From the NCBI RefSeq assembly GCF_014117445.1, contig NZ_CP059851.1, positions 3,026,501 through 3,090,500 on the forward strand: a DNA stretch of 64,000 nucleotides, given 5' to 3'. The number at the start of each line of letters is the position of its first letter. Position 1 is the stretch's first letter. Positions 1 through 64,000 of this stretch are shown here, in pieces. Made by a program: the position numbers and the translations under genes. The notes beneath the pieces are model-generated. The model saw only the letters and a list, made by a program, of their open reading frames with translations, searched no databases and had not been told where the DNA came from. The DNA is from Sandaracinobacteroides saxicola (GTDB lineage: Bacteria; Pseudomonadota; Alphaproteobacteria; Sphingomonadales; Sphingomonadaceae).

Positions 1-27
1 GTCAAGACCAAATTAGTAGTCTGATTT

Positions 28-390
28 GTGGAAAGCGTTGAAATGGATTCTTTATATATTATTCTTTTTTGTATCTGCATACTCGTATTTGATCTGGTAA
101 ATTGGATTTACTATTTTGTCTATAAAAAACTCAATTCTGAGCTAGATTATCCTCTTTTTAGCAGCATTTACTTTCGGGGCTGGGCTCCAGTTTTTTTTGG
201 CGTGCTTTTTGTGGGATTTTATGGCTATGTAAATAAGGACGATTTTAGCAGTATTTCTCAGTCAGGTGGGATGGATTTATTTCTGCTGGTGTCGCTTCTT
301 ATTTTATTTGCGTATATTTTTTTCGCTAGGCCAAGAATAATTGTTCAATATATGAAAAAGAGGAGAAATTGCAACAATAGCAAGTTATAG
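28..390 (+). CDS. Hypothetical AT-rich membrane protein
   Basis: A 120-residue ORF from a GTG at 28; an ATG at 43 would give 115 residues. Three hydrophobic stretches (about residues 8-32, 52-66 and 83-100) suggest three membrane segments, and the C-terminus is strongly basic (MKKRRN). I recognise no family. Base composition is far more AT-rich than everything from 1.1 kb onward and codon use follows it, so this is probably acquired DNA beside the IS110 remnant. Upstream sequence is cut by the window edge. Confidence 0.6.
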   Translation: MESVEMDSLYIILFCICILVFDLVNWIYYFVYKKLNSELDYPLFSSIYFRGWAPVFFGVLFVGFYGYVNKDDFSSISQSGGMDLFLLVSLLILFAYIFFARPRIIVQYMKKRRNCNNSKL

Positions 391-494
391 AACTACGAAT
401 TACGGTGATGGTGTGGACGGTACTCTGATTGGGGGTTTGGTTCGGCTGTGCCGACCCTTCAAGGTGTAACGTCGAGGTTCACCTGCAGGAGCAT

Positions 495-512
495 CCCCGG
501 CCTTCGCCGGGG
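495..512. other. GC-rich hairpin upstream of the transposase remnant
   Basis: A perfect 7-bp stem (CCCCGGC/GCCGGGG) with a CTTC loop ends 6 bp before the likely transposase start. IS110-type elements carry a structured non-coding RNA between their left end and the recombinase gene; this hairpin lies where such a remnant would be, but the assignment is inference only. Confidence 0.4.
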
Positions 513-518
513 CAGGCT

Positions 519-698
519 ATGCCAACGCTACTCTCTGATCTGTCGTCTGTCACCGTTGTCGGGCTTGATCTGGCCAAGGATCTATTCCAAGTGCACGCCC
601 TTGATGCGGCTGGCCACATCATCGTGGCCCGGGCGCTGTGGCGAAAGGATGAGCCAGCTTTCTTCGCCGCCTTGCCGCCAGCTTATGGGAAGCTTTGA
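519..698 (+). pseudogene. IS110-family transposase, N-terminal fragment
   Basis: Starting at the ATG at 519, 59 codons encode a segment containing VVGLDLAKDLFQVHALD, which resembles the start of the DEDD recombinase domain of IS110-family transposases (first catalytic Asp in GLDLAK). Reading stops at a TGA at 696-698, whereas intact family members have roughly 300-400 residues; the rest of the catalytic domain and the C-terminal Ser domain are absent downstream. The element is therefore dead. A longer reading from 429 exists but its extra residues look non-coding. Confidence 0.75.
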
Positions 699-809
699 AA
701 CAGCTTGCCAAATCCACTCACCTCTGATAACCATATTGGCATCATCGAGTCAGCATCCAACGTCCATCCACCCCGCGCGACCCGCCCAAACCCCCCGAAA
801 TCGCTAAGT

Positions 810-848
810 CCTTGATTCAGGCTGTCACTTTTTTCGACAAACCTTCCA
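810..848 (+). repeat. 39-bp direct repeat, copy 1
   Basis: Starts CCTTGATTCAGGCTGTCACT and continues through TTTTTTCGA. It matches 1041-1079 with two mismatches, 231 bp apart. Not recognised as a named element. Confidence 0.85.
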
Positions 849-1040
849 AGTTTCAGCGATGCAACAAACCAACAGCCTCACCCATCCCGTCACCCTGGGC
901 TCGACCCGGGGCCCATTCGACACTCAGCCCACCCCAACAGCCCAACTGTCTCACAAACCCCCGTCCTGCTGAACTTGGTTCAGCACCCATGGTTCCTCCA
1001 ACACCCCACATGGCGCAGAAATCGACCATTTCCGCCAACC

Positions 1041-1079
1041 CCTTGATTCAGGCTGTCACTTTTTTCGATCAACCTTCCA
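1041..1079 (+). repeat. 39-bp direct repeat, copy 2
   Basis: Second copy of the repeat at 810-848. The 231-bp spacing is a multiple of three, so both copies read the same peptide (LIQAVTFFD) in one frame, but flanking codons do not look coding. Confidence 0.85.
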
Positions 1080-1243
1080 TAATCCTACAGCCCCTGCGCG
1101 GCCAAGCCGCGCGAAACGAGCAGTGGCGCAGGCGGAAGGAGCGAAAAGAAGAAAAGTAAGAAGAAAAAGGCGTGGCAAAGCCACGCTGTCGGACGTGTCG
1201 GTCGGCCAAGGCCAACCGCACGCCGGCCAAGCTTGCCTGAGTC

Positions 1244-1266
1244 GGAAAATAGCTACGCTATTTTCC
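1244..1266. terminator. Hairpin across the methyltransferase stop codon
   Basis: GGAAAATAGC/GCTATTTTCC, a perfect 10-bp stem with a 3-nt loop. It contains the TAG stop of the minus-strand methyltransferase (1253-1255). There is no strong U-tract, so a terminator role for the minus-strand operon is plausible but unproven. Confidence 0.5.
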
Positions 1267-2116
1267 GCCAGGCGGCGCTCAGCGCCGTCCCCAACACCAA
1301 CCCCCGCGCGCCCTCCCGAACCCCCAGCTCCCCGCTCTCCACCTCACCCCGCGCGCCCATCACCTGCCGCATCAACGCATCCAGCGCATGCGCGGACAGC
1401 CGCAGCGCATAGGTCGTCAGCACCATGAACCGGCTCTCCGCCCCCAACAGCGCCGCGCAATCGCTAAGCAACGGCGCCAGGTCGCGCGTCAGCTCCCACG
1501 TCTCCCCCGCCGGCCCCCGCCCGAACTTCGGCGGATCCAGCAGGATCCCGGCATAGACCCGCCCCCGCCGCACCTCCCGCGCCACGAACTTGCGCGCATC
1601 CTCCACGATCCAGCGCACGCTCTCCACCCCGTTCAGCGCTGCGTTCGCCCGCGCCGCCTCCACCGCCTTCTTGCTGGCGTCCACATGCGTCACCCGCGCC
1701 CCCGCCTTCGCCGCCACCAGGCTCGCCACCCCGGTATAGCCGAACAGGTTCAGAAACTCGTCCCCGGGCCGCAGCGTGTCGGCGATCATCCGCCAGTGCG
1801 GCATCATGTCGGGGAAGTATGCCAAATGCCGGAACGGCGTACACGCCGCATGGATGTCCACTCCCGGAAACGCCTCCACCACCCAGCTAGCCGGCACCTC
1901 GCCCGGGATGTGCCAGCGCCCGCCGCCCTCCTCGTCACTGCCGCCGATGAACTCGCCATCGGCGCGCCAGTCCGCCCCCGCCGGCGCCCACATCGCCTGC
2001 GGCTCCGGCCGGATGAAGCGATAGCGGCCATAGCGCTCCAGCTTCCGCCCATGGCCCGAATCGAGCAGCGCAAAGTCCCCGCCCGGCTCCGTCACCCAGG
2101 TCTTGAGCTGGCTCAT
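1253..2116 (-). CDS. Class I SAM-dependent methyltransferase, RlmI/RlmK-like
   Basis: A 287-residue protein of the class I rRNA large-subunit methyltransferase group. Visible motifs are the SAM-binding loop (LNLFGYTGVASLVAAKAGA, about residues 122-140), an acidic residue after the second strand (VTHVDAS) and the catalytic LLDPPKFGRG (about residues 192-201), typical of RlmI-type cytosine-C5 methyltransferases. The usual N-terminal PUA domain is short or replaced. Its ATG overlaps the stop of the M16 peptidase by 4 bp, so it is the last gene of a thrC-M16-methyltransferase operon. The RNA target cannot be told from sequence. Confidence 0.85.
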   Translation of the reverse strand: MSQLKTWVTEPGGDFALLDSGHGRKLERYGRYRFIRPEPQAMWAPAGADWRADGEFIGGSDEEGGGRWHIPGEVPASWVVEAFPGVDIHAACTPFRHLAYFPDMMPHWRMIADTLRPGDEFLNLFGYTGVASLVAAKAGARVTHVDASKKAVEAARANAALNGVESVRWIVEDARKFVAREVRRGRVYAGILLDPPKFGRGPAGETWELTRDLAPLLSDCAALLGAESRFMVLTTYALRLSAHALDALMRQVMGARGEVESGELGVREGARGLVLGTALSAAWRKIA

Positions 2117-3333
2117 CCCCGCTTCGGCCCCACCCGCGCCTCCACCTGGGCGCCCGCCAGCAACGCCGCCCCCGCCGCCCGCACCGCCTCCAGCGGCACG
2201 GCATCGATCGTCGCCGTCAACGCCGGCACATCGATGAACGCCCGGTGGCTCAACCAGCGCTGCCCCAGCCAGCTCGACAAGCCCCCCATGTCCTCCATCG
2301 CAAACAACAGGCTCGCCTTCAGCTGCGCCTTCGCCCGCGCCAGCTCCGCCGGGCTCAGCGTCGCTGCCGTCGCCGCCAGCGTCGCCCGGCTCAGGTCCAG
2401 CGCCTGCGCCGCATCCCGCGGCTGCGTCGCCATGCTCACGCTGAACAGGCCCGTCTCGGCATAGGGCGAATGCGACGCGCCAATCGAATAGGCCAGCCCC
2501 CGCTCCTCCCGCAGCTCCTGGAACAGCCGGCTGGACATGCCACCCCCCGCGGCCGTCGCGAACAACTGCGTCGCGAAATAGCCCGGATCATGAATCCCCG
2601 GCCCGGCAAATCCCAGCACGATATGCGCCTGCTCGCTGCGCTTCTTCACATGCTCCGAACCCCCGCGCCACACCCCGGCCTCCGCCACCGGCCCCGCCTC
2701 CGCCGCCAGGTCGCCGAACAGCCCCTCCGCCTGCCGCACCAGCGCCGCATGATCCACCGCGCCGGCCGCCGCCAGTACCGAGCCTGCCCCCCGATAATGC
2801 GTCGCCAGCCAGCGGTTCAGCCCCGCGGCATCCATCGCCGCCAGCGTCCCCTCATCCCCCAGGATCGCCCGCCCCAGCGGCTGGTCGGGAAAGGCCAGCG
2901 CCTGCGCCACATCCCACACCAGGTCATCGGGCGTGTCCCGCGCCTCCCCCAGCTCGGACAGCACCACCTCCCGCTCGCGCTCGATGTCGTCCGCATCGAA
3001 GCGCGGGTTGCGCACCAGGTCGGCGATCAGCTCCACCCCCAGTTCCACGTCGCTGGCCAGCGTCCGGGCGTGAAACGCCGTCACATCGCGCGCCGTCCAG
3101 GCGTTCAGGCTGCCGCCGGCATCCTCGATCGCCTCGGCAATCGCCCGGGCAGAACGTGTCCTGGTGCCCTTGAACACCATATGCTCCAGGAAATGCGCCA
3201 GGCCATTGTCCGCCGCCGCCTCGTGCCGCGCGCCGACATCCACATACAGCCCCACCGCCGCCGTGCTGACGCCGGGCACCGTCAGCGTCGCCACGGTAAA
3301 GCCATTGCCCAGCGTGCTGACCGCGGGCGTCAT
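2113..3333 (-). CDS. M16 family (insulinase/pitrilysin-like) zinc peptidase
   Basis: A 406-residue member of the processing-peptidase-like M16B subfamily. The inverted zinc motif HFLEH lies at residues 47-51, and E127, 76 residues after H51, fits the third ligand, so the catalytic half looks active; the C-terminal half is the inactive M16 partner domain. No signal peptide is evident. It overlaps thrC by 4 bp upstream and the methyltransferase by 4 bp downstream. The order thrC-M16 is a recurring sphingomonad arrangement. The substrate is unknown. Confidence 0.92.
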   Translation of the reverse strand: MTPAVSTLGNGFTVATLTVPGVSTAAVGLYVDVGARHEAAADNGLAHFLEHMVFKGTRTRSARAIAEAIEDAGGSLNAWTARDVTAFHARTLASDVELGVELIADLVRNPRFDADDIEREREVVLSELGEARDTPDDLVWDVAQALAFPDQPLGRAILGDEGTLAAMDAAGLNRWLATHYRGAGSVLAAAGAVDHAALVRQAEGLFGDLAAEAGPVAEAGVWRGGSEHVKKRSEQAHIVLGFAGPGIHDPGYFATQLFATAAGGGMSSRLFQELREERGLAYSIGASHSPYAETGLFSVSMATQPRDAAQALDLSRATLAATAATLSPAELARAKAQLKASLLFAMEDMGGLSSWLGQRWLSHRAFIDVPALTATIDAVPLEAVRAAGAALLAGAQVEARVGPKRG

Positions 3334-4721
3334 GCCGCCACCGCCCGCGCCGCGATGAAGGCCTGCAACGCCGCCTGGTCATTCGCCACCGTCTCATACC
3401 GCTCGACCCGGTCGAACAGCCCCGCGCACCGTGCCGGCAACCCCGGCCGGTGCCCGGTGGCCCGCTCCACCGCATCGGGAAACTTCGCCGGATGCGCCGT
3501 CGCCAGCGTCACCACCGGGCCGTCCAGCGGCAACGTCCGCGCCGCCGCCAGCCCCACCGCGGTATGCGGATCGATCACCTGGCCGACCTCCTGCGCCGCC
3601 CATTGCATCGCTGCCGTCATGGCATCGGCATCGGCGCGGAACGGCGTGAAATGCACCGCCGCCACCGCCTGCTGCTCCGCGCTCAGCGTCAGCCGCCGCG
3701 TCGCCTCGAACCCCGCCATCGCCGCCGCCAGCGCCGCGCCGTCTTGGCCATGGAGATCGAACAGCAGCCGTTCGAAATTGCTGCTCACCTGAATGTCCAT
3801 GCTCGGCGTCGCCGTCGGCACCAGCCGGCCGCTGCTGTAATCGCCGCTCGCCAGCGCCCGCGCCAAGATGTCGTTCACATTGGTCGCCACCACCAGCCGC
3901 CCCAGCGGCAACCCCATTTTCGCCGCCGCATAGCCGGCAAACACATCGCCGAAATTGCCCGTCGGCACCGCGAAATTCACCCGAACGTCCGGCGCGCCCA
4001 GCCGCACGGCCGCATGGAAATAGTAAACGATCTGCGCCAGCAGCCGCGCCCAGTTGATGCTGTTCACCGCCGACAGCGTGAAGCGGCCGTTGAACGCCGC
4101 ATCGTTGAACATCGCCTTCACATGCCGCTGGCAGTCGTCGAAATCGCCCTCCACGGCGATATTGTGCACATTCGCCGCCTGGATCGTCGTCATCTGGCGC
4201 CGCTGCACCTCGCTCACCCGGCCCTTCGGATGCAGCATGAAGATGTCCATCCCCGCCCGGCCGGCGACCGCCTGGATCGCCGCGCTGCCGGTATCCCCGC
4301 TGGTCGCGCCCACGATGGTCAGATGCTGCGTCGTACCGGCCAGAAACCGCTCGAACAGCCCGCCCAGCAGTTGCAGCGCCACATCCTTGAACGCCAGCGT
4401 CGGGCCATGGAACAGCTCCAGCAGCCACTGCCGGTGATCCAGCTGCACCAGCGGCGTCACCGCCGCATGCCCGAACCCGCCATAGGCCACCCGCAGCAGC
4501 CCGCGCAGCTCATCCGCGCTCAGGCAGTCCCCCACGAACGGCGCGATCACCCGCTCCGCCGTCTCGACATAGGACAGGCCGCGCATGTCCGCGATGTTGC
4601 CGGCCGACAGCCGCGGCCATTTGCGCGGCAGATACAGCCCGCCGTCACTGGCAAGGCCGGTCAGCGTCACGCCACGAAAATCGAGAACCGGCGCGGCACC
4701 GCGCGTGGACTGGTAATGCAT
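3330..4721 (-). CDS. thrC: Threonine synthase
   Basis: A 463-residue PLP enzyme converting O-phosphohomoserine to threonine, the last step of threonine biosynthesis. The N-terminus MHYQSTRG is characteristic of the long bacterial/fungal ThrC class, and K112 in GPTLAFKDVALQ is the PLP-binding lysine. GATSGDTGSAA and VPTGNFGD are the phosphate-binding and PLP-phosphate loops. Full length. It follows the cytochrome oxidase genes on the same strand, separated by the acidic-protein gene, and overlaps the downstream M16 gene by 4 bp. Confidence 0.97.
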   Translation of the reverse strand: MHYQSTRGAAPVLDFRGVTLTGLASDGGLYLPRKWPRLSAGNIADMRGLSYVETAERVIAPFVGDCLSADELRGLLRVAYGGFGHAAVTPLVQLDHRQWLLELFHGPTLAFKDVALQLLGGLFERFLAGTTQHLTIVGATSGDTGSAAIQAVAGRAGMDIFMLHPKGRVSEVQRRQMTTIQAANVHNIAVEGDFDDCQRHVKAMFNDAAFNGRFTLSAVNSINWARLLAQIVYYFHAAVRLGAPDVRVNFAVPTGNFGDVFAGYAAAKMGLPLGRLVVATNVNDILARALASGDYSSGRLVPTATPSMDIQVSSNFERLLFDLHGQDGAALAAAMAGFEATRRLTLSAEQQAVAAVHFTPFRADADAMTAAMQWAAQEVGQVIDPHTAVGLAAARTLPLDGPVVTLATAHPAKFPDAVERATGHRPGLPARCAGLFDRVERYETVANDQAALQAFIAARAVAA

Positions 4722-4770
4722 CGCGCGGCGTTATACGCTGCAACGCAGCGACGCAACCGAACCAACCAGG

Positions 4771-5205
4771 CTATCGCCCGACATCGACCTCGTCGTCGTC
4801 GGCGTCGTCGCCCAGATCCTCGTCTTCCAATCCGTGCTCGCTCGCCACGTCGCCCAGTGGATCGTCGCCGTCGTCCGCCACGCCCTCCATCAGCGCGGCC
4901 TCATCCTCGTCACCCTCGGTATCGCCCAGCTCGTCTTCCTCATCGTCATGCATCGGCTCGCCGGCATAGGCGTCGTTGTCGATATGGCCGGACCGCAGCA
5001 TCTCCTTCATCCGGTCGACCAGGTCCGGCGTGTCGTCGGGCACCGCCGCCGTCCGGTCCGCCCGCGGCTTGTGGCTTTCCAGCGGGTCGTGGCCATGATC
5101 GCCGTGCATCGCATCGTCGGCCACATCCTGGGCCTGCCCCTCATCCGCCTGCTCGCGGTTGAAGGTTTCGGGCGCCAGATTGTCATCGCGCTTCGGGTCT
5201 GTCAT
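4771..5205 (-). CDS. Hypothetical acidic protein
   Basis: A 144-residue protein from the ATG at 5205, an upstream in-frame start at 5229 being less natural. The second half is extremely acidic, with runs such as HDDEEDELGDTEGDEDE and GLEDEDLGDDADDDEVD. There is a possible short helix around PDLVDRMKEMLRSGHIDNDAYAGEP. No membrane segment or signal peptide. I recognise no family; it looks like an intrinsically disordered cytosolic protein. It sits between the SURF1 gene and thrC on the same strand. Confidence 0.75.
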   Translation of the reverse strand: MTDPKRDDNLAPETFNREQADEGQAQDVADDAMHGDHGHDPLESHKPRADRTAAVPDDTPDLVDRMKEMLRSGHIDNDAYAGEPMHDDEEDELGDTEGDEDEAALMEGVADDGDDPLGDVASEHGLEDEDLGDDADDDEVDVGR

Positions 5206-5265
5206 CGGGCGGATCCTTCCGCGGGGCATAAGTCCATCATGCCACGCTTGTTCCGCGCGCGCCAG

Positions 5266-5832
5266 CTAAGCGGCGCGCCGTCGCCGCATCATGAACAGCG
5301 CATAGATCACGCTCCAGATGGTGGCAAAGCTGAACCACTGGATCGCATAGGACAGATGGTTGTTGGGAATCTCGTCCAGCGCGGGCGGCACCGCGGCCGC
5401 CAGCCCCGGCCCCGTCGGCCGCGCGGCATAAAGCCGATAGGCGGGATTGGTGCCAGTCTCGATCAACCGGCCCAGCAACGTCATCCGCATCGCCGGCACC
5501 GCCTGACCGGCGAAACGCTGCCATTGCTCGGGCACGCTGAACCCCGCCACCAATTCCACCGGTGCACCAACCACCCGGCATTGCAGCAGCACGGCATAGC
5601 CGCTCTGCCCCCGCGCGCTGCGCCCGGCCCGCACGGTCGGCGTCTGCGCCGGGCAGTCGACCGTCGCCATCACCCGGCGAAACCCCAGCCCCGGCCCCGG
5701 CGCGCCACGCAGCCGCAGCACCGGCGCCTGCATCGCCGCCGCATAGCCGGCAAGTTGGGCTTCCTTCCAGCCCTTGCGCTGCACCTGCCAAGCCCCCAGG
5801 CCCAGCATGGTGGGAACCGCAATCAGCGTCAT
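5266..5832 (-). CDS. SURF1 family cytochrome oxidase assembly protein
   Basis: SURF1 proteins aid haem a insertion or maturation of aa3 oxidase. The ORF shows the family pattern: a membrane segment ending GLGAWQVQRKGWK, a periplasmic domain, NHLSYAIQWFSFATIW near the C-terminus and a second membrane helix ending in arginines. The start is unclear. The only in-frame ATG after the ctaE stop (at 5832) would cut the first membrane helix short (188 residues), while in-frame sequence upstream (ARRRLPLAATVMT) looks like the proper N-terminus but has no ATG, GTG or TTG. A rare start codon may be used. Confidence 0.85.
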   Translation of the reverse strand: MTLIAVPTMLGLGAWQVQRKGWKEAQLAGYAAAMQAPVLRLRGAPGPGLGFRRVMATVDCPAQTPTVRAGRSARGQSGYAVLLQCRVVGAPVELVAGFSVPEQWQRFAGQAVPAMRMTLLGRLIETGTNPAYRLYAARPTGPGLAAAVPPALDEIPNNHLSYAIQWFSFATIWSVIYALFMMRRRRAA

Positions 5833-5872
5833 GACGGTGGCGGCAAGCGGCAGCCGCCGACGCGCCGGCGGG

Positions 5873-6703
5873 TCAGCCGAAATAGGGCGCCGCCGCCGCG
5901 CCGAAGTTGCTGCCCCAGATATAGATCGACAGGAACAGGAACAGCCACACGACATCGACGAAATGCCAGTACCAGGCGGCCGCCTCGAACCCGAAATGCC
6001 GCTTCGGGCTGAAATCCCCGGCATAGGCGCGCATCAGGCACACGGCCAGGAAGATGGTGCCAACGATGACATGGAAACCATGGAAGCCGGTCGCCATGAA
6101 GAAGGTCGCGCCATAGATGTTGCCGCTGAAACCGAACTCGGCATGGCTGTATTCATAGGCCTGCAAACAGCTGAACAGCACGCCCAGGATGATGGTCAGC
6201 CACAGCCCCTGCTTCAGCCCATCGCGGTCGCCATGGATCAGCGCATGGTGCGCCCAAGTGATGGTCGTGCCGGACAGCAGCAGGATCAGCGTGTTCAGCA
6301 GCGGATAGACGAACGGATCCAGCGCCTCGATCCCCTTGGGCGGCCACACCCCGCCCACGGCATCGCCGGCGTGCGGATAGAGCGCCGCCGAGAAAAAGGC
6401 CCAGAACCAGGCAACGAAGAACATCACCTCGGACGCGATGAACAGGATCATGCCGTAACGGTGGTGCAGCTGCACCACCGGCGTATGGTCGCCGGCATTG
6501 GCCTCGCGGCGCACATCGCTCCACCAGAAGATCATGGTCGCCAGCACGCCGATCAGGCCCAGGATCGAAATCCATTTGCCCGCCACCGAACCATGCATCC
6601 ACAGCGCCCCACCGCCGGTCAGCGCCATCGCCGTGAAGGCGCCCATGATCGGCCAGGCGCTGGGCGGCAGGATGTGGAAGTCGTGCGTCTTGGTCGAAGC
6701 CAT
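5873..6703 (-). CDS. ctaE: Cytochrome c oxidase subunit III
   Basis: 276 residues from the ATG at 6703 ([15 protein letters not shown]). Subunit III of the aa3-type haem-copper oxidase, with the family's seven membrane segments visible, including [20 protein letters not shown] and, near the C-terminus, [18 protein letters not shown]. Full length. It lies 11 bp downstream of ctaG and immediately upstream of the SURF1 gene. Confidence 0.97.
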
Positions 6704-6714
6704 GGTCGTCCCCG

Positions 6715-7326
6715 TTAACGTCGTGCCGCGATGTCGCTGGCGGATGTGGTGGTGATTTGCGCGGGTTGGGTGGGTTTGTCCACCGGGAAGAAGGTGTAGG
6801 ACAGCGTGATCTCGTCGATCCGCTTGGCATCCGGATCGTCCAGGATGGCCGGGTCGATGAAATACACCACCGGCATGTCCACCGTCTGGCCGGGTTTCAG
6901 CGTCTGCTCGTTGAAGCAGAAACACTGGATCTTGTTGAAGAAGCGCCCGGCGCTTTCCGGCGAGACATTGAAGGTCGCGGTGCCGGTCACCGTCGCCGCG
7001 CTCTGGTTGGTGGCGCGATAGAAGGCCATCTTCCGCTCGCCGATCTTCACCGTCACGCTGTTCTCAACCGGGTGAAAGGCCCAGGGCATCCCCGGCGCGC
7101 TGTTGCCGTCGAAGCGCACGCGGATGGTTTTCCCGGCCACGCTTTTCAGCGTCGCGGCATCAGGCAGCGCGCTGGCATCCGCCTTCTGCGTCGTGCCGCC
7201 AAAACCCGTCACCTGGCAGAAGATGCGATAGAGCGGCACGCTGGCATAGGCCAAGCCCACCATCCCCAGCGCGATCAGCGCCGCGATCAGCCCGGTGCGC
7301 CGGTTGGCCGTCGTCGATGTCGCCAT
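6715..7326 (-). CDS. ctaG: Cytochrome c oxidase assembly protein CtaG (Cox11)
   Basis: 203 residues from the ATG at 7326. One N-terminal membrane anchor ([20 protein letters not shown]) is followed by a periplasmic copper-binding domain. The copper motif [13 protein letters not shown] is intact, as is the downstream MPVVYFIDP. The protein delivers copper to the CuB site of subunit I. The start lies one base beyond the stop of the 41-aa protein gene, so the two are translationally close. Confidence 0.96.
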
Positions 7327-7327
7327 C

Positions 7328-7453
7328 TCAGCCCCCCACCCGCGCCACGGTGATGCCATAGAACAGGATGACCAGCGCGCCCAGCACCAGCGCGAACAGG
7401 ATGTTCCGCTGCCGCCGCCGCTTCTCGAACAACGCGCGCTCCGCCGGCGTCAT
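7328..7453 (-). CDS. 41-aa single-pass membrane protein between ctaB and ctaG
   Basis: A short gene reading MTPAERALFEKRRRQR followed by one hydrophobic helix (about residues 18-34) and ITVARVGG. Its ATG overlaps the ctaB stop (ATGA, 7450-7453) and its stop ends one base after the ctaG start codon region, so it is held in place by tight coupling. A basic cytosolic N-terminus with a single helix matches the small CoxF-like proteins found at this position in alphaproteobacterial oxidase operons. The role is probably in oxidase assembly; the family name is from memory. Confidence 0.8.
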   Translation of the reverse strand: MTPAERALFEKRRRQRNILFALVLGALVILFYGITVARVGG

Positions 7454-8358
7454 CGCAGCCACCCGTCCAGCACCAGCGCGGCGAAGATCAGGAACAGATA
7501 CAGGATCGAGAATTTGAACAGCGCCTTCTCCGGCGCCATCGCCACCGCCTCGGTCGCGCCGTTGCGTGCCACCCGCACCGCCAGCAGCAGGAAGACGGCA
7601 CCCAGCACCGCCGCCGTCACGCCATAGAGCGCGCCGCTATACCCCAGCAGCCACGGCAGCAAGCTGACCAGCACCAGCGGCGGCGTATAGGCCAGCACCT
7701 GCCGGCGGGTTGCCGCCACGCCATGCGTCACCGGCAGCATGGGGATGCCGGCGTTGGCATAGTCACCCTTCACGAACAGCGCCAGCGCCCAGAAATGCGG
7801 CGGCGTCCACAGGAAGATGAGGCCGAACAGGATCACCGGCATCAGCGTGACATCGCCCGTCACCGCGGCCCAGCCGATGAGCGGCGGAAAGGCGCCCGCC
7901 CCGCCGCCGATCACGATATTCTGCGGCGTCCGCGGTTTCAGCCACAGCGTGTAAACGACGGCATAATAGAAGATGGAAAAGGCCAGTACCGCACCGGCCA
8001 CCAGGTTGACGCCCAGCGCCATGATGGCCACCGATCCCACTGACAGGATCACCGCGAACGCCATCGCCTCGTCGCGGCTCATCCGCCCCGCCGGGATCGG
8101 CCGCTTCGCGGTGCGCTTCATCCGCGCATCCAGCTCCGCCTCGAACACCATGTTGAATGCCGCCGCCGCGCCGGCGCCGATGGCGATGCACAGGATCGCG
8201 GTGAACGCCAGCACCGGATGCAAATGCCCCGGCGCCACCGCCATCCCGCACAGCCCGGTGAACACCACCAGGCTGACGACACCCGGCTTCAGCAGCGCGA
8301 CATAGTCGCGCCAGTGCGCCCCGGCCGGGTTGCCGCTGATGACCTCGGACTGGTTCAC
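7450..8358 (-). CDS. ctaB: Protohaem IX farnesyltransferase (haem o synthase)
   Basis: A 302-residue UbiA-superfamily integral membrane prenyltransferase that adds a farnesyl group to haem b, making haem o, precursor of haem a. The prenyl-diphosphate motif is visible as NMVFEAELDARMKRTAKRP with GRMS just after, and the second conserved loop is FWALALFVKGDYANAGIPML. The start is a GTG at 8358, 9 bp after the ctaD stop. Full length. Confidence 0.96.
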   Translation of the reverse strand: MNQSEVISGNPAGAHWRDYVALLKPGVVSLVVFTGLCGMAVAPGHLHPVLAFTAILCIAIGAGAAAAFNMVFEAELDARMKRTAKRPIPAGRMSRDEAMAFAVILSVGSVAIMALGVNLVAGAVLAFSIFYYAVVYTLWLKPRTPQNIVIGGGAGAFPPLIGWAAVTGDVTLMPVILFGLIFLWTPPHFWALALFVKGDYANAGIPMLPVTHGVAATRRQVLAYTPPLVLVSLLPWLLGYSGALYGVTAAVLGAVFLLLAVRVARNGATEAVAMAPEKALFKFSILYLFLIFAALVLDGWLR

Positions 8359-8367
8359 CGTCTCGCC

Positions 8368-10041
<1,674 letters not shown>

Positions 10042-10058
10042 CTATCGTCCTCGAAAAA

Positions 10059-11069
10059 TCAGGCGGCCGGAGCCGGTTCGGCGGCAGCCGCGGGGGTTTC
10101 AGCGGCAGGGGCAGCAGGCGCAGCAGCCGCCGGCGCTGCGGCAGCCGACACCGGGGCGGCGATCCCCGGCCCCACCGGCGTGATGCCGCCCTCCTTCTGC
10201 TTCATCCGCACCCAGTCCAGGAACTTCTCGCGCGGCAGCACCTCGACCGCGATCGGCATGAAGCCATGCTTGGTGCCGCACAGCTCGCTGCACTGGCCAT
10301 AATAGACGCCCGGCCGGTCCACCTTGAACCAGGTCTCGGTAATGCGGCCCGGAATGGCATCCATCTTCACCCAGAAGGCCGGCATCGCCCAGCTGTGCAG
10401 CACGTCCGCCGCCGTGATCAGCATCTTCACCGTGGCACCCGCCGGCACCACCACGCGGTTGTCCACCTCCAGGTGCAGCGGGCCGTCGTTCGGACCCAGC
10501 TCCTTCGCTTCCTTCGGCAGCGCGTCGAAGCTGATGTCGCCATAATCGGGATATTCGTAGGACCAATACCATTGGTGCCCGGTCGCCTTGATCGTCACGT
10601 CCGCCTTGGGCGGATCATATTGGTTCGCCAGCAGCCGGAAGCTGGGCACCGCGATGAACACCAGGATCAGCGCCGGCAGCAGCGTCCAGATCACCTCGAT
10701 GGTAAAATTGTGCGTCGTGGTGGAGGGCGTGGGGTTCGCCGCGGCGCGATAGCGGATCACCACCCAGGCCAGCAGCCCCAGCACGAACAGCGAAATCGCC
10801 ACCATCAGCGGATCGAGCACATGCTGCGCCAGGCTCGCCGCCTCCTTGCCGATCGGCGTCACAGGGGTCTGCAGGTCCCAGCCGCCATCGGGCTGGCCGA
10901 TCCCCGGCGTCGGCGCCATCCGCTGATACAGCGGTGCCGCATCCGGCGCGGTCGCCGCAGCCGCCACCGGGGCCGCACCCGCGGCCGGCGCCGCATCCTG
11001 TGCCCACGCAACGGTCGCACCGCTCAGGATGAGCGCCGCCAGACCGATCCGTACCGTCCGTCCAATCAT
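10059..11069 (-). CDS. ctaC: Cytochrome c oxidase subunit II
   Basis: 336 residues from the ATG at 11069, giving a clear signal peptide (MIGRTVRIGLAALILSGA, then VAWA). Two membrane helices precede a periplasmic CuA domain with DVLHSWAMPAF and CSELCGTKHGFMPI, the full set of CuA ligands. The mature N-terminus and the C-terminal tail are Ala/Pro-rich linkers. No haem c motif is fused. First gene of the aa3 operon (ctaC-ctaD-ctaB-small-ctaG-ctaE-SURF1). Confidence 0.97.
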   Translation of the reverse strand: MIGRTVRIGLAALILSGATVAWAQDAAPAAGAAPVAAAATAPDAAPLYQRMAPTPGIGQPDGGWDLQTPVTPIGKEAASLAQHVLDPLMVAISLFVLGLLAWVVIRYRAAANPTPSTTTHNFTIEVIWTLLPALILVFIAVPSFRLLANQYDPPKADVTIKATGHQWYWSYEYPDYGDISFDALPKEAKELGPNDGPLHLEVDNRVVVPAGATVKMLITAADVLHSWAMPAFWVKMDAIPGRITETWFKVDRPGVYYGQCSELCGTKHGFMPIAVEVLPREKFLDWVRMKQKEGGITPVGPGIAAPVSAAAAPAAAAPAAPAAETPAAAAEPAPAA

Positions 11070-11207
11070 TCCAGCCCCTTTACCGGCACGGGCGCCACGC
11101 GCGGCGCCCACCACTTGAGTCTCTGCCGCCATATACCGCCCACCCCCTCGCCTCAAGCGCCGACTGCCCGGTGCGACTTTTGATGCCGGGTGAAGCTCGG
11201 GCGAGCG

Positions 11208-12026
11208 CTACGCCGCCAGGTCGGCAAAGGTCGCCTGGCCCTTGGTCATCTGCGCCGTCACCGCCTTCGCCATGTCCTCGCCCTGCAACATCGCCGCATT
11301 CCAGACCGCGACATATTCCAGCCCGTCCTCGATCGTCCGCCCCCGGCCATGGTTCAGCACCTGCTTGATGCCGGTGATGGCGAGCGGGCTCTTCTTCGCA
11401 ATCTCCGCCGCCATCACCAGCGCCGCGTCCACCGTTGCCGCATGGTCCGGCAGAACCCTGTTCAGGAACCCCTGGCGGCCCGCCTCGTCCGCCGTCCAGC
11501 GCCGGCCGGTGTAGGCCAGCTCGCGGATCAGCCCCTGCGGCAGCAGATGCGGAATCCGCTGCAAGGTGCCGACATCGGCGACGATGGCAATGTTCACCTC
11601 CTGGATGGTGAAGAAGGCGTCCGCACTGCCCAGCCGGATGTCGCAGGCCGTCACGAAATCCACCCCGCCGCCGATGCAGCCGCCCTGGATCGCCGCGATC
11701 ACCGGCACCCGGCACTGGTCCACCACCGTGAACGTGTCCTGCATATGCTTCACATGCCGGCGGAACTTTTCCCGCGCCCGCCCCGCGTCGGCGCTCTGGT
11801 TGCCCAGGCTGGTGCCCGCCCATTTCAGGTCCAGCCCCGCCGTGAAGTGCCTGCCCGTGGAGCTGATCACCACCGCCCGCACGCTGGCGTCCGCATCGAT
11901 CTCGGCGAATCCGTCGATCAGCTCGGTCCAGAAGGCGCCGTTCATCGTGTTCAGCTCCTGCGGCCGGTTCAGCCGCAGGTGCGCCACATGATCCGCCACA
12001 CTCAGGTCGAACGTGCTGTATCCCAT
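11208..12026 (-). CDS. Enoyl-CoA hydratase/isomerase family protein (crotonase)
   Basis: 272 residues from the ATG at 12026. The crotonase fold is shown by HFTAGLDLKWAG (oxyanion-hole loop), CIGGGVDFVTACDIRLGSAD and a C-terminal helical region. The GGVDFVTACDIRLGSADAFF segment and DLKWAG resemble delta(3,5)-delta(2,4)-dienoyl-CoA isomerases of the ECH1 group, so an isomerase role in unsaturated fatty acid degradation is possible. It is divergent from the [2Fe-2S] gene, separated by about 45 bp that must hold both promoters. Confidence 0.88.
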   Translation of the reverse strand: MGYSTFDLSVADHVAHLRLNRPQELNTMNGAFWTELIDGFAEIDADASVRAVVISSTGRHFTAGLDLKWAGTSLGNQSADAGRAREKFRRHVKHMQDTFTVVDQCRVPVIAAIQGGCIGGGVDFVTACDIRLGSADAFFTIQEVNIAIVADVGTLQRIPHLLPQGLIRELAYTGRRWTADEAGRQGFLNRVLPDHAATVDAALVMAAEIAKKSPLAITGIKQVLNHGRGRTIEDGLEYVAVWNAAMLQGEDMAKAVTAQMTKGQATFADLAA

Positions 12027-12071
12027 GATTGCCAGTTCCTCTGCTGCCGCCTCCGGTGTATGAAGGCGCGC

Positions 12072-12608
12072 ATGACAAGCTTCACCGTCAACGGCAACCC
12101 CGTCAAATATCAGCTTCCGGCCGACACGCCGCTGCTCTGGGCGCTGCGCGATGCCAGCAACCTGACCGGCACCAAGTTCGGTTGCGGCGCCGGCCTGTGC
12201 GGCGCCTGCACCGTGCATGTCGATGGCGTCCCCACCCGCAGCTGCCAGGTGACCATCGGCGACATCGAAGGCACGCTCGTCACCACGATCGAGGGGCTGT
12301 CCGAAGACCGCAGCCATGTCGTGCAGCAGGCCTGGCTTGCGGAGCAAGTCCCGCAATGCGGCTATTGCCAGTCCGGGATGATCATGGCGACCGTCGCCCT
12401 CCTGAAAACCACCCCGGAACCCACGCGGGAGCAGATCCGCGAGCAGATCACCAACCTCTGCCGCTGCGGCACCTATCCCCGCATCGAAAAAGCCATCCTC
12501 CGCGCCGCCGCCGCCATGAAAGCCGGCGAAGCCATCAGCGTGGTGCCGGGACCGGAAACCACGGTGGAGGAAGCGGCACGCCGGGTGCCGAGCCTCCAGT
12601 CATCGTAA
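12072..12608 (+). CDS. [2Fe-2S] small subunit of a xanthine-oxidase-family hydroxylase (IorA-like)
   Basis: 178 residues; an alternative ATG at 12060 adds four. The plant-type cluster is C38, C43, C46 and C58 (KFGCGAGLCGACTVHVDG) and the second, hydroxylase-type cluster is C96, C99, C130 and C132 (CGYCQSGM; CRCGTYPRI). This is the electron-transfer subunit of molybdenum hydroxylases such as isoquinoline 1-oxidoreductase. The large molybdopterin subunit that normally follows is not in the window. The C-terminus is extended by about 25 residues. Confidence 0.88.
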   Translation: MTSFTVNGNPVKYQLPADTPLLWALRDASNLTGTKFGCGAGLCGACTVHVDGVPTRSCQVTIGDIEGTLVTTIEGLSEDRSHVVQQAWLAEQVPQCGYCQSGMIMATVALLKTTPEPTREQIREQITNLCRCGTYPRIEKAILRAAAAMKAGEAISVVPGPETTVEEAARRVPSLQSS

Positions 12609-12685
12609 GCTGTTGATATCGAGTCCGAATTCGCTGTTTGCGACTGTGATTCCAATATGTTATTGGTTTCGGCGGAGACCGGGCT

Positions 12686-12937
12686 GTGGCGCTTTCAAAT
12701 TACGATCGCGAAGTGAAATCAAATTTCGACGCCTTGCAGCGCGAACTTGGCAACCTGCTGCCGCATCACGCGGGGCAGTACGCCTTGATGCAGAACCGCC
12801 AGATCCTCCAATTCTGCGCGACGATGTCCGATGCCGTCCGTGAAGGCGTCCGGCGGTTTGGCGAGGCGCCCTTTTCCGTTCAGGAGATTACCGATCAGCG
12901 TCTCGACATCGGAACGCTGATCAGTGCTTCCCATTGA
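12686..12937 (+). CDS. Small hypothetical protein paired with a retropepsin-like gene
   Basis: 83 residues from a GTG at 12686. Mostly soluble and probably helical (SNYDREVKSNFDALQRELGN); no membrane segment. No family recognised. Its stop overlaps the next gene, whose GTG start lies 12 bp upstream of it, so the two are almost certainly co-translated. Confidence 0.65.
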   Translation: MALSNYDREVKSNFDALQRELGNLLPHHAGQYALMQNRQILQFCATMSDAVREGVRRFGEAPFSVQEITDQRLDIGTLISASH

Positions 12938-13355
12938 GGGGCGGCTTCTCCGCAACGGCCTGCCAATGGTCGAAATCAGGTTGTTCGATGCCTTCTGCAA
13001 CCCGATGGAACTGCGCCCGCTTCACGACGCGCCGCTGACGGCGCTGGTCGATACCGGCGCCAGCATTTCCGGCGTCTATTTCTCGCTCTATCGCTCAATG
13101 GGCTTGCGAACGATCCGGGACATCCCTGCCATCGGTATCGGAGGGGAGCAGAATTGTCCGGCGTCGCTGGTCCGTCTTGCCCTCGTCAAACAGGCCGAGG
13201 CCATCAACGACGTCAACGGCTTCTACATCCTGCCAGACGATGTGACCGTCGCCGCAATCCAGAACCATGGGTCGTTCGACATGATCCTTGGCATGGATGT
13301 CATCCGAACGCTCGGGCTGACCATCGAGCGAAGCGGCAGTTTCCGTCTGGGATAA
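12924..13355 (+). CDS. Retropepsin-like aspartic protease
   Basis: 143 residues from a GTG at 12924. TALVDTGASISGVYFS (D43-T-G-A) is the active-site signature of retropepsin-type aspartic proteases, and ILGMDVIRTLGLTIER (from residue 121) matches the conserved flap-proximal ILG-D motif of the same fold. One DTGA per chain implies a homodimer. No signal peptide or membrane anchor. Overlaps the upstream small gene by 14 bp; the pair may be an operon in which the small protein is a partner or substrate, which is a guess. Confidence 0.8.
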   Translation: MLPIEGRLLRNGLPMVEIRLFDAFCNPMELRPLHDAPLTALVDTGASISGVYFSLYRSMGLRTIRDIPAIGIGGEQNCPASLVRLALVKQAEAINDVNGFYILPDDVTVAAIQNHGSFDMILGMDVIRTLGLTIERSGSFRLG

Positions 13356-13448
13356 GCCGGCCGGCGGCTTCACACTTGGCTGCTTGGCCTACTTGCACAG
13401 TCTGAAGATTCCGGAAATCGTTCGAGAAATTGTTCAGGCCGTCGGCGA

Positions 13449-13523
13449 AAATGGTGATTTGCGAGCACCGAAGCGCAGCGACCTTGATGGTCGTGAGCAT
13501 CGGAGCGCAGCAAATCGCCATTT
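13449..13523. repeat. Inverted repeat between the retropepsin and PuuD-like genes
   Basis: Arms 13449-13462 (AAATGGTGATTTGC) and 13510-13523 (GCAAATCGCCATTT) pair with one mismatch around a 47-nt interior that itself has a short GCGACC/GGTCGT stem. It lies between two convergent genes and could act as a terminator or be a relic of a small mobile element. Confidence 0.55.
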
Positions 13524-13556
13524 GCAGCCCCGGCATGGACGATTTATCGAGCGATT

Positions 13557-14135
13557 TCACACCGCCAGATACATCTGCGTCACCATCGCATACAGCATCG
13601 GCATCGAGAGGATGAAGTTCGTCCGGCTGAACATCATTGCCGTCGTCGCCGCCGCGGCCTTCGCCTCCGGCGTCGCGTCCACGATCCCCAGCGCCTTCTT
13701 CTGGTTCGGCCAGATGAACACCCAGACGTTGAACGCCATCACCATGCCCACATACATGCCGAAGCCGATCACCTTGAAGCCGTCCTGGAACGTCAGCGCC
13801 TCGATCAGATAGCCCTTCAGATGCGCCACGATCAGCCCGGTCAGCAGCGTCGCGATCGCCGCCCAGCGGAACCAGAACAGCGCCTCGGGCGCGATATATT
13901 TGCTCACCCCCGGCTTCAGCTCGGCCGGCACCTTCGGCATCGTCGGGATCTGCACCAGGTTGAAGTAATAGAGGAGGCCGATCCACAGCACGCCCGAAAT
14001 CACGTGAAAGAACACGAACCAGGGCGCCAGATAGGCGCCGCCGAACTGGTCGCCATGGAACACCACCATCGCCGACACCAGCAGCAGCACGCCGATCAGG
14101 ATCGCCGTGTTCAGATTGCCCAAAATCTTGCTCAT
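13557..14135 (-). CDS. PuuD-like (urate oxidase N-terminal domain) membrane protein
   Basis: 192 residues, ATG at 14135. Four or five hydrophobic helices, with FFHVISGVLWIGLLYYFNLVQ early in the chain, match the membrane domain of PuuD, the cytochrome-linked urate hydroxylase. Full PuuD carries a C-terminal cytochrome c domain; none is present here and there is no CxxCH. Many sphingomonads carry such a stand-alone version annotated only as urate hydroxylase PuuD. No other purine-catabolism gene is nearby, so the function remains open. Confidence 0.75.
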   Translation of the reverse strand: MSKILGNLNTAILIGVLLLVSAMVVFHGDQFGGAYLAPWFVFFHVISGVLWIGLLYYFNLVQIPTMPKVPAELKPGVSKYIAPEALFWFRWAAIATLLTGLIVAHLKGYLIEALTFQDGFKVIGFGMYVGMVMAFNVWVFIWPNQKKALGIVDATPEAKAAAATTAMMFSRTNFILSMPMLYAMVTQMYLAV

Positions 14136-14248
14136 GTTCCGCGTCCCTGTCCGTTAAACCATTGTCCCTGCAATAGCGCCATCGCCCGCGCCGTTGCAAT
14201 CGCCATCACGGCTGACTAGCGTCCTTTCCAGTTGCACTGAAATGGGGC

Positions 14249-14343
14249 GGCACCGGCCCGCTCCCCCACCCGACCGCCCTGCGCCAGTATCCTATGGGCG
14301 GTCGGGTGGGGGAGCGGGCCGGTGCCGACTCTGACGAAGTCAG
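14249..14343. repeat. Long inverted-repeat element, copy A (perfect 31-bp arms)
   Basis: Arms 14249-14279 and 14296-14326 are exact reverse complements over 31 bp, separated by 16 nt. A second small hairpin follows (CTGAC-GAA-GTCAG, 14331-14343), ending 10 bp before the EamA transporter start at 14354. The same two-hairpin layout with related sequence occurs at 51862-51958. Confidence 0.9.
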
Positions 14344-14353
14344 GTAAACAAGA

Positions 14354-15250
14354 ATGCGCCTCGGCCCCATCCTCACCTACGTCATCGGCATGGCCTTCTT
14401 CTGCGCCATGGACGCCTTCATGAAACATCTGGTCGGCGTCATGCCCGCCAGCGCCGCCACCTTCTGGCGCTATGCCGCCGCCTTCGTCTTCGTCATCCCC
14501 TTCTGGCTGCATGCCGGCCGCCCCGCCATCACGCGGGAGATGCTGCCGATCAACATCCTGCGCGCCGTCTTCGGCTCCATCTCCGCCGTGCTCTTCTTCT
14601 GGTCCCTCACCGTCCTGCCGCTGGCCGAGGCGGTGACCATCGCCTTCGTCGCGCCGCTGATGATCCCGTTGCTCGCCGCCGTGCTGCTGCGTGAAAAGCT
14701 CCAGGCCTCCAACCTCGCCGCCGGCGCGTTCGGCTTCGCCGGCGTCCTCGTCGCCGCCGGCATCGACCCCGCCATGCTCGCGCCCGAGCGGCTGAAAGGC
14801 ATCGGCGCGCTGCTGCTCGCCGCCCTCTTCTACGCCCTCGTCATCATCATCACCCGCCTGCGCGCCGCCAAGGACGGCCCCTCCGTCCTCACCCTCCTGA
14901 ACGCCGCCTTCGCCGCCATCCTGATCGGCGGCTTCGTCGTCGCCACCCAGCCGCCGTCCGCCTGGCTGCCACCCACCCCGCTGGACTGGCTCGCCATCGC
15001 CGGCGTCGGCCTCACCGGCGCCGTCGCGCTCCAGCTCATCGCGGTCGCCTATGCCAAGGTCGAGGCGCAGGTGCTCGCCCCCTTCGAATATACCGCGCTG
15101 CCCTGGGCGGCGCTGTTCGGCTACGCCTTCTTCGCCGAACCCGTGGCGCTGCGAACCTGGCTCGGCGCCGCCATCATCATCGCCGCCTGCCTCTGGCAAA
15201 GCCGCCGCCAAACCCCCGACCTCAGCCAACCCCAAACCCCAGCGGCTTGA
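14354..15250 (+). CDS. DMT superfamily (EamA) transporter
   Basis: 298 residues with ten hydrophobic segments in two EamA halves; each half ends in a helix typical of drug/metabolite exporters (for example FNAxP-like LPLAEAVTIAFVAPLMIPLL in the first half and LAPFEYTALPWAALFGYAFF in the second). It probably exports a small metabolite. The start follows a long inverted-repeat element by 10 bp, so a transcript beginning upstream would carry that stem in its leader. Confidence 0.9.
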   Translation: MRLGPILTYVIGMAFFCAMDAFMKHLVGVMPASAATFWRYAAAFVFVIPFWLHAGRPAITREMLPINILRAVFGSISAVLFFWSLTVLPLAEAVTIAFVAPLMIPLLAAVLLREKLQASNLAAGAFGFAGVLVAAGIDPAMLAPERLKGIGALLLAALFYALVIIITRLRAAKDGPSVLTLLNAAFAAILIGGFVVATQPPSAWLPPTPLDWLAIAGVGLTGAVALQLIAVAYAKVEAQVLAPFEYTALPWAALFGYAFFAEPVALRTWLGAAIIIAACLWQSRRQTPDLSQPQTPAA

Positions 15251-15253
15251 TTT

Positions 15254-15330
15254 CCCCTCCCTCCCGCGAAGCGGCGAAGGGAGGGGCGACTCGCGCAGCG
15301 AGCAGGGGTGGGTGGCGGCCCCATCCCCCT
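15254..15330. repeat. REP-like double-hairpin element
   Basis: CCCCTCCCT (15254-15262) pairs with AGGGAGGGG (15278-15286), followed by CTCGC-GCA-GCGAG. Lies between the convergent EamA and M23 genes and shares its layout with 24212-24265 and 61421-61457. Confidence 0.7.
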
Positions 15331-15340
15331 GACTCCGCGC

Positions 15341-16726
15341 TTACTTTCGCCAGGTCGCCACATACCGCACGCCATCGTCCGTCTCATACCCCGCGACCCC
15401 GCGCGTCAGCAGCCCGGCCTTGCGCGCCGCCTCCCAGGCATCCTGATAGGCGGCGTTGGTCAGCCCATGGCGCTGCATCCCGCCCGCCGGCGTCGCCGCG
15501 TTGGCGATCGCCACGATGAACGGCGCGCCCCCCAGCCGATAGCCGTTGACATAGGCGATATTCTTCCCCGCCTTGCTGTTCTCGTCATAAAAGGCCTGAT
15601 ATTCCGCCGGCGTCAGCTGCGACCGCGCCGTCCAGGCCCCAACATCGCGCTTCTCCCAGATCGCGCTGTACCGCCGCCCGCCGCTGTCCACCACCGAGAC
15701 GGAGACCGGCACGAACCCCTCCTTCTTCCAATTGTCCATGGCATTCTGGTGAAAGGCCGCCTCCTTGCCATGATAGACGCGATAGCCCGGCCCGGCGACT
15801 TTCCGGAACAGCGCGGCATAGCGCACGCCATCGTCGCGATAGCTCTCCAGCAGCACCGGCCGGAAGCCGTCCTTCTTCGCCGCGTCGAACTTCGCCTGAT
15901 AACCATCGGCGTCCAGCCCATGATAAGCGCGCAGAGTCCCCGCCGTCGCCGGCCGGAAAACCGCATTGACGAACGCATCGCCGCCCTTGTTGGTCATGTC
16001 CAGCCACACCGGCTGGTATCCGGCGATCGCCGCCTGGTCGAACAGGCACTGGTAATCGACGATCGGCAGCCCGTGCCGCGCCACCTCCACGCTGCCGGCG
16101 CTCATCGGACCCGGAACCTTGCGGGCGGTATGGCTGTTGCCCGCCACGAAGCGCTGGTCCGGAATCGAACAGATCCGCGCGCGTCGGTTGCGCTTGCTGT
16201 CGCCATTGTCCTGCAGGAAGCCACCCACCGTGGTGATCGGATCGGTCGCCCGCGGCACGCCGACCTCGAAATGCAGATGGTCGCCACCGGCGCAGCCGAC
16301 CTTGCCCTCGTCCCCCAGATAATCCCCGGCCTTCACCACGTCGCCCACCTTGCGCCCGGCCTTCACCTTGGTGCTGTCCTTTCGCATGTGCGAATATTTG
16401 CTCCACTCGCCATTGGCATGCTCGATCCACACATAATTGTTGGTGCAGGGCTTGCCGCTGTCGCTGTCGATCTGGGCGCTGAAACTGTCCTCGATGAAGC
16501 GGATCGTCCCCGGCGCCGCCGCGACGATGCGATAGGGCTCGCTGCCACCCTTGCCCACCAGGTCATAGCGGCCGATCGGCGTGTGCGTCTTCTCGTCCCG
16601 GTTCACCTTCATCTCGGTGCCGTCGGCATAGGGAATGCGATACAGTCCGGTCGACACCGGGATCGTCTGCGCCGTCGCCGCCACCGCGCATAGCGCCACA
16701 CCACCGCAAAGCAGAGTATTGTTCAT
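15341..16726 (-). CDS. Secreted M23 metallopeptidase with C-terminal tandem repeats
   Basis: 461 residues with a signal peptide (MNNTLLCGGVALCAVAATAQ). Residues about 50-165 form an M23 (LytM-type) domain; WIEHANGEWSKYSHM and GDHLHFEVG supply the HxH zinc motif. The rest is a series of repeats with DGVRYAALFRK, GRRYSAIWEKR and DGVRYVATWRK, matching the bacterial tandem-repeat (BTRD1-like) domain known from polyglycine hydrolases. A cell-wall or protein-degrading exported enzyme is likely. Monocistronic, facing the EamA gene. Confidence 0.85.
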   Translation of the reverse strand: MNNTLLCGGVALCAVAATAQTIPVSTGLYRIPYADGTEMKVNRDEKTHTPIGRYDLVGKGGSEPYRIVAAAPGTIRFIEDSFSAQIDSDSGKPCTNNYVWIEHANGEWSKYSHMRKDSTKVKAGRKVGDVVKAGDYLGDEGKVGCAGGDHLHFEVGVPRATDPITTVGGFLQDNGDSKRNRRARICSIPDQRFVAGNSHTARKVPGPMSAGSVEVARHGLPIVDYQCLFDQAAIAGYQPVWLDMTNKGGDAFVNAVFRPATAGTLRAYHGLDADGYQAKFDAAKKDGFRPVLLESYRDDGVRYAALFRKVAGPGYRVYHGKEAAFHQNAMDNWKKEGFVPVSVSVVDSGGRRYSAIWEKRDVGAWTARSQLTPAEYQAFYDENSKAGKNIAYVNGYRLGGAPFIVAIANAATPAGGMQRHGLTNAAYQDAWEAARKAGLLTRGVAGYETDDGVRYVATWRK

Positions 16727-16790
16727 GGTCCCATCCTCCCGGACGGAACATTAACAGATTTCAAGAAACATTAACAGAGTTCATGGGCGG

Positions 16791-17585
16791 TCACAGAAAC
16801 CGCGCCACCACCTCACGATAGCTGCGGCTCACCTTCACCGTCGCGCCGCTCGCCAGGGTCAGGAAACATTCGCCGTTGGTGTGCGGCTTCACCTGCTTCA
16901 CATTGTCCAGATTGACGATTGTGCTGCGGTGCACCCGCTGGAACTTGCGCGGGTCCAGCCGCCGCTCCAGATCCTTCATCGTCTCGCGCAGGATCAGCGT
17001 CTGGTCGGCGGTCGTCAGGCACATGTAATCCCCGGCGGCGTCGATCTTCTCGATGCGGTCCACCTCCACGCGGAAAATCTGCCCCTGGTCCTTCACGTTG
17101 ATCACGCGCTCGAACCGGTCGGCACCGGTCTCCAGCGCCGGGGCCAGCTCCACCACCGCGTCCGGGTCCACCTCCGCCAGCCGTGCCGCCAGCCGCTCGG
17201 CCTCCATCGCGCCCCGCTTCTCGTTCAGCACCTTGCGCACCCGCTCCATCGTCTGCGCCAGCCGCTCCGGCTCCACCGGCTTCATCAGATAATCCACTGC
17301 CTGCGCCTCGAACGCGCGGATGGCATGGTCGCTGAAGGCGGTCACGAAGACGAACAGCGGCGGCTCCACATCAGCGAGCGCGCCCACCACGCTGAAGCCG
17401 TCAAACCCCGGCATCTGCACGTCCAGGAACACCAGGTCGGGCTTCTCGGTGCGGATGGCGCGGATCGCCTCCCGGCCATTGGTCGCCCGGCCCACGATCT
17501 CCACATCGTCGAACGGCTGCAACCGCAGCTCCAGGCCCTGAATCGCCAGCGATTCATCATCCACCAACAACGTCCGGATGCTCAT
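16791..17585 (-). CDS. LytTR-type response regulator
   Basis: 264 residues. The N-terminal receiver has D9/D10 and the phospho-acceptor D55 (LVFLDVQMPGFDG); the C-terminal LytTR DNA-binding domain shows VEKIDAAGDYMCL-like sequence, KFQRVHRSTIVNL and a C-terminal VSRSYREVVARFL. It pairs with the sensor kinase upstream, whose stop overlaps its ATG by 4 bp. The target genes are unknown. Confidence 0.93.
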   Translation of the reverse strand: MSIRTLLVDDESLAIQGLELRLQPFDDVEIVGRATNGREAIRAIRTEKPDLVFLDVQMPGFDGFSVVGALADVEPPLFVFVTAFSDHAIRAFEAQAVDYLMKPVEPERLAQTMERVRKVLNEKRGAMEAERLAARLAEVDPDAVVELAPALETGADRFERVINVKDQGQIFRVEVDRIEKIDAAGDYMCLTTADQTLILRETMKDLERRLDPRKFQRVHRSTIVNLDNVKQVKPHTNGECFLTLASGATVKVSRSYREVVARFL

Positions 17586-18664
17586 GCCGCCTCCGTCTGA
17601 AATGCAATATCGATAATCACGCGCAACCCTTGCGGCTGATTGGGCACCAGCTCGAACCGGTGGTCCGGGCCAAAGGCCTGCAACAACCGCTCCCGGATGT
17701 TGCCCAGGCCAACCCCCGTCCCTTCCGATGTCGGGCCGACTTTTCCCTCGATCAACCCCGGCCCGGTGTCCGCGACCGAGATTTGCAACCGTTCACCGAC
17801 AATCCGCGCCGACACGTCGATATCCGCGCCCTCCTCCTGCGGCGTCACCGCATATTTCACCGCATTCTCCACCAGCGGCTGCAACAGCAGGCTCGGCAGC
17901 CGCCCCTCCAGCGCCCGCGGTTCGATGTCGAAGGTCGCACGAAGCCGGTCCTCGAACCGCGTCCGCTCGATCTCCAGGTAGAGCTTCAGCGCCGCCACCT
18001 CCTGCTCCAGCGTCGCCATCCCCGCCTGCTCCCCCACCAGGCTATAGCGCAGGAAGCTCGACAGCCGAGAGAGCATGGTGTTCGCCCGCTCGGTCTGCTG
18101 CAACAGCACCAGCGTGGAGATGCTGTTCAGCGTGTTGAACAGGAAATGCGGGTTGATCTGGTATCGCAGCATTTCCAGCTGCGCGGCATTGGCCTGGCTC
18201 GCCATCCGCTCCAGCCGGTCGGACTGTTCGTCCAGCAGCAGGTAATAGTTGATGCCGTAATACAGCCCCGTCCACGCCCCCAGCACCGCGAGCGTCAGCA
18301 GGATGGCACCGAAAAACTCCACCCCCTGCGGCCGCCAGCCGGCTTCGTAGAATGTCGCGTGCGCCCACACCTCCAGCACCGAAAACAGCACTGCCGCCAC
18401 GATCAGGATGGCGACCGTCAGCGTCCACACCCACACCGGTTTCAGCCGGATGATCAGCCGATAGGCCCAGGCCATCAGCAGCGTCAGCGAAAAGCCCGTC
18501 ACCGTCACCAGGATGGTGGGCAGGATGAACCCCACCCCCATGCGGTTGGCCAGGCCGCCGAGCGCCCGCAGCATGAAATAAGCGATCCAGCCGCCCGATT
18601 GCAGCACCCAGAAGGCGCGGTTCTTGTCCGTGAAAAACCCCTGCGGGCGCCCCGTCACCGTCAT
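17582..18664 (-). CDS. LytS-family sensor histidine kinase
   Basis: 360 residues. About four N-terminal membrane helices, a short coiled linker, then the His_kinase domain with phospho-acceptor H173 in YQINPHFLFNTLNSIST, the N box (LLLQPLVENAVKYAV) and G boxes (VADTGPGL, GTGVGLGNIRERL). No extracellular sensor domain is visible, so sensing is probably within the membrane. First gene of the kinase-regulator operon. Confidence 0.93.
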   Translation of the reverse strand: MTVTGRPQGFFTDKNRAFWVLQSGGWIAYFMLRALGGLANRMGVGFILPTILVTVTGFSLTLLMAWAYRLIIRLKPVWVWTLTVAILIVAAVLFSVLEVWAHATFYEAGWRPQGVEFFGAILLTLAVLGAWTGLYYGINYYLLLDEQSDRLERMASQANAAQLEMLRYQINPHFLFNTLNSISTLVLLQQTERANTMLSRLSSFLRYSLVGEQAGMATLEQEVAALKLYLEIERTRFEDRLRATFDIEPRALEGRLPSLLLQPLVENAVKYAVTPQEEGADIDVSARIVGERLQISVADTGPGLIEGKVGPTSEGTGVGLGNIRERLLQAFGPDHRFELVPNQPQGLRVIIDIAFQTEAA

Positions 18665-18743
18665 CCTGCCACCGTCATGTCATGCGGCTTAGCAGCTTCC
18701 GAGCGGCCTGTGAAACCCGCCCGCCAAACGCTATGCTGCCGCT

Positions 18744-19199
18744 ATGGCCTTCCCCCCCAACCCCGCCATGGCCGCCGCGCTCGCCGCCGCCCGCGCCGCC
18801 GCCGCGATGGGCGAGGTCCCCGTCGGCGCCGTCATCACGGACAGCGCCGGCACCATCATCGCCACCGCCCACAACCGCACCCGCGTTGATCATGACCCCA
18901 CCGCCCACGCCGAAATCCTCGCCATCCGCGCCGCCGCCAAAGCCCTCGGCACCGACCGCCTGACCGGCTGCACCCTCACCGTCACCCTGGAACCCTGCGC
19001 CATGTGCGCCGGCGCCATCGCCCACGCCCGCCTCACCCGCCTCACCTATGCCGCTCCCGACCCCAAAGGCGGCGCCATCGAACACGGCCCCCGCATCTTC
19101 ACCCAACCCACCGTGCACCACAGGCCGGAAATCATCACCGGCGTCGCCGAAGCCGAAGCTGCGCAGTTGCTGCGGACCTTTTTTACCGAGAGACGCTAA
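18744..19199 (+). CDS. tadA: tRNA-specific adenosine deaminase
   Basis: 151 residues. Converts adenosine 34 to inosine in the anticodon of tRNA-Arg. The zinc and catalytic residues are H55-A-E57 and C85-x2-C88 (LEPCAMCAGAI). Length and order match bacterial TadA. Divergent from the kinase gene and convergent with the SDR gene, 6 bp from its stop. Confidence 0.95.
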   Translation: MAFPPNPAMAAALAAARAAAAMGEVPVGAVITDSAGTIIATAHNRTRVDHDPTAHAEILAIRAAAKALGTDRLTGCTLTVTLEPCAMCAGAIAHARLTRLTYAAPDPKGGAIEHGPRIFTQPTVHHRPEIITGVAEAEAAQLLRTFFTERR

Positions 19200-19205
19200 A
19201 CGCCC

Positions 19206-20093
19206 TCACGCCGTCCGCTGCGCCCGATCCGCCGCGTTCGTGCTCCGGATCGCCGCGTTGATCATGTCCCAATCGCCGCCATCCAAATTGGTCAGCGCAT
19301 GGAAATTGCCGCCGCTCGCCAGCCACTGCCCGCCGTCGATCGGGATGCACGCACCGGTCAGATATTCGCACTGGTCGCTCATCAGGAACAGCGCCAGGTT
19401 CGCCAGCTCCTGATGCTCCCCCATCCGCCGCAGCGGGATGCTCCCCGCACCCGTCCCCGCCCCGGTCTTGGCCGCCAGCGGCGCCGGCATCAGTCGCTCC
19501 CACGCGCCCTTGGTGGGGAACGGCCCCGGCGCAATCGCATTGGCGCGGATGCCCTTCGGCCCCCACTCCACGGCCAGCGATTGCGTCATCGCGTTGATCC
19601 CCGCCTTGCTCATCGCGCTCGGCACCGTAAACGGCCCGCCGGTCCAAACCCAGGTGGTCACGATGCTGATGATATTGCCCTTGTGCCCGCCGGCGATCCA
19701 GCGCTTCCCCGCCGCCACCGTCGTGTTGAACGTGCCGTGCGCCACGATGCTGGCGATCGCGTTGAAGGCGTTGGCGGACAGGTCCTCCGTCCGGCTGATG
19801 AAGTTCCCCGCCGCATTGTTCACCAGGCCCGTCAATGGCCCGGCATCGAAGATCGCCTGCATCGCCTCGTCGATGGCGCCGGCGTTGCGGATATCCACCG
19901 CCATGTCGGACACCGTGCCACCGGTCTTCTCGCGGATTTCCGCCGCCGTCTCCTCCAGCACCGCACCCCGGCGACCCCAGATCACCACCTCCGCGCCATG
20001 TGCGGCATAGGCTTCGGACATGGACTTGCCCAACCCGGTGCCGCCCCCCGTCACCAGGATCTTGTGGCCGCTCAGCAGGTCGGGCTTGAACAT
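19206..20093 (-). CDS. SDR oxidoreductase, 2,4-dienoyl-CoA-reductase-like
   Basis: 295 residues. The NAD(P) site is TGGGTGLG near residues 15-22, with NNAAGNF after it. The usual YxxxK is replaced by S in VPSAMSKAG, and PGPFPTKGAWERL follows; this pattern is typical of the DECR1 family rather than a defect, since DECR1 uses a different tyrosine. Likely auxiliary enzyme for beta-oxidation of unsaturated fatty acids. Monocistronic. Confidence 0.85.
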   Translation of the reverse strand: MFKPDLLSGHKILVTGGGTGLGKSMSEAYAAHGAEVVIWGRRGAVLEETAAEIREKTGGTVSDMAVDIRNAGAIDEAMQAIFDAGPLTGLVNNAAGNFISRTEDLSANAFNAIASIVAHGTFNTTVAAGKRWIAGGHKGNIISIVTTWVWTGGPFTVPSAMSKAGINAMTQSLAVEWGPKGIRANAIAPGPFPTKGAWERLMPAPLAAKTGAGTGAGSIPLRRMGEHQELANLALFLMSDQCEYLTGACIPIDGGQWLASGGNFHALTNLDGGDWDMINAAIRSTNAADRAQRTA

Positions 20094-20139
20094 CGTCTCT
20101 CTCCCAAAAATCGATGAACGCGCCTAAGCCTGCCCCGCC

Positions 20140-20379
20140 ATGCCCTGCCAAGCTATCAATATCGACGCGAGAGGCCTGCGCTGCCCGCTCCCCGCGCTGC
20201 GCCTCGCCCGCGCCGTCCGCGAAAACGGCCCCGGCACCTACAGCCTCGCCGCCGACGACCCCGCCGCCACCCTCGACATCCCCGCGCTTTGTGCGGAGCG
20301 CGGCTGGCACCTCACCGCCGCCGGCGAAGGCGTCTTCCACGTCACCGTCCCCCTGTCCCCCAACAGCCCAAGCGCCTAA
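20140..20379 (+). CDS. TusA-like sulfur carrier protein
   Basis: 79 residues. DARGLRCPLPALRLARA holds the family CPxP motif, with C15 the sulfur-carrying cysteine. Such proteins relay persulfide sulfur, for example to tRNA thiolation or cofactor synthesis. It lies 9 bp upstream of the NAD+ synthetase gene in the same direction, so the two are probably co-transcribed. No other sulfur-relay gene is nearby, so it is named only to family. Confidence 0.88.
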   Translation: MPCQAINIDARGLRCPLPALRLARAVRENGPGTYSLAADDPAATLDIPALCAERGWHLTAAGEGVFHVTVPLSPNSPSA

Positions 20380-20388
20380 GGCGATCCC

Positions 20389-22041
20389 ATGACCGACCGT
20401 CTGACTATCGTCCTCGCCCAGATGAACCCCGCGATGGGCGACCTCACCGCCAACGCGGACACCATCCTCGCCCTGCGCGCCGCACACCCGGATGCCGACC
20501 TGATCCTCACCCCCGAACTCTCCCTCATCGGCTACCCGCCCGAAGACCTGGTGCTGAAACCCGCCCTGGTCCAGGCCGCCGCCGCCCAGCTCGCCCGCCT
20601 CGCCGCCGCCACCGCCCCCCCCGGCCCCGCGCTGCTCGTCGGCACCGCCCACCAAGCGGACACCGGCCTGCACAACGCCATGGCCCTGCTCGATGCCGGC
20701 CGCATCGCCGGCGTCACGCTCAAACATGACCTCCCCAACTATGGCGTGTTCGATGAAAAGCGCGTCTTCGCCCCCGGCCCGCTGCCCTTCCCCCTGCTGT
20801 TCCGCGGCATCCAGCTCGGCATCCCCATCTGCGAGGACATGTGGACCCCCACCGTCACCGCCCACCTCTCTGCACACGGCGCCGAACTCCTCCTCGTCCC
20901 CAACGGCAGCCCGTACGAGATCGGCAAGGAAGCCCGCCGCCTGGCGCTCGCCCGGGCCCGCGTCGCCGAAACCGGCCTCCCCCTGCTCTACGTCAACCGC
21001 ACCGGCGGGCAGGACGAGCTGGTGTTCGACGGCGGCAGCTTCGTCCTCAACCCGGACGGGCAGACCATGGCCCGCCTGCAGGATTGGGACGCCACCACCG
21101 CCACCGCGCACTTCGCCCGCACCGCCAACGGCTGGCGCGCCGACCCCGGCGAGACCCACGCGCCGGACAGCGACATGGAAGAAATCTACCACGCCATGCT
21201 GCTCAGCCTGCGCGACTATGTGAACCGCAACCGCTTCCCCGGCGTCGTCCTTGGCCTCTCTGGCGGCATCGACAGCGCGCTCTCCGCCGCCGTCGCCGTC
21301 GATGCGCTGGGCGCCGACCGCGTCCACTGCGTCATGCTCCCCAGCCGCTTCACCAGCCAGGAGTCGCTGGATGACGCCGCCGAATGCGCAAAGCTGATGG
21401 GCACAAGGCTGGACACCATCCCCATCGCCCCCGCCATGGACGCGTTCAACACCATGCTCGCCCCCCTGTTCGCCGGCCTGCCGGCGAACACAACGGAGGA
21501 AAACATCCAGTCCCGCATCCGCGGCCTCACCCTCATGGCGCTCAGCAACAAGTTCGGCCCCATGCTGCTCACCACCGGCAACAAGAGCGAGATGTCCACC
21601 GGCTACGCCACCATCTACGGCGACATGGCTGGCGGCTATTCGGTGCTGAAGGACGTGTACAAGACCACCGTCTTCCGCCTCTGCGAATGGCGCAACACCC
21701 ACCGCCCGCGCTTGGGCCTCGGCCCCGACGGCCCCGTGATGCCCGCCCGCGTCATCACCAAGCCACCGTCTGCCGAGCTCCGCGACAACCAGCGCGATGA
21801 CGACAGCCTGCCGCCTTATGAGGTGCTGGACGCGATCCTCCACGGCCTGATCGAGGAAGAGCGCAGCGTCGCCGACCTCGTCGCCGCCGGCCACGACGCG
21901 GCAACGGTCGCCCGCGTCGAACGCCTGCTCTACATCGCCGAGTATAAACGCCGCCAATCCCCCCCCGGCGTCAAAATCGGACCCCGAACCTTCGGCCGAG
22001 ACCGCCGCTACCCCATCACCAACGCCTTCCGCACCAGCTAG
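20389..22041 (+). CDS. nadE: Glutamine-hydrolysing NAD+ synthase
   Basis: 550 residues. The N-terminal nitrilase-type amidase has its Glu43-Lys112-Cys148 triad (GIPICEDMW), and the C-terminal synthetase carries the ATP pyrophosphatase loop SGGIDS at 291-296. It makes NAD+ from nicotinic acid adenine dinucleotide using glutamine. Length matches the two-domain form. The following sequence drops sharply in GC. Confidence 0.96.
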   Translation: MTDRLTIVLAQMNPAMGDLTANADTILALRAAHPDADLILTPELSLIGYPPEDLVLKPALVQAAAAQLARLAAATAPPGPALLVGTAHQADTGLHNAMALLDAGRIAGVTLKHDLPNYGVFDEKRVFAPGPLPFPLLFRGIQLGIPICEDMWTPTVTAHLSAHGAELLLVPNGSPYEIGKEARRLALARARVAETGLPLLYVNRTGGQDELVFDGGSFVLNPDGQTMARLQDWDATTATAHFARTANGWRADPGETHAPDSDMEEIYHAMLLSLRDYVNRNRFPGVVLGLSGGIDSALSAAVAVDALGADRVHCVMLPSRFTSQESLDDAAECAKLMGTRLDTIPIAPAMDAFNTMLAPLFAGLPANTTEENIQSRIRGLTLMALSNKFGPMLLTTGNKSEMSTGYATIYGDMAGGYSVLKDVYKTTVFRLCEWRNTHRPRLGLGPDGPVMPARVITKPPSAELRDNQRDDDSLPPYEVLDAILHGLIEEERSVADLVAAGHDAATVARVERLLYIAEYKRRQSPPGVKIGPRTFGRDRRYPITNAFRTS

Positions 22042-22114
22042 CACCGAGAACTACGATACCCTCGATTCGGGTGTCATGACGACCGAGCCGCAATGACGAA
22101 CAGTGCAATCCAAG

Positions 22115-22231
22115 ATGGTGCATATAAAAGAATTTTTCTTAGGGTTTGTTGCTCAGCATGCCATAGAATCCGGCAACGAGATTGATTGGGTAGAATTTAT
22201 TATTCAAAAACAACGCAATATACCATTTTAG
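22115..22231 (+). CDS. Possible 38-aa ORF in low-GC DNA
   Basis: Reads MVHIKEFFLGFVAQHAIESG, then NEIDWVEFIIQKQRNIPF and a TAG. It has a plausible amino-acid mix and an AT-rich codon bias, but no clear ribosome-binding site and no recognised family. It may be a real small protein, or the remnant of a longer gene. Confidence 0.3.
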   Translation: MVHIKEFFLGFVAQHAIESGNEIDWVEFIIQKQRNIPF

Positions 22232-22342
22232 AATATAACGCACTGGTTAAGTGAAAACGACATCCAAGGCCTGCATGATGTTATCCTCGGTATCCACACC
22301 TACCATATCTTGACATGCTGCTGAGCCTAACCGAAACAAAAT

Positions 22343-22372
22343 GAGCCGAGGCACCTGCCAGTGCCTCGGCTC
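22343..22372 (-). terminator. Strong hairpin downstream of the minus-strand small gene
   Basis: GAGCCGAGGCAC/GTGCCTCGGCTC is a perfect 12-bp stem with a 6-nt loop. On the minus strand it is followed by CATTTTGTTT, so it fits a Rho-independent terminator for the gene at 22494-22730. Confidence 0.7.
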
Positions 22373-22493
22373 GGGTATTTCCACCGGCTCTGAACGCCGA
22401 TGGTTGTGATCACTGCTAAGGCATGGCCGGTGGCAGCGTTCGCGTCAAGAGTGTTCAGGGCCCTCATTGTGAGAGGGCAGAGCAAATGAGTCC

Positions 22494-22730
22494 TTAAGGT
22501 AACTTCTTTCCGGCGCCGCTCCCGATTAGGTTGCGAACCGTTGTGATTGCACGAGCCCAAAAGCCCAAGCCTGCGGGAATACGTGCATCTATCACGCCAT
22601 CTATGCGCGCGAAAGCAAGCTGGCCCAACCGGCTCCGTGCGTCGTCCCAGCTTGATGCTGGCAATTCAAACGACCACTCAGCCGCATTGTGTCGATAGGT
22701 GATGAGATAGCGATCAAATTTTCTTTCCAT
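22494..22730 (-). CDS. Small hypothetical protein
   Basis: 78 residues from the ATG at 22730, the longer start at 22745 being less likely because the shorter N-terminus (MERKFDRYLITYRHNAAEW) looks natural. Mixed alpha/beta, then one weakly hydrophobic stretch (AGLGFWARAITTVRN). I have seen similar short proteins in alphaproteobacteria without function. It is divergent from the DUF1508 gene, with 13 bp between the two start codons, so they share a promoter region and may be a unit. Confidence 0.7.
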   Translation of the reverse strand: MERKFDRYLITYRHNAAEWSFELPASSWDDARSRLGQLAFARIDGVIDARIPAGLGFWARAITTVRNLIGSGAGKKLP

Positions 22731-22743
22731 TAAGGAATCTCCC

Positions 22744-22914
22744 ATGAACCATTATAAACTCTATCGTGACGCCTCCAACTATTGGAGGTGGCGGTTTGTC
22801 TCAGCGAATGGCCGCACCATCGCAGACTCTGCTGAGGGCTACAGCAACAAATCCGACGCACTCAATGGCATTGCCATTATGAAGGCATCGTATAGCGCCC
22901 CGGTCTACGAATAG
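22744..22914 (+). CDS. DUF1508 (YegP-like) small protein
   Basis: 56 residues: MNHYKLYRDASNYWRWRFVS, then a stretch containing GRTIADSAEGYSNKSDALNGI. The YKLYRD...WRWR...A..NG..IA.SAEGY..K.DA..GI pattern is one YegP-type DUF1508 unit, normally found as tandem repeats of about 50 residues. Here a single unit stands alone. Cytosolic, no known function. It is followed directly by a 13-bp terminator stem. Confidence 0.85.
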   Translation: MNHYKLYRDASNYWRWRFVSANGRTIADSAEGYSNKSDALNGIAIMKASYSAPVYE

Positions 22915-22918
22915 TGAG

Positions 22919-22950
22919 AATGGCGGATAGTCTTAGCACTATCCGCCATT
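22919..22950 (+). terminator. Rho-independent-like terminator after the DUF1508 gene
   Basis: AATGGCGGATAGT/ACTATCCGCCATT, a perfect 13-bp stem with a 6-nt loop, 5 bp after the stop codon, followed by TATCAAT. Its AT-flanked stem works in both directions. Confidence 0.75.
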
Positions 22951-23161
22951 TATCAATAGATTAGACAATATGAGTCGCTCGTCTGGATAGAAGAAATAGG
23001 GCTTATTGGCACTCGACGACGACGTCGGATTCCACGGGCGCCAGCATCGTAAACGCCGCCATGGTCAGCGGCCTTATCGGCAATCCGTTGAAACGCCTCG
23101 GCATCCCCCTCCCCGAACCCACAGCCTTGCCACATCCCGCCGCCCCCGCCACCCTTCCCCC

Positions 23162-24199
23162 ATGAAAACCCCCTTCCTCCTCGCCGCCCTGCTCCTCGCC
23201 ACCCCCACCCTCGCCACGCCCCCGGCCTTCGGCGGGCCACCAACGACCATCTTCGTGCTCGGCAGCACCCACCTCTCGCAAACCCCCGGCATCAAGCGCG
23301 AGTATCTCCCGCCGCTCCTCGACCGTCTCGCCGGCACCCGCGCCGACATCATCGTCCTTGAAGGCCTCTCGGGCATCCAGTGCGACACGCTCCGCCGCTT
23401 CGAACCCCGCTACCCCGGCATGTATCGGGATTATTGCCGCGCGCCGGACATCGCGGCGAAATCCACCGGGCTGGACGTCCCCGCCGCCACCGCGGCGTGG
23501 GCGGCCACGCTGAAAAACTGGCCCGCCGCCCCCACGCCCGCGCAGCGTCGCACGCTGGCCAGCCAGTTCGCCGCCGGGGGCGAGCTCGAGTCCGCCCTCG
23601 TCCAGTGGCTGCGCCTGCCCCCCGCCGAACGCACCGAAGGCGATGGCATCGACACCGCGCTCAAAGACCTGCTGAACAAGCGCGAACTCGTCATGAACGA
23701 AAATACCCAGATCGGCGTGCCGCTGGCCGTCCGCTTGCGCCACGAGCGCGTCTTCATGGTGGACGATCACACGGCAGACAGCATCCAGGCAGAAAGCGGC
23801 CCGGCGCTCGACCCCTGGCTCACCGCGCTCTGGAAATCGCCGGCCGCCGCCGCCTTCGGGAAGGTTTATAACGCGCGGCAAAATCGTGTCACCGATGGCC
23901 CCAGCCTGATCGCCTTCTACCGCTGGATCAACACGCCTGCCGCCCAGCAGGCCGCCAACCGTGTCGACCAGGGCGCAGCCGCGCTGGACGCCAAACCGCC
24001 CCATCTCGGCCGCCACTATCTCGCCTGGTGGGAAACCCGTAACCTGCGCATGGTCGCCAACATCCGCGAGGCCGCCGGTGCCAGGCCCGGCGCCCGCATC
24101 CTCGCCATCGTCGGCAGCAGCCACAAGCTGCCCTACGAACGCTACCTCGCCACACAAACCGACATGCGCGTCGCCGACATCGACCCGTTGCTCAGATAG
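23162..24199 (+). CDS. Secreted TraB/GumN-like protein (DUF5694-like)
   Basis: 345 residues from the ATG at 23162, giving a signal peptide (MKTPFLLAALLLATPTLA). FVLGSTHLSQTPG and IIVLEGLSG near the N-terminus, plus ILAIVGSSHK near the C-terminus, match the TraB/GumN/ChaN superfamily, in particular the DUF5694 group. Conserved His and Glu residues suggest a metal-dependent periplasmic hydrolase, but no activity is established for this group. It stands alone. Confidence 0.8.
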   Translation: MKTPFLLAALLLATPTLATPPAFGGPPTTIFVLGSTHLSQTPGIKREYLPPLLDRLAGTRADIIVLEGLSGIQCDTLRRFEPRYPGMYRDYCRAPDIAAKSTGLDVPAATAAWAATLKNWPAAPTPAQRRTLASQFAAGGELESALVQWLRLPPAERTEGDGIDTALKDLLNKRELVMNENTQIGVPLAVRLRHERVFMVDDHTADSIQAESGPALDPWLTALWKSPAAAAFGKVYNARQNRVTDGPSLIAFYRWINTPAAQQAANRVDQGAAALDAKPPHLGRHYLAWWETRNLRMVANIREAAGARPGARILAIVGSSHKLPYERYLATQTDMRVADIDPLLR

Positions 24200-24211
24200 A
24201 CCCCCACCGAT

Positions 24212-24265
24212 CCTCCCCCACCTCGTGTGGGGGAGGTGCCGGCGAAGCCGGCGGAGGGGGGGGCC
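24212..24265. repeat. REP-like double-hairpin element
   Basis: CCTCCCCCAC (24212-24221) pairs with GTGGGGGAGG (24227-24236), then GCCGGC-GAA-GCCGGC. Sits exactly between the stops of two convergent genes and probably doubles as a bidirectional terminator. Confidence 0.8.
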
Positions 24266-25957
24266 TCACAACCGCGCCTTCAGCTCGCTCTTCAACACCT
24301 TCCCATTGGCATTGCGCGGCAGCACCTCCGCCTCCACGAACACCGCCACCGGCACCTTGAACCCCGCCAGCCGCTCGCGCACGAATGCCCGCAGCTCGTC
24401 CGCCCCTGCGCTCGCCCCCGGCTTCAGCGTCACGAACGCCACCGGCTCCTCCCCCAGCACATCATGCGCCCGCCCCACCAGCGCCGCGTCCATCACCGCC
24501 GGATGCTCGCACAACACCCCCTCCACCTCCACGCAATAGATATTCTCGCCGCCCCGGATCAGCATGTCCTTCGCCCGGTCGACGATGGTGATGAACCCCT
24601 CCGCGTCGATCCGCGCCAGGTCGCCCGTCCGCACCCAGCCGTCGGGAAAGGTCTCCGCGCTCGCCTCCGGCCGGTTCCAATATCCCTTCACGATATTCGG
24701 CCCGAACCCGTACAGCTCCCCCACCTCGTCCACGCCCAGCACCGCCCCGTCCGGCCCGCGCACCTCCGCGTCGCACACCGCCACCGGCGGCCCGGCACTG
24801 TCCGGCCGGTGCAGATAATCCTCCGCCATATGGTGGCTGAAGGTCGCGCTCGTCTCGGTCATGCCCCAGCCATTGCCCGGCGCGCGGCCCCCGCTGCCGA
24901 TCTGCCGCACCAGCTCCGGCGCCGAGGGGGCGCCACCATAGGCAATCGTGTCCAGGCTGCTGATGTCATGCTTGCCTACATCGGGATGCGTCAGCAGCTG
25001 CCAGGCGATCGTCGGCACGCCGCCGGCACTCGTGATCCGCTCCCGCTCGATCAGCTTCAGCGCCTCGCCCGCATCGAACCTGCGCTGCATCACCAGCTTG
25101 TACCCCGCCACCAGACTGGGGTTTAAAATGGCATGACACCCCGTCGCATGAAAAAACGGCACGCTCAGCAACGTCGCCTTCTGCGGTGAATCAGCACTGG
25201 GAACCGCCGGCATCTCCCCCCGCCGCAACGCACTCCGCGCCTGACTGTAGGCACTCGACAAGATGTTCGACACGATGTTCCGCTGCGTCCCCAGCGCGCC
25301 CTTCGGCCGCCCGGTGGTGCCGCTGGTGTAGAAAATCGTCGCATCATCCTCCGGGCCCAGGAACGGCACCGGCGTCGCCACCTCCGGCAAGCCCGCCCAC
25401 TCCCCCGGCCGCCCGATCAGCCCCTCCAGCGTCACGTCGCCCTCACCGCGCGTTACGATCACCTGCCGCAAGTCCGGCAGCCGCGCCACACAGGGCGCAA
25501 TGCGCCCCCAACGCTCGCCATCCACCAGCAGCACGCCCGCGCCACTGTCGGCCAGCCCATATTCCAGTTCCGGCCCCGTCCACCAGGCGTTCAGCGGCGT
25601 CAGGATCGCGCCGCACAGCACGCCGGCATAAAAGGCCACCGGCCATTCCGGCAGGTTGCGCATCACCACCGCCACCCGGTCGCCCGGCACCACCCCCATG
25701 CCGCGCAGCGCCTCCGCCAGCGCAATCGTCGCGCGCGCGAACGCCTCGAAACTCACCCGCTCGTCGTCCAGCACCAGGAAGGTCCGCTCGCCATGCGCGC
25801 GCCCCGCCGCGAAACAATGCTGAAGGCTGGCCGGCGCATTCTTCCAGGTGCGCGTCGGCCGGCCCCGGATCACCACCGTCTCCATCTCGAACGGCATCCC
25901 CGGCGCGGTCAGCATCTCCCGCGCCGCCGCGATGCTCATCGCCGGCCACTCTCCCAT
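24266..25957 (-). CDS. Acyl-CoA synthetase (AMP-dependent)
   Basis: 563 residues from the ATG at 25957; MSIAAAREML at 25939 is the alternative. ANL-superfamily motifs: the P-loop FYTSGTTGRPKGAL, the GWGMTETSATFSHH substrate region, DGWVRTGDLARID and the C-terminal lysine in NANGKVLKSELK. It activates a carboxylic acid, probably a fatty or related acid, to its CoA thioester. The alpha/beta hydrolase gene upstream ends at 26001, 43 bp before this start, so co-transcription is likely. Confidence 0.92.
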   Translation of the reverse strand: MGEWPAMSIAAAREMLTAPGMPFEMETVVIRGRPTRTWKNAPASLQHCFAAGRAHGERTFLVLDDERVSFEAFARATIALAEALRGMGVVPGDRVAVVMRNLPEWPVAFYAGVLCGAILTPLNAWWTGPELEYGLADSGAGVLLVDGERWGRIAPCVARLPDLRQVIVTRGEGDVTLEGLIGRPGEWAGLPEVATPVPFLGPEDDATIFYTSGTTGRPKGALGTQRNIVSNILSSAYSQARSALRRGEMPAVPSADSPQKATLLSVPFFHATGCHAILNPSLVAGYKLVMQRRFDAGEALKLIERERITSAGGVPTIAWQLLTHPDVGKHDISSLDTIAYGGAPSAPELVRQIGSGGRAPGNGWGMTETSATFSHHMAEDYLHRPDSAGPPVAVCDAEVRGPDGAVLGVDEVGELYGFGPNIVKGYWNRPEASAETFPDGWVRTGDLARIDAEGFITIVDRAKDMLIRGGENIYCVEVEGVLCEHPAVMDAALVGRAHDVLGEEPVAFVTLKPGASAGADELRAFVRERLAGFKVPVAVFVEAEVLPRNANGKVLKSELKARL

Positions 25958-26000
25958 GTCATTCTCCCGCGCCGCCTCTCCCAGCGGTCTTCCCCGAACG

Positions 26001-26900
26001 CTAGCGAGCCACCGCCAACCCGTCCAGCCATTCCGCCAGATGCGCATTGACCGCTTCCGGCGCCTCCTGCTGCACCCAGTGCGACACCCCCGGCAGCCGC
26101 CGCAGCGTAAAGTCCGCCACCCATTGCTCCGTCCCCTCGGTGCAGCGGATGTTCAGCGCCGCGTCCTCCTCGCCCCACAGCATCAGCGTCGGCACCTCAA
26201 CCCGGCCGTCGCCTGCATCGGGCGGAAAGCGCAACAGCGCGCGATAGTAGTTCACCATCGCTGTCATCGCCCGCGGCCGCAACGCCGCCGCTGCATAAAT
26301 GTTCAGCACCTCCTCCGGAAAGCGTGCCTTGTCCACCGCCATCCCCACGAACGCTTGGCGAACGCCCCGCGCGCCATCGCGCGTCATCATCAGCTCGGGC
26401 AGCTTCGGCAGCTGGAAAAAGAACACATACCAGCTCCGCCGCAGCTGCCGCCAGTGCCGGATCTCCCGCCGCGCCACAAACGGATGCGGCACATTCATGA
26501 TCACCAGCCCCACCAGCGGCCGCACGCGCTGGATGGCGAACTGCCACGCGATCAGCGCCCCCCAGTCATGCGCCACCAGCAGCACCTCGCGGGCACCGCT
26601 CGCGTCGATCAGCGCCGCCACATCCGCCACCAGCATGTCCATCGCATAGGCCGCCACCCCCTCGGGCCGCGATGAAGCGCCATAACCCCGCAGGTTCGGC
26701 GCCCACACCCGCCACCCCCGCGCCGCCAGCATCGGCATCTGGAACCGCCAGCTGTAGTTCAGCTCCGGAAAGCCGTGCAGGCACAGCGCCAGCCGCTCCC
26801 CCGCCCCACATTCCGCCACTTCAAAGCGCTGGCCGTTCGCCGCCACGAACGCTTGCGAAATCCCGCTCGCGGGTTCGGGCGTCCAGCTGAACTCCGGCAT
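26001..26900 (-). CDS. Alpha/beta hydrolase, epoxide-hydrolase-like
   Basis: 299 residues. CLHGFPELNYSWR holds the HGFPE oxyanion motif, AHDWGALIAW supplies the nucleophile Asp of the epoxide hydrolase/haloalkane dehalogenase group, and GVSHWVQQEAPEAV gives the catalytic His. Two cap-domain tyrosines (RSWYVFFFQ, MVNYYRALL) support an epoxide hydrolase over a dehalogenase. No signal peptide. Lies between PBP1A and the acyl-CoA ligase, all minus strand. Confidence 0.88.
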   Translation of the reverse strand: MPEFSWTPEPASGISQAFVAANGQRFEVAECGAGERLALCLHGFPELNYSWRFQMPMLAARGWRVWAPNLRGYGASSRPEGVAAYAMDMLVADVAALIDASGAREVLLVAHDWGALIAWQFAIQRVRPLVGLVIMNVPHPFVARREIRHWRQLRRSWYVFFFQLPKLPELMMTRDGARGVRQAFVGMAVDKARFPEEVLNIYAAAALRPRAMTAMVNYYRALLRFPPDAGDGRVEVPTLMLWGEEDAALNIRCTEGTEQWVADFTLRRLPGVSHWVQQEAPEAVNAHLAEWLDGLAVAR

Positions 26901-26909
26901 TGCAGCCTC

Positions 26910-28949
26910 CTATTTCGTGGGCGATTCCTTGATCACGCCCTCCAGCCATTTCTCGTTCAGCGGGGGTTGTGCCGCCGCCCGCGGCGCCTTCGCCGGCGGC
27001 GGCGCGGTCTGGTCGATGATCTGCCCGATCGGATCGCTCGCCGGGTCGCTCGCCCCCGGCACCGGCTCCGGCGGCAGGGGCGCGCCATCGGGGCTGATGC
27101 CATAGGCCTGGTTGTCCGGCTCAACCGCCCCCGCCAGCGGATCCTCCACCTCGGTGTTCAGCTCGCTCGCCACCGTCCCCGTCAGCGCCTTCGACATGAA
27201 CACCCCGAACACCCGCGCCGGCGCCCGTCCACCCGCCAGCCCCGGCACGCGGCGCGCGTCATCGCGCCCGATCCACACGCCAGCCACCAGGTCCGGCGTA
27301 AACCCGATGAACCAGCCGTCCTTGTTGCTGCTCGTCGTCCCCGTCTTTCCGGCGAGCGGCCGGCCGATCTGCGCCGCGCGCCCCGTCCCCGTCTCCACCG
27401 CGGCGCGCAGCAGGTCGGTCATCCGCGCCGCCACGAACGGCGGCACCAGCACCCGCGGCGCCTCCGCCTCGCGCTGGTACAGCAGCGTCCCCCGCGCCGT
27501 CGTCACGCGCTGAATGGCCCAGGGCCGCGCCTCCACGCCGCCCGCCGCCACGCTGGCATAGGCGCCCGTCATCTCCAGCAAGGTCACATCGCTCGTCCCC
27601 AGCGCCATCGCCGGCCGGCGATCAATGGGCGTCGAAATGCCGAACCGCCGCGCCATCTCCGCCACCGTGTCGAATCCCACCTTCGCCGCCAGCTGCACCG
27701 CCACCGTGTTCACCGACAGCGCGAACGCCTGCCGCACGGTCACCTGGCCGCGGAACCGGTTGTCGCTGTTCTTCGGGCTCCAGCCATCCATCGTCAGCGG
27801 CTCGTCGACATAGACATCGTCCGGCGTCACGCCATTCTCCAGCGCCGCCAGATAATCGAACAGCTTCCAGCTCGATCCCGGCTGCCGCCGCGCCACCACC
27901 GCCCGGTTGTAGATGCTGCTGACATAATCGCGCCCGCCCACCATCGCCGTCACCGCGCCGTCGCGCCGCATCGCCACGATCGCCGCCTGCGTGCCCGGCA
28001 GGGCCTGCGTCTTCACCGCCAGCTCCGCCGCCGCCTGGTGCGCCGTCACCAGCGTCGTCACCACCTCCAGCGGCTCCACCGCCTCATCGGTCAGCGTGTC
28101 CAGCTGCGTCAGCACCCAATCCGTGAAATAGCGCACATCGCCCTGCGCCGCCTCCACCGCGAACCGCAACCCGTCCAGGTCCGCCGCCGCGGCGGCCGCC
28201 GGCGTGATCGCGCCGCTGTCCGCCATCGTCGCGATCACGATCCGCGCCCGGCTCTTCGCCCGCAGCGGATCGCTCGACGGCGCATAGCGGCTCGGCGCCT
28301 TCACCAGCCCCGCGATCACCGCGCTCTCCTCCAGGCTCAGCGTGGTCGCGCTGTGGCCGAAGAATTTGCGGGATGCGGCATCGATGCCATAGGCACCGCC
28401 CCCGAAATACACCCGGTTCAGATACAGCTCCATGATCGCACGCTTGGTGAACTTGCGTTCGATCGCCAGCGCCAGGATGATCTCCCGCACCTTGCGGCCA
28501 TAGGTCTGGCGGCTGGTCAGGAAGATGTTGCGCGCCAGCTGCTGCGTGATCGTGCTGCCGCCCTGCACCTTCTCGCCCGCCTGCCAGTTCACCCACACCG
28601 ACCGCGCGATGCCGATCGGGTCGGCGCCGGGATGCCAGTCGAACCGCCGGTCCTCCACCGCCTTCATGGCATCGACCATCGTCGCCGGAATCTGCTGATA
28701 GGGCAGCCAGCGCCCGAAACTCGGCCCCACCGTCACCAATTCCGTGCCGTCCGCCGCGCGCACCACCACGGACTGCCCCTGCGGCGACTTCATCATCTCC
28801 TCATAGCTGGGAAGCGACGCCACGCTGATCCCCACCGCCACCGCCAGCGCGATGAACCCCAACGCCGCGCCGATCAGCACGAACTGCACCCCGCGCACCA
28901 GCCAGCGGCGCGCGGAAGAGGGTCCGGAGGTGCGGGGAGAACGGGCCAT
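26910..28949 (-). CDS. Penicillin-binding protein 1A (bifunctional transglycosylase/transpeptidase)
   Basis: 679 residues. One N-terminal membrane anchor, a GT51 transglycosylase domain (EDRRFDWHPGADP with the catalytic Glu, then GGSTITQQLARNIFL), and a transpeptidase domain with PGSSWKLFDY (the SxxK serine), SVN and KTGTTSSNKDG. It polymerises and cross-links peptidoglycan. The tail is Pro/Ala-rich. Shorter than the roughly 800-850-residue classical PBP1A, so the inter-domain insert is reduced. Divergent from argG. Confidence 0.95.
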   Translation of the reverse strand: MARSPRTSGPSSARRWLVRGVQFVLIGAALGFIALAVAVGISVASLPSYEEMMKSPQGQSVVVRAADGTELVTVGPSFGRWLPYQQIPATMVDAMKAVEDRRFDWHPGADPIGIARSVWVNWQAGEKVQGGSTITQQLARNIFLTSRQTYGRKVREIILALAIERKFTKRAIMELYLNRVYFGGGAYGIDAASRKFFGHSATTLSLEESAVIAGLVKAPSRYAPSSDPLRAKSRARIVIATMADSGAITPAAAAAADLDGLRFAVEAAQGDVRYFTDWVLTQLDTLTDEAVEPLEVVTTLVTAHQAAAELAVKTQALPGTQAAIVAMRRDGAVTAMVGGRDYVSSIYNRAVVARRQPGSSWKLFDYLAALENGVTPDDVYVDEPLTMDGWSPKNSDNRFRGQVTVRQAFALSVNTVAVQLAAKVGFDTVAEMARRFGISTPIDRRPAMALGTSDVTLLEMTGAYASVAAGGVEARPWAIQRVTTARGTLLYQREAEAPRVLVPPFVAARMTDLLRAAVETGTGRAAQIGRPLAGKTGTTSSNKDGWFIGFTPDLVAGVWIGRDDARRVPGLAGGRAPARVFGVFMSKALTGTVASELNTEVEDPLAGAVEPDNQAYGISPDGAPLPPEPVPGASDPASDPIGQIIDQTAPPPAKAPRAAAQPPLNEKWLEGVIKESPTK

Positions 28950-29068
28950 GAACTGGCGGCTCCTTTAGCCTGCCCTCCCCACCCCCACAAGCCGCGGACT
29001 CAGCCATTGCACCGCCGCGTCACGCCCCCTATCCGCGTGGCGCAGCGGCATAGACAGAAAGGTCCGGG

Positions 29069-30277
29069 ATGAACGACGTGAAAAAAGTGGTCCTCGCCTT
29101 CTCCGGCGGCCTCGACACCAGCGTCATCCTGAAATGGCTGCAAACCACCTACCAATGCGAGGTCGTCACCTTCACCGCCGACCTCGGCCAGGGCGAGGAG
29201 CTCGAACCCGCCCGCTCCAAGGCCCAGCTCATGGGCGTCAGGCAGATTTTCATCGACGACCTGCGCGAGGAGTTCGTCCGCGATTTCGTCTTCCCCATGA
29301 TGCGCGCCAACGCGCTGTACGAGGGCCTCTACCTGCTCGGCACCAGCATTGCCCGCCCCCTCATCGCCAAGCGCCAGATCGAAATCGCCCGCGAAGTCGG
29401 CGCCGACGCCGTCAGCCATGGCGCCACCGGCAAGGGCAATGACCAGGTGCGTTTCGAACTCGGCTATTACGCCCTCAACCCCGACATCAAGATCATCGCC
29501 CCCTGGCGCGAATGGGACCTGACCAGCCGCGAGGCCCTCATCGCCTTCGCCGAAGCGCACCAGATCCCGATCCCCCGGGACAAACGCGGCGAAAGCCCGT
29601 TCTCGACCGACGCCAACATCCTCCACACCTCGTCCGAAGGCAAGGTGCTCGAGGATCCGTGGGAAGAGGTGCCGGACTATGTCTATTCGCGCACCGTCAA
29701 CCCCGAGGATGCGCCGGACACGCCCGAATATATCACCCTCGATTTCGAACGCGGCGACGCCGTCGCCCTCAACGGCGAGGGCCACTCCCCCGCCACCCTG
29801 CTCGCCAAACTGAACGATCTCGGCCGCGCCCACGGCATCGGCCGGCTCGACCTCGTCGAAAACCGCTTCGTCGGCATGAAATCCCGCGGCATGTACGAAA
29901 CGCCCGGCGGCACCATCCTCCACATCGCCCACCGCGGCATCGAATCGATCACGCTCGACCGCGGCGCGGCGCACCTGAAGGACGAGCTGATGCCGCGCTA
30001 CGCCGAACTCATCTACAACGGCTTCTGGTTCGCCCCCGAACGGGAAATGCTCCAGGCCGCGATCGACCACAGCCAGGCGAAAGTCACCGGCACCGTCCGC
30101 CTGAAACTCTACAAGGGGCAGGCTTCGGTCGTCGGCCGCAAGTCACCGCACAGCCTCTACAGCCCCCGCATCGTCACCTTCGAGGATGACGCCGGCGCCT
30201 ATGACCAGCGCGATGCCAAGGGCTTCATCCGCCTGAACGCGCTCCGCCTGCGCCTGCTCGGCCAGCGCGACGCCTGA
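29069..30277 (+). CDS. argG: Argininosuccinate synthase
   Basis: 402 residues. [16 protein letters not shown] is the ATP pyrophosphatase P-loop, and [16 protein letters not shown] is the aspartate/citrulline region of the family. It condenses citrulline and aspartate, the penultimate step of arginine synthesis. Full length. Its last 53 bp overlap the 3' end of the PEP-CTERM gene on the opposite strand. Confidence 0.97.
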
Positions 30278-30917
30278 GCGCCGCGCCCACCAGGCCGAAA
30301 CCGGCGATCAGCATCGCCCAGGTCGCCGGCTCCGGCACCGGCGCGGAGCTGAAGGTCATGGTCACGCGGCCGCCCGCGGGGTTGTAGAAATAGGCCTCGC
30401 TGAACCCCATCGCCGTGGTCGCGCCCTGAAAACGCTCGGAGCAGATCCAGCCGGGAAACTGGACGCACTTGTCGATGGTCGTCGACAGCAGCGTATCGAA
30501 GGTCAGCGCGTCGGCGCTCACGGCACCGCCCACCGCCGACCCGTCGAACGTCAGGAAGGGCGGCGCCAGTCCCCAGGTCGCCGAAAGGGAGCCCGCGTCG
30601 ATCCACGTCGTGTTGCCCAGCATGTCGCCCGTCACCGGATCGCGGGCCGACCATCGCCACTCCGCCATCCAGCCGGCGGCGAAACCATAGCCCTCCGCCC
30701 CGGTGCCGGTCACCCGGGTCCGCCACCGCCCCGGCGCGAAGGTCGGCACATAGGTGAACGCCGGCGCGCACACGGTCGCACCCCCCGGCCCGTCGAAACA
30801 GTCGGCGGGATCCAGCACAAAGGAATAGTTGATCGTCTCCGCCCGGGCGACACCCGTCACCCCCAGCGCCACCGCCGACGCCAGCGCGCCCAACATGATA
30901 CCACGCAACCCGCCCAT
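30225..30917 (-). CDS. PEPxxWA-CTERM exported protein 1
   Basis: 230 residues from the ATG at 30917, which starts a signal peptide ([19 protein letters not shown]). The C-terminal sorting tail is [14 protein letters not shown] followed by a hydrophobic helix and arginines, the sphingomonad PEP-CTERM form cleaved by an exosortase. The middle is beta-rich with paired cysteines ([17 protein letters not shown]) and no recognised domain. The C-terminus runs into the argG 3' end, adding an unusual Gly/Arg-rich tail after the arginines. Confidence 0.85.
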
Positions 30918-31130
30918 TACGCCCTCCACAGCAACCCAGACATCAAGGAACATCATTAACTATTGGAACAATATCATTGTCAATACTTTCCGCGCCGTGA
31001 ATCATGAAGAAATCATGAAGACACGCTGTTAACCATGTCATGCGCAACAGCTGTCGGCTTTATTTACAGCCGTGCATCGGCTCCAAACAGAAATGGCAGG
31101 GAATCAAGTGCCTTGAGACGGGTACGCGTT

Positions 31131-31146
31131 TGGCACGGCGCTTGCA
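31131..31146 (+). promoter_or_regulatory. Sigma-54 (RpoN) promoter upstream of a PEP-CTERM gene
   Basis: TGGCACG-GCGC-TTGCA matches the consensus TGGCACG-N4-TTGCW at every fixed position, with 10 bp between the -24 GG (31132-31133) and -12 GC (31144-31145). It lies 57 bp before the ATG at 31203. Other PEP-CTERM systems are driven by RpoN with the PrsK/PrsR pair. Confidence 0.8.
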
Positions 31147-31202
31147 TGGATGTGCAATGACAGCAGCGGTGTCGGAGCCAGCTGCAAACAAAGGAGTGTG
31201 TC

Positions 31203-31904
31203 ATGCGGGTTCTGGGTCTTGGTGCGTCATTGCTGCTGCTCATGGCAGCGCCCGTTTCGGCAACGGTGATCTTCGCCGACAATTTCGACGGCGAAGGCGC
31301 CCCCGGCGCCAATATCCTGAACTACAACAGCTTCGCCAACTGGACCGTGACCACGGGCAATGTCGATCTGGTCGCCCAGGTCAACCCCTATGGCATCGGC
31401 AGCTGCCCGGGCAAGTGCGTGGACCTCGCCGGCACGCCGGGGCCGGGGGCCATCACCTCCAAGCCGATCTTCTTCAGCGCCGGCAACCGCGTGGACGTGT
31501 CGTTCCAGCTGTCGGGCAACCAGCGCACCGGCTCGGTCGACGATTTCGCCTTCAACCTCACCTTCAACCAGCCCACGTCGGGCTGCTGCCTGGGCGTCGA
31601 CTCCGGGCCGGCCACCTTTGATTTCCCGGCCTGGCTCAACATCCTGAACCAGGTTGGCCCCTACACCGAAAGCGTCGCCGGTGGCCGCCCGTTCGTCACC
31701 TACTCGGCCTGGTTCATCGCCAGCCAGTCCGGCAGCTTCCAGCTCAGCTTCGCCGGCACCGGGACCGGCAACGCCAACATCGGCCCCATCCTCGATAACG
31801 TGCTGGTCAGCCAGGTGCCCGAACCCGCCACCTGGGCCATGCTGATCGCCGGCTTCGGCATGGTCGGCTTCGCCCTGCGCCGCCGCAGCGCGCTGGCGGC
31901 CTGA
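31203..31904 (+). CDS. PEPxxWA-CTERM exported protein 2
   Basis: 233 residues with a signal peptide ending around APVSA and a C-terminal [14 protein letters not shown] helix-arginine tail. The body starts VIFADNFDGEGA and is beta-sandwich-like, resembling carbohydrate-binding or lectin-type PEP-CTERM proteins; PFVTYSAWFIASQSGSFQLS fits that. A ribosome-binding site (AAAGGAG) sits just upstream, and a consensus sigma-54 promoter 57 bp upstream. Monocistronic with its own terminator. Confidence 0.9.
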   Translation: MRVLGLGASLLLLMAAPVSATVIFADNFDGEGAPGANILNYNSFANWTVTTGNVDLVAQVNPYGIGSCPGKCVDLAGTPGPGAITSKPIFFSAGNRVDVSFQLSGNQRTGSVDDFAFNLTFNQPTSGCCLGVDSGPATFDFPAWLNILNQVGPYTESVAGGRPFVTYSAWFIASQSGSFQLSFAGTGTGNANIGPILDNVLVSQVPEPATWAMLIAGFGMVGFALRRRSALAA

Positions 31905-31919
31905 CCCCTTTCGTCACGG

Positions 31920-31954
31920 AAAAAGCGGCGCGGGCACCCCCCGCGCCGCTTTTT
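31920..31954 (+). terminator. Rho-independent terminator
   Basis: AAAAAGCGGCGCGGG pairs with CCCGCGCCGCTTTTT over 15 bp around a 5-nt loop, with a T-tract. Ends the sigma-54-driven PEP-CTERM transcript. Confidence 0.93.
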
Positions 31955-32002
31955 TCATGCCCGGGTTTGCCTGCAACGCCATCCGCGCGTTAAGGTCACA
32001 CG

Positions 32003-33037
32003 ATGGCCGACAACCCCGACCCCCCCGTGCTCGAAACCACCCGCTCCAGCGGCGACGTCTTCCGCAACACGCTGGTCGCGGCCGCCGCCGCCGGGGTCGC
32101 CGTCCTGATCTGGCGCCTCGTCGACCTCATCCTGCTGCTCTTCGCCTGCGCGCTGGTCGCCATGATGTTCTACCAGTTCGCCCGCTGGCTGGAGCTGCGC
32201 CTGCGCCTGCCCTTCGCGCTCGCCCTCACGCTCGCCGTGCTGGTGCCGCTCGCCAGCCTCCTCACCGTCTTCACCCTGTTCGGCGCCATGCTCGCCGACC
32301 AGTTCGGCGATCTCTTCACCCGCCTCCCCGCCGCCTTCGCCAGCGCGGAAAAATGGCTGCTGCAACAGCCCATCGGGCAAGAGGTCATCACCCGCCTCAA
32401 GGGCCTCGCGCCCGACGGCAGCAGCATCGTCAACGCCGTCAGCGGCATCCTCGCCAGCACCGGCACCGCGCTTTCCGGCCTCGCCGTCGTGCTCATCGGC
32501 GGCATCTACCTCGCCGCCCAGCCCCGGCTCTACACCCGCGGCATCCTCATCCTCGTCCCCGCCGAACACCGCCCCCGCGTCGTCCACATCGTCGGCCAGA
32601 TCGTCGAATCGCTGAACAGCTTCCTGAAGGGGCAGGGCGTCGGCATGCTCTTCGTCGGCGTCACCACCTCGATCGGCCTCTCCATCGTCGGGCTGCCCTC
32701 CGCCGTCGCCATCGGCCTCGTCGGCGGCCTGTGCGAGTTCGTCCCCTATCTCGGCGTCATCGTCGTCACCATCCCGGCGGTTATCCTCGGCTTCGCCCAG
32801 GGCACCGACACCGGCATCTGGACCTGCGTCGTGCTCCTCGTCGTGCAGCAGGTGCAGGGCAACATCGTCAGCCCGATGGTGCAGAGCCGCATGGTGGACA
32901 TCCCGCCGGCGCTCACCATCTTCACCCTGATCGCCGCCGGCCTGCTGCTCGGCCCGCTCGGCGTCATCCTCGCCGTGCCCCTCACCGTCATCGGCCTCGT
33001 CCTGCTGCGCGAACTGGTCACCCACCGAAAGGCCTGA
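32003..33037 (+). CDS. AI-2E family transporter (PerM-like)
   Basis: 344 residues with about eight membrane helices. The family pattern is visible in the long amphipathic central region (FLKGQGVGMLFVGV) and the C-terminal FVPYLGVIVVTIPAVILGFAQ. Homologues include TqsA and PerM, and newer sodium-proton antiporters, so the substrate is unknown. Monocistronic, between two unrelated genes. Confidence 0.92.
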   Translation: MADNPDPPVLETTRSSGDVFRNTLVAAAAAGVAVLIWRLVDLILLLFACALVAMMFYQFARWLELRLRLPFALALTLAVLVPLASLLTVFTLFGAMLADQFGDLFTRLPAAFASAEKWLLQQPIGQEVITRLKGLAPDGSSIVNAVSGILASTGTALSGLAVVLIGGIYLAAQPRLYTRGILILVPAEHRPRVVHIVGQIVESLNSFLKGQGVGMLFVGVTTSIGLSIVGLPSAVAIGLVGGLCEFVPYLGVIVVTIPAVILGFAQGTDTGIWTCVVLLVVQQVQGNIVSPMVQSRMVDIPPALTIFTLIAAGLLLGPLGVILAVPLTVIGLVLLRELVTHRKA

Positions 33038-33100
33038 CCGCAGGCCGGTAACTTGGCCCTTCCCGTTGGCGTCCGCCCGCCGCTGCGATAGGGCCGGTCC

Positions 33101-34141
33101 ATGGACCTGAACCTGAAACAGCCCGGCCGCGCCGCCATGGATTTCATGGTCTCGCTCACCGCCGCCGCCCGGCCCCTCGCGGCCGCCTGGGCCTCCGAGC
33201 TCGCCGCCGCCGGCGTCACCGCGCAAACCCTGCCCGACGATCTCGACGCCCGGCACGAGCGCATCCACCAGGCACTCGCCCACAGCCGCGCCTTCGCCGT
33301 CTCCAGCCTCGCCATGGACTTCGCCAGCGTCGAACATGGCCGCGTCGCCACCGCCGCCTTCGAAGACCTCGGCCTCGAACCAACCCTGGCCATACTGGAG
33401 GCGAAAGGCCCCGCCGCCATCGAAACCCGCGAAGGCTTCGTGCCCCCCGATTATTACCGCGATGTCTGGTTCCACCGCACCACCGGCGGTTGGGACGGTC
33501 ACCCGCAACAGGGCCTGATCCACGGCGAACTCATCCACCGCCATTATGTGGCGAAGAACTTCCCCGGCGACATCTTCGCCCAGCGCCGCCGCGTCCTCGC
33601 CGAACTGCCGCGCCGCGACTACACCCGCATCTTCGAAATGGGCAGCTCGTCCGGCCACTTCACCCAGGCCCTCGCCGAAACCTTTCCCGCCGCCCACATC
33701 ACCGGCTGCGACATCAGCCTGCCGATGCTTCGCCAGGCGCTGCGCACCGCCAACGCCCACGGCTGGCCCTGGCGCCTGATCCAGTGCGCCGCGGAGGACA
33801 GCGGCCTCCCCGACGCCAGCTTCGACCTCGTCACCAGCTACATCATCCTCCACGAAATGCCGCGCGCGGCCATCGCGAAACTCTTCGCGGAGGCCTTCCG
33901 CCTGCTCGAACCCGGCGGCCACATGCTGATGAGCGACGTCACCCCCTACGCCGCGCAGGACCGCATGGCCGCCTGGCGCGCCGACTGGCTCGCCCGCCAC
34001 GGCGGCGAACCCTGGTGGCGCGAATCGGCCACCACCGACCTCGCCGCGCTGGCCCGTGACGCCGGCTTCATCGATGTGCAGTCGCGCGGCATCGACGGCG
34101 CGCTTTATCCCTGGATCACGATGGCCACCAAACCCGCATGA
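33101..34141 (+). CDS. Class I SAM-dependent methyltransferase
   Basis: 346 residues. FEMGSSSGHFTQALAETFP is the SAM-binding motif I, ITGCDIS the second strand, and FDLVTSYIILHEMP the post-II motif of the Methyltransf_11/25 group. An N-terminal ~170-residue region of unknown fold precedes it. Small-molecule substrate probable, not identifiable. Its stop overlaps the next gene's ATG (ATGA). Confidence 0.88.
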   Translation: MDLNLKQPGRAAMDFMVSLTAAARPLAAAWASELAAAGVTAQTLPDDLDARHERIHQALAHSRAFAVSSLAMDFASVEHGRVATAAFEDLGLEPTLAILEAKGPAAIETREGFVPPDYYRDVWFHRTTGGWDGHPQQGLIHGELIHRHYVAKNFPGDIFAQRRRVLAELPRRDYTRIFEMGSSSGHFTQALAETFPAAHITGCDISLPMLRQALRTANAHGWPWRLIQCAAEDSGLPDASFDLVTSYIILHEMPRAAIAKLFAEAFRLLEPGGHMLMSDVTPYAAQDRMAAWRADWLARHGGEPWWRESATTDLAALARDAGFIDVQSRGIDGALYPWITMATKPA

Positions 34142-34515
34142 CCGACCCGAAACCACCCGGCCGAAGGCCGCAAGCGCGACCGCGCGCCGGCGCCAATGCG
34201 CCGCCTTCCTCCGGCGAAGCCGGCCAGACAGAAAACGGCCGAAGGCCGCAAGCGCGACCGCGCGCCGGCGGGAGTCCGCCGCCTTCTCCGGCGCAGCCGG
34301 CTACCATAAACGCCCGCGCGCTGCTCTTGCTCGCCCGCGAACTCTGGGTGGTGAAGGACCGGCAGATCATCCTCGAGGCGGTCCTCGCGCGCCACGGCCT
34401 CGACCTTGCCGCAGAGATCGCCGCCTTCCAGCCCGAAGGCGCTATCGCGGACCGCCTCGCCGCCGAACGCGCCGCCCTCCTCGAACGCCTGATCACCACC
34501 CTGGCGGAGGGCTGA
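34138..34515 (+). CDS. Small protein with in-frame 26-residue tandem duplication
   Basis: 125 residues; its ATG overlaps the methyltransferase stop by 4 bp. The N-terminal half is two 26-residue units beginning GRRPQARPRAG, encoded by a duplicated GC-rich repeat. The C-terminal ~65 residues (ARALLLLARELWVVKDRQII onward) read as a normal helical protein that may be the original gene. No family recognised. The duplication has the look of a palindromic repeat inserted in frame, as in rickettsial RPE-type insertions. Confidence 0.65.
   Translation: MTDPKPPGRRPQARPRAGANAPPSSGEAGQTENGRRPQARPRAGGSPPPSPAQPATINARALLLLARELWVVKDRQIILEAVLARHGLDLAAEIAAFQPEGAIADRLAAERAALLERLITTLAEG
34159..34314 (+). repeat. 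Tandem 78-bp GC-rich repeat inside a coding region
   Basis: Two copies starting at 34159 and 34237; the first 34 bp of each (starting GGCCGAAGGCCGCAAGCGCG) are identical. The second halves (CCGCCTTC...CCGGCG(A/C)AGCCGGC) differ slightly and contain a REP-like GCCGGC hairpin core. The period of 78 bp preserves the frame. Confidence 0.88.
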
Positions 34516-34596
34516 ATCCGGGCCGCCCGGCGGTAACCATCCTTTGCAATTCCCCCTCTCGCCCCCGGACGTGCAATAATCTATACCGTCACCATC

Positions 34597-35268
34597 ATGG
34601 GTCGGACCTTCATCTCTTCGCGCGCCGCGCTGGCGCTGCTTCTCGCTGTCGCCACCGCGCCGGCCACCGCCACCACCTTGCTCCAGGGCAGCGTGCTGGA
34701 TACCGGCACCACCGGCCTGCTCAGCGACACCGCGCTCAGCTACAGCCTGTCGGGCGACCAGTGGATCGCCGGCCGCTTCGTCCTTGCCGCCCCGATGCGC
34801 GTCGGCGGAGTCCAGGGCCTCATCCAGAACAATGGCAGCGTCGGCGACACCCTGCACGCCGTCATCCGCCTGCCCGATGCCCAGGGACTGCCCGGCGCCA
34901 TCGTGCACAGCGCCCGCTTCGCCGTCACCAACGAGTATGAGGCCGACTGGGAAGGCCCCGAGTCCATCCGCTGGACCCTCGGCGCCGGCAGCTACTGGCT
35001 CGCCTTCGAGGTCCACGGCGGCGACAGCTTCACCGGCGGCATGCCCGACACCGCGCTCACGCCGCTCGGCAACTACAGCTTCAGCTACGCCGGCAATTAT
35101 TACCGCTACCCCGCCCTCAACAGCGGCATGCGCCTGCTCGCCGCCTCCGCCGTCCCAGAGCCCGCCAGCTGGGCGATGATGATCGCCGGCTTCGGCCTCG
35201 TCGGCCTGGCGCTCCGCCGGCAGCCCTCCGCGCTCGACGCCGCACGGTTCCTCCCGCCGAATCAATAA
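34597..35268 (+). CDS. PEPxxWA-CTERM exported protein 3
   Basis: 223 residues with a signal peptide (SRAALALLLAVATAPATA) and a PEPASWAMMIAGFG tail. The central part, with ALSYSLSGDQWIAGRFVLAA and GAGSYWLAFEVHGGDSF, looks like a beta-sandwich of the choice-of-anchor type frequent in PEP-CTERM substrates. Presumed to be processed by an exosortase not present in this window and released to the outer surface. Confidence 0.88.
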   Translation: MGRTFISSRAALALLLAVATAPATATTLLQGSVLDTGTTGLLSDTALSYSLSGDQWIAGRFVLAAPMRVGGVQGLIQNNGSVGDTLHAVIRLPDAQGLPGAIVHSARFAVTNEYEADWEGPESIRWTLGAGSYWLAFEVHGGDSFTGGMPDTALTPLGNYSFSYAGNYYRYPALNSGMRLLAASAVPEPASWAMMIAGFGLVGLALRRQPSALDAARFLPPNQ

Positions 35269-35280
35269 ATTGTCATTGCA

Positions 35281-35300
35281 GCGGCGTCACAAAACGCCGC
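35281..35300. terminator. Hairpin after PEP-CTERM protein 3 gene
   Basis: GCGGCGT/ACGCCGC with a 6-nt loop, 12 bp after the stop. It lacks a T-tract, so termination is uncertain. Confidence 0.45.
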
Positions 35301-35463
35301 CCCCGACCCGTGCCCGCCCGATTCCGCCTGCACGTTGCACTGCATGACCGCCTGTCGCCGGCGTCATCTTGTATCAAAAACGAATTGTATTGCCCGCCCT
35401 CTTAAACTTGGGTTCCCTGCCGGGGCGCGGGGGGCATCCCCCTGCCAACAGGGAGAATGAACC

Positions 35464-36654
35464 ATGCGTATGCGTCTTTATGGGGCGGCTCTGGCGGCTC
35501 TGGTCGCCGCCTCCACCCCGGCCCACGCCTTGAAGATCGTCCTCGTCGATACCGGCGGCGTGAAGGGCTCGCCCGCCGGCGCCGGCTTCAGCGCCGCCGC
35601 ACGCTATTGGGAAAGCGTCATCACCAACGATGTCACGCTGCGCCTGAACGTCGGCTTCGAGGATCTCGGCCCCAACGTGCTCGGCGCCACCGGCAGCACG
35701 CTCACCACCCGCGGCGTCCAGTTCGTGCAGAACCGCATCGATGCGCAGCGCAGCAGCTCGGCCGTCGACAGCACCATCCACGCCGTCGGCCGCGCCCCGC
35801 TCACCCCTGGCCAGCTCGGCATCGGCGCGCTGGATGTCGTCACCCCCGGCTATGTCGACCCGGTCGACCAGCTCGGCATCGACAATGCCGGCGCCGTGCT
35901 CGACACCGACGGCTCCTTCAACAACAGCGTCATCGCGCTCAGCACCGCCAACGCCAAGGCGATCGGCTATGTCTTCGATCCGCTCCAGGCGGATGCCAAC
36001 ATCACCTTCAGCTCCACCTTCCCCTTCGATTTCAACCCGAAGGACGGCATCGACACCGGCGCCTATGATTTCATCGGCGTCGCCATCCACGAAATCGGCC
36101 ACGCCCTCGGCTTCCTCAGCGGCGCCGACGATTATGATTTCCTCGGCTGCCCGAACGGCCCCGGCTGCGCCGCCTTCGCGGACTACCCGGTGAACGACGA
36201 CTGGTGGGGCTACACGCTCGACCTCTACCGCTACGGCAGGAGCTTTGATGGCCAGGCCCGGCTGGACTGGCGCCCCGGCGTCGAATCCTATTTCTCGATC
36301 GATGGTGGCGCGTCCGACGTCGGCCGCCTCGCGGAGGGCTCCTTCCACGGCGCCGCCGGCGACCAGGCCTCGCATTGGTTCGCCCCCACCCAGTCGCCCT
36401 TCTGCAGCGGGCTTCAGGGCATCATGAACCCCTATATCTGCAGCCGCACGCCGGCCATCGTCACGTCGAAGGACCTGACCGTGATGGACGCCATCGGCTG
36501 GAACCTGACGGACGAGGCGCAGAACGCCAATTATGTCCTGCCCACCAGCGCGCTCGCCTATGTGCCGGAACCGGCCACCTGGGCGATGATGATCGTCGGC
36601 TTCGGCCTGGTCGGCAGCACGATGCGCCGCCGCCGCCCCGCCGTCAGCGCCTGA
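35464..36654 (+). CDS. PEP-CTERM metalloprotease
   Basis: 396 residues: signal peptide ending about AHA, a zinc-metalloprotease domain and a [14 protein letters not shown] sorting tail. The zinc motif HEIGHALG is at residues 209-216; the expected third ligand after GFLSG is Asp (ADD) rather than His. This matches the PEP-CTERM metalloproteases classed in NCBI as NF038122 (from memory). Probably surface-anchored and able to process other exported proteins. A GGGAG ribosome-binding site lies upstream. Confidence 0.88.
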   Translation: MRMRLYGAALAALVAASTPAHALKIVLVDTGGVKGSPAGAGFSAAARYWESVITNDVTLRLNVGFEDLGPNVLGATGSTLTTRGVQFVQNRIDAQRSSSAVDSTIHAVGRAPLTPGQLGIGALDVVTPGYVDPVDQLGIDNAGAVLDTDGSFNNSVIALSTANAKAIGYVFDPLQADANITFSSTFPFDFNPKDGIDTGAYDFIGVAIHEIGHALGFLSGADDYDFLGCPNGPGCAAFADYPVNDDWWGYTLDLYRYGRSFDGQARLDWRPGVESYFSIDGGASDVGRLAEGSFHGAAGDQASHWFAPTQSPFCSGLQGIMNPYICSRTPAIVTSKDLTVMDAIGWNLTDEAQNANYVLPTSALAYVPEPATWAMMIVGFGLVGSTMRRRRPAVSA

Positions 36655-36663
36655 CCCTTACCC

Positions 36664-36698
36664 GCCGCCGGGGCGCCCGCGCGCCCCGGCGGCTTTTT
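36664..36698 (+). terminator. Rho-independent terminator
   Basis: GCCGCCGGGGCGC/GCGCCCCGGCGGC, 13 bp, 4-nt loop, then TTTTT. Ends the metalloprotease gene. Confidence 0.93.
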
Positions 36699-36723
36699 CA
36701 TGCGCCCGCGCAAACAGTGCCGC

Positions 36724-37098
36724 TCAACCGCAGCGGTGCAGCTTCACCCGCCGTCCGGCCTGCATCCGGTATTCGGTCGCGGCGCCGCCCGCTTCCCGCA
36801 CGGTCAGTGTCATCCAGCCATCGGCGATCCGGCCGCTGAACCGCGCATTGTCCCGCAGCTGCTGGTCCCCCGGCGCGGGCCCCGGCGCATCCCGCACATG
36901 CAGGCCGCCGGCGCTGAACCGGCCGTCGCCATCCGGGGACAGCGCGCCACGGATCACACCGCTCGCGCAATCCGCGCTCAGCACCGCGCCATCGGCCGTC
37001 ACACGCAGCATCACCCCGTCGCCCCCCCAGTCACCGGGGGGCAGCGGCGCGGCGGCGACCATCATCGCCGCCACCAGGATGATCTCAGCTGACGACAA
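36724..37098 (-). CDS. Hypothetical exported protein
   Basis: 124 residues from a TTG at 37098; alternative starts are GTG at 37074 or ATG at 37065. The N-terminus (IILVAAMMVAAAPLPP) is a weak signal peptide. Two cysteines (ADCASG, LHRCG) could form one disulfide. Body of short beta strands. The start overlaps the 3' end of the PEP-CTERM gene by 14 bp, which supports co-translation and the TTG start. Family unknown. Confidence 0.6.
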   Translation of the reverse strand: MSSAEIILVAAMMVAAAPLPPGDWGGDGVMLRVTADGAVLSADCASGVIRGALSPDGDGRFSAGGLHVRDAPGPAPGDQQLRDNARFSGRIADGWMTLTVREAGGAATEYRMQAGRRVKLHRCG

Positions 37099-38749
37099 CC
37101 GCCGGGCGCCGCCGCCGCACGCTCGCCCCGATCAGCCCGAAGCCCAGGATGAACATCGCCCAGGTCTGCGGCTCGGGCACACCGCCCACGCTCAGCCCGG
37201 CGATATAGGTGCCCCAGCGCGAGCCACCGGTGCCGTTCGGATGGCCGAACTGCGGCAGGTTATACTCCCGCGCAAAGCCGCCCTGCACCCAGAAACCATG
37301 TGGATCCAGCGGATCAAGGCTGACCGACGAATAATCTTGCCAGCGCTGCCGCCCCGCCGCGGGCTGCCCGAAGATGCTGCCATTGTGATAATCATCCGTC
37401 AGGCTCACCTTCAGCACATGCTCGCTGCCCTTCTGCACCAGCGTGCCGTCGGCCTGCGTGTGGAACACCCGCGCCAGCAGCGTGATGCGCCCGTCGGTCG
37501 GGTTCAGGCCAGAGCGGTTGTAGCCGATCACCACCTGCCCCAGCCTGTTCACCGCCAGCGAGCCCTGGTAATAGTCATAGCCCGCCTCGCCGATCTCGCC
37601 CTCGTCCAGCACCGCGTTGGTCGCCTGGTCGATGACATAGTAACGCACCCGCGTCTCATCCTGGCCCACCGGCGTGATGGTGTGCACACCATAGAGTTTG
37701 CCGTCATATTCATACACCGAACTGCCGATGCGGTCGTCCAGCGTGTCGATGATCCGCTGGTTCGCCGCGATCGCCGCCGGTTGCCGCCCCGGGCTGTTGA
37801 AGGTGTAGGTGGAGCCGACATCCACGCCCGCCGTGCGCACATCCGCGCCGGTGCCGGCGTTCAGCACATCATAGCGGCTGACCGCAAAGTCGTTGATCGA
37901 CACCGCCATGATGTTGCCGGTCGAGCTGTTCTCCCGGCTGTTCACCCCCTGGATGGCGAACCCCCGCGTGAAATCATTGGTCGGGCTGCCCGACACGAAC
38001 GGCGTCACGAAGGCCTGGCGGTTCGCCGCCGTCGGCGCGGCGCCGAACAGGTCGCCCAGCGGAATGACGTTCAGCGTCGTGCCGCGGAAACTGCGCGTGC
38101 CCCCCGGCGTCGCCGCGCCGAAATCATTGGTGCCGATGTACACCGCGTTGCGATCGATCGCGAGCGTCGGATAATCCGCGATCGGCGCGAAGAAGCCGCC
38201 GTTGAACCCCTCGAACTGCGTCACCTTGTACGGCCCCAGCGCGTTGCTGGTCTGCGACACCGCGATCTGGATGTCCTTCGCATTGGCGCCAAAGCCGATG
38301 ACGATCCAGCGGTTCGCCATCTCATTGTACATCACCCGCTGGTCGCCGCTGGACCCGGCCTGCCCCAGCCCCTGCCAGAAGGCATTGTCCGACACCAGGC
38401 TGGTGCGAACGCCCGTCGCCTTGTCATAAACGGCGATGCCGCCGTTCGTCGTCTGCATGATCTGCGTCCGGCCGGCGGCCGCGATCCCGTCCGAGGGGAT
38501 GAAGTTCCGCCCCAGCGCGGCGCCATCATATTGGCTGATGCCCTCGAAGCCCAGGAACACCGGGTTCGGCCCGGCCATCGGCGTGGCGCGACCATTGTTG
38601 TCGAACGAAATGTCGCCCGGAATCGGCGTCAGCCCCGGCTTCTTGAACTCATAGCCCGGCTTGATCTCGTTGCCCCCCGGCACCCAGGCCTGGGCCGCGC
38701 CCGAAATCGCCAGCATCGAACCCGCGAGAATAAGTTTCCGCACGATCAT
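37085..38749 (-). CDS. PEPxxWA-CTERM exported protein 4 (large)
   Basis: 554 residues from the ATG at 38749, with a signal peptide (MIVRKLILAGSMLAISGAAQA) and a PEPQTWAMFILGFG tail. The body has no domain I can name; repeated aromatic and Asn/Asp-rich stretches (SVYEYDGKLYGVHTITPVG, FSNNGR) suggest a beta-propeller-like surface protein. A short exported protein follows it on the same strand. Confidence 0.85.
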   Translation of the reverse strand: MIVRKLILAGSMLAISGAAQAWVPGGNEIKPGYEFKKPGLTPIPGDISFDNNGRATPMAGPNPVFLGFEGISQYDGAALGRNFIPSDGIAAAGRTQIMQTTNGGIAVYDKATGVRTSLVSDNAFWQGLGQAGSSGDQRVMYNEMANRWIVIGFGANAKDIQIAVSQTSNALGPYKVTQFEGFNGGFFAPIADYPTLAIDRNAVYIGTNDFGAATPGGTRSFRGTTLNVIPLGDLFGAAPTAANRQAFVTPFVSGSPTNDFTRGFAIQGVNSRENSSTGNIMAVSINDFAVSRYDVLNAGTGADVRTAGVDVGSTYTFNSPGRQPAAIAANQRIIDTLDDRIGSSVYEYDGKLYGVHTITPVGQDETRVRYYVIDQATNAVLDEGEIGEAGYDYYQGSLAVNRLGQVVIGYNRSGLNPTDGRITLLARVFHTQADGTLVQKGSEHVLKVSLTDDYHNGSIFGQPAAGRQRWQDYSSVSLDPLDPHGFWVQGGFAREYNLPQFGHPNGTGGSRWGTYIAGLSVGGVPEPQTWAMFILGFGLIGASVRRRRPAVVVS

Positions 38750-38936
38750 GATACGCTCCCCCTTCACACGCCGCTCCCACGCAAGCGACTCATGCAGCGA
38801 AGGCTTTCACGCCTGCCGGCCGTGCGCAAGCGAAATATGAATTGGGTTTAATGATCGGCGAAGCGGCCCATGCCCCCATGATCGGCATGCCTGGCGCCCG
38901 CCCGGCAGGCCGCCGAAAACCATTCCCCGGCCGGTC

Positions 38937-39152
38937 TCAGCTCCCCGCGCCGCGCCCGCCCACGATCAGCAGCAGGATCACGAACACGATGGCCAGCAGC
39001 TGGAACACCACCCGCAGCGTCATGAACTTGTTGGATCGTTCGCCGCTCAGATCCTTGCCTTGCGCCATGTTGATCACGCCCTTCACCAGCACGAACGCGG
39101 TCGCGATCGCGGCCAGGATGATGAAGGCAATCAGCACCGTATTGATGGACAT
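38937..39152 (-). CDS. HIG1-domain twin-membrane protein
   Basis: 71 residues with two membrane helices and GKDLSGERSNKFMTLRVVFQ between them, the HIG_1_N pattern. Bacterial members are described near respiratory genes and are thought to help assemble or stabilise oxidase supercomplexes. It is far from the aa3 operon here. Monocistronic. Confidence 0.88.
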   Translation of the reverse strand: MSINTVLIAFIILAAIATAFVLVKGVINMAQGKDLSGERSNKFMTLRVVFQLLAIVFVILLLIVGGRGAGS

Positions 39153-39244
39153 GCGCGCTCCTTACGCGCCAAAACCGCGCGCCGCATCCCCGAAATAGGC
39201 ACGGACGCCCGCGCCGGAACCCCGGCGCGGTGTCGCACCGGCAT

Positions 39245-39282
39245 GCATCGCGAAAAAAGCGGGAACCGGTTTTTCGCGATGC
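39245..39282. repeat. Alphaproteobacterial hairpin repeat
   Basis: GCATCGCGAAAAA (39245-39257) pairs perfectly with TTTTTCGCGATGC (39270-39282) around GCGGGAACCGG. Very similar hairpins with a GGGAACCGG core are scattered through rhizobial and sphingomonad genomes; often taken as terminators. Confidence 0.8.
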
Positions 39283-39328
39283 ACGACCATGAGTCAGGCG
39301 ACGGCGGCCCGCCGGCGACGCCGCAAGA

Positions 39329-40093
39329 CTATCGTTGCACCGCGCGGACCCTTCGGCGTGCGGCGGCCCCCACCAGCCCGAACCCGGCGATCATCATCGC
39401 CCAGCTCGCGGGTTCGGGCACCAGTGAGATCGGGGTCACCTGTACCTGCGGGTTCAACATGCTGAACGTCACCCCCGGCAGCGTCGTCACCTGCGCCCCG
39501 CTGGTCGGCACGCCCCGGCGGAAATTGAACGCGAAGAAGGTGCCCACCCCCTGCTGCGGCGCAAACACCGCGCCCAGGTCGGGAAAGGCGCTGCCATTGA
39601 TCAGCGTCGGCGCTGGTGCCACCACCGACCGCCCGAAATTGAAGCTCGACAGGAAAACATCCGCCGGCAGCGGCGCCGTCGTCGCCAGGTGCGGCAGGAA
39701 CCCCGGCCCAAAGCTGAAGCCATAGGACAGGCTGAACTGGTCGAAGCGCAGGGTCGGCGGCAGCGACGGCGGCGCGCCATTGTCATAGACGAAGGCGCTG
39801 TGCATCGCATTGCCGGTCGCGGTCACGCCATAGCCGCCTACGCTGATGCCGAACCCCACCACCGCGAACGGATACATGGTGGCCGTGCCCTGCCCGCCTA
39901 TCGGCGGCAGGGTCACCGGCGCCACCGCGCCGTTGATGATGAAACCCGCCTGCGCATATTGCCCGCCAAAGGGCACGCCCGTCACCGGGCCTGCGCCATT
40001 GTTCAGGAATCCCTGCACCGTCACCAGCCAGGCCGCGGCATCCGCCTGTGCCGCCCCTGTCAGCAGCACCGCCGCCAGCATCACCTTCCGCAT
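39329..40093 (-). CDS. PEPxxWA-CTERM exported protein 5
   Basis: 254 residues from the ATG at 40093 (a TTG at 40099 is also open). Signal peptide MRKVMLAAVLLTGAAQADA and a C-terminal PEPASWAMMIAGFG tail. The body is Gly/Pro-rich and beta-rich (GGQYAQAGFIINGAVAPVTL) with no recognised domain; there are no cysteines. Function unknown; likely an exosortase substrate. Confidence 0.85.
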   Translation of the reverse strand: MRKVMLAAVLLTGAAQADAAAWLVTVQGFLNNGAGPVTGVPFGGQYAQAGFIINGAVAPVTLPPIGGQGTATMYPFAVVGFGISVGGYGVTATGNAMHSAFVYDNGAPPSLPPTLRFDQFSLSYGFSFGPGFLPHLATTAPLPADVFLSSFNFGRSVVAPAPTLINGSAFPDLGAVFAPQQGVGTFFAFNFRRGVPTSGAQVTTLPGVTFSMLNPQVQVTPISLVPEPASWAMMIAGFGLVGAAARRRVRAVQR

Positions 40094-40149
40094 CTGCAAC
40101 CCTCCTTGTTTGTTAACTTGTTTATTACAGCCATTTAAGGCCCTGATTT

Positions 40150-40977
40150 TTACAGGGTCAAGGCACGATCCGCGCCAAATGGCACTTCCGCCAGCAGCCG
40201 CGCCGCCAGCCGGCCACCGTCCACCCCGCCCTCCCGCAGCGCCCGCAGCGTCGCCGCCCCATCACGCTTCGCCAGCCGCCGGCCATCGCCCGCCAGCAGC
40301 AGCGGATGGTGATGGTATCGCGGCACCGGCAATTCCAGCAGCGCCTGCAACAGCCGCTGGGCATGCGTCGCCGCGAACAGGTCGCGCCCGCGCACCACCT
40401 CGCTCACCCCGGCCGCCGCATCGTCGACCACGCAGGCCAGCAGATAGCCCACCCCGATGTCCTTGCGCGCCAGCACCACATCGCCGCCGGCGTCCGGCAC
40501 GGCCCGCACCCGCCCCGCCGCCATATCCTCCCACCACAACGCCCCCACCAGGCGGAGGGCGGCTGCCACGTCCAGCCGCACCGCCCCCTCCCCCCAGCCC
40601 TTCCCCCGGCAAGTCCCCGGATAGACGCCCGCCTCGCCCGCATGCGGCGCGCCCCCCGCCGCCGCGATATCGGCGCGGCTGCACACACAGCGATAGGTCA
40701 CCCCCAGCGCCACCAGCCGCGCCAGCGCCGCCGCATGCGCCGACGCCAGCGCCGACTGCATCACCAGCGCATCCCACTCCATCCCCAGCCAGCGCAGGTC
40801 CTCCAGGATGCCGTCCACGAATGCCGGCCGGCACCGCGTCGTGTCGATATCCTCGATGCGCAGCACGAACCGGCCTGCCCCGTCCCGCGCACGCCGCCAG
40901 GCCAGCAGCGCCGACCAGGCGTGGCCCAGATGCAACAGCCCGGTGGGGGAGGGCGCAAAGCGCGTCACAATCGCCAT
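40150..40977 (-). CDS. gluQ: Glutamyl-Q tRNA(Asp) synthetase
   Basis: 275 residues from the ATG at 40977. A shortened glutamyl-tRNA synthetase lacking the anticodon-binding domain. HLGH (residues 16-19) and the KMSKS equivalent RLAKRDGA define the class I core, and CVCSRAD with YPGTCRGKG are the zinc ligands. It attaches glutamate to queuosine-34 of tRNA-Asp. Stands alone. Confidence 0.93.
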   Translation of the reverse strand: MAIVTRFAPSPTGLLHLGHAWSALLAWRRARDGAGRFVLRIEDIDTTRCRPAFVDGILEDLRWLGMEWDALVMQSALASAHAAALARLVALGVTYRCVCSRADIAAAGGAPHAGEAGVYPGTCRGKGWGEGAVRLDVAAALRLVGALWWEDMAAGRVRAVPDAGGDVVLARKDIGVGYLLACVVDDAAAGVSEVVRGRDLFAATHAQRLLQALLELPVPRYHHHPLLLAGDGRRLAKRDGAATLRALREGGVDGGRLAARLLAEVPFGADRALTL

Positions 40978-41180
40978 GCCCGCCAAATTGCCCCTTGCCC
41001 GAAACGATATCTAGTGGTTTCATCAAAGCGTCATCCCATATCGGGTATGACACCCCCGCGCCGAGCACCCCATGGGGCATCCGGCGCGAGAAATTGGCGG
41101 CCGCGTCTCCGGGCGCAGTCACCCGATGTGCGATAGGGCGGCGACCGGACATGCGACTGCAACGAGCAGGAGCGTGATGC

Positions 41181-41759
41181 ATGTATCAGCCCGACCTTCT
41201 GGAACAGCGATGGGCCAGTCCGCAATCCTGCCCCGCCCTCGTCCTCAACGCCGATTTCACCCCGCTCAGCTATTATCCGCTCTCGCTCTGGAGCTGGCAG
41301 GACGCGATCAAGGCCAGCTTCCTCGAACGCGTCGATGTCGTCGCCACCTATGACCGCGAGATCCGCAGCCCCAGCCTGCGCCTGAAACTGCCCAGCGTCG
41401 TCGCGCTGCGGCAATATGTGAAGCCCGCGTCCCACCCCGCCTTCACCCGCTTCAACCTGTTCCTGCGCGACCGTTTCCAGTGCCAATATTGCGGCGCCGG
41501 CAACGACCTCACCTTCGACCATGTCGTCCCCCGCGCCTATGGCGGCCGCACCACCTGGTCCAACGTCACCACCGCCTGCGCGCCCTGCAACCTCAGGAAG
41601 GGCGGCCGCACCCCGGCGGAGGCGCACATGCAGCTCCGCTCGAAACCGCACCAGCCCAGCACCCACGCCCTCCAGGACCATGGCCGCGCCTTCCCGCCGC
41701 ACTATTGCCACGAGACCTGGCGTGACTATCTCTACTGGGATGTCGAGCTGGAAAGCTGA
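41181..41759 (+). CDS. HNH endonuclease
   Basis: 192 residues. FQCQYCGAGNDLTFDHVVPRA and ACAPCNLRKGGRTP form the HNH core with two zinc CxxC pairs. The N-terminus (LNADFTPLSYYPLSLWSWQD) is the leading strand pattern of the large family of alphaproteobacterial HNH proteins found near housekeeping genes. Function unclear; no restriction partner is nearby. Confidence 0.88.
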   Translation: MYQPDLLEQRWASPQSCPALVLNADFTPLSYYPLSLWSWQDAIKASFLERVDVVATYDREIRSPSLRLKLPSVVALRQYVKPASHPAFTRFNLFLRDRFQCQYCGAGNDLTFDHVVPRAYGGRTTWSNVTTACAPCNLRKGGRTPAEAHMQLRSKPHQPSTHALQDHGRAFPPHYCHETWRDYLYWDVELES

Positions 41760-41776
41760 CCGTCCGGCGAAAAGCC

Positions 41777-41815
41777 TTGACAGGGCAATGGCGAAGTGAT
41801 AACCATATCGGTTAT
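41777..41815 (+). promoter_or_regulatory. Possible sigma-70 promoter with overlapping operator
   Basis: TTGACA at 41777, 17 bp, then a poor -10 (TAACCA at 41800). A 6-bp inverted repeat ATAACC-ATATC-GGTTAT (41799-41815) overlaps the -10 and could be an operator. The leader to the lipoprotein gene would be about 175 bp. Weak evidence. Confidence 0.35.
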
Positions 41816-41988
41816 TCCGCCAGTGTCGATTGCGACTGGTGAAATGTTAAGTGCTTGAATGCGAAAAAGAACAAAAAGCATAAAACAGTCAAGATTTCAA
41901 TCTTGAAACATTCCCCTCACGCACTGGAATCCCACGATAAATTGCGTTAACCTGACCGTGCCAAGGTTCCGGCGAACGGGGGTATGCC

Positions 41989-43038
41989 ATGCGCGTCCTG
42001 CTTCTTGCCCTGCCGCTGCTGCTCGCCGGCTGCGCCCGCGATGTCGTCCTCAAACCCGCCGTCATCACCTTCAACACCCAGGCCCGCACCGCAGTTGCCG
42101 CCGCCGAACGGCAATATGATGAAACCATCATCCGCCTCAACCAGCAGACCGCCGACTTCCTCGCCCGCAACCCCGATTGCGGCCTCGCGCTGGACATCGT
42201 GCCCCGCCGCCTCAACACGCCCGGCGCCACCCCCGCCGGCGCCGGCTACTGCCTCTCCGAGGCGGAGAAAGCCGCCCTCACCGGCCCCGTCAAAACCGAA
42301 CGCCTGCCCCTCGCCAGCCGCGAAACCTTCGCCGCCCAGTTCCGCGCCCTCGGCCTCCTCGTCGACTATGTCAGCTTCCTCGCCAAACATGCCGACGACC
42401 CCAGCCTCACCGCCGCCGCCGACATCCAGTCGACCGCCAACGCCGTCAAGGGCCTGGGCCAGGGCCTCTCCAGCCTGAAAACCGCGCTCGGGGGCGAACC
42501 GATCGCCGAGTTCGCCAACGGCGGCCCGGTCGAAAAATTCGCCACCGCGCTCGCCTCCATCGCCGGCCAGTTCGAGCTGATCGCCAAACAGGCAAATGAC
42601 GTCTCTGCCCTCGAACGCGCCATCAAATCCGCCCAGGTCCCGATCGGCGGCGCCATCGACACCCTGGCCGACAGCGCCGACGCCTGGGCCTGCGCCGCCC
42701 TCGAACGGCGCCAGATCGACGCCAACAGCTACGCCCTCAACTGGTCGCCGAAACTCGCCTCGCTCGACCCGGCCGCCCGCAAGGAGGTAGCGCAGGGCTG
42801 GGTGAACCGCGCCCAGTTCCGCCTCCCGGCCTTTTGCCCCGGCAGCGACAGCCCGGCCGCCATCCGCGGCGAGGTCGCCACCATGCTGCTCGGCGTCAAG
42901 CAGGCCCAGAACGAGCTGCTCGAACTCGCGAACCACAATTACACCCCCGCCCAGCGCAAGGCGATCATCGAGGCCACCCTCTCCCGCCTCGGCACGCTGC
43001 TCTCCCGCATCGCCACCCTCGTCCCCGTGCTGCCCTAA
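41989..43038 (+). CDS. Hypothetical lipoprotein
   Basis: 349 residues with a lipoprotein signal (MRVLLLALPLLLAGC) whose lipidation Cys is C15. The rest is largely helical with coiled-coil-like stretches (TAVAAAERQYDETIIRLNQQ) and a few cysteines. No family recognised. Probably anchored in the outer membrane by its lipid. The next gene begins 14 bp after its stop and is likely co-transcribed. Confidence 0.8.
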   Translation: MRVLLLALPLLLAGCARDVVLKPAVITFNTQARTAVAAAERQYDETIIRLNQQTADFLARNPDCGLALDIVPRRLNTPGATPAGAGYCLSEAEKAALTGPVKTERLPLASRETFAAQFRALGLLVDYVSFLAKHADDPSLTAAADIQSTANAVKGLGQGLSSLKTALGGEPIAEFANGGPVEKFATALASIAGQFELIAKQANDVSALERAIKSAQVPIGGAIDTLADSADAWACAALERRQIDANSYALNWSPKLASLDPAARKEVAQGWVNRAQFRLPAFCPGSDSPAAIRGEVATMLLGVKQAQNELLELANHNYTPAQRKAIIEATLSRLGTLLSRIATLVPVLP

Positions 43039-43051
43039 GGAATCCCCCGCC

Positions 43052-43381
43052 ATGGCCGACTTCGACACGCTGAACACCGCCCGCGGCGCCCTTTTCCAGG
43101 CGGTCAACCGCGCCGTCAACAACGCCGCCTTCGCGCTCCCGGAACGCATCGCGCTCAACGAACTGCTCGCCGACCCGCTCGCCGCCGACCATCTCCTGCT
43201 CGCCCGCGCCATTGTCGAGGCGAAGCCACCCGAAGCCCTCGCCGCCGTCGAGGAAAAACTGGTCGAAGCCACCCGCCGCATGAGGCGCGTGCTGGCCGGC
43301 GAAAATGCCCGAGACCAGCGCCGCGACGCCATCGACCAGGTGGACGCCGCCAGCGATGCCCTCACCGCCCTGCTGGATTAG
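43052..43381 (+). CDS. Hypothetical helical protein downstream of the lipoprotein
   Basis: 109 residues, predicted all-helical, with no signal peptide or membrane segment. Not recognised. Its position 13 bp after the lipoprotein gene suggests a two-gene operon. It overlaps the J-domain gene tail-to-tail by 4 bp. Confidence 0.7.
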   Translation: MADFDTLNTARGALFQAVNRAVNNAAFALPERIALNELLADPLAADHLLLARAIVEAKPPEALAAVEEKLVEATRRMRRVLAGENARDQRRDAIDQVDAASDALTALLD

Positions 43382-43953
43382 GCAAAGGCGCCTGACGCCA
43401 CCAGCAGGTCATGCGCCTCCACCGCCGCGCGCAGCTTGTCCTCCTGCCCCCGGTCGCCGCCATTGCTGTCCGGATGGAAGCGCCGCACCCGCTCCCGATA
43501 GCGCGCCTTGATCTCCGCCAGCGTCGCGCCGTCGCCCAGCCCCAGCGTCCCCAGCGCCCGCCGCTCCGCCGCGCTCAGCACCCGGCCCGCCGGCGTGGCA
43601 CGCCGCCCCTCCCCCCGCCGCCAGTTCAGGATGCCCAGCGCATCCGAAATCCGGTCCGGCCCGGTGGCGTTGGTGGCAAAGGCCCGCGCCGCCCCTTCCC
43701 AGTGCGGATAGGGCGACTGCGCGACATGGATCTCCTCCGGCGTCATGCCATCGAAATAATTCCAGGCCGCGTTGAATTCGCGCACATGCGCCAGGCACAG
43801 ATATTGCCACTCCGGCGGCATCCCCGCCGGCAGCAGCGCGCTCCCCGGCCGCCGCACCGGCGCGCGATACTCGCCCGGTTCCCCGCACCCCGGATGCGCG
43901 CACCGCCGCTCGCCCTCGAACGCGCCCCGATATCGTCCCCGCGGCGTGCTCAC
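43378..43953 (-). CDS. J-domain (DnaJ-like) co-chaperone
   Basis: 191 residues from a GTG at 43953. The C-terminal half is a J domain with the HPD motif (RRFHPDSNGGDRG), preceded by TLGLGDGATLAEIKARYRER. The N-terminal half holds a CxxxxC-like zinc motif (RRCAHPGCGEPGEYRAP). No Gly/Phe linker or C-terminal substrate domain, so this is a class C J-protein, probably a specialised DnaK partner. Divergent from bolA. Confidence 0.87.
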   Translation of the reverse strand: MSTPRGRYRGAFEGERRCAHPGCGEPGEYRAPVRRPGSALLPAGMPPEWQYLCLAHVREFNAAWNYFDGMTPEEIHVAQSPYPHWEGAARAFATNATGPDRISDALGILNWRRGEGRRATPAGRVLSAAERRALGTLGLGDGATLAEIKARYRERVRRFHPDSNGGDRGQEDKLRAAVEAHDLLVASGAFA

Positions 43954-43991
43954 ACCCTGTCGTTCCCGTTCATCCCCGCTATATAGCCGCC

Positions 43992-44297
43992 ATGACCCCA
44001 GACCAGAAGATGCCCGCCGGCCCCGTCGCCCGCGAAATCCACGCCCGCCTCATGGCCGCGCTCGACCCGCTGGCGCTCGACGTCATCGACGACAGCGCCC
44101 ACCATGCCGGCCACGCCGGGCACGACCCGCGCGGCGAAAGCCACTTCACCGTCCGCATCACCAGCGCCGCCTTCATCGGCCAATCCCGCCTCGCCCGCCA
44201 GCGCGCCGTCAACACGGCGCTTGCCACGCTGCTGAAAGAGCGCGTCCACGCGCTGGCCATCATCGCCCGATCGCCCGAGGAAACCCGCTCATCCTGA
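43992..44297 (+). CDS. BolA family protein
   Basis: 101 residues. GESHFTVRITSAAFIGQSRLARQRAVNTAL carries the BolA helix-turn-helix-like core with a conserved His and the invariant HAL motif near the end. BolA proteins partner monothiol glutaredoxins in iron-sulfur trafficking. No glutaredoxin is adjacent. 38 bp from the divergent J-domain gene, a pairing common in this group. Confidence 0.92.
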   Translation: MTPDQKMPAGPVAREIHARLMAALDPLALDVIDDSAHHAGHAGHDPRGESHFTVRITSAAFIGQSRLARQRAVNTALATLLKERVHALAIIARSPEETRSS

Positions 44298-44332
44298 GCC
44301 TGTCGAAGGATGATCTCGCCAGAACGCCAACT

Positions 44333-45622
44333 TCACACCGGCTGCTGCCCGTTCAGGCTCAGCGCCAGCCCCGCCAGGTGCAGGGACCCGGCGATCAGCA
44401 CCGGCCCCGCCGTAACCGATAGTGCCGTCGCCACCGCCTCCCCCAGCCCCGCCGCGGTCCGCGCCGGCAGCATCGACACCCGCGCCCAGCCCGCCAGCAC
44501 CTCGGGATCATGGCTGTCATGCCCCGGGATCGGCACCGCGATCACCTCGCCCACCCGCCCGGCGAAGGCGCGGATGAAGCCGTCGGCATCCTTGTTCGCC
44601 AGCATCCCCAGGATCAGCACCGGCTTCACCGCGCCGAAATGTGCCGCGATCGCCTTCCCCGCCGCCGGGTTGTGCCCGCCGTCCAGCCACACCTCCGCGC
44701 CCGCCGGCACCAGCGGACCGGGGGCCAGCCGCTGCACCCGCGCCGGCCACTCCGCCCAGGTCAGCGCCGCCCGCTGCGCGCTTTCCGGCACCGGCAGCGC
44801 GCTCTGCGCCCGCAGCATCGCCAGCGCCAGCGCGGCATTGTCCACCTGGTGCGCGCCGGCCAGTCGCGGCAGCGGCGCCGTCAGCGTGCCCTGGCCATCC
44901 TTCAGATGAAACTGCCCCTGATAGACGGCGGCATCCCACGCCACGCCACGCGCCATGACGGGCGAGCCGGCCAGCATCGCCACCTCGGTCACCTTCGCCG
45001 CCACGGCCGCCGCATATTTCTGCGTCACCAGCGGCACGCCCTTCTTGGCGATCCCGGCCTTCTCCGCGGCGATGTGCCGGATCGTCGGCCCCAGGATGGC
45101 AACATGGTCCATCGCCAGCTGCGCGATCCCCGTCACCGCCGGCGCCGGGATCACATTGGTCGCGTCCAGCCGCCCCCCCAGCCCCACCTCCAGCACCACC
45201 GCATCCGCCGGCGTCGCCGCGAACAACAGGAAGGCCGCCACCGTGAACGCCTCGAAGAAGCTCAGCGGCTGGTCGGCGTTGAAGCGCAGCACATCGGTCA
45301 GCGCGTCGCGCAGATCCTGGTCGCCCGCCAGCACGCCCGCCAGCCGCACCCGCTCGTTCACCCGGCACAGGTGCGGGCTGGTATAGACATGCACCTTGTG
45401 CCCCGCCGCCTCCAGCCCCGCCCGCAGGAAGGCGCAGCTGCTGCCCTTGCCGTTGGTGCCAGCGACATGGAACACCGGCGGCATCTTCAGCTGCGGCGAG
45501 CCGATCCGCCCCAGCAACCGCTCGATCCGGCTGAGCGTCAGGTCCACCCCCTGCACATGCAACGACCCCGCCGCCCGCAGCAGCCGGTCCAGCACCGGGT
45601 CGTCAGATCGTGCAAAATCCAT
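44333..45622 (-). CDS. folC: Bifunctional folylpolyglutamate/dihydrofolate synthase
   Basis: 429 residues from the ATG at 45622; an in-frame GTG at 45643 overlaps the accD stop and gives 436. The Mur-ligase-type P-loop is VAGTNGKGSSCAFL, and the core signature VLEVGLGGRLDATN follows. It makes dihydrofolate from dihydropteroate and adds glutamates. It follows accD directly, the usual accD-folC order of alphaproteobacteria. Confidence 0.95.
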   Translation of the reverse strand: MDFARSDDPVLDRLLRAAGSLHVQGVDLTLSRIERLLGRIGSPQLKMPPVFHVAGTNGKGSSCAFLRAGLEAAGHKVHVYTSPHLCRVNERVRLAGVLAGDQDLRDALTDVLRFNADQPLSFFEAFTVAAFLLFAATPADAVVLEVGLGGRLDATNVIPAPAVTGIAQLAMDHVAILGPTIRHIAAEKAGIAKKGVPLVTQKYAAAVAAKVTEVAMLAGSPVMARGVAWDAAVYQGQFHLKDGQGTLTAPLPRLAGAHQVDNAALALAMLRAQSALPVPESAQRAALTWAEWPARVQRLAPGPLVPAGAEVWLDGGHNPAAGKAIAAHFGAVKPVLILGMLANKDADGFIRAFAGRVGEVIAVPIPGHDSHDPEVLAGWARVSMLPARTAAGLGEAVATALSVTAGPVLIAGSLHLAGLALSLNGQQPV

Positions 45623-45639
45623 CACGCCCCCCGGCTGGT

Positions 45640-46500
45640 TCACGCAGCCACGGGCTGTTTCATCAGCATCCCCAGCGTCCGCCCCAGCACCGCGGCCAGT
45701 TCGGCGCGCGGCACCACCATGTCCAGCATGCCATGCGCCAGCAGATATTCCGCCCGCTGGAACCCCTCGGGCAGCTTCTCACGAATGGTCGATTCGATCA
45801 CCCGCGCCCCGGCAAAGCCGATCAGCGCGCCGGGTTCCGCGATCTGCACATCCCCCAGCATGGCATAGCTCGCCGTCACGCCCCCCGTTGTCGGATCGGT
45901 CAGCACCACCACATAGGGCAGCTTCGCTTCCCGCAGCATCGAAATCGCCACCGTCGCCCGCGGCATCTGCATCAGGCTCAGGATGCCCTCCTGCATCCGC
46001 GCGCCGCCGGCGGCGGTGAACATCACGAACGGCATCTTCCCCGCCAGCGCCGCCTTCGCCCCCGCCACGAAGGCATCGCCCACGCCGATCCCCATCGATC
46101 CGCCCATGAAGGCGAAATCCTGAACCCCCACCACCGCCTTCACGCCGCCGACACGGCCGGTCGCCAGCGCCAGCGCGTCACCCTCCTGCGTCGCCGCCCG
46201 CGCCGCCTTCAGCCGCTCCGGATAGCGTTTCTGGTCACGGAACTTCAGCGGATCGTCCGCCGTGCTCGCCGCAACGGTAATGCGCTCGAACACGCCATCA
46301 TCGAACGTCAGAGCAAACCTGATCGCCGCCCCCACCCGCTCATGATGGTTGCAGGCGGTGCAGACATACAGGTTCGCCGCGAAATCGCGGCTATAGAGCA
46401 TCGTCCCGCAATTCTTGCACTTGGTCCACAGATTGTCCGGCGTGTCCCGCCGCTCCAGCATCGCGGTGATCCGCGCGCGCCCCCGGTTCAACCAGCTCAT
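45640..46500 (-). CDS. accD: Acetyl-CoA carboxylase carboxyltransferase beta subunit
   Basis: 286 residues. The zinc ribbon has C28, C31, C47 and C50 (CKNCG...CTACN), followed by the crotonase-like carboxyltransferase domain with GGARMQEG and TTGGVTASYAM. With AccA it transfers carboxybiotin to acetyl-CoA, the first step of fatty acid synthesis. It overlaps trpA by 4 bp. Confidence 0.97.
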   Translation of the reverse strand: MSWLNRGRARITAMLERRDTPDNLWTKCKNCGTMLYSRDFAANLYVCTACNHHERVGAAIRFALTFDDGVFERITVAASTADDPLKFRDQKRYPERLKAARAATQEGDALALATGRVGGVKAVVGVQDFAFMGGSMGIGVGDAFVAGAKAALAGKMPFVMFTAAGGARMQEGILSLMQMPRATVAISMLREAKLPYVVVLTDPTTGGVTASYAMLGDVQIAEPGALIGFAGARVIESTIREKLPEGFQRAEYLLAHGMLDMVVPRAELAAVLGRTLGMLMKQPVAA

Positions 46501-47327
46501 GCCGCTTCCTCCTGCCGCGCCCCGTGGACGGCGTCCGCCAGGCTGCGCACGAACGCCGTCACCTGCTCGGGAATGTCGTTGGCGCGGGCCGCGGCGCCCG
46601 CACCGATCAGGTTGACGATGGCCGAGCCCACCACCACGCCATCGGCATGCCGCGCCATCGCCGCCGCGTCCGCCGGCGTGCGGATGCCGAACCCCACCGC
46701 GATCGGCAGGTCGGTCGCCGTCCGGATGCGCGCCATCGCATCAGCGATATCGCCCACGTCCGCGCTGTTCGCACCGGTCACGCCGGCCACCGCCACATAA
46801 TAAAGAAAGCCCGACGCGCCCGCCACCACCGCCGGCAGCCGCGCGGCGTCGGTCGTCGGCGTCGCCAGCCGCACCATGTGCAGGCCGTGCGCACGAAGGT
46901 CGGGCAGCAGCTCGCCATCCTCCTCCGGCGGCAGGTCCACCACGATCACCCCGTCCAGCCCCGCCGCCGCCGCATCGCGGGCGAAGGCTGCGCCGCCATA
47001 GGCCAGGATCGGATTGGCATAACCCATCAGCACCAGCGGCGTCGCATCGTCGATGCTGCGAAACTCCCGCACCATCGCCAGCAGCCGCCTGAGCGTCATC
47101 CCCGCCCCCAGCGCCCGCAGATTGCCCGCCTGGATCGCCGGTCCATCGGCCATGGGATCGGTGAACGGCATCCCCACCTCGATCACATCCGCCCCGCCCG
47201 CCACCAGCGCGTGCAGGATGCGCGGGCTCAGGTCCGGCGTCGGATCCCCCGCCGTCACGAACGTCACCAGCGCCGCCCGCCCGCCCGCCCGCGTCGCCGC
47301 GAACCGCGCCGAAAGCCGGTCGCTCAC
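46497..47327 (-). CDS. trpA: Tryptophan synthase alpha chain
   Basis: 276 residues from a GTG at 47327 that overlaps the trpB stop (GTGA). The TIM-barrel catalytic residues are E50 ([12 protein letters not shown]) and D61 (MADGPAIQ). It cleaves indole-3-glycerol phosphate to indole for TrpB. Full length; longer upstream reading is an unrelated frame. Confidence 0.96.
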
Positions 47328-48559
47328 AGTTCCACCCCCAGCGCGTCCGCCACGGTGAAGATATCCTTGTCCCCCCGCCCGCACAGGTTCATCAAGATGG
47401 TCTGATCGCGCCGCATCCCCGGCGCCAGCCGCGCCACACAGGCCAGCGCATGCGCCGGCTCCAGCGCCGGAATGATGCCTTCCTCCCGACACAGCAGCTT
47501 GAACGCCGCCAGCGCCTCGTCATCGGTCACGCTCTCATACCGCACCCGGCCGATCGAATGCAGCCAGCTGTGCTCCGGGCCGATGCCCGGATAATCCAGC
47601 CCCGCGCTGATCGAATGCGCATCGCTGATCTGGCCGTCCTCGTCCTGCAACAGATAGGTCTTGTTGCCGTGCAGCACACCCGGCCGCCCACCGGTCAGGC
47701 TCGCCGCATGGGCGCCGCTGTCCACGCCATGGCCTGCCGCCTCCACCCCCACCAGCTCGACGGGATCGTCCAGGAAAGGATGGAACAGCCCGATGGCATT
47801 GCTGCCACCCCCCACCGCCGCCACCGCCATGTCGGGCAGCGCGCCGGTCATCTCCAGCATCTGTGCCCGCGCTTCCGTCCCGATCACGCTCTGGAAATCG
47901 CGCACCAGTTCCGGATAGGGGTGCGGCCCCGCCGCGGTGCCGATGATGTAGAAAGTGTCGTGCACGTTCGTCACCCAGTCGCGCAGCGCCTCGTTCATCG
48001 CATCCTTCAGCGTCTGCGAACCACTCACCACCGGGCGGACTTCGGCCCCCAGCAGCTTCATGCGGAACACGTTGGGGGACTGCCGCTCGACATCGCGCGC
48101 CCCCATGAAGATGGTGCAGGGCAGGCCGAACCGTGCCGCCACCGTCGCCGTCGCCACGCCATGCTGCCCGGCGCCGGTCTCGGCGATGATCCGCGTCTTC
48201 CCCATCCGCTTCGCCAGCAGGATCTGCCCGATGCAATTGTTGATCTTGTGCGCGCCCGTGTGGTTCAGCTCATCGCGCTTCAGCCAGACCTGCGCGCCCC
48301 CCAGCGTGCGCGACAATTTCTCCGCCCAATAGAGCGGGCTGGGCCGGCCGATATAATGCGTGTTCAACCATGCCAGCTCGGCCCGGAACGCCGGATCGGC
48401 CTGCGCCGCCCGATATTCCCGCTCCAGCTCCAGGATCAGCGGCATCAGCGTTTCCGCCACATAGCGCCCGCCGAACGCCCCGAAATGCCCGTGGCGGTCC
48501 GGCCCGGCCCGCAACGAGCCGGTCCAGCCAACAACCGCGTCCAACGTCCCGCTACCCAT
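47324..48559 (-). CDS. trpB: Tryptophan synthase beta chain
   Basis: 411 residues. The PLP lysine is K105 in [15 protein letters not shown], with GGGSNAIG for phosphate binding. It joins indole and serine to make tryptophan. Overlaps trpF by 8 bp and trpA by 4 bp. Confidence 0.97.
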
Positions 48560-49184
48560 GCGCCGCCTTCACAAAGTCCCTGATTTTCGCCGCCGATTTC
48601 ACGCCCGGTGCATCCTCCACGCCGCTCGACACGTCAACCGCCCGCGCGCCCGTCAGCCGTACCGCGTCCGCCACCGTCGCCGCGTCCAACCCGCCGGACA
48701 GCACCCAGCGCGACGGCAAGGCCACTTCAGCCAATGCGCGCCAGTCGAACCTGAGCCCGTTTCCGCCCGGCATCGGCGCCTCCTCCGGCGCCTTCGCATC
48801 GAACAACAGCGCATCGGCACCGGCAAAGTCCCGCACCAGCGCCCGCACATCCGCCGCCGTCCGCACCCCCGCCGCTTTCCACACCGGCTTGCCGAACCGC
48901 GCCCGCACGTCCGCCACCCGCGCCGGTATCTCCCGCCCGTGCAGCTGCAACACATCGACCGCCGGCGCCACCGCCGCCAGCAGCGCATCATCCGCATCCA
49001 CCACCACCGCCACCCGCGTGCAGGCACGCGGCGCCGTCGCCGCCAGCCCCGCCAGCGCGTCGGGCCCCAGATGCCGCGGGGAGGGCGCAAAGCAGACGAA
49101 CCCCACATGGCTCGCCCCCGCCCCCACCGCCACGTCCAGCATCGCCGCATCCCGCAGCCCGCAGATTTTCACGTCCACCCTCAC
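48552..49184 (-). CDS. trpF: Phosphoribosylanthranilate isomerase
   Basis: 210 residues from a GTG at 49184, overlapping the pyrF stop by 4 bp. The catalytic Cys lies in [10 protein letters not shown] and the acid in VVVDADD. It isomerises N-(5-phosphoribosyl)anthranilate in tryptophan synthesis. The trpE, trpG, trpD and trpC genes are elsewhere. Confidence 0.95.
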
Positions 49185-49864
49185 AGCCCCAACCCCAGCG
49201 ATTCCGCAATCGCCGCCGCCGCCGCCGCCGGATCGACCGCGCCCGTAATCGGCCGCCCGATCACCAGCACGCTCGCCCCGGCCTCCAACGCCGCGCGCGG
49301 GGTCATCACACGCTTCTGATCCCCCACATCGGCCCCGGCCGGGCGAACCCCCGGCACCACGAAAGCGCCGTCCGCCCAGCCCGCCTTCAACCCCGCCACC
49401 TCGTGCGGCGAGCAGACCACCCCGTCCAACCCCTCCGCGCGCGCCAGCGCCGCCAGCCGCGTCACCTGCGCGGCGGCGCCATCGCCCACCCCCATCGCCC
49501 CCAGATCATCATCGTCCAGGCTGGTCAGCACCGTCACCGCGATCAGCTTCGTGGTCGCCGGGCACGCCGCCCGCGCCGCCGCCAGCATCGCCGCGCCGCC
49601 GCCGGCATGGACATTCACGAGTCCCAGCTCCAGCGGCGCCAGCGCCCGCAACGCACCCGCCACCGTGTTCGGAATGTCGTGCAGTTTCACGTCCAGAAAG
49701 ATCGGCAGCCCCAGCGCCGCGATCCGCCGCACCCCCGCGGCGCCATGCGCCATGAAAAACTCCAGCCCCAGCTTCAGCCCGCCGACATGGCCGCGCACCA
49801 TCCGCCCCAGCGCTTCCGCCCGATCGACATCGGGCGTGTCCAGCGCCACATGGATCGGGTTCAC
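49181..49864 (-). CDS. pyrF: Orotidine 5'-phosphate decarboxylase
   Basis: 227 residues from a GTG at 49864. Motifs VALDTPDVDRA and the catalytic FLDVKLHDIPNTVAGAL are intact. Last step of UMP synthesis. 13 bp after the LapA-domain gene. Its presence upstream of trpF joins pyrimidine and tryptophan genes in one transcription unit. Confidence 0.96.
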   Translation of the reverse strand: MNPIHVALDTPDVDRAEALGRMVRGHVGGLKLGLEFFMAHGAAGVRRIAALGLPIFLDVKLHDIPNTVAGALRALAPLELGLVNVHAGGGAAMLAAARAACPATTKLIAVTVLTSLDDDDLGAMGVGDGAAAQVTRLAALARAEGLDGVVCSPHEVAGLKAGWADGAFVVPGVRPAGADVGDQKRVMTPRAALEAGASVLVIGRPITGAVDPAAAAAAIAESLGLGL

Positions 49865-49877
49865 CCTGCGCCGCCCG

Positions 49878-50246
49878 TCATGCGCCGGCGGGTGGCGTCG
49901 GCAGGTGCAGCGCCTGTGGCAGCTCCGCCTTCGGCGCCGTCACCGGCGCACCCGCCGCCACCGGCGGCCGCAGCAGCTCCACCTTCGCCTGCGACAGCGA
50001 CGCCTCGCTCTTGTCCAGCGCCGCCTGCAACTTCGTCACCCGGCGGTTCAGCAGCAGCCGCTGCGCCGACGCCGACAGCCACACCGGCAGCAACCCCGCC
50101 AGAAAGCTCACCAGGATCACCAGCGGCAGCCACACGTCATAGCTCGCCACGCCGAAATTCAGCGCCACATGCACGTCGTTCGCCACCGCGAACAGCGTCA
50201 GCAGCACCACCACCGTCACGATGAGGATCGTCCGAACCAGGTTCAT
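49878..50246 (-). CDS. LapA-domain (DUF1049) membrane protein
   Basis: 122 residues with two membrane helices (IVTVVVLLTLFAVANDVHV and VWLPLVILVSFLAGLLPVWL) followed by a cytosolic coiled-coil (NRRVTKLQAALDKSEASLSQ) and a Pro/Ala-rich tail. The LapA-type pattern is related to LPS-assembly proteins. It is placed directly ahead of pyrF, a frequent alphaproteobacterial position. Overlaps the CinA-like gene by 4 bp. Confidence 0.85.
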   Translation of the reverse strand: MNLVRTILIVTVVVLLTLFAVANDVHVALNFGVASYDVWLPLVILVSFLAGLLPVWLSASAQRLLLNRRVTKLQAALDKSEASLSQAKVELLRPPVAAGAPVTAPKAELPQALHLPTPPAGA

Positions 50247-50998
50247 AATTCGCCCTCCACCGGTTCCAGCGCCATCGCCCGCAGCCCCGCCAGCAGGTCG
50301 GCGCTCGCCGCCGCCAGCGCGTCGCCGCTGACGCCACGCAACACGAAATTCGCCCCCACGCGCCGCTCGCGCCAGAAGGGATAGCTGCCGATCTGCACGC
50401 CCTCATGCGCCTTCTCGGTCCGCGCCAGCAGCTCGGCCACCTGGCTCTCCGGCACCCAGGCCCCGACCGTGCGCGACAGCAGCGGCCGCCCGCCCTCCAG
50501 CTTGCCCACCAGCCCCGCCAGCATGCCCTGCGTGATCTTCGGCACGCCCGCCATGATGAACAGATTGCCCACCCGGATGCCCGGCGCGCTCGTCTCCGGA
50601 TTGACCAGCAGCGTCGCCCCTTGCGGCACCCGCGCCATCCGCAGGCGCGCGTCGGTCAGCCGGTCGCCATAATGCGCCCGCAAAATCGCCTCCGCCTCCG
50701 GGTGCAGCACCACCGGCACCCCCAGCGCCGCCGCCACGGCATCCACCGTGATGTCGTCATGCGTCGGCCCGATGCCGCCCGTGGTGAACACATAATCGTG
50801 GCACGCCAGCATCGCCGTCACCGCGTCGCCGATCGCCGCCATGTCGTCCGCCACCACCCGCGCCTCGCGCAGCCGGATGCCCTGCATGTTCAGCCATTTC
50901 GCCAGATAGGCCAGGTTCGCGTCCTGCGTCCGCCCGGACAGGATCTCGTCGCCGATCACGATCAGCGCAGCGGTCCAGACGCGTTCGGGGTCAGCCAT
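50243..50998 (-). CDS. CinA-like molybdopterin-binding domain protein
   Basis: 251 residues carrying only the MoaB/Mog-type domain: ALIVIGDEILSGRTQDANL at the N-terminus and TTGGIGPTHDDITVDAVAAA in the middle. The C-terminal amidohydrolase (NMN deamidase) domain of full CinA is absent, as in many alphaproteobacterial homologues. The molecular role of this short form is unsettled. First gene of the pyrF-trpF run. Confidence 0.88.
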   Translation of the reverse strand: MADPERVWTAALIVIGDEILSGRTQDANLAYLAKWLNMQGIRLREARVVADDMAAIGDAVTAMLACHDYVFTTGGIGPTHDDITVDAVAAALGVPVVLHPEAEAILRAHYGDRLTDARLRMARVPQGATLLVNPETSAPGIRVGNLFIMAGVPKITQGMLAGLVGKLEGGRPLLSRTVGAWVPESQVAELLARTEKAHEGVQIGSYPFWRERRVGANFVLRGVSGDALAAASADLLAGLRAMALEPVEGEL

Positions 50999-51040
50999 CC
51001 GCTTGCCCTAGTCGGCGCAAGCGCCTAAATCCACCATCTT

Positions 51041-51844
51041 ATGTCCGACGCCGACCTCGACGACCGCGCCATCACCCTCCACGACGCCGCCGGCTTCGAA
51101 GGGATGCGCGCCGCCGGCCGCCTCGCCGCCAGCGTGCTCGACATGCTCGTGCCCCATGTCCGCCCCGGCGTGCCCACCGCCACGCTCGACCGTCTCGCCT
51201 ATGATTATGTCCTGGCGAACGGCGGCATCCCGGCCACCCTCTTCTACCGCGGCTACAGCCACAGCCTGTGCACCAGCATCAACCATGTCGTCTGCCACGG
51301 CATCCCGGGCGCGAAACCGCTGCAAAGCGGCGACATCGTCAACATCGACGTCACCGTCATCCTGAACGGCTGGCACGGCGACACCAGCCGCATGTATCTC
51401 GTCGGCGACGTGCCGCTGAAGGCCCGGCGCCTCGTCGACCTCACCTATGAATGCATGATGCGCGGGATCGAGGCGGCGAAACCCGGCGCCACCCTGGGTG
51501 ACGTCGGCTTCGCCATCCAGTCGCTCGCGGAGAAAAACCGCTGCTCCGTGGTGCGCGACTTCTGCGGGCATGGCCTCGGCCGCCGCTTCCACATGCCCCC
51601 CAACGTCGTCCACGCCGGCAACCGCGGGAAGGGCGTCCGCCTCGAACCCGGCATGTTCTTCACCATCGAACCGATGATCAACCTCGGCCGCCCCGAATCG
51701 AAAATCCTCGACGACGGCTGGACGGCCGTCACCCGCGACCGCAGCCTGTCCGCCCAGTTCGAACATTCCGTCGGCATCACCGACGACGGCTGCGAAATCT
51801 TCACCCTCTCGCCGGCCGGCCTCAACCACCCGCCCTATGGCTGA
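51041..51844 (+). CDS. map: Type I methionine aminopeptidase
   Basis: 267 residues. The five metal ligands are visible: NIDVTVILNGWHGDTSRM (two Asp), HGLGRRFHMPPNVVH (His), FFTIEPMINLG (Glu) and FEHSVGITDDG (Glu). It removes initiator Met from nascent proteins. Divergent from the CinA-like gene, 42 bp away. Confidence 0.95.
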   Translation: MSDADLDDRAITLHDAAGFEGMRAAGRLAASVLDMLVPHVRPGVPTATLDRLAYDYVLANGGIPATLFYRGYSHSLCTSINHVVCHGIPGAKPLQSGDIVNIDVTVILNGWHGDTSRMYLVGDVPLKARRLVDLTYECMMRGIEAAKPGATLGDVGFAIQSLAEKNRCSVVRDFCGHGLGRRFHMPPNVVHAGNRGKGVRLEPGMFFTIEPMINLGRPESKILDDGWTAVTRDRSLSAQFEHSVGITDDGCEIFTLSPAGLNHPPYG

Positions 51845-51861
51845 GGGCGATGCGCCTGTCC

Positions 51862-51958
51862 GGTGCCGGTCCGTATCCCCACCCGGCCAGCCAACGGGCG
51901 TGATCTGAATGGGTGGCCGGGTGGGGGTGCGGGCCGGCACCGACTCCGACGAAGTCGG
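51862..51958. repeat. Long inverted-repeat element, copy B (RadC N-terminus)
   Basis: Arms 51862-51889 and 51914-51941 pair over 28 bp; the three non-Watson-Crick positions are all T opposite G, so an RNA copy would pair fully with G:U wobbles. Loop 24 nt. A CCGAC-GAA-GTCGG mini-hairpin follows (51946-51958). Same plan as copy A at 14249-14343, with related arm sequence. Confidence 0.9.
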
Positions 51959-52625
51959 CCAAAAAAACGGCCATCGCGAACGGATGCGGCAACGCCTGCT
52001 CTCCTCGGATGGCGACGCCTTCCTCGATTACGAACTCCTCGAATATGTCCTCGGCCTCGCCATCCCGCGCCGCGACACGAAACCGCTCGCCAAACAGCTG
52101 CTCGCCGAGTTCGGCGATCTGCCCACCCTTCTCGCCGCCGCCCCCGCCGAGCTCGCCCGCGTCGATGGCCTGGGCGAAGGCGCCGCCGCCGCCCTGAAAT
52201 TCGTCCACGCCTGCGCGCTGCGCAGCGCGCAGCGCAGCGTCCTCGCCCGCCCCGTCCTCGCCAATGCCGAGGCGCTGCTCGCCTATCTCCACACCCGGCT
52301 GGCGCACAGCCTCACCGAGGAGTTCCGCGTCCTCTTCCTCAACAACCGCAACATCCTGATCCGGGACGAGGCGATGGGCGACGGCACCGTCAACCAGGCG
52401 CCGGTCTATCCGCGCGAGATTATCAAGCGCGCCCTCGAACTCGGCGCCACCGCGGTCATCCTGGTCCACAACCACCCCAGCGGCGACCCCGGGCCGAGCC
52501 GCGAGGACATCAGCATGACCCGCACCATCGCCGAGGCCGGCAAACCGCTCCACATCGCCGTCCACGACCACCTCATCATCGCCCGCACCGGCCACAGCAG
52601 CCTGCGCGGCATGGGACTCATCTGA
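51909..52625 (+). CDS. radC: RadC family JAMM-domain protein
   Basis: 238 residues as read from the ATG at 51909. HxH-x9-D is present in HNHPSGDPGPSRED at about residue 187, with the usual Helix-hairpin-helix-like N-terminal region before it. Canonical RadC starts near GHRxRMRxRLL (residue 21 here); the first 20 residues, GGRVGVRAGTDSDEVGQKN, are encoded by the inverted-repeat element. A start at 51984 would drop them. Family role in DNA repair is doubtful; such proteins occur widely. Confidence 0.85.
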   Translation: MGGRVGVRAGTDSDEVGQKNGHRERMRQRLLSSDGDAFLDYELLEYVLGLAIPRRDTKPLAKQLLAEFGDLPTLLAAAPAELARVDGLGEGAAAALKFVHACALRSAQRSVLARPVLANAEALLAYLHTRLAHSLTEEFRVLFLNNRNILIRDEAMGDGTVNQAPVYPREIIKRALELGATAVILVHNHPSGDPGPSREDISMTRTIAEAGKPLHIAVHDHLIIARTGHSSLRGMGLI

Positions 52626-52628
52626 CCC

Positions 52629-53537
52629 TCAAAACCCATAAACCAGCGTCAGCCGCGTAATGGTGTCGGTTGCGCGCCGCCCCGGCAGCGGTTCGCTCTC
52701 GTTGATCAGGCTGAAGCTCGCCCGCGCCGACAGGCTGTCCGTCAGCTTCGCCGTCAGCGCCGTTTCCGAGGTGAAGGTGTTGGTCGTCGTCTCGAACAGC
52801 GCCGTCGCCGCCTCGGTGAACAGCAGCCCGTCCGCAATCGCCCAGCGCAACCGCGCCGCCGCCCGCCCCGCCGTGCGCCGCTCGTTGAACCCCGTCACCA
52901 GCCGCGTCTGCCGCAGCGCCGGCCCGCCCTCCACGTCCAGGTCGAGCGTCGCCGTATCGATCAGCCGATAGCCGACCCCCAGCGACTCGGTGAAACGATG
53001 GTCGAACCCGGCAAAACGGTTGCGCTCGAACTGCAGCGTCAGCAGCGCATAGAGCCGCGGGCTGATGTTGTAATTGCCCTCATAGCCCACGCCGAACCGT
53101 TCCGCGCTGGTCACGCCATTGTTGCGCTGCGTGTCGAAACTCGCGCGCAGCGAATGGCGCCAATGCTCGCTCTCCTTGTTCAGCGTCAGCGCCGCGGCCA
53201 GGCTGCGCGTGCTGCTGTTGCCGCTGCTGGTGGAAAAGCCCAGCTCGCCGCTGCCGGACCAGCCCTCGAACATCCCCTGTTGGCGCAACGCCGCCAGCCG
53301 CGCCGCCTTCGCGCCCTCGGTGATCGCCGCCACCCGCGCATCCACCGCCGCGGCAGACGCCGGATAGGCCTTCTTCGCCACCTCGGCGACCGTCCTCAAC
53401 GCCGCCGCATCGCCCGCCGCCGCCTCGATCATCGCCGCGACTGCCGGCGGCATCGGTTCCGCCACCGCCGGTGGCATGGGTTCCGCCGCCCGCACCGGCA
53501 TCGCCGCCAGCGCCGCCAGCACCATCATCGTCCGCAT
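52629..53537 (-). CDS. DUF481 outer-membrane-like protein
   Basis: 302 residues from the ATG at 53537 with a signal peptide ending about PVRA. The C-terminal beta-rich half (GSGELGFSTSSGNSSTRSLA onward, ending TLVYGF with a terminal Phe) matches DUF481, a YfaZ/YdiY-like salt-stress family, and looks like an outer-membrane barrel. The mature N-terminus begins with two tandem copies of AEPMPPAV. 5 bp downstream of the acyl-CoA ligase gene on the minus strand. Confidence 0.82.
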   Translation of the reverse strand: MRTMMVLAALAAMPVRAAEPMPPAVAEPMPPAVAAMIEAAAGDAAALRTVAEVAKKAYPASAAAVDARVAAITEGAKAARLAALRQQGMFEGWSGSGELGFSTSSGNSSTRSLAAALTLNKESEHWRHSLRASFDTQRNNGVTSAERFGVGYEGNYNISPRLYALLTLQFERNRFAGFDHRFTESLGVGYRLIDTATLDLDVEGGPALRQTRLVTGFNERRTAGRAAARLRWAIADGLLFTEAATALFETTTNTFTSETALTAKLTDSLSARASFSLINESEPLPGRRATDTITRLTLVYGF

Positions 53538-53542
53538 CCCGC

Positions 53543-55099
53543 TCACCCCACCATCCGGCCACCCTCGGGCCACCAGGCCTTGCGCAGCTCCTTCTTCAAA
53601 ATCTTGCCGCTCGGGTTGCGCGGCAGCTCGGCCACAAAATCCACGCTCTTCGGCACCTTGTACGCCGCGATCCGCGTCCGCGCGTGCGCGATCAGCTCCT
53701 CCGCCGTCGCCTCGCCCCGCAATACCACGATCGCCTTCACCGCCTCCCCCCATTTCGCGTCCGGCACGCCGATGACCGCGCAGTCCGCCACCGCCGGATG
53801 CCCGTGCAGCGCATTCTCCACCTCCGCCGGATAGATGTTCTCCGCCCCCGACACGATCATGTCCTTCACCCGGTCGTGGATGTACAGATAGCCATCCTCG
53901 TCCATCCAGCCGGCATCGCCGGACAGGTACCAGCCGTCACGAATGGCCTTCGCCGTCGCCGCCGGGTTGTTGTGGTAGCCCAGCATGGTGCTTACCGAGC
54001 GGATGGCGATCTCCCCCACGGCGCGCGGCGGCAGCGGGTTCAGCGCCTCGTCCACGATGCGGATCTCATTCCCCGGAAACGGCTTGCCGCACCCCGCCAT
54101 GCGCGGCGTGCCGTTCACGTCATGGTCGGCCGGCGGCAGATACACCACCGTGCCGCTGGTCTCGGTCGCGCCATAGCATTGGATGAAGCTGGCGTTCGGA
54201 AACTTCGCCATGCTGCGCTTCAACACATCCAGCGGGATGGGGGAGGCGCCATAGAGCAGCGCCTTCACGCTCCCCAGGTCCGCGCCCTCGCCCCTTGGGT
54301 GCGACAGGATCATGTTCAACACCGCCGGCACCGCGAACATCTTCGTCACACGGTGCGTCTCCACCGCGTCGATGATCGCCGCGATGTCCGGCCGCGGCAG
54401 GATCACCGCCGTCGCGCCGGCCGCCAGCGCATGCAGGCTCCAGCCGCTGCCGCCGATATGATAGAGCGGCATCGCCACCAGGCAGACATCGTCCGGCTTC
54501 CATTCGCTCCAGCTCTCGCCGGTCAGCCCGCCTTTCGCCACCGTCCCCGCCAGCGACCGATGCGTCAGCAGCGCGCCCTTGGGAAAGCCGGTCGTGCCGC
54601 TGGTGTAAAGCTGCAACGCCACATCATCGACCGAAGCGGCGTGACATTCCGCATCCGCCGCAAACCCGGCGATCCAGTCGCCGAACGCCGGCGTCTCGTC
54701 CGCCGCATCGGTCAGCACCAGCCGCCCGATCGCCGCCTCTCCCCGCGCGTCGGCAATCGAACCTGCGAATTCGCTGTCCGCCACCAGCAGGCGCACCCCG
54801 GCATCGCGCAGCACGAAGGCGATTTCCGCCGCCACCAGCCGCCAGTTGATCGCCACCAGCACCGCGCCCACCCGGAAGCAGGCATTCATCAGCACCACAT
54901 AGTCGGCATGGTTCAGCCCCAGATGCCCCACCCGGTCCCCCGGCCCGATCCCCGAGGCGCGCAGCGCCGCCACCGTCCGCAGCACCCGCGCGTGCAACTC
55001 GGCATAGCTCCAGCGCGCCTCGCCAAAGACGATCGCGGTCTTGTCCGGCGTCTCCCGCGCCCAGGTCTCGCTCATCTCGCTCAACAGGCTGAACCGCAT
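53543..55099 (-). CDS. Acyl-CoA synthetase (long-chain fatty acid type)
   Basis: 518 residues from the ATG at 55099. ANL motifs: LYTSGTTGFPKGALLTH, CYGATETSGTVVYLP, DGWYLSGDAGWMDEDGYLYI and C-terminal RNPSGKILKKELR. It activates fatty or aromatic acids to CoA thioesters. A paralogue of the ligase at 24.3-26 kb. It is followed by the DUF481 gene and preceded 4 bp away by a DUF1295 gene. Confidence 0.92.
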   Translation of the reverse strand: MRFSLLSEMSETWARETPDKTAIVFGEARWSYAELHARVLRTVAALRASGIGPGDRVGHLGLNHADYVVLMNACFRVGAVLVAINWRLVAAEIAFVLRDAGVRLLVADSEFAGSIADARGEAAIGRLVLTDAADETPAFGDWIAGFAADAECHAASVDDVALQLYTSGTTGFPKGALLTHRSLAGTVAKGGLTGESWSEWKPDDVCLVAMPLYHIGGSGWSLHALAAGATAVILPRPDIAAIIDAVETHRVTKMFAVPAVLNMILSHPRGEGADLGSVKALLYGASPIPLDVLKRSMAKFPNASFIQCYGATETSGTVVYLPPADHDVNGTPRMAGCGKPFPGNEIRIVDEALNPLPPRAVGEIAIRSVSTMLGYHNNPAATAKAIRDGWYLSGDAGWMDEDGYLYIHDRVKDMIVSGAENIYPAEVENALHGHPAVADCAVIGVPDAKWGEAVKAIVVLRGEATAEELIAHARTRIAAYKVPKSVDFVAELPRNPSGKILKKELRKAWWPEGGRMVG

Positions 55100-55103
55100 C
55101 CCA

Positions 55104-55889
55104 TCACCCTTTCGGCAACCCCGGAAAAAACGCATTGGTCCGCGCCGCATAGGCGGCATAACCGGGCCGCGAGCGCTTCAGCTTACGCTCCAGCATCGGC
55201 ACGCCGCTCCACCGCATCAGCGTAAAACTCAGGAAAAGCGGCCCCACCACGCTTACCCACCCCCAGGGCGCTCCGCAGGCAATCAGCCACAGCCCCCACC
55301 AGACGCAGAAATCCCCGAAATAATTGGGATGCCGCGTGAACCGCCACAGCCCCCGGTCCATCACCTTGCCCGCATTCGCCGGATCGCGCTTGAACCGCGC
55401 CAGCTGCGCATCCCCCACCGTCTCGAACAGGAACCCCAGCGCGAACAGCGCCACCCCCGCCCAGCCCAGCACGCCGATAGGGGCATAGGCCTGATACTGC
55501 CCCAGCTGCACCGGCAGGCTGACCAGGAACATCAGCACGGCCTGCAATCCAAACAGCTGCAGCAGCGTCGTCAGCCCGAAACCCCAGCCGCGCCGCTCCA
55601 TCGTCGTGCCAACGATCGCCCTATAGCGCGGGTCCATCCCCTCCACCCGCCACCGCGCCAGCAGATGCGTCCCCAGCCGCAACCCCCACAGCGCGCACAA
55701 CCAGGTCAACAGCCAGTTGCGCGGGCTCAGCACCTCGGTCTGCAGGAAACTGCTGACCGCCATCGCCACCATGCCCAGCGCCCAGAAGGCGTCGATGAAA
55801 CTGGGATCGCGCGTGCGCAGATTGACCAGCCACAGCAGCGCAAACAGCATCGCGGCCACCGCCGCATTGGTCAGCAGAAACCCCGTCAT
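55104..55889 (-). CDS. DUF1295 membrane protein (steroid-5-alpha-reductase-like)
   Basis: 261 residues with about seven helices. The C-terminal RHPNYFGDFCVWWGLWLI and YAAYAARTNAFFPG match the DUF1295 / steroid 5-alpha-reductase C-terminal domain group of NADPH-dependent membrane reductases. Overlap with the acyl-CoA ligase operon suggests lipid or isoprenoid modification. The substrate is unknown. Confidence 0.88.
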   Translation of the reverse strand: MTGFLLTNAAVAAMLFALLWLVNLRTRDPSFIDAFWALGMVAMAVSSFLQTEVLSPRNWLLTWLCALWGLRLGTHLLARWRVEGMDPRYRAIVGTTMERRGWGFGLTTLLQLFGLQAVLMFLVSLPVQLGQYQAYAPIGVLGWAGVALFALGFLFETVGDAQLARFKRDPANAGKVMDRGLWRFTRHPNYFGDFCVWWGLWLIACGAPWGWVSVVGPLFLSFTLMRWSGVPMLERKLKRSRPGYAAYAARTNAFFPGLPKG

Positions 55890-55931
55890 CGCCTCTCCCC
55901 ACCCCTGCGTTAGCCGGGCCGGAAAGCCGCC

Positions 55932-57464
55932 TCAACCCCCAAGAGTTGCCAGAAACCGCGCCGCATCGCTCCGTATCTCCGCCTGCCGCGCCGCGCTGAA
56001 CCGCCGCCAGCCGTCATAGACCGTCCACAGCCGCTGGTTCTTCGACAACCGCTCCTCATGCCGCGCCAGGAAATCCCAATAGAGATAGTTGAACGGGCAC
56101 GCCGTCTCCCCCGCCTTCGCCTTCACGTCATATCGGCAGCCCCGGCAATGGTCGCCCATGCGGTTGATGTAGGCGCCGCCCGCGGCATAGGGCTTCGACC
56201 CCAGCAGGCCGCCATCGGCGAACTGGCTCATGCCGATCACATTGGGCGCCTCCACCCATTCATAGGCATCGGCATAGACCACCAGAAACCACTCATGCAG
56301 CTGGTGCGGATCGACCCCGGCCAGCAGCGCGAAATTGCCCAGCACCATCAACCGCTGGATATGGTGCGCATAGGCCAGGTCGCGCGTCTGCGCGAACGCC
56401 GCGTCGAAACACGCCATGCCGCTGTCGCCACCCCAATAGATCCACGGCAGGTCGCGCGTCGCGCCCAGCGCATTCTCCCGCACATAGTCCGGCCCGGCGT
56501 GGAAATAGATGCCGCGCACATATTCCCGCCAGCCCAGGATCTGCCGCACGAACCCCTCCACCGCGTTCAGCGGCGCCGTCCCCCGCTCATAGGCCGCCAC
56601 CGCCACGTCGATCACCTCCCGCGGATCGAGCAGCCCCAGGTTGATGCTGGTCGACACCAGGGCATGGAACATCGTCGGCTGGCCGCCGATCATGGCATCC
56701 TGATAATCCCCGAACCAGGGCAGTCGCGCCGCGATGAAATGATCCAGCGCCTCCAGCGCCTGCGCCCGAGTCACCGGCCAGTTGAACGCGTCCAGCGTGC
56801 CGAAATGATCGGCAAAACGCCGTTCCACCAGGGTAACAACCTCCCGCGTCACATCGTCCGGCGCAAAGCGCGGCGGCACCGGAAAGTCGGTTCCCTTCGG
56901 CGGCTTCTTCCGGTTCTCCGCATCATAATTCCACTTGCCGCCCACCGGCGCATCGCCGTCCATCAGGATGCCCGTCTCGCGCCGCTGCCAGCGATAGAAA
57001 TCCTCCATCCGGAACAGCTTGCGTCCCCTGGCCCAGCCATCGAACGCCGCGCGGCTCACGATGAACCGGTCATCCGGCAGTATCTCCACCGGCACCGGCA
57101 GCCGCCCGGCCCACTCGCCCTGCATCGCGCACACCCGATGCTCCCCCGCCGCGGTCGCCCGCACCCCGCGCGCGCCATGCCGCGCGACCGCCGCCACCAG
57201 CTCCCCGGTCAGGCTGCCACTGTTGCCCGCATCCTCCAGCGCGCGATAATCCACCCGCCACCCCGCGCCGCGCATTTCATCGGCAAAATGCCGCATCGCC
57301 GATAAAACCAGTACCAGCTTCTGCTTGTGGTGCGGCACGTAACGCGTCTCGTCCGCCACCTCCGCCAGCAGCAGCACGACGTCATCCTTCGCCACGCCGC
57401 GCAGGCTCGCCAGCCCCGGGCTCAGCTGATCCCCCAGCACCGGCAGGATCAGCGGACCGCTCAT
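55932..57464 (-). CDS. Iron-sulfur photolyase (FeS-BCP, PhrB type)
   Basis: 510 residues from the ATG at 57464. C352, C440, C443 and C456 (CFDAAF..., CRGCRYD, TACPFN) match in position the four [4Fe-4S] ligands of Agrobacterium PhrB, a (6-4) photolyase. The start MSGPLILPVLGDQLS fits that family too. FAD-binding helices with WREYVRGIYFHAGPDY are present. It repairs UV photoproducts with light. It overlaps the acyltransferase gene by 4 bp. Confidence 0.92.
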   Translation of the reverse strand: MSGPLILPVLGDQLSPGLASLRGVAKDDVVLLLAEVADETRYVPHHKQKLVLVLSAMRHFADEMRGAGWRVDYRALEDAGNSGSLTGELVAAVARHGARGVRATAAGEHRVCAMQGEWAGRLPVPVEILPDDRFIVSRAAFDGWARGRKLFRMEDFYRWQRRETGILMDGDAPVGGKWNYDAENRKKPPKGTDFPVPPRFAPDDVTREVVTLVERRFADHFGTLDAFNWPVTRAQALEALDHFIAARLPWFGDYQDAMIGGQPTMFHALVSTSINLGLLDPREVIDVAVAAYERGTAPLNAVEGFVRQILGWREYVRGIYFHAGPDYVRENALGATRDLPWIYWGGDSGMACFDAAFAQTRDLAYAHHIQRLMVLGNFALLAGVDPHQLHEWFLVVYADAYEWVEAPNVIGMSQFADGGLLGSKPYAAGGAYINRMGDHCRGCRYDVKAKAGETACPFNYLYWDFLARHEERLSKNQRLWTVYDGWRRFSAARQAEIRSDAARFLATLGG

Positions 57465-58579
57465 CGGCTCTCCGCCGCCACATGCGCGCCCATCAGCGAA
57501 TAGCGTTTGCGCCAGCGCATCACCGGCTTCTCCACCAGATGCCAACTCAGCATCGCCACCGCGAGCACGATCGGCACCGCCACCAGCGCCAGCATCCCCC
57601 AGTGGGTGAACCCGAACGCCATCACCAGCAGCTGCAGGATCGGGAAATGCCACAGATAGATGCCATAGCTGTAGTCGTTGCCCCGCCCGGCGATGGTGAG
57701 CGCCGGCAGCGGCGTCAGCCCGGCCCACACCACCAGATAGGCAAGCGGCGGCCCCGACAGCAGCCACAGCATCGGCTCATGTCGCGCGTCGGGCGGCACC
57801 ACGAACCCCACTCCCACCAGATAGATCATCGCCAGCGCCGCCAGCCGCCCATCATAGGGGATGCGATCCCGCAACAGGTAGATCAGCGCGCCGAGCAGGA
57901 AATAGGGAATGATCTTCGACCCCTGCGCGAAATGATTGCTCTGGATCACCGCATCCAGCGGCCCCGGCAGCGTGCCCGCCGGCAGCAGCACGCGTGCAAA
58001 CGCCAGCAGCGTCAGCCCGGCGAAAATCGCCCCCACGCTCCACCAGCGCTTTGCCAGCCCCAGCAGCATCAGCACCGCCATCATGGCATAGCTCAGGAAC
58101 TCGTGCGGCACCGTCCACAGGCTGCCGTTGACCACGCCCTTCAACGGGTTCGCCTCGAACACGCCCGGCAGCAGGAAGCCGGGAATGCCCATGATGTTCA
58201 ACAGATAGCGCGCGACCATTCCATCCGTGAAATAACGATCCACAGGCAAACTGCTCACCAGCGGGCCGAGCAGCAACGCGCTCACCACCACCACGATGCT
58301 CAACGCCGGCACGATCCGCGCCGCTCGGTTCATCAGATAGGGCCCCACCTCCAGCCGGTTCGCACTCGCCGTCACCAGGTAACCGCTCACCACAAAGAAC
58401 AGCGGTACCATCGCGCTCAGGAAGAACCACAGCGGCGTCGCCTCGATCAGCTGCGGCGTCCCCGTCGTCAGCGGGAAACAGTGCCACAGTACCACGCCCG
58501 AGGCGAGGAACAGCCGCACGAAATCGAACCCCGGCCCGAACCCCGAATATTCCGCCAGCCGGGCCTCGAAACTCCGCAT
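57461..58579 (-). CDS. Acyltransferase family 3 membrane protein (OafA-like)
   Basis: 372 residues from the ATG at 58579. About ten helices; FVRLFLASGVVLWHC near residue 20 supplies the family His and Arg signature of the AT3 O-acyltransferases, which modify surface polysaccharides. No C-terminal SGNH domain. Its stop overlaps the photolyase ATG. No glycosyltransferases are adjacent. Confidence 0.9.
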   Translation of the reverse strand: MRSFEARLAEYSGFGPGFDFVRLFLASGVVLWHCFPLTTGTPQLIEATPLWFFLSAMVPLFFVVSGYLVTASANRLEVGPYLMNRAARIVPALSIVVVVSALLLGPLVSSLPVDRYFTDGMVARYLLNIMGIPGFLLPGVFEANPLKGVVNGSLWTVPHEFLSYAMMAVLMLLGLAKRWWSVGAIFAGLTLLAFARVLLPAGTLPGPLDAVIQSNHFAQGSKIIPYFLLGALIYLLRDRIPYDGRLAALAMIYLVGVGFVVPPDARHEPMLWLLSGPPLAYLVVWAGLTPLPALTIAGRGNDYSYGIYLWHFPILQLLVMAFGFTHWGMLALVAVPIVLAVAMLSWHLVEKPVMRWRKRYSLMGAHVAAESR

Positions 58580-58644
58580 CGCCACCCTGTTAAGCGCAAC
58601 CCCCGCCATAGCCAAGCACCTCCGTTCAGGGCTAAAGACGGCGC

Positions 58645-59805
58645 ATGGCCACGCAGCTCAAACCCGCCACCGATCCCCATGCCGATCCGAACGCCGATTG
58701 GGGCCTCCCCGGCTGGGCCTATACCTGCCCGCGCCTGCTCGCCGCCGAAACCACGCGCGTCCTCGCCACCGCGCCGCAATTTGTCTGCCACGCCAACGAC
58801 ATCCCCCACCCCGGCGACTGGCGCGCCGTCGAGCTGCTCGGCGAATCCGTCCTCGTCGTCCGCGGCGAGGACGATACGCTGCGCGCCTTCGCCAACGTCT
58901 GCCGCCACCGCGGCCACCGCCTCGTCGCCGGCGCCGCCGGCTGCGCCAAACGCCTCATATGCCCCTACCACCACTGGGCCTATGCGCTCGACGGCCGCCT
59001 CACCGGCGTGCCGGACAGCGCCGACTATCCCACGCTCGACCGCGCTACCCAGGGCCTCGTCCCCCTCCCGCTCGAAAACTGGCAGGGCCTGCTGTTCGTC
59101 CGCCTCCAACAGGATGCGGACACCCCGCCCGTCACCGCCATGCTCGCCCCCTTCGCCGCGGAAATCGCCCCCGACCGTCTCGCCGACCTCCAGCCCCTCG
59201 GCCCGCCCAGCTTCCGCCCCGTCGCCGTCAACTGGAAGAATGTCGGCGACAATTATTCCGATGCCCTCCACATCCGCCCGGCGCACCCCGGCCTGAAGCG
59301 CGTGTTCGGCCACAATTACAGCCTCACCAGCGCGGCCTTCGTCGACCGCCTCGGCGGCCCCCTCGAACGCCCCGGCGCGGGCGCCAGCTGGTCCGAACGC
59401 GCCTACGCCCGCCTGCTGCCCGCCATGCCGCACCTGCCCCCCGAACGGCAGCGCGCCTGGCTCTACCTCAAACTCTGGCCGAACAACGCCATCGAAATCT
59501 ACCCCGACCAGATCGGCCTGATGCAATGGTGGCCCACCGGCCCCACCACCTCGCTCATCCGCACGCTTGCCTACGGCCTGCCGGACAGCCGCCGCGAAAC
59601 CCGCGCCGCGCGCTACCTCAACGACCGCATCAACCGCCTGGTGGGTCGGGAGGACAAGCTGCTCATCGAGTCCGTCCAGGCCGGCATGGCCAGCCGCTTC
59701 TTCACGCCCGGGCCGCTCGCCGCCACCGAGCCTGCATTGCGCAACTTCAACGCGCGGCTACGTGCCCGCATCCCCGAACTCCTGAACCCCGAAGGCTTCG
59801 CATGA
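58645..59805 (+). CDS. Rieske [2Fe-2S] ring-hydroxylating oxygenase alpha subunit
   Basis: 386 residues. The Rieske ligands are C86-x-H88 and C106-x2-H109 (CRHRGHR...CPYHHW). Mononuclear iron histidines lie in YSDALHIRPAHPGL. Typical aromatic-ring dioxygenase/monooxygenase alpha subunit, but no beta subunit, ferredoxin or reductase is nearby. Its stop overlaps the next ATG, coupling it to the FAD enzyme. Confidence 0.93.
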   Translation: MATQLKPATDPHADPNADWGLPGWAYTCPRLLAAETTRVLATAPQFVCHANDIPHPGDWRAVELLGESVLVVRGEDDTLRAFANVCRHRGHRLVAGAAGCAKRLICPYHHWAYALDGRLTGVPDSADYPTLDRATQGLVPLPLENWQGLLFVRLQQDADTPPVTAMLAPFAAEIAPDRLADLQPLGPPSFRPVAVNWKNVGDNYSDALHIRPAHPGLKRVFGHNYSLTSAAFVDRLGGPLERPGAGASWSERAYARLLPAMPHLPPERQRAWLYLKLWPNNAIEIYPDQIGLMQWWPTGPTTSLIRTLAYGLPDSRRETRAARYLNDRINRLVGREDKLLIESVQAGMASRFFTPGPLAATEPALRNFNARLRARIPELLNPEGFA

Positions 59806-61412
59806 CCGACGCTCTGATCATCGGCGGCGGCCACAACGGCCTCGTCTGTGCCTTCTACCTCGCCCGCGCCGGGCTGAAAGTGCGCGTGCTCGAACGCCGC
59901 GGCATCATCGGCGGCGCCTGCGTCACCGAGGAGTTCGCCCCGGGTTATCGCAACTCGACCGCCAGCTACACCGTCAGCCTGCTGCGCCCCAAGGTCATCG
60001 CCGACATGCGGCTGCACGACCACGGCTTCCGCATCATCGAACGCACCATCTCCAACTTCTTCCCGCTCGAGAATGACTATCTGAAACTCGGCGGCGGAAC
60101 GCAGCGCACCCAGGCCGAATTCGCCCGCTTCAGCACCAAGGACGCCGAAACCTTCCCCGCCTACGAGGCCGCACTGGAAGGCGTCGCCGAAGTCCTGCGC
60201 GACATCAGCCTGAAAACCCCGCCCAACGCCGGCGGCGGCGTCCGCGCGCTGCTGAACGCCGCCATGCAGGGCCGCCGCGTCGCCGGCCTGCCGCTCGATG
60301 CCCAGCGCGACGTGCTCGACCTGTTTGTCAAATCGGCGCGCGACTTCCTCGACGGCTGGTATGAATCCGATGCCGTGAAGGCCGCCTTCGGCTTTGATGC
60401 CGTCGTCGGCAACTATGCCTCGCCCGACACGCCCGGCTCCGCCTATGTGCTCCTCCACCATGTCTTCGGCGAGGTGAACGGCAAGAAGGGCATGTGGGGC
60501 CACAGCGTCGGCGGCATGGGCGCCATCACCGCCGCCATGGCGAAGGCCTGCACGCTCGCCGGCGTCGAGATCAGCCTCGATTCCCCGGTCGAAAAACTCC
60601 TCGTCGACGGCGGCAAGGCCGTCGGCGTCCGCCTCGAAGGCGGCCAGGAGCTGTTCGCCCCCCTCATCGTCGCCAACGTCGGCCCCGCCCTGCTCTACCG
60701 TCAGCTCATCGACAGCAGCGACCTGCCCGCCGAGTTCAACCGCCGCATGAGCACCTACCGCACGGGCAGCGGCACCTTCCGCATGAATGTCGCCCTCTCC
60801 GAACTCCCCGATTTCTCTGTGCTCCCCGGCAAGGACAAGGCCGAGCACCACACCGCCGGCATCATCATCGCCCCCAGCCTCGATTACATGGACCGCGCCT
60901 TCACCGACGCCAAAATCCACGGCTGGTCCCAAAAACCGATCATCGAGATGAAACTCCCCTCCACCGTGGACGCCAGCCTGGCCCCGCCCAATGCCCACAT
61001 CGCCAGCCTGTTCTGCCAGCAATTCGCCCCCGACCTGCCGAACGGCCAAAGCTGGGACGATGTGCGGGAGAAGGTCGCCGACCACATCATCGACAGCGTC
61101 ACCGCCCACGCCCCCAATTTCAGGGCGTCGGTCATCGCCCGCCAGATCCACTCGCCGCTCGACCTCGAACGCAAGTTCGGCCTTGTGGGCGGCGACATCT
61201 TCCACGGCCGCATGAGCCTCGACCAGCTCTGGGCCGCCCGCCCGATCCTCGGTTATGGCGACTACCGCACGCCGCTCGCCGGCCTCTACATGTGCGGCAG
61301 CGGCACCCACCCCGGCGGCGGCGTCACCGGCGCCCCGGGCCACAACGCCGCCCACGAAATCCTCGCCGACCGCCAGCCGCTGGGCCACCTCCGCCGCCTC
61401 CTCAGCGCCTGA
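59802..61412 (+). CDS. FAD-dependent oxidoreductase (PYROXD2/phytoene-desaturase-like)
   Basis: 536 residues. The dinucleotide-binding motif GGGHNG is at 8-13 and VLERRGIIGGAC follows. FARFSTKDAETFPAYEAAL and the C-terminal CGSGTHPGGGVTGAPGHNAA match the PYROXD2/CrtI branch. Coupled to the Rieske gene by an ATGA overlap, so both may act on the same hydrophobic substrate. No carotenoid genes are visible nearby. Confidence 0.9.
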   Translation: MTDALIIGGGHNGLVCAFYLARAGLKVRVLERRGIIGGACVTEEFAPGYRNSTASYTVSLLRPKVIADMRLHDHGFRIIERTISNFFPLENDYLKLGGGTQRTQAEFARFSTKDAETFPAYEAALEGVAEVLRDISLKTPPNAGGGVRALLNAAMQGRRVAGLPLDAQRDVLDLFVKSARDFLDGWYESDAVKAAFGFDAVVGNYASPDTPGSAYVLLHHVFGEVNGKKGMWGHSVGGMGAITAAMAKACTLAGVEISLDSPVEKLLVDGGKAVGVRLEGGQELFAPLIVANVGPALLYRQLIDSSDLPAEFNRRMSTYRTGSGTFRMNVALSELPDFSVLPGKDKAEHHTAGIIIAPSLDYMDRAFTDAKIHGWSQKPIIEMKLPSTVDASLAPPNAHIASLFCQQFAPDLPNGQSWDDVREKVADHIIDSVTAHAPNFRASVIARQIHSPLDLERKFGLVGGDIFHGRMSLDQLWAARPILGYGDYRTPLAGLYMCGSGTHPGGGVTGAPGHNAAHEILADRQPLGHLRRLLSA

Positions 61413-61420
61413 CAACGCTC

Positions 61421-61457
61421 CTCCCCCTGCAAGGGGGAGCGACTCGGCGTAGCCGAG
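61421..61457. repeat. REP-like double-hairpin element
   Basis: CTCCCCCT-GCA-AGGGGGAG followed by CTCGGC-GTA-GCCGAG, between convergent genes; same plan as the elements at 15254 and 24212. Confidence 0.8.
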
Positions 61458-61468
61458 CGGAAGGGGTT

Positions 61469-62779
61469 TCACCCCTGCCGCACCACCACCCCCCGCCGCG
61501 TCCACAGCCATACCGGCAGCCCGGCCGCCATCAGCACCAGCACCCACAGCGTCTCCCGCCCCCCCGCCACCGCGAATGCCGCCACACAGAAAAGGCCCGA
61601 CAGCACACAGGCCGCCACGAACGGCGCGCTCCGCTCCACCCGCCCCCGCCGCGCCAATACCAGCGCCGCCACCGCCACACCGGCATAGACCAGCAGCGCC
61701 GCCAGCACTGCCACCTGCGCGATGAAGCTGAAGATCGCCACGGCGCCCGAATCCGCCGTCATCAGCAGCACCCCGCTCACCAGCACCGCGGAGATGACGA
61801 GCGCGATCCCCGGCGTGCCATCCCCCCGCCGCGCCGCCATCGCCCGCGGGAACAGCCCTTCCCCGGCCAGCGCCGCCGGCACCTCGGCCTGCAACATGAT
61901 CCAGCCGTTCATGCAGCCCAGCGCGCTCACCAGCGCGGCCAGCGCGATCACCGTCCCCCACTCGCCGCTCGCCCAATGCGCCACGAAACTGGCGAGCGGC
62001 GCCGGATCGCTCGCCAGCGGCACCGCCGGCAAGGTCAGCACCACCGCCGCCACCACCCCCAGCGTCACCAGCGCGCTGATCGCCGTCCCCCCCACCGTCG
62101 CCAGCGGGATCGTCCGCCGCGGGTTGGCGATCCGCCCCGCCGGCACCGTCGCGCACTCCATCCCCAGGAACGCCCACATCGTCAGCACCACGGCACCGCC
62201 GATGGCAAAGGGGCTGGCCGGCACCGGCGCCGGGGTCGCCAGCACCGCGCTGCCGTCGCGCAGCAGCACGAACGCCCCCACCCCGATCACCGCGGCCAGC
62301 GGCACCAGCTTCAACAGCGTTGTCGCCGTCTGCACCGCGCCCGCCGTGCGCGTCCCTGCCAGGTTGACCAGCGTGAACAGCCAGATGGTGCCGATCCCCA
62401 CCGCCGCGGACAGCGCCGCGTCCGCCTTCAGCACGGGAAAGAAATGGCTGGCATAGGCGGTCGCCGCCACCGCCAGCCCGGCGTTGCCGAACCAGATCAC
62501 CAGCCAGTATGTCCAGCCGGTCACGAACGCCGCCGCGTCCCCGAACGCCGCCCGCACATAGGCATGCGGGCCGCCGGGCAGCGGCAGGGTCACGCTCAGC
62601 CGCGCGAACATGAAGGCCAGCAGCAGCGCCCCCACCGCCGACAGCAGCGTACCCACCACCGCGCCCCAGCCATAGGGCGCCAGGCTGGCGGGCAGCAGGA
62701 ACACCCCCGAGCCGATCTGGCTGCCCACCACCAGCGCGGTCGCCGCCAGCAACCCCAACCGTCCCCGCTCAGCGCTCAC
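61469..62779 (-). CDS. APC family amino-acid permease
   Basis: 436 residues from a GTG at 62779. Twelve helices with VGSQIGSGVFLLPASLAPYG, the substrate-binding GSGVF/IGSGIF region of the APC superfamily. Resembles YjeH/arginine-agmatine-type exchangers. It probably exchanges amino acids. Divergent from nothing; the TonB receptor gene ends 55 bp upstream. Confidence 0.9.
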   Translation of the reverse strand: MSAERGRLGLLAATALVVGSQIGSGVFLLPASLAPYGWGAVVGTLLSAVGALLLAFMFARLSVTLPLPGGPHAYVRAAFGDAAAFVTGWTYWLVIWFGNAGLAVAATAYASHFFPVLKADAALSAAVGIGTIWLFTLVNLAGTRTAGAVQTATTLLKLVPLAAVIGVGAFVLLRDGSAVLATPAPVPASPFAIGGAVVLTMWAFLGMECATVPAGRIANPRRTIPLATVGGTAISALVTLGVVAAVVLTLPAVPLASDPAPLASFVAHWASGEWGTVIALAALVSALGCMNGWIMLQAEVPAALAGEGLFPRAMAARRGDGTPGIALVISAVLVSGVLLMTADSGAVAIFSFIAQVAVLAALLVYAGVAVAALVLARRGRVERSAPFVAACVLSGLFCVAAFAVAGGRETLWVLVLMAAGLPVWLWTRRGVVVRQG

Positions 62780-62833
62780 CCGTCCCTCCGCTTTGACGCA
62801 GAGACTGGCAGCGCCACGCCGGAAGTCAAACGC

Positions 62834-64000
62834 CTAGAAGCGCTGGCCCACGCGAATCCCCACCGTCAACGGCTGGATCGGCACCACATAGACCCGGCTG
62901 CACGTCGTCGGCGCGCAGGCGGTATAGCGTGTCGCATCGCCCCGGCTGTCGAACAGGTTGCGCGCGAACAGCTCCGCGCTCCAGCCCTCATTCTTCCAGC
63001 CCAGCGCGACATCCACCGTGGTATAGGCACCGCGGTTGCCAATGATCCCGTTCTGCAACACCCTGAGGTCGCTGGTCGCATCGGACTGATAGGCAACGCC
63101 CGCCATGGCATGGCCGGTGCCGCCCATCAGGTCGAACTCATAGCGCCCGTTCACGTTGAACTTATATTCGGACGTCACCGGCAGCCGCGTACCCTTGGGG
63201 GCCTGCGGCGTCGCGCAGTTGGTCTGCGGCGAGCCATCGGCGTTCAGCGTGCCGCAGTAATTGTCCGCCAGCTTGGCATCGATATAAGCCGCCGCGCCCG
63301 ACAGCGTGAAGCCATTGCCCACCGCCCAGCTCAGGTCGGTCTCCACGCCGTTGACGCGCGCCTTCGCCGCATTGGCGATCACGGTCAGGCCGTTCTGCCC
63401 CAGGAAGCTGAACTGGAAATTATTCCATTTCTGGAAGAACACCGCGCCGTTCCAGCGCACCGCATTGTCGGCGAACTGCGTCTTCCAGCCGAACTCGAAA
63501 TTCTTCAGCGTATCGGCGCCATAGGGCGGCAGCGTGCCACGCCGGTTCACACCCCCCGGCCGGAACCCGGTCGAGTAGGTGCCATAGAGCATGACATCCT
63601 CCACCGGCTTCCACTGCAAATTGACCCTCTGCGTCGTGCCGCTGTCCTTGGACTGTTTCGGGCTCAGGTCGGTGGTGCTTGCCGACAGGTTGGTGCAGGG
63701 CGAGCCCTCCACCACCGCCGGACGCCCGGCGCACTGCCCCTGCCCGCTGCTGCCGAACGGACTGTTCGGGCCATAGCCGAAGAAGCCGACCAGCGTGTTG
63801 TTGAACTTGTAGCCGCGGATGCCGCCGCTCAGCGTCAGATTGTCGGTGATGTCGAAGGTCAGCTCGCCGAACAGCGCCTGGTCGCGATCCACCCGATATT
63901 GCTGCGTCAGCCACACACTGTTCGCCGTGCCGCTCACCTTCAGCGCATCGGCGATGTCGACCACATTATATTCCTGGCGGATATTGTGCGTCTGCCGCGC
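62834..64000 (-). CDS. TonB-dependent receptor, C-terminal part
   Basis: The gene is open at the window edge (5' end beyond 64000). The visible 388 codons are the C-terminal beta barrel of a TonB-dependent outer-membrane receptor: repeated strands such as YGTYSTGFRPGGVNRRG and FEFGWKTQFADNAVRWNGA, a terminal TVGIRVGQRF with the closing Phe, and RNLFDSRGDATRY. Paired cysteines are in long loops. The plug domain is missing from view, so the substrate cannot be told. Confidence 0.92.
   Translation of the reverse strand, partial: ARQTHNIRQEYNVVDIADALKVSGTANSVWLTQQYRVDRDQALFGELTFDITDNLTLSGGIRGYKFNNTLVGFFGYGPNSPFGSSGQGQCAGRPAVVEGSPCTNLSASTTDLSPKQSKDSGTTQRVNLQWKPVEDVMLYGTYSTGFRPGGVNRRGTLPPYGADTLKNFEFGWKTQFADNAVRWNGAVFFQKWNNFQFSFLGQNGLTVIANAAKARVNGVETDLSWAVGNGFTLSGAAAYIDAKLADNYCGTLNADGSPQTNCATPQAPKGTRLPVTSEYKFNVNGRYEFDLMGGTGHAMAGVAYQSDATSDLRVLQNGIIGNRGAYTTVDVALGWKNEGWSAELFARNLFDSRGDATRYTACAPTTCSRVYVVPIQPLTVGIRVGQRF

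Follow-up and report, generated by a model that had tools for sequence, protein, structure and literature searches.

Control of PEP-CTERM genes by a sigma-54/PrsK/PrsR promoter was predicted by Haft et al. in 2006 (PMC1569441), who described a 17-nt motif ending in TTTACA, followed by a spacer and a sigma-54 motif, before 99 of 167 PEP-CTERM genes of 13 proteobacterial species. The spacers had a mean length of 62.8 nt (SD 10.6, range 32-92), the mean distance to the start was 71 nt, and the motif was linked to PrsR, PrsK and PrsT. In Aquincola tertiaricarbonis, transcription of pepA was found to depend on RpoN1 and its start was mapped to a -24/-12 promoter (PMC9850573), and a PrsR-type regulator of Desulfovibrio vulgaris bound its five predicted PEP-CTERM targets (PMC3333781). 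Because of these precedents, the kind of promoter considered here is already known. Loop lengths of the LuxO/sigma-54 enhancers of Vibrio qrr genes have been reported to group at intervals of about 11 bp (PMC4740811).

The window, i.e. the whole stretch of 64 kb that was analysed, contains at positions 31052-31146 what is, judging from its sequence features, very probably an enhancer-dependent sigma-54 promoter of the PrsK/PrsR regulon. The elements concerned are the following:

31052-31069, + strand: PrsR-type activator box (UAS) TGTCGGCTTTATTTACAG, an exact match to TGTCGG-N6-TKACA.
31102-31114, + strand: weak IHF-like site AATCAAGTGCCTT, with 2 mismatches to WATCAAN4TTR, from a scan of the spacer.
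31131-31146, + strand: -24/-12 sigma-54 promoter TGGCACGGCGCTTGCA, an exact match to TGGCACG-N4-TTGCA.
31157 (plus or minus 2), + strand: predicted transcription start, placed from the -12 GC at 31144-31145.
31190-31196, + strand: ribosome-binding site AAAGGAG, read from the sequence.
31203-31904, + strand: PEP-CTERM gene (NF035944, TIGR02595) of 233 aa with a signal peptide-like start and a PEPxxWA-CTERM tail.
31918-31956, + strand: terminator-like hairpin and U tract 3' of the stop codon (fold -32.3 kcal/mol, z -5.7).
30225-30956, - strand: divergent PEP-CTERM gene sharing the intergenic region with 31203 and lacking a sigma-54 site of its own (family search and upstream scan).
37085-38749, - strand: sixth PEP-CTERM gene of the window (family search).

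The initial annotation had described a consensus sigma-54 site with exact 10-bp spacing before a PEP-CTERM gene, and this was confirmed, since GG (31132-31133) and GC (31144-31145) are separated by ten bases; the location upstream of the ATG at 31203 was likewise correct, but the distance from the end of the site is 56 nt instead of 57. Within the window this exact match to TGGCACG-N4-TTGCA is unique. Looser matching brings no enrichment, with 3 sites at up to two mismatches in the window against 8.7 expected, and the pattern with two mismatches shows no excess in the whole genome (455 against 442 for the reversed pattern), so that within the window the exact site alone counts as evidence. PEP-CTERM genes of the genome were then considered together: of 65 family matches the five weakest were dropped and 60 were used (59 above cut-off and one below), two of them with less than 450 nt of upstream sequence and three with doubtful-looking starts (2878271, 1210315, 1738764) among those chosen by script. 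For 12 of these 60 genes a sigma-54 site with a score of 10 or more was found 25-70 nt before the predicted start, compared with a mean of 0.03 and a maximum of 1 in 200 shuffles. The absence of enrichment of the loose pattern in window and genome would suit a chance consensus match, but this recurrence, together with an exact site in the right place, on the right strand and with a box at the published distance, makes such a coincidence hardly credible.

The product of 31203-31904 scored 53.5 bits against NF035944 (cut-off 35) and 21.9 against TIGR02595 (cut-off 16), its remaining family matches being below cut-off. The gene is probably monocistronic, as the stop codon is followed by the strong hairpin and U tract; a simple terminator scan reported no terminator for it. 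The window holds six PEP-CTERM genes, each above the cut-off of NF035944 (PEPxxWA-CTERM). No comparable sigma-54 site was found within 450 nt of the other five, the best candidate being TGGCGCGGATCGTGCC, which lacks a box and lies 68 nt upstream of the start at 40093. The earlier statement that the remaining genes lack such a site thus stands, but they number five and not four. Another of these PEP-CTERM genes (35470-36651, + strand) encodes a metalloprotease of family NF038122 (252.9 bits, cut-off 80). A 17-mer at 823-839 (- strand), TGTCGAAAAAAGTGACA, recurs identically at a minimum of seven listed genomic positions, and the three other copies inspected have flanks resembling its own. It belongs to a dispersed repeat about 100 nt long or longer, whose positions show no relation to PEP-CTERM promoters.

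The three genes that the initial annotation had proposed to look for are all present. Profile search of the genome returned a single rpoN (404 bits), one PrsR (649 bits, cut-off 502.6) and, directly adjoining it, PrsK (571 bits, cut-off 300). The sequences of PrsR and RpoN contain GAFTGA and ARRTVTKYR, respectively, which we take to be characteristic motifs of these proteins. Absence of an RpoN or PrsR homologue would have argued against the assignment; both genes were found, as was a PrsR-type box at the published distance. An IHF-alpha gene with an intact frame scored just above cut-off. The genome carries 59 PEP-CTERM genes above cut-off and an exosortase (TIGR02602, 2357094-2357813) that NF035943 assigns to type XrtV (378.6 bits, cut-off 313), accompanied by a V-type EpsI. 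The exosortase locus (2353295-2362482) includes EpsI, a sugar transferase and export genes. At its edge is a PEP-CTERM gene whose composite promoter lies 193 nt upstream of the chosen start, and no further composite was detected in the locus.

Comparison of upstream regions revealed a TGTCGG-N6-TTTACAG box preceding the sigma-54 sites. At 31203 the box (31052-31069) is separated from the sigma-54 site by a 61-nt spacer and corresponds to motif 1 of Haft et al., which ends in TTTACA (by comparison of the text rather than of the logo). Its half-sites are imperfectly symmetric. Those at one homologue of gene 31203 (L150; 46% identity, same promoter) form a perfect dyad, TGTCAAAAGATTTGACAG. Dyad half-sites are expected for a dimeric activator of the Fis type. 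When all PEP-CTERM genes were scanned, as had been suggested at the outset, the composite of box and sigma-54 site was found before 13 of the 60, against a mean of 0.5 and a maximum of 3 in 100 dinucleotide shuffles and 1 in the reverse complement, and gene 31203 had the top-scoring pair; this count is partly circular because consensus and score of the box were derived from the same promoters. The sigma-54 enrichment and the cross-genome tests are the only lines of evidence that do not depend on the box score. The 13 composites are a lower bound, since a box with a score of 9 or more, on one strand or the other, precedes 6 of the remaining 47 genes; among the six is the divergent gene 30225-30956, which shares box 31052-31069. 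A search for common motifs before the 47 genes gave mostly GC-rich top words, little above shuffles, and ribosome-site words. The view that 31203 is the regulated gene of its set therefore holds within the window, where none of the other five PEP-CTERM genes has a comparable site, but the gene is one of at least 13 among the 59 above cut-off genome-wide and not the only such gene.

Gene 31203 could alternatively be read mainly from a sigma-70 promoter, the sigma-54 site being minor or idle. A sigma-70-like pair, TTGTCA-17-AATCAT, does exist at 30977-31005 (+ strand), and the region has 2 such sites compared with 0.2 in shuffles. However, the pair has 9 of 12 consensus bases and lies about 200 nt upstream of the start, and the combination of box and sigma-54 site recurs at other PEP-CTERM promoters, which leaves this alternative very unlikely.

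Near-perfect sites were also sought independently of PEP-CTERM genes. The pattern TGGCAY-N5-TTGCW gave 18 matches on the 3.36-Mb chromosome and 2 for its reversed form. Of the 18, eleven lie upstream of PEP-CTERM genes and one (2604632-2604647, - strand) upstream of glnB-glnA, a classical sigma-54 target (glnA was identified by family search, glnB by eye). At another (1113080-1113163, - strand) a PrsR-type composite stands before a 53-aa ORF with a single membrane span and without family match, adjoining a decarboxylase associated with the exosortase A system (TIGR03099); this ORF is a possible regulon member outside the PEP-CTERM genes. The other five (40498, 45573, 289418, 675805 and 1644928), located inside or directed against open frames, were discarded on visual inspection and are probably due to chance. 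At 2937914 a match to the composite pattern was noted, with no PEP-CTERM gene seen.

Distribution of the composite was also analysed among 197 genomes of the order. The strict pattern gave 168 matches in 59 genomes, and 3 when reversed. With PrsR called at E <=1e-150 (155 of 197 genomes), the composite occurred in 55 of 155 PrsR-positive and 4 of 42 PrsR-negative genomes (Fisher p 0.001), one of these four (G099) having 3 matches. In the other 100 PrsR-positive genomes, which gave no strict-pattern match, targets may be few or sites may vary. Six sites inspected in six other genomes all precede a gene with a PEP-CTERM tail. A core EPS target in relatives had been suspected from the single sites present in many genomes, and the idea was dropped because of these six. 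Among 22 loci with homologues of gene 31203, chosen from 80 fetched, a convincing composite was found in 3 (L179, L182 and L225). A looser scan of 80 named loci has a real false rate, since it gave 15 composites but also 5 when the sequence was reversed; all 15 share the strand of their PEP-CTERM gene. Five relatives (L290, L291, L292, L295 and L296) have a box-promoter spacer of 54 nt, in which GTTAA(C)C or GTTAATC is found some 30 nt upstream of the sigma-54 site.

These data also bear on the identity of the activator. The sigma-54 promoter could be genuine and respond to another enhancer-binding protein, such as NtrC, and four further loci of the genome do match the PrsR model at 237-355 bits, as expected for NtrC-type activators. 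Against this, the box is common to 12 other PEP-CTERM promoters and fits the PrsR-linked box of Haft et al., the sigma-54 site of glnB-glnA has no TGTCGG box in the 130 nt upstream, and the composite tracks PrsR across the order. Activation by PrsR is thus the preferred reading, and control by another enhancer-binding protein appears unlikely.

Binding, looping, activation, transcript start and role of the protein are inferred, and the following course of events may be proposed. Phosphorylated PrsR, an NtrC-type activator, would bind its dyad box (TGTCGG-N6-TTTACAG, 31052-31069); the spacer of 61 nt would loop, possibly with the help of IHF, and PrsR would remodel the sigma-54 RNA polymerase waiting at 31131-31146. 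A short monocistronic transcript starting near 31157 would then yield the PEP-CTERM protein, which the exosortase XrtV would sort.

The consensus of IHF is WATCAA-N4-TTR. Taken singly, the IHF-like site of the promoter of 31203 is within chance. For the set of 13 own-genome spacers, 10 contain an IHF-like site with at most one mismatch compared with 0.7 in shuffles, while 10 of 46 spacers from elsewhere do so compared with 3.5 (maximum 9), these shuffles preserving base composition only. A role of IHF is likely for the own promoters as a set and possible for that of 31203, and IHF is reported to help looping at sigma-54 promoters (PMC7057263). An IHF-like site among PEP-CTERM promoters was not found in print in the open-licence literature.

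The most interesting product of the analysis concerns the distance between box and promoter, measured from the end of TKACA to TGGC, which appears to step by about one helical turn. Among the 150 listed of the 168 matches, 146 have spacers of 50-55, 61-66 or 72-77 nt, three bands that were drawn after the data had been seen and among relatives that are not independent; of the other four, three fall in the gaps (56-60, 67-71) and one is at 47. The 150 include some sites that are probably due to chance, and one promoter (G158) enters the count twice. Similar fits (R 0.67-0.75) were obtained with periods of 10 to 12. The steps are seen separately in family groups f8 (n=66, R 0.75), f7 (n=12, R 0.77) and f4 (n=11, R 0.75), as well as in f1 without the genome of the window (n=45, R 0.72), and with one count per genus and distance, the rest of the window's family forming one group, R was 0.61 (n=72). 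In the own genome, the 13 spacers following the 18-nt box, found with an allowed range of 30-95 nt, are 50, 51, 51, 51, 52, 61, 61, 63, 63, 71, 73, 73 and 73, giving R 0.87 at a period of 10.5; none of 20,000 uniform draws reached this value. A requirement for one face of the helix would be in keeping with so short an activator loop. It seems somewhat more probable than not that PrsR promoters of the order are helically phased enhancers, with the box on one DNA face relative to the sigma-54 site at whole-turn distances (about 42, 52, 63 and 74 nt) and IHF bending the loop in part, and that PEP-CTERM genes of one genome comprise a PrsR class (about one fifth here) and a second, larger class that is controlled in another way. 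No report of helical steps at PEP-CTERM promoters was found in the open-licence literature, and neither these nor an IHF-like site appeared in section 7 of Haft et al. (PMC1569441) or in a word search of that paper. The steps offer a sharp and cheap test of PrsR as activator.

For a single gene, the promoter of 31203 is ordinary, a well-formed member of a known regulon. What is gained is that the 2006 prediction from 13 proteobacterial species is turned into an explicit set of 13 promoters from a single complete genome of the order, with more than 40 PEP-CTERM genes lacking the promoter as matched internal controls. As in the system described by Haft et al. (PMC1569441), a motif ending in TTTACA is followed by a spacer (61 nt), a sigma-54 motif and a start 56 nt further on, in a single-gene unit of a genome with PrsK and PrsR. 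Unlike that system, the exosortase is XrtV, and the composite is present at 13 of 59 above-cut-off genes compared with 99 of 167. Aquincola pepA (PMC9850573) is likewise a PEP-CTERM gene with a -24/-12 promoter (TGGCAC...CTGCTT), its upstream enhancer being predicted; RpoN1 dependence and the start were measured there, and their counterparts at 31203 are predicted. The product of 31203 matches the floc_PepA model weakly and through its tail (24.7 bits, cut-off 80). Finally, the Vibrio qrr enhancers (PMC4740811) differ in activator and genes, and their loops of about 80-120 bp compare with about 50-76 here.
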